NCBI GenBank assembly: GCA_028875055.1
Contig: JAPPGG010000030.1
Location: 1 to 40,739 of the forward strand
Direction of reading: 5' to 3'
Source: Chloroflexota bacterium
GTDB lineage: Bacteria; Chloroflexota; Dehalococcoidia; Lucifugimonadales; UBA3495
Length of the DNA: 40,739 bases
The position numbers were made by a program, and so were the translations under genes. This document shows positions 1-40,739 of this stretch, piece by piece. The notes below the pieces were generated by a model. It saw only the letters and a program-made list of their open reading frames with translations, was not told the DNA's origin and did not search any database. How positions within the stretch are numbered: the stretch's first letter is position 1; every line of letters starts with the position of its first letter.

Positions 1-95
1 ATGCCAACACCTTAACTTGGTGTTGCACTTCGTTTGTGAGTTTAGCGAATCCAGGTATGGTTGGGAACAAGCCGCCGCAATCAAATTCGGGAGTC

Positions 96-122
96 CTCGA
101 TGCCGGCGAAAGCCGGTATGAG
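96..122. repeat. REP-like palindrome
   Basis: A stem of CCGGC/GCCGG closed by a GAAA loop, extended on both sides by partial pairing. A related palindrome (ATACCGG/CCGGTAT) lies at 26747-26766. Such short palindromes with a CCGG core are commonly dispersed in intergenic DNA of GC-rich bacteria. No gene is visible in bases 1-295; the long minus-strand frame across it is not supported by any recognisable product. Confidence 0.5.
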
Positions 123-295
123 GGCTGGACCTCTCCAAATGTAGTTCTCACCTCGGGCTTAGTTTAGAAATGTGCACATAACCGCCGGCCACCAGGACTC
201 CACATTTCAACCCAACCCCTCCCAGTGGCCCGGTTTCGAAGAGTAAAAATCTGGATAACAGCCTTTCAGGACAATTCGGAGGTGTTGAAGGTTTG

Positions 296-2344
296 ATGAA
301 ATCAGGTGACGCCTTTGCAATTCTGCGCCTGGGTAAATTCTGTCTGCTAGCGGGCGCGGTGTCCATCTCGGTGATTGCCGGCGGGGCAGCATGTGGCAAC
401 GGCAACCAGGAAGCAATCATCTCACCCAACCAGTCAGCGGAAACTGGAAGGGCTAACTCGGCCACTAATGTTGTCTCCCCAGAGCCTGGAAAAGTTGCTG
501 AAAGCGGAAGCGCCCCCGCCTCCCAGAGTCCCACCCAGACCCTGACGCAATTGCCCCGCACCCCCGCCTCCGGGACCGGTGAAGTAGAACCAACCGTGGC
601 CATGGCAGGCGATAGTGACTCCACCACGCTTCCAGGAGGAACGGCCACCCCCGTCATAGCCACGCGCCGGGACTCTTCGAATACCGTTGTAACTCCAGCA
701 AACACCCCCGTCTCTGCCTCCCAGAATGCAGGGCTGACGCCCACTGAATTGCCGAGGTCTCCCGTTTCTGATAGCAGCGGAGAGAGTGAGGCCGCCGGCC
801 CAAGCGCCCCGGAACCAGGCTATTCGGCCCTTTCAATCAGGGATTTGGGCTCAGTACCCAAGGGAGACTACCCCTGGGTAGTAATGGTGGACCCGGACGC
901 ATTCATCGCCGGCGACACTCCCTCCATGGTCGGCAAGGTCATCGGAATCCCCCACATTCCCAGTTTGTTAGCCGATGTTGCGGGTGTCCCTATAGAAGAA
1001 ATGCGTGGCGCCATATCGTTGCTGGACGGATACGACATTTCTGCGGATTCCGTTGAAAAAGCAACCGTGCTGGGAGGGAACCTTGGCGATAACGGTCCCC
1101 TGGAATTTGCGGTAGCTCTTGAAGGGGATTTTGTTTATGCCGAAATTTTGAACATCCTGAAAGGAAGCGGCTACTGGCTCAGGGCAGAGGGGTCTGGCTT
1201 ATGGTTTTACGAAAGTGATGTGACTGGAGTGGCAGCCTTTGAAGATGATGGGTACCTGATTGTGGGCGACCCCGATGACGTTGGCATCGCTTTTGACGCA
1301 TTATCCAGGTCTGCCAACCGGTCGGATGTGACCTGGGCTGGTGAAATCGGCATATCCACCAGCTCAATCGCAATGGCAGCGGCCGTCTCCGACAACGACC
1401 GTCCATACTCCAATCGTGTTATCGCCCTGCAGGGAGATTTCGACTTTGCCCGTGTCAGGAACCAACTTTCAGTCAACGGCTATTCCGTTGACCCGGGAAA
1501 CGAGGAGGGTTACGAGGTCTGGCAACAGCCCGACAACGTCATCATCATAGCCCTGGCCGATTACAACGACTACGTGCTGCTGGGCGACCGCCACCTAATT
1601 TCGGAATTGTTCCATCCTCCTTTCAGTCCACTGGTACCAGGCCGTATCCTGAGACAGGTTTACGGGCTGAAACTGGGGGAAGTAGATACGCTGGTCTCCC
1701 TGGGGGGAGGCATTGCAATTCTGGGGGACTACGACCTGGAAGTGTTCAGAACAGCGATGCAGGGTTACCAGAAGGTTGAAGGAATCACTTACGAAGCGTG
1801 GCTACCCACCGACCCCGTCACGTCAAAAGAACTTTACGCGGAACTCTTCGGCGACACTGTTTACACCTTTCCAGTGGGTATTCTCTCCGAGGCCGGCAGC
1901 GGGGTGGAATTGCGGGACGACTCCGGCAATCCCTTGATCAAGGCAATGGAAATAGCTGGACCAGGTTGGATGTTAGGAGCGTGGTCCGGTCCCTGGTATT
2001 GCAAGAAATTTACTTTTGACCTCAACGTGGACAGCTGCCAGGCTACGGGATTGGCAGCCCGGTCCGCTGACACCGGAGTTGTGGCTGCCCGCTGGGTCAT
2101 CCTCATGGATGACCCGGAGGAAGCGGCCAGGGCCAGCGTTAATTTGGAAAATACTCTCGAGAGAAGGGAAGACCTGTTGTCCGTGGCAAGCGTACTTAGC
2201 CTGGGCCGGACGGAAGATGGTCTTCTGGAATACGAGGTAACCCATGAAGGAGGCTCGGTTCTGGTGGAAATAACGGTGACCTCGGAATACGCGGCCAGCT
2301 TCCTGTACCTGGTCCTGAATGAGATGGGAAATGCCATGGGGTGA
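296..2344 (+). CDS. Predicted lipoprotein with Thr/Pro/Ser-rich linker and a three-fold pseudo-repeat
   Basis: The product has a hydrophobic signal segment ending in VIAGGAAC, a plausible lipobox with the lipidated Cys at about residue 33. A long low-complexity Ser/Thr/Pro/Ala/Gly stretch follows to about residue 180, as expected for a flexible linker at the cell surface. The rest is an unrecognised globular region. It contains three similar blocks that begin with a pattern like ALxGDFDxxxxxxxL, followed by GY and then an aromatic-rich EGYEVW or ITYEAW segment; the blocks start at about residues 270, 385 and 485. I do not recognise the family. The frame opens with TTG three bases earlier, but ATG at 296 with AAGG just upstream is the better start. 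The gene is followed by the next lipoprotein gene after about 40 bases, so the two are probably cotranscribed. No PWxxDG repeats or HExxH motif are present, unlike its neighbours. Confidence 0.8.
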   Translation: MKSGDAFAILRLGKFCLLAGAVSISVIAGGAACGNGNQEAIISPNQSAETGRANSATNVVSPEPGKVAESGSAPASQSPTQTLTQLPRTPASGTGEVEPTVAMAGDSDSTTLPGGTATPVIATRRDSSNTVVTPANTPVSASQNAGLTPTELPRSPVSDSSGESEAAGPSAPEPGYSALSIRDLGSVPKGDYPWVVMVDPDAFIAGDTPSMVGKVIGIPHIPSLLADVAGVPIEEMRGAISLLDGYDISADSVEKATVLGGNLGDNGPLEFAVALEGDFVYAEILNILKGSGYWLRAEGSGLWFYESDVTGVAAFEDDGYLIVGDPDDVGIAFDALSRSANRSDVTWAGEIGISTSSIAMAAAVSDNDRPYSNRVIALQGDFDFARVRNQLSVNGYSVDPGNEEGYEVWQQPDNVIIIALADYNDYVLLGDRHLISELFHPPFSPLVPGRILRQVYGLKLGEVDTLVSLGGGIAILGDYDLEVFRTAMQGYQKVEGITYEAWLPTDPVTSKELYAELFGDTVYTFPVGILSEAGSGVELRDDSGNPLIKAMEIAGPGWMLGAWSGPWYCKKFTFDLNVDSCQATGLAARSADTGVVAARWVILMDDPEEAARASVNLENTLERREDLLSVASVLSLGRTEDGLLEYEVTHEGGSVLVEITVTSEYAASFLYLVLNEMGNAMG

Positions 2345-2382
2345 AAATCCCACTGAGTTCAATGTATTGCCGGTAGATAGCT

Positions 2383-4350
2383 TTGAAGAATCTGTCAATG
2401 GGGGCGGGAATAGTGAGATTGCCTGGTAAGATTTTCGTATGCGCGGTTTCCGTTCCCCTGGTTGCGCTCGCCCTGGTGGCGTGCCAATTCGGGGCAGATG
2501 CCCCTGCCTCCCGTGAAAGCCCGGTTGTCCGGCGAGCTCCAGTGAAATCACCGGCAATAGCTGACCCTTCGCCGGTTCCGCTCCATGTGTCCGTTACTGC
2601 GGTTTCGCCCACAGTCAACGTACGTCCTACCCCGGATCTCCCGAGACAGGCGCCAGAACCCGCAAAGTTCAACCAACCCACTCCCACCGCAGCGCCTGCA
2701 GAGACCCCTCTCCCTCCTTCCTCGGAACGGCCCCAGGTTATAGCCACCGCCACCCCGGAACCCGGGCGCAGCATTTTCCACATGCCCTGGCTCCTGGACG
2801 GCGCAACGAGGCCTGAGAAAGTGGCAGCGAACAGCCTCCAGGCAATCAGGAAGAGCCAGCCCGCCGTGGCCCTGGCCATGCTGGGGTTTCCCTGGGTCGC
2901 AGACGGCATTTCGGATGCGGAAGCCTCGGCGCTCACCAGTTTCGCAGCCCTGGGCGAAACCGATCCCTTGCTGTTGGAAAGGGTCGTGAACCTCCCGTGG
3001 GTGGCCGACCCGCCCGACCTCGAACCGTTATGGTTTGTCAGAAGCCTTGCTGCTCTGGCTGAGCATGACCCTATACTGGCACGGCATCTGGCCGACCTTC
3101 CCTGGGCCAATGACGGCGCCTCCCCGCAGGAGACGGAAGCAATCAAGCATATTGCGGTAGCGGCCGAATACGATCTGCCGCTTGCCAGACACTTCGCTAC
3201 CTTCCCGTGGATAGAGGACGGCGTAAATGAGATTGAGAGCGGGGCACTGGTAGACCTGGCCTACATCGGCCAGGCGATAGCCAGGCAGTCCCCCCAGCGC
3301 GATGTCCTGTTGGGGGCCCTTAGAGCTATATCCTGGGTGAACGACGGCATAAGCATGGAAGAACTCGCGGTGCTTTACAATATCAACCGACTCTCTGACC
3401 CCGAGGCTGTGGCAGCCGCAATTCTCAGCGCCCAGTCGTCGTCAAGATTTGCCGCCGCAGTGGTGCCCACCCCCACGCCAACCCCGCTGCCCCCTGGTCC
3501 GCTGGGGCAGATGCGGGGCGCTCCCTGGTACCAGGACGGCCTCACCAGGGAGGAGGAGTTCCTGGCGGCCACGATAGGATTCAGCAGCGTGGATTCGGAA
3601 AGATACGCCATGGACCTGGTTCGCAACCCCCTGGTGCAGTCGAAAACCCTAGTTCTGCCGTCAGGCGAGGTCACGTTGATAGTCATAAGCGCCCTCTCCT
3701 GGAATCGGGGCGAGGAAGCCCTTGATGCACTGCAGACCGCCGTCGAAACCATCGAGGAGTTCATGGGTATACCCTGGCCCGATTCGGAGGCACTCCTCCT
3801 CCTGTTTCCCCATGCAGAATCAGATTTTGAGAGACTGGGCCGCATGACAACGACCAGGGGAGGCTATAGGATGGTCGTGATGTACGAACCAGAAACCAGC
3901 CCCGGTTTCGCGCCTGTCCTTTACCACGAAGTGGCCCATTACTACTGGCACCGGACCTGGTTTAGAGAAGCGGTGGCAGAATTCTTCGGCTACTACACCC
4001 TTCACAAGACAAGAGGCGCTCCGCTCAGGACGCACGCCGGGCGGGGACGATGCCCTGTAGAAACTATTCACGAATTTAAACAGGCCACGAACGGCGGCCT
4101 GACGTCCTCTTTTACTCCCCTTGGGGCCTGCGCGTACACCCTGGGGAGCACCTTCCTAGTCGAGGCATACAAGACCGTGGGCCACGACGTCTTTCAGGCC
4201 TCGCTTCACACGCTTTACTACGACTTCGACTTTTCGGACCCTGAAGTAAAATTTTATCGACTCTTGCTTGCCAATTCTTCTCCCGATAAGCACGCTGACC
4301 TCGAAGAGGTGTACCGGACCTACATTGGTGGCCCAATACCAAGCGGTTAG
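2383..4350 (+). CDS. Lipoprotein with PWxxDG helical repeats and a gluzincin-type metalloprotease domain
   Basis: The signal peptide ends in ALVAC, a good lipobox with Cys34, so the protein should be lipid-anchored outside the cytoplasm. A Pro/Thr-rich linker runs to about residue 125. It is followed by about seven copies of a 35-residue repeat with the pattern PW(V/I)xDGxxxxExxAL and then a DxxLA segment. Four consecutive copies are exactly 35 residues apart. After the last copy (PWYQDGLT) comes a conserved segment with LPSGEVTL. The protease core is HEVAH at residues 515-519, followed by WFREAVAEF. H515, H519 and E529 are the likely zinc ligands and E516 the general base. The arrangement resembles peptidase clan MA(E) enzymes with an E(G)xAE motif. 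Substrate is unknown. The start is either TTG 2383 or ATG 2398; neither has a strong ribosome site. No LRRs are present, unlike three related genes downstream. Confidence 0.85.
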   Translation: MKNLSMGAGIVRLPGKIFVCAVSVPLVALALVACQFGADAPASRESPVVRRAPVKSPAIADPSPVPLHVSVTAVSPTVNVRPTPDLPRQAPEPAKFNQPTPTAAPAETPLPPSSERPQVIATATPEPGRSIFHMPWLLDGATRPEKVAANSLQAIRKSQPAVALAMLGFPWVADGISDAEASALTSFAALGETDPLLLERVVNLPWVADPPDLEPLWFVRSLAALAEHDPILARHLADLPWANDGASPQETEAIKHIAVAAEYDLPLARHFATFPWIEDGVNEIESGALVDLAYIGQAIARQSPQRDVLLGALRAISWVNDGISMEELAVLYNINRLSDPEAVAAAILSAQSSSRFAAAVVPTPTPTPLPPGPLGQMRGAPWYQDGLTREEEFLAATIGFSSVDSERYAMDLVRNPLVQSKTLVLPSGEVTLIVISALSWNRGEEALDALQTAVETIEEFMGIPWPDSEALLLLFPHAESDFERLGRMTTTRGGYRMVVMYEPETSPGFAPVLYHEVAHYYWHRTWFREAVAEFFGYYTLHKTRGAPLRTHAGRGRCPVETIHEFKQATNGGLTSSFTPLGACAYTLGSTFLVEAYKTVGHDVFQASLHTLYYDFDFSDPEVKFYRLLLANSSPDKHADLEEVYRTYIGGPIPSG

Positions 4351-4538
4351 GGAATTGCAGGGCTGGCTGGGTGCCTCAACAGCACCCAACTAGGCATGGA
4401 ATCATTGACGAGCGTCCGAAAGGTCCCGGGGACTGGTTAGATCCATTGAAATTAGCGCGGCCCAGGGCCGCGGGCAAATACCAGGTCCTCAACCCGAAGA
4501 CACGCAAGGTAAGAATTTGCTGACAGGGAGGCAACGCC

Positions 4539-5216
4539 ATGAGACGCTGGCCAGTTACGGCTGGGATTATCGTAGTCATCCTGCTCCTTGCTGTTCTCGC
4601 CTTATTCCTCCTCGTGACCGGCGGCGATGAGGGGCAGACCGAAACGGGCTCTTCCCAGCCAATAGTTTCTACTCCCGTGAGGGACGCCAGTCCAGTGACA
4701 GGGACCGATACGACAGAGGCCCCTCCGGCCGAGGGACCCCCCGGATCCGGAGACGACCGTGCTGCCCTGGTAGCACTCTACCAAGCCACAGGGGGGCCGG
4801 GCTGGCTCGACAATACCAACTGGCTCACCGATGCTCCCATCGGCGAGTGGTTCGGCGTGGATACCGACGCCAGCGGCCAAGTGTTCCAGCTGGACCTCAC
4901 CTCAAATGAATTGAAGGGACCCTTGCCGCCGGAGCTTGGCAGCCTGGCCTCCCTGGAGTACCTGATCCTGATCAACAACTCCCTGACCGGTCCCATCCCC
5001 CCGGAACTGGGCAACCTTTCCAAATTGAGGGTGCTGGACCTGCCCGATAATGAGCTAAGGGGACCGATACCCGCTGAGCTGGCCAACCTTCCCAACCTGG
5101 AGAACCTGAACCTGGGCGGCAACCCGGCGGGCAATATGTTCACGGGCTGCGTGCCCGGCGGCCTGGACCAGGTGAAGAATAACGACCTGGATTTCCTGGA
5201 CCTGCCTTCCTGCTGA
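4539..5216 (+). CDS. Membrane-anchored small leucine-rich repeat protein
   Basis: GGGAGG lies seven bases before the ATG. Residues about 6-27 form one hydrophobic segment without a lipobox Cys, so the protein is probably anchored by an uncleaved N-terminal helix. After a Thr/Pro/Glu-rich linker there is an LRR N-cap of the form RAALVALYQATGG...NWL...GEWFGV. It is followed by about four 24-residue LRRs of the plant-type consensus GPIPPELGNLxxLxxLxLxxN. The end carries a Cys pair in the pattern FTGCVPGGL...LPSC. The same N-cap and Cys-paired C-cap recur in the neighbouring large proteins, so this small protein looks like a free-standing copy of their LRR module. A likely role is surface binding to protein or glycan, which is inference. 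Confidence 0.85.
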   Translation: MRRWPVTAGIIVVILLLAVLALFLLVTGGDEGQTETGSSQPIVSTPVRDASPVTGTDTTEAPPAEGPPGSGDDRAALVALYQATGGPGWLDNTNWLTDAPIGEWFGVDTDASGQVFQLDLTSNELKGPLPPELGSLASLEYLILINNSLTGPIPPELGNLSKLRVLDLPDNELRGPIPAELANLPNLENLNLGGNPAGNMFTGCVPGGLDQVKNNDLDFLDLPSC

Positions 5217-5302
5217 CCAGCGATCGGATAGAAAGGTCCGAAACGGGAGGTCCATGGCAGGCGCGTCCGTAGGCGTAAAGGCCCGCGGCGAGGAGATGGG
5301 AT

Positions 5303-8300
5303 ATGACCGGCAATAGCAGGCGAACACTAATTTCCATAGTGGTCGCTGCCCTGTGCATTACTCTTATGGCGGCTTGTTCAGGGGACGACTCTCCCGCCGC
5401 ACCCACTACCGTCGCCCCAACGCCCTCGGGAGCCGAAGTCTTGGCGGAGCGCCCCCAGGCTGTGTCCGCCCCACCCCAGCACCCCGCAGCCATCGTCCAG
5501 GCGGTAAGCGGCGCCGAAAGAATAAGGCTGCCCCAACCCCCGGAGCTGCCCCGCCGTCCGGCCACCACGCCGCAGGTCTCCGACCCCTCGGATCAAGAAC
5601 TGCCGGAGTTCCCCTGGCAGCAGGACGGTATCGTGGAAGACACGGAACGGAGCGCCCTCCGGTCCCTGGCGGACATTCAACAGAGCGATCCGGCAACCGC
5701 CCAGGTTCTGACCGAGCTGCCGTGGATGGGGGACGAAGTGCTGCTGCAGAACGCCGCATTCCTGGCCGACATCCGGGAACTGGCCTCGAAAGAACCAATC
5801 CTGGCGCGCACTGTGGCGACCCAGTCCTGGATAGCCGATGAGGTCACCGTCGAAGAGGCCCAGGCCGTCTCCAGCATCAGGGAGATCGCCGAGCAGTCCG
5901 GCGCCGCGGCCCGGAATGTGGCGACCTACCCGTGGCTCAGGGACGGAGTGGACCGCAACGAATTGGACGTTTTGGCAGTTGTCCAGGACATCGCTGCAGG
6001 CGACACGCTCCTTGCCCAGGCGGTAGCCGAGAGCGCCTGGGTGGCCGACGGGGTCAGCGATGAGGAGCACGGGACGCTGGTTGTCATTCGGCAGGTGGCG
6101 GAGGAACAGGCGCCCCTGGCCCAAAGCGTCGTTGAAGAAGCCGCCCAGGATGGACTGACCGGCGACCAACTGGCCCAGCTTACCGGCCGGGGAGACAATG
6201 CGGAGCAGGCAACGACCGGCGGGGCAGAGGAGTCCCCGCACCCGGAAGCCCTGAGGAAAATACTGGTTGAGGTTTCGGCAACCCTCTGGCCGGGGGGGTG
6301 GACGGCCAATCCCAACAAGGAGACAGCCTTTAACGCGATAGTTGTCGCCGGACAGGCGGACACAGCGCTGGCCGAGCGCATGGCTGGGTTCCCCTGGCTG
6401 GCCGACGGCATAACCAGGGACGAAGTGCAGGCCCTTGAAGCCGTAAGGATACTCGCCCAAATGGACCTGCCCGGGGCGCGACGGTTAGCCGGCTATCCCT
6501 GGGTGGCCGACGGCATCAACCCCGACGAGGGTTCAGGTCTGTTCTACCTGGCAGCCCTTGCGGACAGGTCCCCTGCCCTGGTCCAGCACCTGACCGGACT
6601 GGACTGGCTCAGCCGGGGCATAGACCAACACACGGGCGACGCCTTGCGTGAGCTGAACTTCCTGCATCAAGTTCACATAGTACAGGAGTTGTTCTCAGAC
6701 ATCGGCGCCGAGGGGCTGACCAACCTACTGCTGGGCCAGCCCTGGTTCCAGGACGACATCTCGCCGGAAGAGGCTGCAGTGATGGTTGCCATGAAGAGCG
6801 CGTGCCGGGTCAACCACGTCTGCCTGGACCTGATCGCCAACGGGTGGACCGCCTCGGAAACCCTGGCGCTGCCCTCCGGCAACGTCAACCTGTACGTGGT
6901 CAGCCGCACCCCAGTCGGCCGGGCTGAACTCCGAAGCATTTTCGACAAAATGGGCATGAGCGCAAGCAGCATCGAAGATTTCCTGGGAATTCCCTGGAAG
7001 CCCGTGGACGTAGTCCTCTACCTGGAGCCGGAGATAAGCTATTTGAAGGAAGCCCCGGCATTTTTTGCCGGGAACCACGTGGTTTTCGGCACTCACCCCG
7101 ACAATACCGTCAAGGTGGACCTGGAAATTCTGGCCCATGAGTTCGGCCACTACTATTTCAACTATCAGATCCCCCACTGGCTGGGCGAAGGAGCGGCCGA
7201 ATTTCTTGCCTCCTACACCCTCCACCGTAGCGGGTCCACCACCATGGATTCCAGCTTCGCCCTTGCCCAGGAGCGAGCATTGTTGCACTGTCCCTCAGGG
7301 GTCTCCAACATCTACGAGATGTACCAGGTTTCCCAGTCCGATCCCCAAGCCTTCCGCGGAGGAAGCAGGTGGCTTTGCCCCTACGTTTTGGGAGAGACGC
7401 TGCTGATGGCCTTGTACCATAACCTGGGTCCCCAGATGCTGGCGGGAGCCCTGCGCGACATCCATCAACTGGCCGCCTCGGAATGCAACTGGCAGGAACA
7501 TACCGGACCCTGCAACGGAGTCACGGAAAGCATGGTATACAACCTGTTTTCCGCCAACACCCCGGCGGAGCAACAGGATCTGCTCCAGGACCTGTACAGG
7601 CGGTATTACGGCGCCCTGCCCGGTACACGCACCGGCGAGGCCCAGGCAGACTACGAACTGCTGGTCAGGATAAATGAGGCGCTGGGAGCGGGCCTGTGGG
7701 ACGATTACATCGTGAGTGACGTGGATATGAGCGAATGGCCGGGGATCAGGGCCGACTTCGACGGCAGAGTGATTATACTGGATCTGCGGGGCCGCAACCT
7801 GTCAGGTCCGATTCCGCCCGAAATTGGCGGCCTGTCCGCCCTGCAGGCCCTGGACCTGGCGATCAACAACTTCTCCGGGCAGGTGCCGGCGGAGCTTGCC
7901 AACCTGACCAACCTGGAGCGGCTGTTCCTGGGCGGCAACATGCTGACCGGCTGCATCCCTGGAGTTCTGCTGCCCGTCACCTATGACGACGGCGGGCTGC
8001 CCTTCTGCGAGCCTCCGGCGGAGCGGGAGGCGTTGACCGCTTTCTACAACGCCGCCGGCGGCCCCAACTGGAAAGGCAGCGAGAACTGGCTGGTCAACAC
8101 GGCGCCCCTGGGAACCTGGGAGGGGGTGGAAACCGACAGTGCGGGCAACGTGGTCAGGCTGCAACTGTACGACTATGACCTGGAAGGGACCATCCCGCCG
8201 GAACTGGGGCAACTGGAACACCTGCGACACCTGGAACTGAGCCAGAACAGGTTGAGCGGCCCCATTCCGCCGGAACTGGGGCAACTGGCCAGCCTGGAAC

Positions 8301-9325
8301 GCCTGACCCTCAGCGGCAACCTACTGAGCGGCCCCATACCGCCGGAATTGGGGAATCTCTCCCAGCTCAGGTCTCTGGAAGTGAGCGACAACCGGCTGCA
8401 GGGGCAGATACCCCAGGAGCTGGGCCAACTGTCCAGGTTGCAGAGCCTCACCCTCAGCCGGAATCTGCTGGAAGGGTGCATTCCGCAGTCCCTTGCCGAT
8501 ATTCTGCGAGAGGCGGAGGCACAGACGCTGGGACTGCCCTTCTGCGGGGGAAGCTCCCAGGAGCATCAGGCTTCAACCCCGGCCGAGGGCAGCCCGGAAG
8601 GCGATAGGGCCTCCCTGGTCGCCCTCTACAACGCCACCGGCGGGTCCAACTGGACCAACAACGAAAACTGGCTCAGTGAGGCTCCCCTCAATAATTGGGC
8701 GGGAGTGCAGACCGGCGCCACTGGCCGCGTGACCCTCTTGTACCTGAAGGACAACGGACTGAGCGGAACCCTGTCGCCGGAGTTGGGCAGCCTGTCGAGC
8801 CTGCGTACCCTGGGGCTGCCGGAAAACCGGCTGACCGGGCCCATACCGCCCGAACTGGGCAATCTTTCCCAACTGAGAAACCTGGACCTGGGTGGAAACG
8901 GACTGACCGGGCCTATACCCCCAATGCTGGGCGACCTGGAGAATCTGGAGTACCTAGGCCTCCATTCCAATCAGTTAAACGGTCCCATTCCCGCCGAACT
9001 GGGGAGGCTGGCCAACCTCCAGCACCTCAAATTGGGAGGAAATGAGCTAAAGGGTCCCATCCCGCCGGAATTGGGGAAACTGGAGAACGTACAATACCTG
9101 GAACTTGAGAAGAACCAGTTGACCGGAGCCATTCCGCCGGAGCTGGGCAGCCTGACCGAAGCGGTGACTATCAGGCTGTTTGAAAACCGGTTGACAGGGG
9201 CCATTCCGGAGGAACTGATGGAACTGGCAGAGTCGGCGGGGGTCTCTATGACCCTTATCGACAATGAGCTTACCGGCTGCGTCCCGGGACACCTGAACAT
9301 AAAGGCCGACCTGCCGGCCTGCTAG
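5303..9325 (+). CDS. Giant lipoprotein: PWxxDG repeats, metalloprotease core and three LRR blocks
   Basis: A signal peptide ends in LMAAC (lipobox-like). Residues about 90-500 contain roughly eleven repeats of the PWxxDG type, some degenerate (for example GLDWLSRGI and a poor copy near SATLWPGGW), with a 35-36 residue period. A conserved LPSGNVNLYVVSR segment precedes the protease core HEFGH at 612-616 and WLGEGAAEF, with E629 as the probable third zinc ligand. From about residue 775 to the C-terminus are three blocks of plant-type LRRs with about 3, 5 and 8 units. The second and third start with an N-cap LTAFYNAAGGPNW or LVALYNATGGSNW. All three end in a Cys-paired cap: GCIPG...LPFC, GCIPQ...LPFC and GCVPG...LPAC. 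The cap pairs suggest disulfides and an extracytoplasmic location. AGGAG lies seven bases before the ATG. The function is unknown; a surface protease with a binding array is inferred. Confidence 0.88.
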   Translation: MTGNSRRTLISIVVAALCITLMAACSGDDSPAAPTTVAPTPSGAEVLAERPQAVSAPPQHPAAIVQAVSGAERIRLPQPPELPRRPATTPQVSDPSDQELPEFPWQQDGIVEDTERSALRSLADIQQSDPATAQVLTELPWMGDEVLLQNAAFLADIRELASKEPILARTVATQSWIADEVTVEEAQAVSSIREIAEQSGAAARNVATYPWLRDGVDRNELDVLAVVQDIAAGDTLLAQAVAESAWVADGVSDEEHGTLVVIRQVAEEQAPLAQSVVEEAAQDGLTGDQLAQLTGRGDNAEQATTGGAEESPHPEALRKILVEVSATLWPGGWTANPNKETAFNAIVVAGQADTALAERMAGFPWLADGITRDEVQALEAVRILAQMDLPGARRLAGYPWVADGINPDEGSGLFYLAALADRSPALVQHLTGLDWLSRGIDQHTGDALRELNFLHQVHIVQELFSDIGAEGLTNLLLGQPWFQDDISPEEAAVMVAMKSACRVNHVCLDLIANGWTASETLALPSGNVNLYVVSRTPVGRAELRSIFDKMGMSASSIEDFLGIPWKPVDVVLYLEPEISYLKEAPAFFAGNHVVFGTHPDNTVKVDLEILAHEFGHYYFNYQIPHWLGEGAAEFLASYTLHRSGSTTMDSSFALAQERALLHCPSGVSNIYEMYQVSQSDPQAFRGGSRWLCPYVLGETLLMALYHNLGPQMLAGALRDIHQLAASECNWQEHTGPCNGVTESMVYNLFSANTPAEQQDLLQDLYRRYYGALPGTRTGEAQADYELLVRINEALGAGLWDDYIVSDVDMSEWPGIRADFDGRVIILDLRGRNLSGPIPPEIGGLSALQALDLAINNFSGQVPAELANLTNLERLFLGGNMLTGCIPGVLLPVTYDDGGLPFCEPPAEREALTAFYNAAGGPNWKGSENWLVNTAPLGTWEGVETDSAGNVVRLQLYDYDLEGTIPPELGQLEHLRHLELSQNRLSGPIPPELGQLASLERLTLSGNLLSGPIPPELGNLSQLRSLEVSDNRLQGQIPQELGQLSRLQSLTLSRNLLEGCIPQSLADILREAEAQTLGLPFCGGSSQEHQASTPAEGSPEGDRASLVALYNATGGSNWTNNENWLSEAPLNNWAGVQTGATGRVTLLYLKDNGLSGTLSPELGSLSSLRTLGLPENRLTGPIPPELGNLSQLRNLDLGGNGLTGPIPPMLGDLENLEYLGLHSNQLNGPIPAELGRLANLQHLKLGGNELKGPIPPELGKLENVQYLELEKNQLTGAIPPELGSLTEAVTIRLFENRLTGAIPEELMELAESAGVSMTLIDNELTGCVPGHLNIKADLPAC

Positions 9326-9861
9326 CGGCGCTTCAGTCTTCAAACCACATGGGAGCCACAGATTGCGCGACTCTCCTTCACCGGCAGATACCTTGAAATT
9401 GCTGTCGGGGGTTTCACCCTACAACATCAGCCAGCCGAGGAAGTGGACCGGTTGTCACATATCCACTACAAAATAGTCGCATACGGTATCTTGAAAGTCC
9501 CCCGACGTACTGGCCCCAGCTGCCGCCGCGAGTCCAGGCGTGGTGTTTCTCGACATATCGGCCGGGTTGGCATGGCCCAGGAAATGGTGAAGAGTGACGA
9601 TGAGTTGCCTGCCCTGATGACCCCGGGCCGGAGGAAAAGCTACACCATGCCGGCGCGCTACGACCAACGCCAGGCCGCCAGCCGGGGCGTGGTGGCCGGG
9701 TATTGCGACGACAAAATGATTGAACAGGCGCTTTTTTGCTCTATCGAAACAACAGTATCAAGGGTTAAGCCCGTTCTCGGAGGCAGCCAACAAATCCCCT
9801 TGTTCGAAGGATTCTGGACGCCCGGCTTATACTGCAAGAAATTAAGGGGCAGGAGTGTGCC
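9326..9861. other. Long intergenic region with no convincing gene
   Basis: This 536-base gap separates two large lipoprotein genes. A 140-codon plus-strand frame (9443-9865) crosses it and overlaps the next start by four bases. Its product is unlike any family I know and has no clear ribosome site, so I do not call it. TATACT at 9828-9833, with TTCGAA 19 bases upstream, could be a promoter for the gene at 9862, but the match is weak. Confidence 0.4.
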
Positions 9862-12800
9862 ATGATGAGACGAGCAGTGGTAAGGGCACTGACAATCCTG
9901 GCAGTAACCGTCCTGGCAATCGCGGGGACACTTTCCTGTAGCGGCGATTCCGATGGCCCGGATGCATCCTCTCCGGTGGGGACAGCGGGGCAAACGCCTT
10001 CCAATAACGCCGCTCCGGCCCAGAGCCAGGGCGGCACGCCACAGGCTTTGGTCGGAGCCGATGCTTCCACCGGCACTTTGCCAGGCTCTGCCACGGTCAG
10101 TTCCAGCCAGTTGACCGGCCCTGGAGACCTGGCCTGGCAGGACGGCAGCCTGGATCTCCTGGAAGAGAGAGTTGCCGCGTCGCTGATTGCAATAGAGAAC
10201 TCAGCCCCTGCCGCAGCCGGCGTCCTGCTGGCCCTGCCCTGGGTTGCCGACGAGGTGATGCTGGAGGAACGGCTGGCCCTGCCCCGAATGGAAGAAATAG
10301 CGCGGGAGGACCCAGCCCTGGCACAAAAGGTCGTTGCGTTGCCTTGGCTAGCCGACGATGTCGACGGCCAAGAGCTGCTCGCCCTGGAGAGCATCACCGA
10401 TATCACCAAGCAGGATGTGGGACTTGCCCGCGCCGTGGTTGAAGCCCCCTGGACAGCTCAGGAAGTCACCAGCGAGTTGCGGCTGACCCTGGCGGTGATA
10501 GCCGACATATCTGGGAACGACCCGGCTTTGGCTAGGCGAATCGCCGGGTCCGCACAAGCGGCGGACGGTATCAGCGGCGCCGATCTGGTCCAACTGACCA
10601 ACTCGGAAAATTACTACTTCGACCGTATCAGGGAGGAAGCTCCTGACCTGGCCCGGGAACTTTCCGGGATGCCCTGGGTCGCCCGAAACGTCACCGGCGC
10701 GCGGATAGAGTCCCAGCCTGCGGTCGGTTTGCTGGCAGCCCCCCTGGCCACCGACCTGACCTCCCACGAGCTGTGGGCTCTCTACGTATTCCGGGTCTTG
10801 GCCGGGGTCGACGAATCCCTTGCCCTACGCGTGGCAACCTTCTCCTGGCTTTCCGACGGCATGAGCCGGGACGAGGAAGATATCCTCATCGCCCTGGCTG
10901 AAATTGCGGAAGAGGACCTTGCCTTGGCCAATCGCCTAGCGGATCTCCCCTGGCTTTCAGACGAGATAGTGTACTTCAAGGCCAGGGCCTTCACCATCAT
11001 GGGCTCACTGGCCAAACATGACACCAGGAACCTGGATCGCCTAATCAGCCAGCCGTGGTTCCAGGATGGGCTTAGCCTGGAGGAAGCGGCCGTCATCGTC
11101 GTCTCCGGGGCCGGGTGCGGGAACGTAGGTCAGTTCTGGGAGCTTGTCGGCGAGAACCCTCAGGTACGCTCCGAAGTCCTTTCACTGCCCTCGGGCGATG
11201 TAACCCTCTTGGCTGTGAAACGGGGGTCCCAGGGCCCCATCGACGACAGTGTTTTCGAGGGGATGCGCACCTCAATTACAGTCATGTCAGGATTCATGGG
11301 GCAGTCCTGGCCACGCGACCAGGCCATCACCCTTATTGAACCTGACTTCGTTTCCTACACAGACCCCGAGGGCTTATATACCGGAGAGTTCATAATCGTC
11401 AGGGATGAACGCGCGACAGACGTGGTTTACCACGAAATGGCCCACCACTACCACTTTGGCCCTGACTGGATAAATGAGGGAGGGGCGGAGTTCCTTACGC
11501 ATTACACCTTTCAGGTTGAAGGACAAACAGCGCTGGACACCCGACACCGAAGTGTCCAGGCGAGTGCGGCTCGCTGCCATCCCAACGTCCAGGCCTTGCT
11601 GGAGGCATCAGCGGGATGGTCCCGTTATTTCTACCTCGAGAACAGGAACTGCCACTACGTCATGGGCGAGTATTTTCTGCTGGGAATGTACTTTGGCCTG
11701 GGTCCTGAGGTGGTATCCGCTGCCTTGTGGGACCTCCATGAAATCCTGACCGTGACCGAAGCCGACATCTACCAGGCCTTTTTTGCCAACACCCCGCCCG
11801 AGCAGCAGGACCAGTTCCGGTCGCTCTACGCCGTCCTCCACGGAGGCACGGTTCCGGAAACCGAAGTGCGGCCCGTGTCCGCATGCGACCCCGCCAGGGA
11901 CCGGGAAGCGTTGGTGGCTCTGTACAATGCCACCGATGGCCCCAACTGGAAGCTGGTAGGCGGGTGGCTGAGCGACGACCCCATTGGAGAGTGGCGGGGC
12001 ATCACTCCCGACGGCGATGGCTGCGTGGCCCATCTGTTGCTCCCGGACAACGGGCTGGCCGGCACTTTACCCCCGGAGATGGGCAACCTCTCCAGCCTGG
12101 AGTGGCTGGACCTCAGCCACAACCGGTTGACCGGTGAGATACCGGCAGTGCTGGGACAGCTAAACCACTTGCAAAGGTTTGTCCTTTCGGGGAACCAATT
12201 CTCCGGTCCCATTCCCGCGGAACTGGGCGGCCTTCAGGACCTGGAGTTGCTGGCGCTGGCCAACAATCAGCTGTCAGGGCCCATACCTCCGGAATTGGGC
12301 AACCTGACCAGCCTGCTGAGCCTGGAACTTAGCCTTAACCGGCTGACCGGTCCCATACCACCGGAACTGGGCAACCTCGGGAGCCTGGAAGGCCTTGGGG
12401 CTGAATCCAACGAATTGGCTGGGCCCCTGCCGCCGGCTTTGGGAAATCTGGCCAACCTGGAATGGTTGAGGCTGGGTTTCAACCTCATTACAGGGGAAAT
12501 ACCGTCAGAACTGGGCAACCTCAGTAGCGTGCATACCATTGGGCTCAACTACAACCAGTTGACCGGACCCATACCGCCAAGCCTGGGTGGACTCCCGGAA
12601 TTGAAGGATCTCCAACTTCAGGTAAACCAGTTGACCGGACCCATACCGCGGGAAATCGGCAATCGGTCCGAACTCCACAATCTGCAACTTCAGGTAAACC
12701 AGCTGAGCGGAGAAATACCGCCTGAGCTGGGCAACCTGTCCAGCCTGGTGCGCCTGAATTTGTCGTCAAACCCCTTGACCGGACCCATTCCGACTGAACT

Positions 12801-13056
12801 GGGAGAGCTAAACAGCCTGCAATATCTGGACCTGTCCTATTCGGGACTCACCGGGCCGATTCCCGAGGAGTTGGGGTTCCTTTCCCCAAGCGCCCAGATA
12901 ATCCTGGTGGATACCGAGCTTGCCGGCCCCTTGCCGGCAACCTTGCAAAGCCGGGATACAGTGGCTTTCCGGGCCTCCCAGATTCCCGGCCCGGACTACG
13001 CGACCTCCTACTCACAGGGGCTGGAGGCACACCGGGCGTTTCTTGGCGGCCAGTAG
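9862..13056 (+). CDS. Giant exported protein: PWxxDG repeats, metalloprotease core and a 13-unit LRR block
   Basis: The N-terminus is a typical signal segment ending in AGTLSC. The Cys is placed as in a lipoprotein, but the lipobox is imperfect. About nine PWxxDG-type repeats span residues 85-415. They are followed by a LSLPSGDVTLLAV segment and the protease core HEMAH at 524-528 with DWINEGGAEF; E539 is the probable third zinc ligand. A second half begins with the LRR N-cap EALVALYNATDGPNW near residue 680. About 13 plant-type LRRs (GPIPPELGNL) run to near the C-terminus. Unlike the LRR blocks in neighbouring genes, this one lacks the GCxP...C cap and ends in a short polar tail. AGGAG lies seven bases before ATG 9862; a second ATG follows directly. 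This gene and the one at 5303 share the same order: repeat, protease, LRR. Confidence 0.87.
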   Translation: MMRRAVVRALTILAVTVLAIAGTLSCSGDSDGPDASSPVGTAGQTPSNNAAPAQSQGGTPQALVGADASTGTLPGSATVSSSQLTGPGDLAWQDGSLDLLEERVAASLIAIENSAPAAAGVLLALPWVADEVMLEERLALPRMEEIAREDPALAQKVVALPWLADDVDGQELLALESITDITKQDVGLARAVVEAPWTAQEVTSELRLTLAVIADISGNDPALARRIAGSAQAADGISGADLVQLTNSENYYFDRIREEAPDLARELSGMPWVARNVTGARIESQPAVGLLAAPLATDLTSHELWALYVFRVLAGVDESLALRVATFSWLSDGMSRDEEDILIALAEIAEEDLALANRLADLPWLSDEIVYFKARAFTIMGSLAKHDTRNLDRLISQPWFQDGLSLEEAAVIVVSGAGCGNVGQFWELVGENPQVRSEVLSLPSGDVTLLAVKRGSQGPIDDSVFEGMRTSITVMSGFMGQSWPRDQAITLIEPDFVSYTDPEGLYTGEFIIVRDERATDVVYHEMAHHYHFGPDWINEGGAEFLTHYTFQVEGQTALDTRHRSVQASAARCHPNVQALLEASAGWSRYFYLENRNCHYVMGEYFLLGMYFGLGPEVVSAALWDLHEILTVTEADIYQAFFANTPPEQQDQFRSLYAVLHGGTVPETEVRPVSACDPARDREALVALYNATDGPNWKLVGGWLSDDPIGEWRGITPDGDGCVAHLLLPDNGLAGTLPPEMGNLSSLEWLDLSHNRLTGEIPAVLGQLNHLQRFVLSGNQFSGPIPAELGGLQDLELLALANNQLSGPIPPELGNLTSLLSLELSLNRLTGPIPPELGNLGSLEGLGAESNELAGPLPPALGNLANLEWLRLGFNLITGEIPSELGNLSSVHTIGLNYNQLTGPIPPSLGGLPELKDLQLQVNQLTGPIPREIGNRSELHNLQLQVNQLSGEIPPELGNLSSLVRLNLSSNPLTGPIPTELGELNSLQYLDLSYSGLTGPIPEELGFLSPSAQIILVDTELAGPLPATLQSRDTVAFRASQIPGPDYATSYSQGLEAHRAFLGGQ

Positions 13057-13274
13057 CGTCAATGACCAGGGCAGGCGCCCCCAATGGAGTCTTGCTCGCT
13101 TGGGCAGAGTACGCGAGACGGCCGGTACCCACTCTGACCCGGTGGCGGGTCTGTTTGCAAGGAACCGAAACACGGTAGCGACGGAGGGGTTGCCAGCGTC
13201 GTTTCCCTGATAAGGGAGAACTCGGTGGCTTAGCCCGGAAGTCTGTAATCTGCAAGCCGGACCACGGAGGGGGC

Positions 13275-15809
13275 ATGTGTAAACTGTCTGTATTGTCGCT
13301 GGCGATCTTCCTTGGGATGGCAACCTTTGCCTGCCAAAGCGAGGCCCCGGATAGCGCCGGTAGCTTCCCTACCGCAACGCCAACCGAGGCTCCCTCCCTG
13401 CAGACGATTCCACCAACCATCCAGCCTGTGGAGCCTCCGTCGCCAACACCTGAGCCGACCCATGCGGCGCTCACTACGGCATCCTTGAAACGGGGACCAG
13501 CTCCTACTCCCAGCCAGACCCCCCTATTTGCAGATATGAGTGTCCCGACATACGAGCCGCATCCTCAGGAATTGCAGGCGTTGATCGCCTTCTATAACGC
13601 CACCGGCGGGCCCAACTGGAAGAATAACCGGAACTGGCTGAGTGACCTGCCTCTTCACCGTTGGTACGGCCTCAGGATCTTCGACGGAAGAGTAGGCCAG
13701 CTGAGGCTGCCGGAAAACGAGCTGACCGGCGAGCTGCCGCCCGATATGGGAGGCCTTACCAATCTGGTCGTCCTGAACCTGAACGGCAACCGGCTGAACG
13801 GAGAGATACCGGCGGAACTGGGCAGCATAAAGGGCCTGCTGGAATTGGACCTGGGCGGGAACGAATTGACCGGAAGAATACCCGGCGAGATCGGGAATCT
13901 CACCCGTCTTGGCAAGCTCAACCTTGCGGGCAATAGCCTGGCGGGAGAATTCCCTCCCGAGATGGGAATGCTCTCCAGGCTGGAGACCCTGGACCTGGGT
14001 GGAAACGAGTTGGCGGGATGCATCCCCCGCGGCCTGCTTGAGGGGGAACAAATTCGCGTCGAAGGGCGTGGAATGGTGCATTCAACGGAATTTCACGACG
14101 GGTTTGACTTTGGGGGACTGGAGCCCTGCGCCGATGCAATCGTCGCCACCCCGGTTCCTACTGCCACCCCGGCGCCCACGCCGACTGCCGCAGTCGAACC
14201 CACGCGGGCCCCAATTTCAACACCTGTTCCGGCGCCCGACGCCACTCAGGTTGCGGGGGGGCAGCCCACGCCACTCTACCCAAGTACGCCGACCGCCGTC
14301 CCCGTCAGTGCACTGTCCCTGTCCAGCCTGGCGTGGTATCGAGACGGGCTGACCGAACGGGAGCAGCATGCGGTAGCCGGACTGGAAACCATGGAACGCG
14401 AACTTCCGGCCCTTTACCGGACCATCCTGGGATGGGACTGGGTGAAGGATGGCGTCAGCGAAAATGACGAAGCATGGGCACTGGCTAGCCTGCAATCCTA
14501 CACTGCTGAAGACGAAACGCTGATACGCCAGTTGCTCTCGCTACCCTGGTACAGAAACAGAGGCAAATACGGTGGCTTCGCATCTATCGATATTCTGCGT
14601 ATTAGCTGGAAGGAACCCTCTGTCGCCGTCCACGTAGCCAGCCTGCCCTGGATTGCGGACGGGATCACACACCACGAAAGGTTTACCCTGTCCACAATAG
14701 ACGATCTGACGGCCATCGACCCCGCACTGACCCTCCGGGTTCTAAACATGCCGCGGCTCTCCGATGCGGCCCTTCCCTGGCAGGAAAAACGTATCGTTTC
14801 TCTTACAGCTGATTTGGCCCGCAAGGACGTCAACCTGGCCCACACCTTCCTGGACGCGCCCCTATTTGACCTGCCCCTTGACGGCGCCGGTCCCAGGGAG
14901 GCCCTTAATTTCGAGATAGTTGTCAGGTTGCCCACGCTGATCGAGCGCGGACTTTGGGACCGCATCACCAGCCAGTCCTGGTACCGGGACGGTCTGACGG
15001 AAGAGGAACTCATACTCATTGGCGCCGCCTACGAACTTCGAGATAACAGGGATGCCGCCATCGAGATTATCGACGGAGTGCCCACCGGACGCCACATCAG
15101 GGTGGAGGAGGATTATTCCCTGCCCCTGGGCGGCAAGGTAAAGCTCTACGCCGTAAGCCGGGACCCGCAGGCGCTGAATGAGGTGTTCGAGCTCAACCGC
15201 ACTGCGGTGGTTGGAATCGAGGACTACATCCGGGTGCCCTACCCCAATACTTACTCCGGAGTTTTTCATGAGCCAACAATTGGCTCCAACTACCGAACTC
15301 TCTTCGTGAAAGTTGTCAACTCCGGGGAGTACAACACCTACCACGAGGTGGGGCACAGCTATTTCAGGAATGGCAATATGCCGAAATGGCTGTCGGAAGG
15401 AGCCCCCGAATTCCTTACGAGTTACCTGATTGAAGAGGGCGAACTCGACGGACAATATCGCCTTCTCGGCTGTCCGCAAATTGGGGTGAACACGGTGGCT
15501 GAATCCATAGCGTACCGGGAAAAGCTATTTAACACCGGGAGAGGAGTGACAGCAGATGCGGACTGTGCATACACCATCGGCAGAAAGTTCCTGTCGGTAA
15601 TGTATGTGGAACTGGGACCGGATGTAATTGCAACCTGGCTGAGGGAGTTGTACCTGGCGGGCCAGAACAAGATTGACCCCGAAACCAGCAGCGATGTGAG
15701 ATTGACTGAGGCCGAAATTTACCAGGTATTGCTCTCTAACACGCCGGCCACCAAGCGTGAGGACTTTCGCAGCCTGTACCGGGAGCTCCACGGAGGACCT
15801 GTACCCTAA
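13275..15809 (+). CDS. Exported LRR-metalloprotease protein with permuted domain order
   Basis: The N-terminal signal segment ends in MATFAC, a weak lipobox with Cys20. After a Thr/Pro linker the LRR N-cap LIAFYNATGGPNW (about residue 100) and about six LRRs come first, ending in a Cys-paired cap GCIPRGL...LEPC. A long Pro/Thr-rich linker (about 290-345) follows. Then come about seven PWxxDG-type repeats (WYRDGLTEREQ, PWIADGITHHE, SWYRDGLTEEE and others), several of them degenerate. The protease core is HEVGH at 690-694 with KWLSEGAPEF, so E708 is the probable third zinc ligand. The C-terminus lies about 135 residues after the protease motif, ending with YRELHGGPVP. The corresponding segment in the paralogues reads YRRYYGALPG or YAVLHGGTVP. 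GGAGG lies four bases before the ATG. The LRR module sits before the protease here and after it in the genes at 5303 and 9862. Confidence 0.87.
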   Translation: MCKLSVLSLAIFLGMATFACQSEAPDSAGSFPTATPTEAPSLQTIPPTIQPVEPPSPTPEPTHAALTTASLKRGPAPTPSQTPLFADMSVPTYEPHPQELQALIAFYNATGGPNWKNNRNWLSDLPLHRWYGLRIFDGRVGQLRLPENELTGELPPDMGGLTNLVVLNLNGNRLNGEIPAELGSIKGLLELDLGGNELTGRIPGEIGNLTRLGKLNLAGNSLAGEFPPEMGMLSRLETLDLGGNELAGCIPRGLLEGEQIRVEGRGMVHSTEFHDGFDFGGLEPCADAIVATPVPTATPAPTPTAAVEPTRAPISTPVPAPDATQVAGGQPTPLYPSTPTAVPVSALSLSSLAWYRDGLTEREQHAVAGLETMERELPALYRTILGWDWVKDGVSENDEAWALASLQSYTAEDETLIRQLLSLPWYRNRGKYGGFASIDILRISWKEPSVAVHVASLPWIADGITHHERFTLSTIDDLTAIDPALTLRVLNMPRLSDAALPWQEKRIVSLTADLARKDVNLAHTFLDAPLFDLPLDGAGPREALNFEIVVRLPTLIERGLWDRITSQSWYRDGLTEEELILIGAAYELRDNRDAAIEIIDGVPTGRHIRVEEDYSLPLGGKVKLYAVSRDPQALNEVFELNRTAVVGIEDYIRVPYPNTYSGVFHEPTIGSNYRTLFVKVVNSGEYNTYHEVGHSYFRNGNMPKWLSEGAPEFLTSYLIEEGELDGQYRLLGCPQIGVNTVAESIAYREKLFNTGRGVTADADCAYTIGRKFLSVMYVELGPDVIATWLRELYLAGQNKIDPETSSDVRLTEAEIYQVLLSNTPATKREDFRSLYRELHGGPVP

Positions 15810-15882
15810 TCGTGAAGGATGAACCGGTTTCAACGACCTCCGACAGAGAAGCTTTTATTACACACTGTTGTGGTTCGGGGCG

Positions 15883-15896
15883 CAGGGCAATCGCAT
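15883..15896 (+). repeat. Left inverted repeat of the ISAs1-like element
   Basis: CAGGGCAATCGCAT; the last 13 bases are the exact reverse complement of 17122-17134. Confidence 0.85.
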
Positions 15897-15976
15897 CATG
15901 AGTGGTACAGTGAGGATGTAGGTAAAAGGCGTGGTTGATGAGGGAGGGGGAGTGATGTGGGAAGGGAGCAACCATA

Positions 15977-17120
15977 ATGGAGTATTTTGGCGAATTAGAG
16001 GACCGGAGGATTGAGCGGTGTCAACGGCACAAGCTGCTGGACATTATAGCCATAGCCATTTGTGCCACCATCTGCGGGGCGGACAATTGGTCTCACGTAG
16101 CCTTGTTCGGCAGGGGAAAGTAGAGTGGCTGCGAACCTTCCTGGAATTGCCCAACGGCATTCCATCTCACGACACCTTCGGCCGGGTGTTCTCCCAGTTA
16201 GACGCTGAAGAGTTCCAGCGATGCTTCATGGAATGGACCCAGGGGGTGGCCGATTTAGTGCCTGGAGAAGTGGTGGCCATTGACGGCAAGACGGCGCGCC
16301 GCACCCATGACGGACCTGCTGGCAAGCGGGCGTTGCACCCCGTATCAGGTACGGGGCAGGCACTGGTCAGCGCCTGGGCCTCGGCAAACACCTTGACGCT
16401 GGGACAGGTGCAGACGGAGGAGAAGTCCAACGAAATCACCGCCATACCCAGGTTGCTGGAACTGTTGGAACTGGAGGGCTGCCCGTTTCCAATGAACTGA
16501 CCATTGACGCCATGGGCTGCCAGAAGGAGATTGCCCAGGGCATTCTGGACCGTGGGGCTGAGTATGTGCTGGCGGTGAAACAGAACCAGGGGCGGTTACA
16601 TGAAGACTTGAAGGACCTGTTTGAAGAGGCCCAAGCCACAGGCTTTGAGGGTGTACCCCATGATTATGCCACTACCTTGAACCAGAACCATGGACGCCAG
16701 GAGCGAAGGGAGTGCTGGGCCATCAGCGACCCCGACTGCCTGGAGTATCTGAGCACCGGTCGGGAGTGGCCGGGGTTGCGCTCGGTGGTCAAGGTAGTGG
16801 GACGCAGGGAAGCGGAGACGGGTATCACCGTGCAACCCCGATACTTCATCAGCAGCCTGGATGCCTCGGCGGAACAACTGCTGGCCACGGTCCGGGCCCA
16901 CTGGAGCATCGAGAATTCCCTGCACTGGAGCCTGGACGTCACCTTCCGAGAAGACCAATGTCGGGTGCGCAAAGACCACGGCCCCCAGGATATGGCCACC
17001 CTGCGAAATATCTCCCACAACCTGCTAAAACTGGAAACCAGCCTGAAAGTGGGCATCCAGGGCAAACGCCTCCATGCCGGCCGGCGCCAAGATTACTTGC
17101 TTAAGGCCCTCCGCAGTTAA
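15977..17120 (+). pseudogene. ISAs1-family transposase, two frame changes
   Basis: Translation from ATG 15977 gives MEYFGELEDRR...LLDIIAIAICATICGADNW, the usual ISAs1 start. It then hits TAG at 16121. The homologous text continues in the -1 frame (VEWLRTFLELPNGIPSHDTF) and on to VVAIDGKTARRTHD, which holds the first catalytic Asp. Near 16485 a second change of frame is needed to reach LTIDAMGCQKE (second Asp). IENSLHWSLDVTF holds the catalytic Glu. Alignment by eye suggests about 14 extra bases at the second break. All three DDE residues and both ends of the protein survive. The first break lies on the heptamer G GGA AAG directly before the TAG, so either one base was lost in a homopolymer or the site could slip. 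As it stands I treat the gene as broken. Confidence 0.85.
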
Positions 17121-17121
17121 A

Positions 17122-17135
17122 ATGCGATTGCCCTA
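17122..17135 (-). repeat. Right inverted repeat of the ISAs1-like element
   Basis: ATGCGATTGCCCT followed by A; mirrors 15883-15896 apart from the outermost base. Confidence 0.85.
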
Positions 17136-17153
17136 GAGGGATTCTTTGAAGGC

Positions 17154-17183
17154 TTGGCTTTCCACCGGCGGAGCGTTTACAAT
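17154..17183 (+). promoter_or_regulatory. Sigma-70-type promoter for a putative small RNA
   Basis: TTGGCT at 17154-17159 and TACAAT at 17178-17183, with an 18-base spacer. Expected transcription start is near 17190. It lies just outside the right end of the insertion sequence and is followed by structured, non-coding sequence ending in a terminator. Confidence 0.5.
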
Positions 17184-17189
17184 CAGGTT

Positions 17190-17278
17190 CAAATACAGGT
17201 GTAATCGTCCACTCGGGCCCACTTCGCCCGACGGATAGAGTGCCTAGCCCCTGCTGTTACGGCGGGGGATTTTCTTTT
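17190..17278 (+). ncRNA. Putative small structured RNA of about 90 nt
   Basis: The segment lies between a good promoter-like pair and a hairpin with a U-rich tail, and has no plausible coding frame. It can fold into CACTC (from 17210) paired with GAGTG (from 17238). Inside that stem is a hairpin CGGGC-ccacttc-GCCCG. The 3' terminator hairpin comes next. I could not match it to 6S RNA, small SRP RNA, tmRNA or a riboswitch class that I can recognise by eye. Alternatives are a leader whose gene was lost when the insertion sequence arrived, or an unconnected terminator. Confidence 0.4.
17247..17278 (+). terminator. Rho-independent terminator
   Basis: A stem formed by AGCCCCTGC and GGCGGGGG around TGTTAC is followed directly by ATTTTCTTTT. 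It ends the putative small RNA. Confidence 0.6.
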
Positions 17279-17638
17279 AGAGGGGGCGGACCATCTCAGA
17301 GGGGACGGTCAGGTCTCAATGTGAAAGGGATGTTATTGGGCCCCGGCTTCCCGCAAACCCATCTCCTGCGGCGCCCGCCGGCCCTCTGGCCCCAAAGCCG
17401 GTCCTCTGCCGGTGCGGTATTAGTCCCGGTTGCGGTCGGGCTACAATAAGGAGTGTTGGCGACACAGGGGTCAGGTCACTGTACCCCCCTCGCAGACATC
17501 CACTGTCTCGGTCCTTTCCGATTTCCTTTATGACGCGCTCACAGGGCGACTCGCGGACCACCGCGCACCCCGGCGTTCGCGGGAATCTGAGACTGAACTG
17601 TGGGGTCGATAAGCCTGGCAGCTCAATTCGCGCCGCCC
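17279..17638. other. Intergenic region without recognised gene
   Basis: This 360-base stretch downstream of the terminator contains only short frames with arginine/proline-rich translations typical of non-coding GC-rich DNA. A CCCCGGCGTTCGCGGGAAT segment near 17567 resembles the CCGG-core palindromes seen elsewhere in the window. I see no RNA gene. Confidence 0.4.
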
Positions 17639-19303
17639 TCAGCCTGCACTCTCAAGCCGACAGAAACAGGACGCCTGCACCTGAACGTCGGCGCGCGCCC
17701 GGGCCAGAGCGAGGCGCTGATGCGCGACCGACGCCAATTCGTGCTGGCCGGTTCTCTCCAGGCACTCGTGATAGCCGCTCAGGCTCCAGACATTGTCGGG
17801 ATGCTGACTTGACCGTTTGAGCACCGAGTCGAGTCCGAGGTCCGCCCTGTACTCGGCAAGGGCTTCTTCCACACGCCCCTGCTCCAGCAGGAGGGCGCCG
17901 AGGGCGTGCCGAACCGGCTGCATCCAGCCCCAAGGCTCGTCATAGGGCAGGTTGTCGTCAAGGGCGACTGCCTGACGCAAATGGGCGAAGCCCGATTCGA
18001 TGTCACCCCGCCGGTAATCCAGCTCGCCGAGCATCATCTCCCTCGCCACCGCCAGAATGTCGCGGCAGGAATTGTTGAACAAACGCCGGCTGTCCGGCAC
18101 ACGGTCGAAGTCCCGCTCGAACGCCTCCGCCTCAGCCCCCGCCGACATCGAATGTCCGAGCGTTGCGAAGGCAATGGCCCTGGCATACCGCATGGTGGCG
18201 GTGGTCACGCAGTATAGATCGGTATTAGCCGGTAGCTCCTGGTCAAGGATTTCCCGCCATTTCCCGAACCGTATCAATACATGCTGCTTGACCGGCACCA
18301 GCCCTTCCAGCCAGTCGGCCATGGGCGGCGACTGCACGCTCAACAGATCCTCGGGGAGGCCAGCGTTCAACTCCTCGGCCGCCTCGATAGCGGACTGGTA
18401 CTGGCCCAGGAACATCGCCCCGTACGCCTTGAAGTGATAGTCATGACAGCGGTATAGAGTATAGAAGTTGAATGGCCCCCTGGCAGCCAGATACCGGCTG
18501 TCGGCCCGAATCGCTGCCTCGTTCCAATTCACCACGCTCCGATAATCGCCGCACAACACGTCGATGTGCGTCGCCATGTGCTGCAGGTGGCCCGCATCCG
18601 GCACCAGGCCTCGCAGCTGTTCGCAGGCGTACAGAGCTTGTTCCGGGAAGGGCGACATTTCGAGCCGGTGGATGTACATGTGCAGCATCCCCGGATGCGG
18701 CGGGGCGTCCAGGTTCGCGCGACGTTCCATGCCTCGTTCGAGCACCTGCCTGGCTTCTTCGGTGTCGGCGCCAACTGCCGGTTTGCCAGACGCCAGGTCC
18801 CAGAGCGCCCAGGGGGTGCGGTTCATCAGGGCTTCCGCAAACAGCGCCGAGATATCCGGATCCTCCCGGTGGTTGAGGTGGACGGCTCGCATGGCGGCGG
18901 CAAAGTCATCGAGCCAGGTGGGCAGGTTCGCCGGCACTCTTGCAGACTGGTACCGCTGGTGAAGCGCCCCGATCAAGTCCGCTTCCCACTGGGTACAGCG
19001 GCCGGCCAGCGCCGCGGCGCACATTGTCGCATCATGAGCCTCGGAGAGCGTTTTCAATGTTTCCGCCTCATCGAACGCTTCCCACGGCTTGTTATAGTTG
19101 GGACCCAAAGCGTACGCGATACCCCAATACGCCATGGCGCACTGGGGGTCGGCCTCTACAGACCGCTTGAAGCAAAAGACGGCCTCCTCGTGGTTGAATC
19201 CGTAGGTCCATAACAGACCCCGATCAAACCAAAGCTGGGCCTCCGGCGAGGATGTTGTTACCGGCCGGCTGTATGAACCGAGATCGAACTCGTAAGTCAT
19301 CAT
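17639..19303 (-). CDS. Tetratricopeptide-repeat protein
   Basis: The protein of about 554 residues starts with TPR-like helices (WFDRGLLWTYGFNHEEAVFCF, then ADPQCAMAYWGIAYALGPNY). This is the opening of a widespread family of long TPR proteins of about 500-600 residues with no assigned biochemical role. The middle has the family's His-rich signatures HMYIHRLEMSPFPEQAL and HLQHMATHI followed by GDYRSVVNWNEAAI. More TPR-like pairs follow near the C-terminus (GALLLEQGRVEEALAEYRADL). There is no signal peptide, so it is probably cytoplasmic. I prefer the ATG at 19303 because GAAAGG lies six bases upstream; the frame could open at 19333. The gene stands alone: its neighbours are IS-derived sequence and a methyltransferase fragment. 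Function cannot be stated beyond protein-protein interaction. Confidence 0.8.
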   Translation of the reverse strand: MMTYEFDLGSYSRPVTTSSPEAQLWFDRGLLWTYGFNHEEAVFCFKRSVEADPQCAMAYWGIAYALGPNYNKPWEAFDEAETLKTLSEAHDATMCAAALAGRCTQWEADLIGALHQRYQSARVPANLPTWLDDFAAAMRAVHLNHREDPDISALFAEALMNRTPWALWDLASGKPAVGADTEEARQVLERGMERRANLDAPPHPGMLHMYIHRLEMSPFPEQALYACEQLRGLVPDAGHLQHMATHIDVLCGDYRSVVNWNEAAIRADSRYLAARGPFNFYTLYRCHDYHFKAYGAMFLGQYQSAIEAAEELNAGLPEDLLSVQSPPMADWLEGLVPVKQHVLIRFGKWREILDQELPANTDLYCVTTATMRYARAIAFATLGHSMSAGAEAEAFERDFDRVPDSRRLFNNSCRDILAVAREMMLGELDYRRGDIESGFAHLRQAVALDDNLPYDEPWGWMQPVRHALGALLLEQGRVEEALAEYRADLGLDSVLKRSSQHPDNVWSLSGYHECLERTGQHELASVAHQRLALARARADVQVQASCFCRLESAG

Positions 19304-19587
19304 CAGGCACCTTTCGTCGCTGGAAGTGTCCATTTACCGCGAGTGTCCAGGACATTGGGCGGGCGGCGGAGCGAGCCGAGTATCTGGCGGAAGCCATGGT
19401 CAGGCGGTGGAGCCGCCGGTGATTGGAGCGAACATTGGTCCGGATCAGGAAGAACCGGCCCGACGGCGGCAGGCAACGGTGACGCTGCTGCCGGCGTACT
19501 GCGCCATCGGCCACATTGATGGATTTCGTTTGATTTTGGTTGTTAATCCCCGGAATTTTACCCGCATACGCGCGTGTTGGGGCAGGC

Positions 19588-19830
19588 ATGTCCGACCGCA
19601 ATTCTGCGAACCGGACGCTCTATCGCGGCGATAATCCGGACTTACTGCGGGGCATGAACTCCGAGACAGTCCACCTTATCGCTACTGACCCGCCTGTCAA
19701 CAAATCCCGTGATTTTCACGCCACGCCGGACAATCTGGCAAGCGGGGCGTCCCTCCACCACACTGGCCTTGATGCCACGTATTCTATTGGTATTAGCCTG
19801 TCATCTCCTTTCCTGCAGCTTGCCGAATAA
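19588..19830 (+). pseudogene. Remnant of a site-specific DNA methyltransferase (N-terminus only)
   Basis: Residues 8-55 (RTLYRGDNPDLLRGMNSE, then LIATDPP, then NKSRDFHATPDNLASGAS) are typical of the start of a beta-type N4/N6 DNA methyltransferase. They include the catalytic motif IV region, here DPPV where DPPF or DPPY is expected. After about residue 55 the similarity stops and a stop codon follows at 19828-19830. The family normally runs several hundred residues, and I find no continuation downstream in any frame. It is best read as a deletion remnant. Confidence 0.65.
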
Positions 19831-19892
19831 CTGCTCCATTTGTCGAATTGCCATAGCCCGGCCTTCCCGGGCTGTCCGTACCTCGACTTGAA

Positions 19893-19928
19893 GGGAAAAA
19901 GAAGCGGGGCGGGCCAGCAGCCCGCCCC
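19893..19928 (-). terminator. Rho-independent terminator of the DsbA/FrnE-like gene
   Basis: GGGGCGGGC pairs with GCCCGCCCC around a 5-base loop. Read on the minus strand, the stem is followed by a CTTCTTTTTCCC tail. It lies 30 bases past the stop of the gene at 19958. Confidence 0.75.
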
Positions 19929-19957
19929 GGGTTATGCCCTGCTGTGGAGGCAGTGGG

Positions 19958-20566
19958 CTACTTTGCCCCGCCCTCAATCATGGAAGTCATTTCCTCGACA
20001 CTCTTGTCGCCGAAATCGGGTTCTCCCCCGTTGATTCGGTAGGTGGGTGTGCCGAATACCCCCAGGTCTTTGGCTTCCTGGTGTTCGTCCAGGACGTACT
20101 GGCGGTACTGACCCGAGTCCAGGGCGGCCGACAGCTCGTTCCGGTCGAGTCCGCACTCCTCGCCCAGGGCCAGCAGTACTTCCTTGCTGCCCAGGTCAAC
20201 ACCATCTTCCCAGTAGGCCCTGGCGGCGGCGTGATGGAACTCGCCGTCCACGCCCTTGTCCTTGGCAAAGGCCGTGGCTTCGTGGGCCATATTGGTGTTT
20301 GGGCTCAGCGAAGGCCGGCGCATCACGATGCCCGCTTCCCGTGCCCTTTCATTCCAGGCGTCGTTAAGCTCAGTTTCCGTCTCACCCTCCCGAAGCGGTC
20401 GGGGTTCGCCCTCAATGGGACGCTCGGGGGCCAGGAGATATGGCCGCCGGTCTATTGCCGCTCCCGTGGCTTCCGCTGCCTTGTCCAGCCTGACCAGGCC
20501 GACGTAGCACCAGGGTCAAGTGTAGTCGTACCAGACGACCACGTTGGCTACGCTGCTGGTGGTCAT
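19958..20566 (-). CDS. FrnE-like DsbA-family oxidoreductase, probable selenoprotein
   Basis: Read from ATG 20566, which has AGGAGG eight bases upstream, the frame is open for 202 residues except for one TGA at codon 17 (20516-20518). The text around it is VVVWYDYT-TGA-PWCYVG. DsbA proteins of the FrnE type read DxxCPWCYxG there, so the TGA sits exactly on the first redox cysteine of CxxC and would give U17-P-W-C20. The family continues in the same frame: LSPNTNMAHEATAFA, a helical insertion, and GVFGTPTY with the conserved cis-proline. A hairpin with a GGUC loop lies 20 bases after the TGA, within the spacing known for bacterial SECIS elements. The enzyme should act as a cytoplasmic thiol/selenol-disulfide oxidoreductase. 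A plain nonsense mutation is the alternative. The selA/selB/selC/selD genes are not in this window. Confidence 0.78.
20483..20503 (-). promoter_or_regulatory. Candidate bacterial SECIS hairpin
   Basis: On the minus-strand mRNA, GCCU (20499-20496) pairs with AGGC (20491-20488) around the loop GGUC. An outer GUC/GAC pairing (20503-20501 with 20485-20483) extends the stem with one bulge. There are 20 bases between the TGA and the loop, and the loop begins with G. Both agree with the known bacterial SECIS pattern: a small loop with G in the first two positions, about 16-37 bases after the UGA. Confidence 0.6.
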
Positions 20567-20709
20567 AAGTGAGCCCTCCTCTTCGTGCGATTCTGAAGTG
20601 GGGCGTATTGTATCACGGTGGACGACCCCCGGCGCCAGTCGCCCAGCTTTCCCCAAAGAGAATGAAACCCGGCAGATTATACTTGGCCAATCCCGTCCGC
20701 AGTTCCGCT

Positions 20710-20739
20710 TTCGAAGCCCGCGGCGCGTTCCGGTATAAT
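20710..20739 (+). promoter_or_regulatory. Promoter of the amidohydrolase gene
   Basis: A perfect TATAAT at 20734-20739, preceded at 17-18 bases by TTCGAAG, a weak -35 match. It lies 56 bases before the ATG at 20796. Confidence 0.55.
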
Positions 20740-20795
20740 GGGGCCGGGTCGGCTTGCGGGCCCGATATCAACATGAACAACAGAAGGAGGCCACT

Positions 20796-21815
20796 ATGCC
20801 ATTCGGAGGCAATGACTGGCTGGCTTTGACCCAGGAAGAGACCCGTGAACCCGACATTCCCATTATCGACCCTCACCACCATTTCTGGGACAAGCGGCCG
20901 GAGCGCATACCCTACCAGCGATACCTGCTTCAGGAACTGGCGGACGACGTTAACGCCGGACACAACGTTGTGTCCACCGTCTTCATCGAGGCGCGGGCAA
21001 TGTACCGGGCCGACGGTCCCGTGGAAATGCGGCCCGTGGGCGAGGTGGAGTTTGTCCAGGGGCAGGGAGCGGCCAGCGCCAGCGGTCTGTACGGACCCTG
21101 CCGGGCCGCCGCGGCCATCATCGGCCACGCCAACCTGAACCTGGGCGCCGAGATGGAAGGGGTACTGGACGCCCTGCATGACGCCAGCCCCTACCATTTT
21201 CGGGGCATTCGGCACTCGGTAACCTGGGACCCGCACCCAGAAGTGGAAAACACCGCCGCACACAACATGGCCGGCCAACTGGCCAGCGACAAGTTCAGGG
21301 AGGGAGCCCGCGTTTTGGCCTCCAAGGGCCTGACGCTGGAGGGCTGGCTCTACTTTCCCCAGTTGCCGGAAATGGCCGACTTCGCCAAAGCCGTACCCGA
21401 CCTGACCATCATCCTGAACCACATCGGCGGCCTGCTGCGGGTGGGTCCCTACGCCAACGGTGGCGAAGAGTTGATGGACACCTGGCGAAAGGGCATTGCC
21501 GCCGTGGCCGAATGCCCCAACGTTGTGTGCAAACTCGGGGGCATCGGCATGCCCCGCACCGGATTCGACTGGCACCTGCGGGACAAGCCGATTGGGTCGG
21601 AGGAACTGGCCAGCGACATGGCGCCCATCATCAATTACTGCATCGAACAGTTCGGGCCCAGCCGCTGCATGTTCGAGAGCAACTTCCCCGTGGACAAAGT
21701 CTCCTACTCCCACCACATCCTGTACAACGCTTTCAAGCGGCTGTCGTCCGGCTACTCGGCCAGCGAACGGGCCGACATGTTCCACGATGTGGCGGCGCGC
21801 GTCTATCACATCTAG
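20796..21815 (+). CDS. Metal-dependent amidohydrolase of the amidohydrolase_2 family
   Basis: The protein of 339 residues has the TIM-barrel signature of PF04909-type enzymes. These are the N-terminal metal motif IIDPHHHFWD (HxH), the strand ILNHIGG with a conserved His, and ESNFPVDK near the end, where the Asp is the usual catalytic/metal residue. The family hydrolyses lactones or decarboxylates aromatic and 2-pyrone type acids; the substrate cannot be told from sequence. AGGAGG ends five bases before ATG 20796, which makes this the start in preference to an upstream in-frame codon at 20754. The gene is divergent from the probable selenoprotein and has its own TATAAT promoter and a 3' hairpin. 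Confidence 0.88.
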   Translation: MPFGGNDWLALTQEETREPDIPIIDPHHHFWDKRPERIPYQRYLLQELADDVNAGHNVVSTVFIEARAMYRADGPVEMRPVGEVEFVQGQGAASASGLYGPCRAAAAIIGHANLNLGAEMEGVLDALHDASPYHFRGIRHSVTWDPHPEVENTAAHNMAGQLASDKFREGARVLASKGLTLEGWLYFPQLPEMADFAKAVPDLTIILNHIGGLLRVGPYANGGEELMDTWRKGIAAVAECPNVVCKLGGIGMPRTGFDWHLRDKPIGSEELASDMAPIINYCIEQFGPSRCMFESNFPVDKVSYSHHILYNAFKRLSSGYSASERADMFHDVAARVYHI

Positions 21816-21858
21816 CAGACAGCAAGACCGAGTTCACGCCGCTACGGTGAAGCGCAGA

Positions 21859-21887
21859 TCAGGGGCGGGTATTATATCCGCCCCTGA
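21859..21887 (+). terminator. Hairpin terminator after the amidohydrolase gene
   Basis: TCAGGGGCGG pairs with CCGCCCCTGA around a 9-base AT-rich loop, followed by ATCTTTG. It lies between two convergent genes and may serve both. Confidence 0.6.
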
Positions 21888-21938
21888 ATCTTTGAGCCGC
21901 GCTTCGGCGATTCGGCCTGCCTGTCGAGGGGAGCGCCG

Positions 21939-23345
21939 CTAGATTGGCGGCTTCATTTCGTGCCAGCCGGCGTGCTGCTGGTAGGTATAGGCCGCCTGGA
22001 TGACGCCGGGTTCGTCGAAGGGTTTTCCGGCGATCTGCATGCCGATGGGCAGCCCATTTTCGGTGAACCCGCAGGGCACCGAGATGGCCGGGAGCCCGGT
22101 GACGTTGAAAGGAGCGGTGAAACTCTTCCCCCGGACCGTCGCCGTTGGGTCGTAGCCCTCGAAGGCCGCGGCCGGCTGGGTCATGGTGGGAGTTACCAGG
22201 AAGTCCACCGTCTTCATAACCTGCGCAAAATCGCGCCGCGCCCAGGTACGCACCCGCTGCGCCTGGAGGTAGTCGGAGGCGCTCAACATTCCGCCAATGC
22301 GGAACCGCCCCCTGACAATTTCACCAAATTCCTGCGGCCTGGTCTTGAGGTTTGGTTCGTGGTAGGCAAAGGCCTCGCTGACCATGATTACCGAATTGGC
22401 TGCCCGCACATAGTCCAGGCTGGGCAGGGTCACCTCTTCAACGTGGGCGCCCAGGCCCTCCAGCACGGTTACGGCCTGCTCCACCCGGGCTACCACCTCC
22501 CGGTTTACGCCCGGGTCGTCGGCGAAGAAGTAGTGCCGGGGCAGCCCGACTCTGACGCCCCGAATATCTTCCCGCAACGAGCGGGAATAGTCGGGCACCG
22601 GTGCCTTGCTGGACGTCGGGTCCCGGGGGTCGTGGCCGGCGATAGCCTGCAGCATGATGGCGGTATCTTCCACGGTGCGGGTCATGGGACCAGCATGGTC
22701 CTGGGACCAGCTCAGCGTCACCACGCCAGAGCGGCTGACGCGGCCGTAGGTTGGCTTCAACCCAACAATGCCGCACAGGGAGGCCGGGCCACGGATGGAC
22801 CCGCCGGTGCAGGAACCCAGGGCCCCGGCGCACTGCCCCGAAGCCACCGCAGAACCGGAACCGCTGCTGGACCCGCCGGTAATGTGGGCCAGGTTCCAGG
22901 GGTTGCAGGCCGGTTCAAAGGGTGTCGTCCAGTCGGGACCGCCCAGGGCGAATTCATGCATGGCCAGCTTGCCCAGCAGAATTCCCCCAGCCTGTTTCAG
23001 CCTGGCAGTGGTGGTGGCATCTTCGGTGGGAACCCGGTCAATATCCACCTGGGAGCCGGAGGTCGTACGGAGTCCGGCGGTATCGTATAAGTCCTTCAGG
23101 GCAAAGGGGATGCCGTGGAACGGCCCCTTGTAGGCGCCGCGCAGGATGTCTGCCTCGGCGGTACGCGCCTGGGCCAGGGCGTCGTCGGCCAGCAGCATGA
23201 TGAAGGAATGGAGACGTTCGTCGGTGTCCTCGATACGGTCCAGGCAGGCCCGGGTCAGTTCCACCGGGGACAGTTCCCCTTTCCGGATCAGGTCGCCGGC
23301 TTGGCGGATGGTCAGGTAATGAAGTTGAGCATCTGAAGTTGACAT
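21939..23345 (-). CDS. Amidase of the amidase-signature family
   Basis: At 468 residues this is the normal length for the family that includes GatA and AtzE. The Ser-Ser-Lys triad is visible: Lys84 in GIPFALKD, the cis-Ser in GGSSSGSG (about 159-161) and the nucleophile Ser183 in SCTGGSIR. The usual Asp before TGGS is Cys here. The enzyme would hydrolyse an amide or carbamate to acid and ammonia. It is unlikely to be the tRNA amidotransferase GatA, because no gatB or canonical gatC is near and a small partner-like gene sits directly upstream instead. AAGGAGG precedes the ATG by nine bases. It forms a two-gene operon with the gene at 23393-23593. Confidence 0.88.
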   Translation of the reverse strand: MSTSDAQLHYLTIRQAGDLIRKGELSPVELTRACLDRIEDTDERLHSFIMLLADDALAQARTAEADILRGAYKGPFHGIPFALKDLYDTAGLRTTSGSQVDIDRVPTEDATTTARLKQAGGILLGKLAMHEFALGGPDWTTPFEPACNPWNLAHITGGSSSGSGSAVASGQCAGALGSCTGGSIRGPASLCGIVGLKPTYGRVSRSGVVTLSWSQDHAGPMTRTVEDTAIMLQAIAGHDPRDPTSSKAPVPDYSRSLREDIRGVRVGLPRHYFFADDPGVNREVVARVEQAVTVLEGLGAHVEEVTLPSLDYVRAANSVIMVSEAFAYHEPNLKTRPQEFGEIVRGRFRIGGMLSASDYLQAQRVRTWARRDFAQVMKTVDFLVTPTMTQPAAAFEGYDPTATVRGKSFTAPFNVTGLPAISVPCGFTENGLPIGMQIAGKPFDEPGVIQAAYTYQQHAGWHEMKPPI

Positions 23346-23392
23346 TACTGCAGTCCTCCTTGAATTGGCTGGTTTGACCTGGGAAACCCTCG

Positions 23393-23593
23393 TCAGGCCT
23401 CCGGCCAGTCAGGGTGGAACTCGACGACCATTTCTTCGGCCCCGAAACTCAGGGTGTGCAGTTCCCGGGCATAGGCGGCGTAAAGCTCATAAATGGGCTT
23501 GAGGGCATTCAGCTCTTCCTGGCTCATGCCCAGCCCGGCCCGGTCAGCCATCAGTTTGAATTCTTCCATGGAAATTTCGCCCGCTTCAGGCAT
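23393..23593 (-). CDS. Small acidic protein, possible amidase accessory subunit (GatC/AtzG-like)
   Basis: A 66-residue protein with the pattern EEFKLMADRAGLGMSQEELNALKPIYELYAAY, two predicted helices, then a short C-terminal tail. Size, position and helix pattern resemble the small subunits that wrap around amidases, such as GatC with GatA or AtzG with AtzE. The sequence match is too weak to assign by eye. GGGAGG lies seven bases before the ATG and the stop is 47 bases before the amidase start, so the two are surely cotranscribed. The tail holds FHPDWPEA. Confidence 0.7.
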   Translation of the reverse strand: MPEAGEISMEEFKLMADRAGLGMSQEELNALKPIYELYAAYARELHTLSFGAEEMVVEFHPDWPEA

Positions 23594-23650
23594 TGCGCAA
23601 CCTCCCTTTATGTATTGGTAAGAGATCCATCCGGGGTCTCAACGGAATGG

Positions 23651-23700
23651 GGGGATTATACATCCCCTGCCTGCTCCTGGAGCATCGCCCCGCAGGGGAT
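23651..23700 (-). promoter_or_regulatory. Promoter with overlapping palindromes (possible operator) of the amidase operon
   Basis: On the minus strand TATAAT (23655-23660) lies inside a palindrome GGGGAT-N5-ATCCCC (23651-23667). A second inverted repeat, ATCCCCTGC/GCAGGGGAT, spans 23662-23700 and encloses GCTCCTGGAGC. The same GGGGAT half-site thus occurs three times around the -10 box, about 60-100 bases upstream of the small gene's ATG. No good -35 box is visible, which fits an activated or repressed promoter. The binding protein is unknown. Confidence 0.45.
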
Positions 23701-24076
23701 CGTTGCGATTCAGGTGGGCTATAGCAGGGAGGGGCGGGTTTGCAACCCGTTCTTGTTCCATTTTGACCGTTCTGCCGGTGGCAAACCACCTGAAAGGGAA
23801 CGCTTCCGCCCGCGGGACAACAACCGAGGCCAACCACCTCAGAGCCCCGGAAAGGAAAGAAGCTGCTGGCCCAGGGCAATGACGGCGCAGGCTTGATGAA
23901 AGCAGCAGGCGCCGCCGCCGTCTTTGCTGATTCAATCGGTTAGACCATCAATTTTTCGATAAAAGGCGCGCCAACGCCCTATGCTCTCCGAAAACTGCTT
24001 GCGCCAATGGGCGGGCCACCTTAAGATGTACCCAAATACCCGGCAAGATAAGACGGACTCTCACAAGGAGGCAGCC
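23701..24076. other. Divergent intergenic region
   Basis: This 376-base region lies between the amidase operon and the monooxygenase gene. Only short frames without recognisable products cross it. I see no further palindrome and no clear promoter for the monooxygenase. Confidence 0.4.
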
Positions 24077-25276
24077 ATGGCAGATCAGCTGGCACGCCCC
24101 AAAGACAAGGCGGAAATTTACTGGTTTTCCGAGCAACCCTACGGTCACGTCACCAGCCAGGACCTGGAGCAGTACGACTCGGGGCGGCTGGGATTTCCCA
24201 ACTCCTACTTTGACCCTGAAAAGGCCCACGTCCTCTATAACCAGTACCACGAGCAGTATGCCCTGGCTGACGAGGTGGGCTTCGACGGCATTATGAGCAA
24301 CGAACATCATGCCTCCTACTGGTGTATGAAGCCGTCGGTCAACCTGGACGCCGCCGTAATCAGCAAACTAACCAAGAACGTCAAAATCGCCATCCTGGGC
24401 AACGTCATCGCCGTCAACGACCCCATCCGCATGGCCGAAGAAATCGCGATGCTGGACTGCTATTCGGGCGGCCGGATAATCTCAGGATTTGTACGGGGTA
24501 CGGCGGTGGAGACCCTGCAGGCGGGCATCGCCCCTCCCGAAAACCGGGAGCGCTTCGAGGAGGCCCACGACCTGATCATCAAGTGCTGGACCACGCCCGG
24601 GCCCTTCCGCTACGAGGGAAAGCATTACAATTACCGCGTGGTCAATCCCTGGGTACTGCCGGTGCAGAAGCCCCATCCGGACATCTGGTTCCCCGGCACG
24701 GGCAGCCCGGAGAGCGTGGTCTGGGCGGCCAAACACCGGCATCCCTATATGAACCTGGGCGCCCTGGTGGACACCACCGAGTGGCTCCGGCAGGTGTATA
24801 TCGACACCGCCAGGGATGAGGGGTACCAGGCTGGGCCGGAACACTTCGGGTATCTGCTTCGGTGCCTGGTGGCCGATACCGACGAGAAGGCCATCGAAAT
24901 CGGGCGGGAGTTCATGTGGACCATAGAACACCGCCAGCGGGGGCCAATGGAACACAACGACCCGCCAGGCTACCAGTCGCGGGCGGCGGTGGAGGTGAAA
25001 GCGCAGCGTCCCACCGGCAACGTGGCCGGGGCCGGCGGCCTGGGTGTGGGTCTCAGCTACCAGCAGCTCCAGGACGTTAACAACATCATCGTCGGCAGTC
25101 CGGAGACGGTGACCCGCAAGCTGACGGAGGTAATCGAGCGGTTAAGCCCCGGATACCTGCACATCTACGGCAACGAAGGCCATATGGACCACAAGGACGT
25201 GATGCGGTCCGTCGAACTGCTGGGCAAGGAGGTCATTCCCGCCCTGCACGAGGTCAAGCTGCAACCCTACGAATAG
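24077..25276 (+). CDS. Luciferase-like (LLM-class) flavin-dependent monooxygenase
   Basis: The protein of 399 residues belongs to the bacterial luciferase-like superfamily, which uses reduced FMN or F420 and O2. Visible features are EQPYGH at the first strand, ADEVGFDGIMSNEHHA (the conserved D-G-xxxxEHH region), AILGNVIAVNDPIRMAEEIAMLD and SGGRIISGFVRG. The C-terminal part carries the usual GSPETVTRKL segment. The substrate is unknown. AAGGAGG lies five bases before ATG 24077, so the start is here although the frame is open from 23981. Many copies of this family are a known trait of SAR202-type Chloroflexota, which fits the other genes in the window. Confidence 0.88.
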   Translation: MADQLARPKDKAEIYWFSEQPYGHVTSQDLEQYDSGRLGFPNSYFDPEKAHVLYNQYHEQYALADEVGFDGIMSNEHHASYWCMKPSVNLDAAVISKLTKNVKIAILGNVIAVNDPIRMAEEIAMLDCYSGGRIISGFVRGTAVETLQAGIAPPENRERFEEAHDLIIKCWTTPGPFRYEGKHYNYRVVNPWVLPVQKPHPDIWFPGTGSPESVVWAAKHRHPYMNLGALVDTTEWLRQVYIDTARDEGYQAGPEHFGYLLRCLVADTDEKAIEIGREFMWTIEHRQRGPMEHNDPPGYQSRAAVEVKAQRPTGNVAGAGGLGVGLSYQQLQDVNNIIVGSPETVTRKLTEVIERLSPGYLHIYGNEGHMDHKDVMRSVELLGKEVIPALHEVKLQPYE

Positions 25277-25319
25277 ATCCCATCCCCCTTTCGGGAAGCA
25301 GAGCAGAAACTGAAACCCT

Positions 25320-25348
25320 TTCGGGGCGGCCACAATGGCCGCCCCGAA
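25320..25348 (+). terminator. Hairpin terminator after the monooxygenase gene
   Basis: TTCGGGGCGGCC pairs with GGCCGCCCCGAA around a 5-base loop. The tail is only slightly U-rich, so the strength is uncertain. Confidence 0.55.
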
Positions 25349-25467
25349 TTGACAATCCTCGCACTACTTCATCGGGCGAGACTCGGCAACCATCGTTGAC
25401 AGTACCTCGGCTGGTTGAGTACGGTGGATTGAGCAATCCTCTCTCCAGCGCCAAAAGGAAGGCAGTC

Positions 25468-26499
25468 ATGCCGGTCAAGCTCTCCTCTGCCCTAAAAAAG
25501 AAACTGGGATCTCCGGGCGTCTCCACCTCCACCCAGGAGTACGAGCGCATTCTTGAAGAGGCGAGAACACTTGACCCAGGCTCAAGGAGCGGGCAGCAAA
25601 CCCAGTTCAACAACCACTACTACAACCTGGTAACCGACTTCTTTGAGTACGGCTGGGGCAAGTCCTTCCACTTCGCACCCCGCCTCCCCGGTGAAGGCTT
25701 CAAGGCCTCACTGGCACGCCACGAGCTTAACATGGCGAAGGCGCTGCAGCTTGGGCCCGGGATGGTGGCTGCCGACCTGGGATGCGGGGTTGGCGGGCCC
25801 TTGATGGCAATTGCCAGGGCTACCGGGGCCAGCATCGTGGGTGTCAACGTCAACGAATACCAGCTGGACCAGGCCCGGAGCGCCGTCCGGCAGGAGGGGC
25901 TGTCCCACCTGGCCGACTTCCTGCAGTGCGATTTCCTGAACGTTGACGCCGCCGATGAGTCCTTTGACGCCATCTACTCCATTGAGGCATCGTGCTGCGC
26001 GCCGGACAAATTCGGCATCTACAGCGAGGCTTTTCGCCTGCTGAAACCCGGGGGCCGCTTCGGCGCCTACGAATACTGCATGACCGACCGGTTCGACCCC
26101 CAGGACCCCCACCATCTCCAGGTAAAGGCGGACCTGCAGTTGGGAGGAGGACTGCTGGTCATTGATGACCCGGACACCGTAAAGATTGCGCTGGCGGAGG
26201 CGGGATTCGAGGTCCTGGAAGCCCGGGACCTGGCAATACAGACGGGTCCGTCGATTCCGTGGTACCAGCCCCTGGTGGGGTCCGGGCTGTCCCTGGCCAG
26301 CTTCCGCAGTTCGTCGGTCGGCCGCAAAGTTACCGACATAACGGTCAGGACCCTGGAGGCTCTTCACATCGCGCCGAGGGGTACCTTCCACGTGGTCAAG
26401 ACTCTTGATCTCTGCGCGGATGCCATGGTCGAGGCAGGACGGCTTGGCATTTTCACGCCCATGTACTTCATCCTCGCCCAAAAGCCCCGGCAAGAGTAG
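25468..26499 (+). CDS. Sterol C-24 methyltransferase-like SAM methyltransferase
   Basis: The 343-residue protein resembles eukaryotic sterol C-24 methyltransferases (Erg6/SMT) along its whole length. FFEYGWGKSFHF (about 58-69) matches the sterol-binding region I (YEYGWG...FHF). ADLGCGVGGP is SAM motif I. VNVNEYQLDQAR and YSIEASCCAPD match the Erg6 segments LNNNDYQxxxAK and YAIEATCHAP. LLKPGGRFGAYEYCMTDRFD follows, and the C-terminal part (IPWYQPLVG, LGIFTPMYF) fits the Sterol_MT_C domain. The predicted reaction is SAM-dependent methylation of a sterol or related polycyclic lipid side chain. AAGGAAGG precedes the ATG at 25468; the frame is open from 25396. No other sterol-pathway gene is in the window. 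Confidence 0.8.
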   Translation: MPVKLSSALKKKLGSPGVSTSTQEYERILEEARTLDPGSRSGQQTQFNNHYYNLVTDFFEYGWGKSFHFAPRLPGEGFKASLARHELNMAKALQLGPGMVAADLGCGVGGPLMAIARATGASIVGVNVNEYQLDQARSAVRQEGLSHLADFLQCDFLNVDAADESFDAIYSIEASCCAPDKFGIYSEAFRLLKPGGRFGAYEYCMTDRFDPQDPHHLQVKADLQLGGGLLVIDDPDTVKIALAEAGFEVLEARDLAIQTGPSIPWYQPLVGSGLSLASFRSSSVGRKVTDITVRTLEALHIAPRGTFHVVKTLDLCADAMVEAGRLGIFTPMYFILAQKPRQE

Positions 26500-26810
26500 C
26501 AATCATCCCCGCCGGTGAAACGCTGGTGGGACATCCTGGAGCCATTGCCGCTCCCACCTCTACCCTTCAATCTGACGGGAGCGAAAATGAGGCCACAGTG
26601 GGTTTAGCGCTCGGCGCGGGCTGCGGCAATTGCCTGTGAATGAAAATGTCGCTGCAGTCCCATGCGTCAGGACGGCGCAGGACGGCGCAGGCCGGAATCC
26701 GGAATTCTCATGCACAAACCAGGGCAATATAGGCCGAAATCCCTGGATACCGGCTTTCCCCGGTATGACGGTGGCGACCAGGTAGATGTAGCTTTCGCCC
26801 TGGCTTTGGT
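26500..26810. other. Intergenic region with short repeats
   Basis: No gene is supported. The 10-base unit CGCAGGACGG is repeated near 26671-26695, and a REP-like palindrome lies at 26747-26766. The region separates two convergent genes. Confidence 0.45.
26747..26766. repeat. REP-like palindrome
   Basis: ATACCGG and CCGGTAT pair around a 6-base loop. It resembles the palindrome at 96-122. Confidence 0.5.
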
Positions 26811-28265
26811 TCAGCCCTCCCTGGGCCGCCCGCGCAGCGCCGAAATCCCCATGGCCAGCAGCATCAGGCAGGTCATGGCCAGGTAGGTATAGCGCAGGCC
26901 GGTGGTAAAGGCACGTCCAACTCCCTCGGATGCATCCTGGGTCACGGCGGAAAGACTGGGTTCAAAACCCATTGACCCCATGGTGGCGGTCACGATCGCC
27001 GTTGCCACTGCAATGCTGACCACATTGCCTGCGTTGCGGACCAGGTTCAGGAAGGCTGAAATTACCCCGTAACTTTCCCTGCTCACGGAACTGAGGACTG
27101 AGCTGGCGTTGGGTGAGAAGAACAGCCCCATGCCGCAGCTTTGAAGAATCAACCCGGCCAGAATTAACGCCAGCGGAGAGTCCACCGTCAGGCGGGAAAG
27201 GATGAACAGGCTGACCGATGTGAAGGCCAGGCCGCTAACGGTAAGAACCCGCCAGCCGTAACGGTCGGACAGGCGCCCGCTTACCGGACCCAGGAACAGC
27301 ATGCATACCGCGCCGGGCACCAGGGTAAGGCCGGTCTGGGTGGGACTGTAGCCGAGGACTCCCTGAAGGTAGAAGGGGGTCAGGAAGAATATGGAAATGC
27401 CGCCCATAAACGTCAGGAAAGCAGCGGACACCCCGCAGGAGAATACCGGCATCCTGAAGTACCGAAGCTCCAGCATGGGGTGGGCAGTGCGCAGTTCCCA
27501 CCAGATGAAGCAGGCCAGCAGGATTACAAAACCGGCCAGCCCGGCCAGGATGAAGGGAGAGTCCCAGCCGAACCTGTGGGCGTAGGTGATGGTCACCAGG
27601 AATATGAGGAGCATGCCGGTGGACAGGGTCGCCCCCTGCCAGTCAAATCCCGACCTCTTTTCGCGGGAACCGGACGTTCCTTCGGAGTCCTGATCGGACA
27701 GCACCGCCAGGCACAGGCCTACGCAGAGAGTTACCAACGGCACGTTGACCAGGAAGACGGCCCGCCAGCCAAACAGGTCCAGAAGGAAGCCTCCCAGGGC
27801 CGGACCCACTATGGCCCCGCTGCTGACCACCCCCATAATCAGGCCTATCGCCTTTCCCCGTTCACTGGCGGGGAATGAGGCGGCTACGATGGCCATGCCC
27901 GTCCCCTGGGTCATTGCCGCCCCTGCCCCCTGCACGACGCGGGAGCCGATGAGCAGCCCCAGGTTGTCGGACACAGCGGCGCCGATTCCAAAGAGGGCGA
28001 ACACCACGGAACCAATGATATACACCTTCTTGAGCCCGACGATGTCGGAAAGGCGGCCCATGGGCAATAACAGGGCACTGATGGTAAGGGTGTAGCTGAT
28101 TACCACCCATTGAACGGTGGGAATATCGCTGTTGAAGTGGCCCGCAATGGGGTGCAGGGCCACGTTGACGCCGACCTGGTCTGCCACGGACGCAAAGGTG
28201 CCGATGGCCACGGCGATGAAGGCCCACCACTTGTAATTTGTGCTTTGCCTGACGGCGACAATCAT
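26811..28265 (-). CDS. MFS drug:H+ antiporter of the DHA2 (14-helix) type
   Basis: At 484 residues with many hydrophobic segments this fits DHA2 exporters such as EmrB or QacA. Motif A is seen as GRLSDIVGLKKVY between helices 2 and 3. The antiporter motif C is seen as SGAIVGPALGGFL in helix 5. The first helix carries DQVGVNVALHPI, the usual DHA2 D1-type motif with the Asp. The protein sits in the cytoplasmic membrane and should export small lipophilic or cationic compounds with proton exchange; the substrate is unknown. No clear ribosome site precedes the ATG. A second exporter gene lies upstream in the same orientation, 123 bases away. Confidence 0.87.
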   Translation of the reverse strand: MIVAVRQSTNYKWWAFIAVAIGTFASVADQVGVNVALHPIAGHFNSDIPTVQWVVISYTLTISALLLPMGRLSDIVGLKKVYIIGSVVFALFGIGAAVSDNLGLLIGSRVVQGAGAAMTQGTGMAIVAASFPASERGKAIGLIMGVVSSGAIVGPALGGFLLDLFGWRAVFLVNVPLVTLCVGLCLAVLSDQDSEGTSGSREKRSGFDWQGATLSTGMLLIFLVTITYAHRFGWDSPFILAGLAGFVILLACFIWWELRTAHPMLELRYFRMPVFSCGVSAAFLTFMGGISIFFLTPFYLQGVLGYSPTQTGLTLVPGAVCMLFLGPVSGRLSDRYGWRVLTVSGLAFTSVSLFILSRLTVDSPLALILAGLILQSCGMGLFFSPNASSVLSSVSRESYGVISAFLNLVRNAGNVVSIAVATAIVTATMGSMGFEPSLSAVTQDASEGVGRAFTTGLRYTYLAMTCLMLLAMGISALRGRPREG

Positions 28266-28388
28266 GTATCTGTTTCTTGTGAGTCCGGGGACTGCGCTAA
28301 CCGCTGGAACCCGGACAGTTGACCATTCCGGCGTTTTTGCGGCGGCCCCGTGGCAATAATTTGCTTGCGAATTCTCGAACCTTCCCAG

Positions 28389-29696
28389 CTACTCCAGCTG
28401 CCTGGTGCTCTGGAAGAAAACGGCCTGCAAAATAGTGAAAAACAGCGAAGCGGCAGCCATTACCGTAAATACCCAGGCAGGGTCCCAGAATGCTATGAAC
28501 AGGCCGATGATGAACGTAGCCAGGGGTGTAATACCGTGGTCGAGCATGTAAATGCTCATCACCCGGCTGCGAAATTCGTCGGGGACGACCGTTTGAATCA
28601 GCGTGCTGTTGGCCACACGAAATACGTACTGGCTGAACCCCAGTCCCGTCAGCATGGCGAAGGAGACCCACAGCCAGTCGGACAGGGAAAAGAGCAGTAT
28701 AAAGGCACAGCCGCCAATCAGTCCCAGGAAGACGGCCAGGCCCTTGCGCATCAGGTAGCCGATTCCAGCAATAAAGATGGCGGCGGCCACCCCGCCAATA
28801 CCCACTGCCGACGCCAGGGCTCCCCCGGCTCCGATTTCCCTCCCCAGCACGTCCACGGTAAATACGGGCAGGAAGAATATTACGGGCTGGAACAGCAGGT
28901 TGGGAATCAGGGACATGACTATGAGCTGCAGAATCCGCTTTTCGTTCTTGACGTAGCGCAGGCCCGAAATAAGGCTGGCAAATGCGGAGCCGCCGGCTCC
29001 TCCCCGCCGTTCAGTGCGATATGGCAGCTTAACGGGAATCAGCAATAGGACAATGACGATGTACAGTATGGCTTCGATGAGGAAGTTCCACTTGAAACCC
29101 AGGGAAGCCACCAGGAGGGCCCCGATGGCAGGCGAAATGATCCGGGTGCTGGGGTAAACCATGCCATTCAGAGACAGGGCGCTGGCCAGCGCGTTGCGGG
29201 GCACCGTGTTGGCCACCATGGCCTGGCGCACCGGCTGGATAATGGTATGGGCAATACCGGCAATGGTCATGTAGATGAAGGGGTGCCACCACTGCAGGGG
29301 GCCGGTCAGTTCCTCGGCCTCCAGGTCGGTAAGAATGACCAGGACCGCAAAGCCGATGGCCGCCACTGCCATTACGGACTGGGTGACCATGACCAGCTTG
29401 CGCCGGTCCACGCGGTCGCCCAGCACGCCTGCCCACGGGCCGATGATCAAAACTGGGAGGGTGCGAATGCCCACAACCGAGCCTGTGAGCAGCGCGTTTC
29501 CGTCGGTCAGGTGATGGACCAGCCAGCCAATGGTAAAGAGCTGAAGCCACTGGGCGCCGATAGCCACAAAATTTCCGGCCCAGATGTACCGGAAATCCTT
29601 GTATAGCCTGGCGGTGGAAATGGCGTCGAGTCCGGCGACTCTTCTGCGGGGGGGCGATTCTACCGGGGCCGCCTGCCGCGGCGCGTTACTTGCCAT
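28389..29696 (-). CDS. MFS exporter of the DHA3 (EntS/MefA) type
   Basis: The protein of about 435 residues has the N-terminal pattern DFRYIWAGNFVAIGAQWLQLFTIGWLV and motif A as GVLGDRVDRRKLV. Both are typical of the DHA3 family that exports siderophores or macrolides. About twelve hydrophobic segments are visible, with a cytoplasmic loop after the sixth (LPYRTERRGGAGGSAF). The start is either ATG 29696, preceded closely by AAGG, or TTG 29711. The gene probably forms an export pair with the following DHA2 gene. The substrate cannot be predicted. Confidence 0.85.
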   Translation of the reverse strand: MASNAPRQAAPVESPPRRRVAGLDAISTARLYKDFRYIWAGNFVAIGAQWLQLFTIGWLVHHLTDGNALLTGSVVGIRTLPVLIIGPWAGVLGDRVDRRKLVMVTQSVMAVAAIGFAVLVILTDLEAEELTGPLQWWHPFIYMTIAGIAHTIIQPVRQAMVANTVPRNALASALSLNGMVYPSTRIISPAIGALLVASLGFKWNFLIEAILYIVIVLLLIPVKLPYRTERRGGAGGSAFASLISGLRYVKNEKRILQLIVMSLIPNLLFQPVIFFLPVFTVDVLGREIGAGGALASAVGIGGVAAAIFIAGIGYLMRKGLAVFLGLIGGCAFILLFSLSDWLWVSFAMLTGLGFSQYVFRVANSTLIQTVVPDEFRSRVMSIYMLDHGITPLATFIIGLFIAFWDPAWVFTVMAAASLFFTILQAVFFQSTRQLE

Positions 29697-29897
29697 GAAC
29701 CTTGACGTCAACCAAGAAGGTCAACCCTTCCTTCGGATATAAGCGCAACTTGACGATACTAGCACAAACCGTGCTGACTTTCATTGTTTTGATAGAAAGT
29801 GGGCTGGATTATTGCCACTTCCGATAAGGAGGGTTTCAGGCAGGGCCAGGACAGCCCACCCCTGGACCTGTGAAACCCTGAAGGGGAGAGGCGCTCC

Positions 29898-30857
29898 TCA
29901 GATGCCCAGCAGCTTTTCCAGGTTTTTCCAAAGGATGGCTTCTTTTTCCTCCTGGGTGAGGCTGGGCATTCCCATCACCCAGGAGACGGGCCAGTCTATG
30001 CGCATGTTGGCCGGCCAGTCGGTGCCAAGGACAACCCGGTCCACGCCCACGGTGTCAATCAGCATCCGCAGGGCCGGTTCGGAATGGGTGAGGCAATCGT
30101 AGTAGAAACGGCGGAGATAGGCGCTGGGGGGCTGCTGGATGTTGGCGCGGACGTCGGCACGTACCTGCCAGCCCCGGTCCATTCGGCCAATGCCGAAGCA
30201 CGTGTAGCCGCCGCCGTGGGCCAGGCAGACCTTGAGGTCGGGGCACTTGTCCATCACCCCGCCAAAGACCAGGGACCCGAAGGTCAGGGCGCGCTCGGTA
30301 AGATTGCCAACGGTGTTGGAAAGGTGCCAGCTTTCCGTGCGGGCGTCCACGACCGTGGGATCGTTCTGATGAACGAAGAGCAGGGCTCCCATCTGCTCGG
30401 CGGCCTGCCAGAAGGGCAGGAACTGAGGGTGGTCGTAGGTAACGTTGTTGACCTTGTCGTCGATCATGGCGCCCGCCATGCCCAGCTGATTCACCGCCCG
30501 GTCCAGCTCGGCTATCGCCATGGGGATGTCCTGCATGGGCAGGGTGGCAAACCCCTTGAACCGGTCAGGGTGGTCCACGGTCAACTGGTGTACCCCGTCG
30601 TTGCACTCGCGGGCAATGGCCAGGGTTGCGGCGGGTTCCCGGTCGTACATGTAGAAGGCGGCGCTGGTAGATACCACCTGCACGTCCACTCCCAGGGAGT
30701 CCATGTCGGCAATGCGCTGCTCGGGCGTCCATTCCTCCATGGGGTCAATGTCCGCCTCGTCGCTGTCGGCGGTAAGTCCGTGCCAGCTTTTGGCGGCGGC
30801 GATGGCGCGTTGAAAGCTCAGTGGTTCCTGGTGGGCGTGAATGTCGATGGCGCGCAA
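29898..30857 (-). CDS. Amidohydrolase of the ACMSD-like decarboxylase/hydrolase group
   Basis: The protein of 319 residues has the amidohydrolase_2 signature: DIHAHQEPL (HxH) at the N-terminus, VCLAHGGGYTC with the metal-binding His in the middle, and VVLGTDWPAN with the catalytic Asp near the C-terminus. The family includes 2-amino-3-carboxymuconate-6-semialdehyde decarboxylase and related non-oxidative decarboxylases. A role in breakdown of aromatic or heterocyclic acids is plausible but not proven. The start codon is TTG at 30857 with AGGAGG five bases upstream, a strong site that decides the start. It is the second amidohydrolase of this type in the window (the other is at 20796). Confidence 0.87.
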   Translation of the reverse strand: MRAIDIHAHQEPLSFQRAIAAAKSWHGLTADSDEADIDPMEEWTPEQRIADMDSLGVDVQVVSTSAAFYMYDREPAATLAIARECNDGVHQLTVDHPDRFKGFATLPMQDIPMAIAELDRAVNQLGMAGAMIDDKVNNVTYDHPQFLPFWQAAEQMGALLFVHQNDPTVVDARTESWHLSNTVGNLTERALTFGSLVFGGVMDKCPDLKVCLAHGGGYTCFGIGRMDRGWQVRADVRANIQQPPSAYLRRFYYDCLTHSEPALRMLIDTVGVDRVVLGTDWPANMRIDWPVSWVMGMPSLTQEEKEAILWKNLEKLLGI

Positions 30858-31182
30858 TTGGGCCTCCTGAATCGGTTGACTGGATCAGAAACAGTTTACT
30901 GGGGGAAGGCATGTAAGGGAAACAGCAGGCGGCAACTGGACCTGGGTCCTTCCGGTAGTCCCCAGGGGCCCGCAAGCTTGCTCATCCCCGTAGGTAGAAA
31001 GGGCTGTCCGCTCGCGGTCCAAAAACCCGCCATGAACGGACTGGGTGGCCGCCACCCTGCTGTTGGCTGCCCCCGAAAATTGAAAGGCCCTGTGCCACCG
31101 CGGAGCTTCTCTTTCTTTTGGCCGTGCTGGGAGTTAAACTGGTTCGGCAATCAACTATACCTCCCTGTGGTCACGGCTGGAC
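30858..31182. other. Divergent intergenic region
   Basis: 325 bases between the TTG-started amidohydrolase gene and xseB. No gene or clear promoter motif is visible. A long plus-strand frame across this region is a shadow of the amidohydrolase gene. Confidence 0.4.
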
Positions 31183-31512
31183 ATGCTGGAACACCAGAAC
31201 GACGACTCCTCTCCCAACCCCGCGTCGCTGAACTTCGAGGAGGCTTTCACCCGCCTGGGAACAATGGTGGAAACCCTGGAGGCGGGCAACCTTCCCCTGG
31301 ACCAGGCGGCCCAGATGTTCGAGCAGGGCATGGCCCTGGTCCGCCGCTGCAGCCAATTGCTCGAGGAAACCGAGCTGCGCATTGCCGAAATTCGCGACGG
31401 TGGCGGACCCGCCGCCGCACCAACGCCGGACAACATGGCCTGGGCGGACCTGGAAATGCCCCCGGATGACGAGGACTGGCAGCCCGATGAAGAACTTCCC
31501 GACGGCGACTAG
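31183..31512 (+). CDS. xseB: Exodeoxyribonuclease VII small subunit
   Basis: The core LNFEEAFTRLGTMVETLEAG, LPLDQAAQMFEQGMALV and CSQLLEETELRI is diagnostic of XseB, which forms two helices that decorate the XseA subunit. At 109 residues it is longer than the usual 70-80 because of an acidic tail (DLEMPPDDEDW...ELPDGD) and a short N-terminal extension. The complex degrades single-stranded DNA from both ends. The partner gene xseA lies 2.3 kb away on the other strand, so the usual xseA-xseB linkage is broken here. The ribosome site is weak. Confidence 0.9.
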   Translation: MLEHQNDDSSPNPASLNFEEAFTRLGTMVETLEAGNLPLDQAAQMFEQGMALVRRCSQLLEETELRIAEIRDGGGPAAAPTPDNMAWADLEMPPDDEDWQPDEELPDGD

Positions 31513-31646
31513 CAGCCGTTCCAACCATCTTCCAGCGGAGCGCCCGTCGTGGCTGTTGTGACCGGATACTGCTGGAGGAAGGGCATCAACCCCGTCCCCT
31601 CCTTCCACCCGGACGGTGGAGGGCATTTTGCCACGGCTGCCACCCA

Positions 31647-32477
31647 ATGCTGAACATCGGCTGGTTTTCCACCGGCAGGGGTGAGGGTTCGCGGGGGCTG
31701 CTGCGGTTCATCCAGGACCACATAGGCCGGGGCCAGCTGAACGCCCGCATCCAGTTCGTATTCAGCAACCGGGACCGGGGCCAGGCCCCAGGCTCGGACC
31801 AGTTCTTCGCCCTGGTTGACGGTTATGGCCTGCCGCTGGTCACTCGCTCTTCCGCCCGTTACCGCCGCTCCCGCAGCGCGTCAGGACTTTCCTGGGAAGA
31901 GTTGCGCCCCGAATATGACCGCCAGGTACTGGGGGACCTGGAGGGCTACAGGCCAGACATCTGCGTGCTGGCGGGGTACATGCTGATCGTCAGCGGGGAG
32001 TTATGCCGCCGTTTCTCGCTGCTTAACCTGCACCCCGCGCTGCCCGACGGACCCATCGGAACGTGGCAGAGTGTTACGTGGGAACTGATACGCCGGCGCT
32101 CCACCCGCACCGGCGCGATGATTCACCTGGCCACCGAGGAACTGGACCGGGGGCCGGTGGTTTCCTACTGCACGGTGCCCATTGTGGGGGCGGACTTTGA
32201 CGACGACTGGCTGGAACTGGATGGGGTTGACCTGGATGAGGTAAGGGAAACCCGGGGAGAGGACCTGCCCCTGTTCCAGAGAATACGCCGAGCGCAATAC
32301 GTCAGGGAGCCCTACCTGATTCTGGAGACGCTTCGGGCGGTGGCCGATGGACGGGTGACCGTGGTGAACGGCAGTGTCCTGGATGGACAGGGAAACCCGC
32401 TGACCAGCAACGGAACTGCAGGGCTTAGCCTGGACGAAGATATCGGGCGGGCCATGGCTGAGGATGGTATTGCCTGA
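31647..32477 (+). CDS. Formyltransferase-family protein, PurN-like
   Basis: The 276-residue protein has the Rossmann-type formyl transferase fold seen in phosphoribosylglycinamide formyltransferase. It opens with LNIGWFSTGRGEGSRGLL (strand 1 and loop). It has the catalytic-type motif NLHPALPDGP with N127 and H129, then TGAMIHLATEELDRGPVV with D167, matching the Asn-His-Asp triad of PurN. It is longer than PurN (about 210) because of a C-terminal part with AQYVREPYLILETLRAV. The loop that binds glycinamide ribonucleotide is not clearly conserved. It may therefore use another amine substrate with formyl-tetrahydrofolate. There is no clear Shine-Dalgarno site; the start fits the first strand of the fold. 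Confidence 0.75.
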   Translation: MLNIGWFSTGRGEGSRGLLRFIQDHIGRGQLNARIQFVFSNRDRGQAPGSDQFFALVDGYGLPLVTRSSARYRRSRSASGLSWEELRPEYDRQVLGDLEGYRPDICVLAGYMLIVSGELCRRFSLLNLHPALPDGPIGTWQSVTWELIRRRSTRTGAMIHLATEELDRGPVVSYCTVPIVGADFDDDWLELDGVDLDEVRETRGEDLPLFQRIRRAQYVREPYLILETLRAVADGRVTVVNGSVLDGQGNPLTSNGTAGLSLDEDIGRAMAEDGIA

Positions 32478-32990
32478 ACCGGGCATAAGGTGGCAGGCCA
32501 GTGTGTCCCACCCCGGGTCTCTTCGCGATGCCGCCTGGACTGCAAGCGTGCCGGCTCTAGGCGTGGGAAGTCTGCGCTTCAACCCTCAGCTCAACCCGAA
32601 TCCCCGATTGCAGCTTCGTTTCCGCAACTCTGACACGTCCCCCTTCCACCGCTGGATAACCCACCCCTATCATGGAATCAATAGCCTGAATCTCGCAGGG
32701 ACTCCCCCGGCTCCCTTCAATCAAGAGAGCCTGGGGCCGGATATTCTCACCTTAACGTCTCAGGAGACCTCATTTTGGGCCCTGTGTCGACCGTCAATGG
32801 AAAAAGTCCAGATACAAAATGAGGTGAAATGAGACCAAATAACGGGGAGAAATGTTTCATATCTTGCGGACTTCGCACAATGAATGTGAGCTTTGCAAAT
32901 CCTTGCCGTAACGCGGACAATGAGGGCAGAGATACTTTAAAGGCCACACAGGTCAGCGTAGGCCCGAAGGAAATGCACGAGGAGCAAGGA
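32478..32990. other. Intergenic region without recognised gene
   Basis: About 510 bases. Short frames here have low-complexity, Pro/Ser-rich translations. The frame of the following gene is open back to 32829, but that part has no recognisable similarity and poor ribosome sites. I see no RNA gene. Confidence 0.4.
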
Positions 32991-33266
32991 ATGCCGACGA
33001 GAAAGCCCCACCCGCCGGAACTGATGGGAAAGCTGGGCGACGAGATCTACGAGCAGGACATAAAACCCCTGGTGGAACCGGACCACAACGAAGAAATAGT
33101 CGCCATAGACGTCGACAGCCGCAAGTGGGCGCTGGGTCGCGATGAAGACGACGCCATCGACCGCCTGCGCAACGAACAGCCGGAGGCCTTCAACATCCAG
33201 TGCCTAAGGGTTGGGTCACGAGCGGTCTACTTCATGCGAGGGGGAACTGGAGGAGCCAGCCCATGA
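32991..33266 (+). CDS. Small protein paired with a retropepsin-like protease
   Basis: The 91-residue protein reads MPTRKPHPPELMGKLGDEIY, then KPLVEPDHNEEIVAIDVDSR and WALGRDEDDAIDRL. I recognise this as a small conserved family of unknown function that is usually encoded next to a clan AA aspartic protease gene in Chloroflexota and Cyanobacteria. GAGGAG lies six bases before ATG 32991; the upstream in-frame ATG at 32973 has its site too close. The stop overlaps the next start as ATGA (33263-33266), which indicates translational coupling. An antitoxin-like or substrate role for the partner is possible but only inferred. Confidence 0.75.
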   Translation: MPTRKPHPPELMGKLGDEIYEQDIKPLVEPDHNEEIVAIDVDSRKWALGRDEDDAIDRLRNEQPEAFNIQCLRVGSRAVYFMRGGTGGASP

Positions 33267-33631
33267 TTGAAGGCCGGATAAACCACCGGTACGAGCCGGT
33301 GGTCAACATTACCATCGTCAGTCCTACAGGACAAACACGAGAACTGGAAGCCGTAGTGGATACCGGTTTCAACGGGTTCATCATCCTCCCAGCAGACCTG
33401 GTAGAGGAACTGGAACTCCCCTTCCTGAATTCCAGCCAGGCCTTCCTGGCCGACGACCGGGAGGTAAATGTCCAGGTTCATCAGGCCACCCTTACCTGGG
33501 ACGGAGCACGCAGAAGGGTCAGGGCCACCGCCAGCGGGACCACGGCCCTGGTGGGAATGCAACTGATGACGGACCACCGGCTTGAAATGGACATAAGAAT
33601 CGACGGTACCGTCCGGATCCGCAGCCCCTGA
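33263..33631 (+). CDS. Clan AA (retropepsin-like) aspartic protease family protein
   Basis: The 122-residue protein contains LEAVVDTGFNGFIILPADLV, the DTG active-site loop followed by the usual hydrophobic strand. The C-terminal segment TALVGMQLMTDHRLEMDI is typical of single-domain retropepsin-like proteins, which work as dimers. The start is ATG 33263, with GGAGGAG seven bases upstream and a 4-base overlap with the preceding gene. The cellular substrate is unknown in this family. No viral or transposon genes are adjacent, so it is not obviously part of a retroelement. Confidence 0.82.
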   Translation: MIEGRINHRYEPVVNITIVSPTGQTRELEAVVDTGFNGFIILPADLVEELELPFLNSSQAFLADDREVNVQVHQATLTWDGARRRVRATASGTTALVGMQLMTDHRLEMDIRIDGTVRIRSP

Positions 33632-33845
33632 ACGAGCGGCTATTCCGATACCACAGAAACACTAAAGGTCAACTGTCCCCGAACTAGAACAAATTCTGCA
33701 CAGCGAATCAAAATCAAAAAGAGATTCATTGTGCAAAGCCTCTCTTGCGCCCGCGTTCCAGGCACGTAGGGTTGCCGCCCGGGAAAGGAAGGGAATCATC
33801 AGTTATGGGGTCGGGACGTACTCGGCGGACGGGAACAGGTACCGA

Positions 33846-35234
33846 CTACAGCAGCCGGTCCATCGCGGGCGGTTCCGGCGGACGGCGTCGTCCCCGGCGC
33901 GCGGGCCTGGCCTGCGGCGCCGGCTCCGCTCCCTCGGACGTACCCTTGCCCGGAGCCGGAGCAGAGGAAGACTCAGGTCCAGCAACCGCAGGTGGCCTGG
34001 GGATATCGACGGGGGTGGCCGGATCAGCGGCCGCGAGCGCGCCATCCCCAGCCGTGGCAGGAAAGACCCCGTCGGACACGGTGATCGTAAGGGAGTCGCC
34101 GTTATTGACCTGTGCCGCCCCGGAAACAACCTGTCCGGTCCCCCTGTGCTGCACCACGGCAAAGCCCCGGCGCAGGGTGGCGGCCGGATCCAGGGTGCGC
34201 AGCCGGCTTTCGAAGCTGTTCACCTCCAGCCTGCTCACATTGAGACGGCTCTGCAGGTTGGTTCCAAGGACATCGGCCAGGTCGTCCACCTGCCGTTTCA
34301 GGTGGTCCAGGTCGGGCAGTCCGGACTCCAGCCTCCGGGAAAGGCTGGACACCTCCTGCTTGCTGGCATCTACTGCCCGGATGGCGCTGCGGTGGGCCCG
34401 TTCGGTCCAGGCCTGAACGGTCTGCAGCAGGATTGACCCGTCGGGGACCACCAGTTCCGCGGCCGCTGAAGGGGTGGGAGCGCGCCGGTCCGCAACGTAG
34501 TCGGCGATGGTGAAGTCCGTCTCGTGGCCTACTCCGCTGACCACCGGAATGCGGTTCCGGAAGATGGCGCGGGCCACAATCTCCTCGTTGAAGGGCCACA
34601 GGTCTTCCAGCGAGCCCCCGCCCCGGGCCACGATGATCACATCCGCGCTGCCGTCCGAGTCCAGCAGATCCAGGGCCCCGGCGATCTGGGGCGCGGCCTC
34701 CAGACCCTGTACCTGGGTGGGAGACAGCAACAAACGCGCCAGGGGATACCGGCGCCGGACCACGTTCTGGATGTCCTGCCACGCCGCTCCCGTGGGAGAT
34801 GTAACGACGCCGACCACTTCGGGGAACTGGGGCAGCGGCCGCTTGCGAGATTCTTCGAAGAGGCCTTCCTGGCCCAGTCGCATCTTGAGGCGTTCCAGTT
34901 CCTGGGCCAGCGCTCCCTCGCCTTCGGGCAGCACCCGGTCCACCATGAAGTCGGTGGAGCCCCGGGGCTCGTAGAAGCTCATTCGCCCGTGGGCGCGGAC
35001 GGACTTGCCATTCTCCAGCATCCCCGCCCCGCCCTGGCCGCGAAACAGTACGCAATTCAGCGAGGCTGAGCTGTCCTTGAGGGTGAAGTAGGAGTGACCC
35101 GAGGAAGAGGCCCGGAGGTTGGAGACCTCTCCCACAATCCACAGGTCGGAGAGAAAGGGGTGGCTCTCCAGCATCTCCCGCAGGTGGACAGCCACCTGGC
35201 TGACGGTAAGGACTGCCTGCTGCGGGAGTGTCAA
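33846..35234 (-). CDS. xseA: Exodeoxyribonuclease VII large subunit
   Basis: The N-terminal OB-fold part has LTVSQVAVHLREMLESHPFL, WIVGEVSNLR, then HSYFTLKD. The catalytic domain has PEVVGVVTSPTGAAWQDI, VIIVARGGGSLEDLWPFNEE and VVSGVGHETDFTIADYVADRRAPTPSAAAEL. All are hallmarks of XseA. The C-terminal coiled-coil region is present. It is followed by an unusual Pro/Ala-rich tail of about 65 residues, ending in a basic segment (RRGRRRPPEP). The start appears to be TTG 35234, only four bases after the efp stop, which suggests translational coupling. The small subunit gene xseB is 2.3 kb away on the other strand. Confidence 0.92.
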   Translation of the reverse strand: MTLPQQAVLTVSQVAVHLREMLESHPFLSDLWIVGEVSNLRASSSGHSYFTLKDSSASLNCVLFRGQGGAGMLENGKSVRAHGRMSFYEPRGSTDFMVDRVLPEGEGALAQELERLKMRLGQEGLFEESRKRPLPQFPEVVGVVTSPTGAAWQDIQNVVRRRYPLARLLLSPTQVQGLEAAPQIAGALDLLDSDGSADVIIVARGGGSLEDLWPFNEEIVARAIFRNRIPVVSGVGHETDFTIADYVADRRAPTPSAAAELVVPDGSILLQTVQAWTERAHRSAIRAVDASKQEVSSLSRRLESGLPDLDHLKRQVDDLADVLGTNLQSRLNVSRLEVNSFESRLRTLDPAATLRRGFAVVQHRGTGQVVSGAAQVNNGDSLTITVSDGVFPATAGDGALAAADPATPVDIPRPPAVAGPESSSAPAPGKGTSEGAEPAPQARPARRGRRRPPEPPAMDRLL

Positions 35235-35238
35235 AACG

Positions 35239-35805
35239 CTAGCTTACTCGTTCGGTGTACTGCCCCGTGCGGGTGTCCACCTTTACGACAGTGCCTGGGG
35301 TAATGAACATGGGGACGTTGATGCGCAGGCCGGTTTCCAGGGTAGCCGGTTTGTTCCCGCCCTGGGCGGTGTCGCCCCGAAACGCCGGCGGAGTATCCTT
35401 AACCTCCAGTTCAACGTGGGTGGGCAGGTTCATGTTAATAGGAGACCCCTTGTAGAAGACCATCTCGGCTATCATGTTCTCTTTCAGGTAGTTCAGGGAG
35501 TCCCCCAGCTGTTCCCTGGTAAGCTCGTACTGGTCGAAGGTCTCCTGGTCCAGAAAGTAGAAGTAGTTGCCATCGGTGTACAGGTACTGGGTCTCGCGGT
35601 TGTCGATCTCAGCCACGGTAAAGTCGGTGTCGTAGCGCTGGAAAGTGCGCTCCACCACGGCGCCCGAAAGCAGGTTCTTCATCTTGATGCGGGTAACGGG
35701 GGCCCGCTGCTGCATCTTGTGCCGCTCATAGTCCATCACCTGCCAGGGCTGGCCATCCAGCTCAATTACCATATTGCGGCTAAGGTCGCCAAAGTTAATG
35801 CTCAT
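35239..35805 (-). CDS. efp: Translation elongation factor P
   Basis: The 188-residue length and three-domain pattern fit EF-P, which helps ribosomes through polyproline stretches. The first domain reads INFGDLSRNMVIELDGQPW. The middle has QYLYTDGNYFYFLDQETFDQ, and the end RINVPMFITPGTVVKVDTRTG is the EF-P family signature. In the loop that reaches the peptidyl-transferase centre the sequence is ERHKMQQRAPV. Without gaps, E. coli Lys34 aligns with Gln33, so the position modified by EpmA, EarP or YmfI-type systems is a glutamine. GGGAG lies seven bases before the ATG. Pro-rich linkers in the surface proteins of this window may depend on it. Confidence 0.93.
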   Translation of the reverse strand: MSINFGDLSRNMVIELDGQPWQVMDYERHKMQQRAPVTRIKMKNLLSGAVVERTFQRYDTDFTVAEIDNRETQYLYTDGNYFYFLDQETFDQYELTREQLGDSLNYLKENMIAEMVFYKGSPINMNLPTHVELEVKDTPPAFRGDTAQGGNKPATLETGLRINVPMFITPGTVVKVDTRTGQYTERVS

Positions 35806-35842
35806 TGTTGTTCTCCCGATCTGGTCTATTGAAACTCTACTG

Positions 35843-36349
35843 TTAGACGACCCCGTTGTCTAACAAGGCGAAAAGTTTGGTTCCGGAGTCCTGCCTCACC
35901 TTACGCTGATTTTGAAGGCGCATCAGCACTGTGTAAGTCAGATAATTTCTGTAAGAACCCCGGAACTCCGAAGTAAGCCCGAGCCGATTGGCGATTTCCA
36001 CGTTTTTCAGCCCAGCAGGGTTGTCGGAAAGCAGATTCAGGATAGCCGATTCTATATTCGCCAAGCCTGTCTGCGCTGCTTCTATTCCCGGGGCATCCCC
36101 ATTACGGCTGAAGAAAAGCTTACTGTCCTCGTCGCGGCTGACCAAGCCCCGGGATTCCAGGCTTCCCAAGGTCCCATGAGTTATGTGGTTCTTGTATTTG
36201 CCACTGAACTCAAAGCTCAGGCCCAGGGCCCGGGCAATGTCCACATTTCTCAAGCCCTGGGGGTTGGCGTCCAGCAACCGCAGTATAGCTTCTTCAATCT
36301 GACTGAGGCCTGCTTGGGCTAGTTCATGCGGGTCGCTATCCGCTACCAT
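35843..36349 (-). CDS. Protein with two tandem winged-helix domains
   Basis: The 168-residue protein is an internal duplication. Both halves (about 14-75 and 93-155) share GLxxIExAILxLL, NPxGLxNVxIAxxLGL, EFxGxYxNxxT and KLF, a compact helix-turn-helix followed by a wing. It should bind DNA as a small regulator or accessory factor; no further domain is present. The start overlaps the end of the zinc-ribbon gene by seven bases. It lies 37 bases upstream of efp. It is the last of four small genes that sit between pepQ and efp. Confidence 0.65.
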   Translation of the reverse strand: MVADSDPHELAQAGLSQIEEAILRLLDANPQGLRNVDIARALGLSFEFSGKYKNHITHGTLGSLESRGLVSRDEDSKLFFSRNGDAPGIEAAQTGLANIESAILNLLSDNPAGLKNVEIANRLGLTSEFRGSYRNYLTYTVLMRLQNQRKVRQDSGTKLFALLDNGVV

Positions 36350-36573
36350 TTTACAGATTCCGGGTGGGCGATTTTCATGTGTTCAAGGATACAATCGCTG
36401 CAGGTAATCTCATCACATTCGATGCAAGCCTCGTTGCAGCCGTCACATTTTTGCTTTTCACACATTGGGCAGAAGTAATCATACCTGGGGTCAAGTTTCC
36501 GGCCGCAACTGTAGCAGTCCCAGATGATTTCGTACTCGGCCTCAAGCTCTTCCCACGTTAGTTCCGGCCTCAA
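36343..36573 (-). CDS. Small Cys-rich zinc-binding protein
   Basis: The 76-residue protein has five CxxC pairs: CYSC, CPMC, CDGC, CIEC and CSDC. A C-terminal His-containing helix (ILEHMKIAHPE) follows. This is enough for two to three zinc sites of ribbon or treble-clef type. I do not recognise the family. The gene starts 49 bases after the HEPN-like gene ends and overlaps the winged-helix gene by seven bases, so the cassette is one transcription unit. Confidence 0.65.
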   Translation of the reverse strand: MRPELTWEELEAEYEIIWDCYSCGRKLDPRYDYFCPMCEKQKCDGCNEACIECDEITCSDCILEHMKIAHPESVKW

Positions 36574-36622
36574 TTTCTTATCTCCTTCGCATCCGGAATT
36601 ATACCTGCAATCGTCTGGGCTG

Positions 36623-37105
36623 CTAAATCCGCTGGCGGAACAGGACGTGGATGGCGAAGGCGCGGCGCTGTTCCCGATCTGAGCTGTTAAAGTCCTCTAT
36701 AATCGTTTCAACTCTGCCAATGAAATCTGTGACATCGGAGGCAGAAAATGTTGCGAAAGGATCATAGTCAGCTTCCTGACGCTGCTTTTGAGCCTCTAGG
36801 AACAGGATACCAAAAGCCTGTATCTCCAATGGAAACAGCCGCATTGCATCCAGAGAGTTGCACTGGTTTCGCGCCAAGCCGTGATCCAGTGCTCGGTACG
36901 CTCGATGCCACGCCTGCTGTTGTCGCTGAATTTCTGAACTGCCTGCTAGACAATCGGCACAGCACCGTGCCAAGGTGTGAAACAGGGCATAGTAACTGGC
37001 ACTGACTGATCGGCGCAATTCGGTCTGACAGGTCGTTCTCGATTGGTTGTCCAAAGCACCTGACGCCAAGAGCCTAGCAATTCTGAGCAAATCACTTGGG
37101 TCCAT
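36623..37105 (-). CDS. HEPN-like protein, possible RNase toxin
   Basis: The 160-residue all-helical protein contains RRSVSASYYALFHTLARC, a helix typical of HEPN-domain proteins. It also contains R68-AYRALD-H75, an Rx6H motif of the kind that forms the RNase site in HEPN toxins. It overlaps the upstream gene by 14 bases, the usual arrangement of a toxin-antitoxin or similar pair. The assignment rests on pattern only. A noncatalytic HEPN role is equally possible. Confidence 0.6.
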   Translation of the reverse strand: MDPSDLLRIARLLASGALDNQSRTTCQTELRRSVSASYYALFHTLARCCADCLAGSSEIQRQQQAWHRAYRALDHGLARNQCNSLDAMRLFPLEIQAFGILFLEAQKQRQEADYDPFATFSASDVTDFIGRVETIIEDFNSSDREQRRAFAIHVLFRQRI

Positions 37106-37433
37106 ATGCCTTGGGGTGCTTGCCGTGGAAGACCTCCTCCCACTCGTTCTTCACCACGTAGTGAAAGACAGGACTATTGAAGATACCCATCCGCTCGAGC
37201 TCTTCCCACATTCGAATGCCCAGGTGCGCAGTCCAGCGAGGGTCTAAATTCTTCTGGTCCCCGTCAAACACTATGTAAGTATCCAGGTACGCGTCGCCAT
37301 AGTTGTCAATAGCAGATTCAACCTCAATGGGATCGAATACGAACTTGCCCTCGTATCGCTCTTCCAGCGCCTGCCGCAACAGACTAGCGAAGTGGTCTGC
37401 GGTTTCCCTGCTTATAATTTTCTTTCCTTGCAT
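37092..37433 (-). CDS. Small partner protein of the HEPN-like gene
   Basis: The 113-residue protein has the core FVFDPIEVESAIDNYGDAYL and DTYIVFDGDQKNLDPRWTAH. It ends with FHYVVKNEWEEVF. I recall similar proteins next to HEPN-like genes, but I know of no assigned function. It has no GSxxD motif, so it is not an obvious MNT-type nucleotidyltransferase. ATG 37433 with GGGGGAG a few bases upstream is the preferred start; the frame opens with GTG at 37439. It is the first gene of the four-gene cassette after pepQ. Confidence 0.6.
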   Translation of the reverse strand: MQGKKIISRETADHFASLLRQALEERYEGKFVFDPIEVESAIDNYGDAYLDTYIVFDGDQKNLDPRWTAHLGIRMWEELERMGIFNSPVFHYVVKNEWEEVFHGKHPKAYGPK

Positions 37434-37487
37434 GGTCACTCCCCCGTACTGCGGGAGATCGTGCTTAATGTCCAGTTATGCCGCCCG

Positions 37488-38555
37488 CTACTTCCCAGCC
37501 TTGCTCAACGCCTTAGTCCCCTCCTCCCCCAGAACGACGATGTCTTCGATGCGGACGCCGCCCCAGCCGGGGAGGTAGATGCCGGGTTCTATGGTGAAGA
37601 CCATGCCAGGCTCCAGGACGTTTTCGGCGCGGGGGCCTACCCGTGGGTTTTCGTGGACGGCGAGGCCCACCCCGTGGCCCAGGCTGTGGCCGAAGTTGTC
37701 GCCGTAACCGGCTTCCGCAATGATATCGCGGGACAGGGCATCGCATTCTTCGCCCGTGAGGCCGGGACGGACGGTGTTGATGGCGGTAAGCTGCGCGCCG
37801 AGGACGATGTTATAGATCCTGTGGAACATCTCGTCGGGCTCACCCACCACCACGGTGCGGGTGAGGTCACTGCAGTAACCGCCAACCCGGGCTCCCATGT
37901 CAATGACGATGGGTTCTCCTGCCTGTATGGCCCTGTCGCTGGGCCGGTGATGGGCCATGGCCCCGTTGGGTCCCGCCGCCACAATGGTGTTGAAGCTGAT
38001 GCTGTCGGCGCCAAACTGGCGCATGGCCGCTTCCATCTTCCAGGCCACTTCTTTCTCGGTCATTCCGGCCTCGATGGTGGGACACACCTGCTCCATGGCC
38101 CGGTCGGAGGCGTCGATGGCTTTCTGCAGCTGGGCCAGTTCCTCTTTGTCCTTGAAGGCCCGAAGCTCATCGGTGATGCCGGTGGTGGCAATCAGGGAAG
38201 TTTCCCCCAGTTCCTCTTCATCCCTGATGGCATCCAGCGTCCGATTGTAGGAGGCGACGGTCATGTTGTCGCTTTCGAAGCCCACGCGCCTTACGCCCGT
38301 CTCTTTCAGGGCATCCAGCAGCCAGCCCAGGCCGGCCTTCATCCGGACGACTTCAAAGTGGGGAGACTGGCTGCCCGCCTGCTCCGTGTACCTGGAATCC
38401 GTGAAGAGAAACTGTCGCTGGGGAGTGACCAGAAGATAACCGGCGGAACCGGTAAAGCCCGAAAGGTAGCGCCGGTTTTCGGGGTTTGAGACCAGGAGGG
38501 CGTCCAGTTCCCGTTCCGACAATTGGGCTGCCAGTTGGGCTACGCGTTCATTCAT
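37488..38555 (-). CDS. pepQ: Xaa-Pro dipeptidase/aminopeptidase (M24B)
   Basis: The 355-residue protein has a creatinase-like N-terminal domain (LDALLVSNPENRRYLSGFTGSAG) and a pita-bread catalytic domain. The dinuclear metal ligands are visible: two Asp in VIDMGARVGGYCSDLTRTV, His in GHSLGHGVGLAVHE, Glu in FTIEPG and Glu in VRIEDIVVL. It removes or cleaves N-terminal residues before proline in the cytoplasm. The start is ATG 38555. It overlaps the aroQ stop as ATGA (38552-38555); the frame remains open further upstream only by chance. The aroQ-pepQ-efp order is conserved in many bacteria. Confidence 0.9.
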   Translation of the reverse strand: MNERVAQLAAQLSERELDALLVSNPENRRYLSGFTGSAGYLLVTPQRQFLFTDSRYTEQAGSQSPHFEVVRMKAGLGWLLDALKETGVRRVGFESDNMTVASYNRTLDAIRDEEELGETSLIATTGITDELRAFKDKEELAQLQKAIDASDRAMEQVCPTIEAGMTEKEVAWKMEAAMRQFGADSISFNTIVAAGPNGAMAHHRPSDRAIQAGEPIVIDMGARVGGYCSDLTRTVVVGEPDEMFHRIYNIVLGAQLTAINTVRPGLTGEECDALSRDIIAEAGYGDNFGHSLGHGVGLAVHENPRVGPRAENVLEPGMVFTIEPGIYLPGWGGVRIEDIVVLGEEGTKALSKAGK

Positions 38556-39001
38556 AATGAACTTTCTTCTTCGATGATTCCGGCAATGATTTCTAAAGCC
38601 GAAGTATAGCTTCTCCAGCCAAAGCCTGCAATTTGGCCGCGGGCTATGTCCGCTACTACAGAGTGACTCCGCCATTCCTCTCTAGCGTGGATGTTGCCCA
38701 GGTGCACCTCGATCACCGGAACCACCGCATCGATCAGGGCGTCCTTGAGCGAATAGCCGTAGTGGGTCAGCGCCCCGGGGTTTATTACGATGCCTTCGAT
38801 GTTGCCCCAGCTTTCCTGGATGCGGTCTATCAGCTCCCCTTCCAGGTTTGACTGGTAAAAGGTCACTTCCACCCCAAGGGATTCGGCTCTTTCTGAAATG
38901 AGGTCGTTGATCTCGCCAAGGGTCATGCTGCCGTAAATCGTGGGGTTGCGACGTCCCAGCACGTTGATGTTGGGGCCGTTAAGGACCAGTATGCGCGTCA
39001 T
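38552..39001 (-). CDS. aroQ: Type II 3-dehydroquinate dehydratase
   Basis: The 149-residue protein has all signatures of the dodecameric type II enzyme of the shikimate pathway: ILVLNGPNINVLGRRNPTIYG with R18 and the catalytic Tyr23, YQSNLEGELID, INPGALTHYGYSLKDAL, and IEVHLGNIHAREEWR with the catalytic His99. The usual Glu after the loop Arg (RREP) is Asn here, a small deviation. It converts 3-dehydroquinate to 3-dehydroshikimate. Its stop overlaps the pepQ start by four bases, so it heads the operon. Confidence 0.93.
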   Translation of the reverse strand: MTRILVLNGPNINVLGRRNPTIYGSMTLGEINDLISERAESLGVEVTFYQSNLEGELIDRIQESWGNIEGIVINPGALTHYGYSLKDALIDAVVPVIEVHLGNIHAREEWRSHSVVADIARGQIAGFGWRSYTSALEIIAGIIEEESSL

Positions 39002-39098
39002 AGGGCGTGTGTTTCCTCTTCAAAATTCCAGGGGCATTCCCATTGATTTAGTTGACCGCGGAGCATGCAAGGGGAGTCTTGTTACGCAAGGTAATGAC

Positions 39099-39569
39099 AT
39101 GCCGCATTCAGAGTATATACTAAGGAAACAACTACACGAAGCGAGGTGCGACTGGGTCCAATTCAAAGAGGTTCTGGCGGCGAAAGGACCCACCCAACCT
39201 ATGCTTACCCACGAACATGTGCAGACCGCCCAGGAATTCCTGGAGAAGGCGGAAGCTGAATTTGAGGCGGGCGACATTCTCCAGGGTTCGGAAAAGCTCT
39301 GGGGCGCGGCAACCCACGCCATTATGGCCAACGCTCAGCTCCGAGGCTGGAATTTCGGCAGCCACAAGGCCATGGGAGAGGCCGTGGACCGGCTGGCAGA
39401 AGAATATGCGGATGAATCCCTTGAATCGGGATTCGCTGCGGCCGAAAAATGCCACGCCAACTACTACCACGACTTCATGGAAGACTATGAACTGGTGAGA
39501 GCGAGGGCCATAGTCCCCCGTTTTGTTAACCGGCTCCTGGCTCTGTTGCCTAGTGATAATGGCGTTTGA
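39099..39569 (+). CDS. PaREP1/HEPN-like family protein
   Basis: The 156-residue helical protein has the pattern FLEKAEAEFEAGDILQGSEK, LWGAATHAIMANAQLRGWNF, then a C-terminal helix with YYHDFMEDYEL. This fits the PaREP1-type family first noticed in archaea, which is related to HEPN-like helical proteins and has no proven function. AAGG precedes ATG 39099 by about eight bases. The longer frame from 38940 overlaps aroQ and has no similarity. It is divergent from aroQ and ends before a strong bidirectional terminator. Confidence 0.65.
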   Translation: MPHSEYILRKQLHEARCDWVQFKEVLAAKGPTQPMLTHEHVQTAQEFLEKAEAEFEAGDILQGSEKLWGAATHAIMANAQLRGWNFGSHKAMGEAVDRLAEEYADESLESGFAAAEKCHANYYHDFMEDYELVRARAIVPRFVNRLLALLPSDNGV

Positions 39570-39623
39570 GGCTGGAGACAGCCTGGCTTCCTGGTGAAGC
39601 AGCGGCCACGAAAAACCAGGTAG

Positions 39624-39654
39624 AAGGGCCCGGGGATTCAATCTCCGGGCCCTT
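39624..39654. terminator. Strong bidirectional terminator
   Basis: A 13-base stem, AAGGGCCCGGGGA with TCTCCGGGCCCTT, has one G-T pair and a TTCAA loop. It is flanked by TCGCCTT on one side and by an AAAAACC stretch (read as U-rich on the minus strand) on the other. It lies between convergent genes. Confidence 0.8.
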
Positions 39655-39687
39655 CGCCTTCCGGGTAAAGCTCCTTCCTTGAATTTC

Positions 39688-40719
39688 CTACGGGCTGTAA
39701 CCCGAGTCCCTGGGCTTCTCCGGTTCCATTGGAATGTACTGAGTCATGTGGTCCAGCAGGAAGGTAAAGTCGTCGAACGCAGCCAGGTGACCCAGGTCCG
39801 GCTCCAGCATCCCCACCTTCTCACTCAGGGCCCACAGCTCATTGTCGAGGTTCCAGTAGTCTCCATGCCCGGGATACGGCAGTGCGCTGTAGCGGTCCGC
39901 GGTCAAGGCAACCAGGGTTCCCAGCTTCAGGAGCGGGTCTCCCACTGCGTCAAATTCCTGTCGCCAGTGTCCGGCGACGCTGGCGTACTGCTCCCGCGAC
40001 CGGCCCGTATCGGGCTCGACCCAGCGCAGCTCAATGTCGCCCAACTTAACGGTACTGGCCTGCCGCCGGTCCGCCTGGCCGGTCAACTCCAGCTCATAAA
40101 AGACCGTAGTCGCCGCGCCCGAGGGTATTTCCGCAAACTCCTTCCGGTTCTGGGTAAAGTACTCATCGGGCGTAACCCGGTTCTCGTAACCCACGATCCG
40201 CCACGAATGGACCAGGTCGGGATTCCAGGTAACCTGGGCTCGAGTCTGGTCGGCGAAAGGCACGGCCAGGTTGAGCCAGTTTTCCCGTGTGAAGGTCTGC
40301 TGGGCCTGTTTAACGTCGTCCAGGTAACGGTACCAGCCGTTGCCGTGCTGGGCCAGCTGTTCCAGCAGGTAGTCGTTGTAGTTGGCGATTCCCACACCGA
40401 TGGTTATCAGGCGGATGGGATTCGTCCGGTTGTAGTCTCCCGCTGATTCCAGAATGCCAAAGGGATTGGTGGCGTCCACATTGGCAACCCCGTCAGACAT
40501 AAGAACAACGTAATTATAGGCTTCGGAGCGCTGCCTCCTGGCCTGGTCCGCCAGTTTCATCCCCAGGTCCAGGCCCGCCTGCACGTTGGTGGCGCCGTTG
40601 GGCTTCAGCCGCTGAATGGACCGGCGAACCTCCCGGTCATCGGGGTTAGAGTGTTCAACCGTCAGATTCCGGATAACCGTATCGGTGGGTTCTGTTGCAT
40701 TGTGCTGGGTAGGATTATA
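39688..40719 (-). CDS. VWA-domain protein of the YfbK type, 5' end damaged or cut
   Basis: The readable part contains the second half of a von Willebrand A domain (LKPNGATNVQAGLDLG, VVLMSDGVANVD, RLITIGVGI). The YfbK-like C-terminal region follows (VTWNPDLVHSWRIVGYENRV, then EYFTQNRKEFAEIPSGAATTVFYEL). Similarity in the same frame reaches back beyond the GTG at 40584 to about EPTDTV near 40695. An in-frame TAG lies at 40720-40722, and the MIDAS DxSxS part is missing. Only 17 bases remain to the window edge, so a contig-end artefact, a recombination joint or a true deletion cannot be told apart. The protein is normally a surface-exposed or periplasmic metal-dependent binding protein. Confidence 0.7.
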   Translation of the reverse strand, partial: YNPTQHNATEPTDTVIRNLTVEHSNPDDREVRRSIQRLKPNGATNVQAGLDLGMKLADQARRQRSEAYNYVVLMSDGVANVDATNPFGILESAGDYNRTNPIRLITIGVGIANYNDYLLEQLAQHGNGWYRYLDDVKQAQQTFTRENWLNLAVPFADQTRAQVTWNPDLVHSWRIVGYENRVTPDEYFTQNRKEFAEIPSGAATTVFYELELTGQADRRQASTVKLGDIELRWVEPDTGRSREQYASVAGHWRQEFDAVGDPLLKLGTLVALTADRYSALPYPGHGDYWNLDNELWALSEKVGMLEPDLGHLAAFDDFTFLLDHMTQYIPMEPEKPRDSGYSP

Positions 40720-40739
40720 CTATAGGGCCTATGAGCCAT

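Follow-up and report, generated by a model that had tools for sequence, protein, structure and literature searches.

Does the TGA that interrupts a gene near the middle of this stretch of DNA mark a broken reading frame, or does it specify an amino acid? The window, by which we mean the whole stretch of 40,739 nucleotides that was analysed, belongs to a SAR202-type marine bacterium, and the gene in question lies on its minus strand at 19958-20566, with an ATG at 20566-20564, 202 codons running from 20566 to 19961, and a TAG that ends at 19958. A ribosome binding site, AGGAGGG (20574-20580, minus strand), stands 7 nt 5' of the ATG, and a strong terminator-like hairpin of 11 bp followed by CTTCTTTTT lies 3' of the gene at 19929-19905 on the same strand. 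The frame is open throughout save for a single TGA at 20518-20516, codon 17, where the context WYDYT-U-PWC-YVGL puts it in the place of the first Cys of a CPWC motif, and a standard list of open reading frames accordingly retains only a 122-aa remnant that begins at the GTG at 20326. All of these features had been proposed in a sequence-only reading, which took the gene for a new DsbA/FrnE-like selenoprotein with a UPWC active site, and each of them held. A codon-composition scan of the window for other genes with in-frame TGA codons returned apparent shadow frames and stops of neighboring genes only, and it is uninformative because it missed the selenoprotein gene as well.

When the frame is read through the TGA, the protein is a member of the FrnE subfamily of DsbA in which CPWC has become UPWC, as had been claimed. 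The Pfam DSBA domain (PF01323) matches residues 9-195 at 3.4e-31, and Deinococcus FrnE ranks first in a profile search (4.8e-43) and is the nearest solved structure in a fold search (TM 0.83). An AlphaFold model of the read-through frame, built with 38 sequences, has a pLDDT of 95.2 and places residue 17 immediately before a helix at residues 18-34; thioredoxin-fold active sites likewise sit directly before the long first helix. The FrnE of Deinococcus radiodurans (DR0659, 5cnw/5cp1), a DsbA-like cytoplasmic oxidoreductase, carries CPWC at the matching place, with Cys where the window protein would have selenocysteine (Sec). It also possesses a C-terminal CX4C motif that the window protein lacks. 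This extra motif serves regeneration in the D. radiodurans enzyme, but it is also missing from the FrnE proteins of D. maricopensis and S. roseofulvus (PMC8945050), and being less than universal in FrnE, it is not strictly defining for the subfamily. Identity as a 2-hydroxychromene-2-carboxylate isomerase or kappa glutathione S-transferase (GST) was considered and rejected: these proteins have the DsbA-like fold in common with the window protein (TM 0.72-0.76), but FrnE is closer by both profile and fold, and the active site here is a redox U/CPxC.

Homologues show how codon 17 has been kept. In 87 homologous loci that were read at the aligned codon, TGA occurs in 79 and a Cys codon (TGC or TGT) in the other 8, so that every TGA-bearing homologue has the TGA at the identical position and every homologue without it has Cys, the Cys/Sec exchange that had been suggested as a check. 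We consider it very likely that the product is a DsbA-family protein of the FrnE type with Sec as the attacking residue of the CPWC motif, the UGA of its gene being decoded through tRNA-Sec, SelA, SelD, and SelB with the help of a downstream hairpin. The alternative that survives best, although we give it very little weight, is that a UCA tRNA, either mischarged or of another UCA-decoding kind, reads the UGA mostly as Cys or Ser, with Sec the unusual outcome; Cys does work at this site in homologues. The coding capacity of the window's own genome (98% complete, 75 contigs) argues against it. SelA (541.7 bits), SelB (345.2 bits, above the cut-off), SelD (385.5 bits), and a tRNA-Sec with anticodon TCA (UCA) are all present, where an absence of selB or selC had been named in advance as grounds for abandoning the selenoprotein, and the SelD of this genome (locus L050) is itself a Sec form with the motif CAGUAAKI.

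Distribution across the class also argues against a reading as Cys or Ser. Across 393 genomes sampled from the class, SelA was found in 91 of the 105 with a TGA form of the gene versus 11 of the 32 with Cys forms only, a strong co-occurrence (Fisher p 2.5e-8) for which genomes were taken as independent, with kinship among them still in the counts. Among the 14 TGA-form genomes without SelA, 11 have a tRNA-Sec scoring 66-82 bits, and in the 10 Cys-form genomes without SelA that were scored, no candidate exceeds 51 bits, a score typical of ordinary long tRNAs. The other three TGA-form genomes (G268, G333, and G430), which are 72-90% complete, yielded no SelA and no persuasive tRNA-Sec. Two genomes, G214 and G328, each carry two high-scoring tRNA-Sec genes (82 and 80 bits, and 72 and 67 bits, respectively), pairs that could be assembly duplications or true second copies.

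A smaller chance still attaches to the possibility that the UGA serves as a regulatory stop, with the 122-residue C-terminal piece as the functional product. Such a frame does exist, but the N-terminal UPWC portion that it omits lies within the predicted fold and is strongly conserved, with D14, C/U17, P18, and C20 invariant across homologues, as is P174.

A pseudogene, whether through nonsense mutation or sequencing error, would explain a lone in-frame stop near the 5' end and a truncated entry in the list of reading frames, and we regard its probability as negligible. The same-codon TGA recurs in dozens of independent assemblies and in a paralogue of the same genome, and the close relatives of the window gene have no lesions besides the TGA, although further inactivating mutations in them had been named as a possible refutation. 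Downstream of the TGA, dN/dS is 0.05-0.11 within the genus and 0.14 to the next genus. Conservation of the TGA across homologues together with these low ratios excludes a nonsense mutation; the evidence against chance, which the earlier reading had argued would rarely strike this codon, is this conservation and not the hairpin of one sequence. Homologues occur in 49 of 59 relatives, nearly all of the strong matches having exactly one TGA, and in 137 of the 393 genomes of the class sample and 78 of 400 genomes of a phylum sample, mostly with one TGA each. The named relatives are SAR202 and Dehalococcoidia metagenome-assembled genomes; plasmid records gave distant matches only, the best among the matches listed being below 34% identity, and a single weak relative turned up among viral contigs. 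A genetic code in which TGA specifies an amino acid throughout the genome, such as Trp in code 4, would account for one in-frame TGA but is equally negligible, excluded because the tRNA-Trp of this genome has anticodon CCA and many homologues terminate in TGA, and opposed as well by the Cys, rather than Trp, of the TGA-less homologues and by window genes that are open under table 11.

A bacterial SECIS element is expected to be a short hairpin that closely follows the UGA and whose apical loop begins with G. The window gene has a putative element of this kind at 20503-20483 (minus strand), GUCGGCCU-GGUC-AGGCUGGAC, with 7-8 pairs; its apical GGUC, at 20495-20492, lies 20 nt past the UGA. The hairpin therefore exists as had been described, but its stability (z of -0.67 against shuffles of a 60-nt stretch and -0.03 against synonymous shuffles) means that it provides no evidence in this single sequence. 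Across the family, a hairpin at a distance of 20 nt from the UGA, its loop beginning in GG, is favored beyond what codon choice explains. In 60 nonredundant Sec genes the region is more stable than synonymous shuffles (mean z of -1.67, with 97% below 0), and in the 8 Cys genes the same test gave values around zero, with one exception. Column-wise permutation of synonymous codons between genes gave a z of -4.7 for stability, and the loop begins 19-21 nt past the UGA in 70 of 78 Sec genes. RNAalifold found no consensus structure for all 60 segments, probably because two bulge registers mix, and for the window clade alone its consensus was no better than synonymous permutation. A crude SECIS-like rule was satisfied by 76 of 78 Sec genes and also by 6 of 8 Cys genes, failing to separate the two; with the near-zero z of the window gene, this makes the support for a SECIS element statistical in kind.

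These data, read together with what is known of FrnE, suggest a model in which UGA 17 would be decoded by tRNA-Sec(UCA). SelA would charge this tRNA, using selenophosphate supplied by SelD, and SelB, which may recognize the coding-region hairpin just 3' of the UGA, would deliver it. Sec, whose incorporation at residue 17 is predicted from sequence, would attack a substrate disulfide, or be attacked in its oxidized form, giving a mixed selenenylsulfide with the substrate that Cys20 could resolve before a cellular reductant restored the enzyme; Pro174 would be the conserved proline of the cis-Pro loop. The enzyme probably acts as a thiol/selenol-disulfide oxidoreductase of the cytoplasm, a location suggested by a first strand that no N-terminal extension precedes, and its redox direction and substrates may be expected to follow those of FrnE. 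Gene neighbors include none that indicate a pathway; a divergent amidohydrolase gene upstream is conserved in the genus.

Elsewhere in the window, three clustered leucine-rich-repeat proteins (4539-5216, 9862-13056, and 13275-15809, plus strand) are of a eukaryote-like kind, and eukaryote-like repeat proteins are frequent in sponge-associated bacteria. A DDE transposase split between two frames (16018-16500 and 16512-17120, plus strand; PF13808 and then PF01609) is probably a decayed insertion element, and two neighboring MFS transporter genes occupy 26811-28265 and 28389-29711 on the minus strand.

The same genome encodes a second FrnE-like selenoprotein, L002 (contig 46, 224416-224931), which also has one TGA. 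It is 44% identical to the window gene, with the TGA at the same codon and a similar hairpin whose loop, GGAG, lies at the same distance from the UGA. The two differ in their clade motifs, DYIUPWCYVGLERVD for L002 and DYTUP[WFYH]C for the window gene. On a tree built from 87 proteins, 6 state changes are needed to place the 8 Cys genes, and well-supported branches force at least 4 of these; exchange between Sec and Cys has therefore occurred repeatedly. The window gene falls in an all-Sec clade of 18 loci that stands on a long stem branch and, in our sample, is restricted to its family and one genome of the same order, and L002 falls in another all-Sec clade. One tentative interpretation, which we hold to be possible but on balance doubtful, is that the window clade represents a functionally distinct, selenium-dependent FrnE beside an older Sec paralogue, so that a sponge/marine SAR202 lineage would possess a pair of dedicated Sec-FrnE enzymes that act on different substrates.

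The claim that the selenoprotein itself was new did not survive. The 2005 Sargasso Sea study describes, from nine sequences, a DsbA-like selenoprotein with a UxxC motif that it assigns to COG2761 (PMC1088965), the COG in which Deinococcus frnE is placed (PMC1978522). Later lists include it as "DsbA 1," with 63 sequences in GOS (PMC2398784), and as "DsbA-like protein form 1" (PMC13188914), and among sequenced bacteria one survey found 45 DsbA-like selenoproteins distributed over 41 organisms (PMC5029168). As described, this family, whose published sequences include AACY01178397 and NIP15863.1, and the window protein share the FrnE COG, PF01323, Sec as the leading residue of UxxC, a putative SECIS just downstream, and a marine origin. 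Judged by that description, the window gene belongs to the family, and it adds, with good support, one more member to a group of selenoproteins already on record. The accessible portions of PMC1088965, PMC2398784, and PMC13188914 do not name Chloroflexota or SAR202 as a source of the DsbA-like selenoprotein. A study of sponges noted that most symbiont bins contain SelA and SelB (PMC5649159).

What is added here is modest: the spread of the family throughout Chloroflexota, a lineage whose genomes carry two Sec paralogues each, and a clade that consists of Sec forms only and has a long stem branch, all for a gene of the kind that annotation pipelines would truncate. On the tree, Sec forms are intermixed with Cys forms, and genomes that have the Sec machinery with genomes that lack it, so that these bacteria offer a good natural series for the exchange of Sec to Cys. 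Sec-FrnE is common across Chloroflexota, and its occurrence in 105 of the 393 genomes sampled from the class indicates that selenium is routine in the cytoplasmic thiol redox chemistry of these mostly uncultured organisms.
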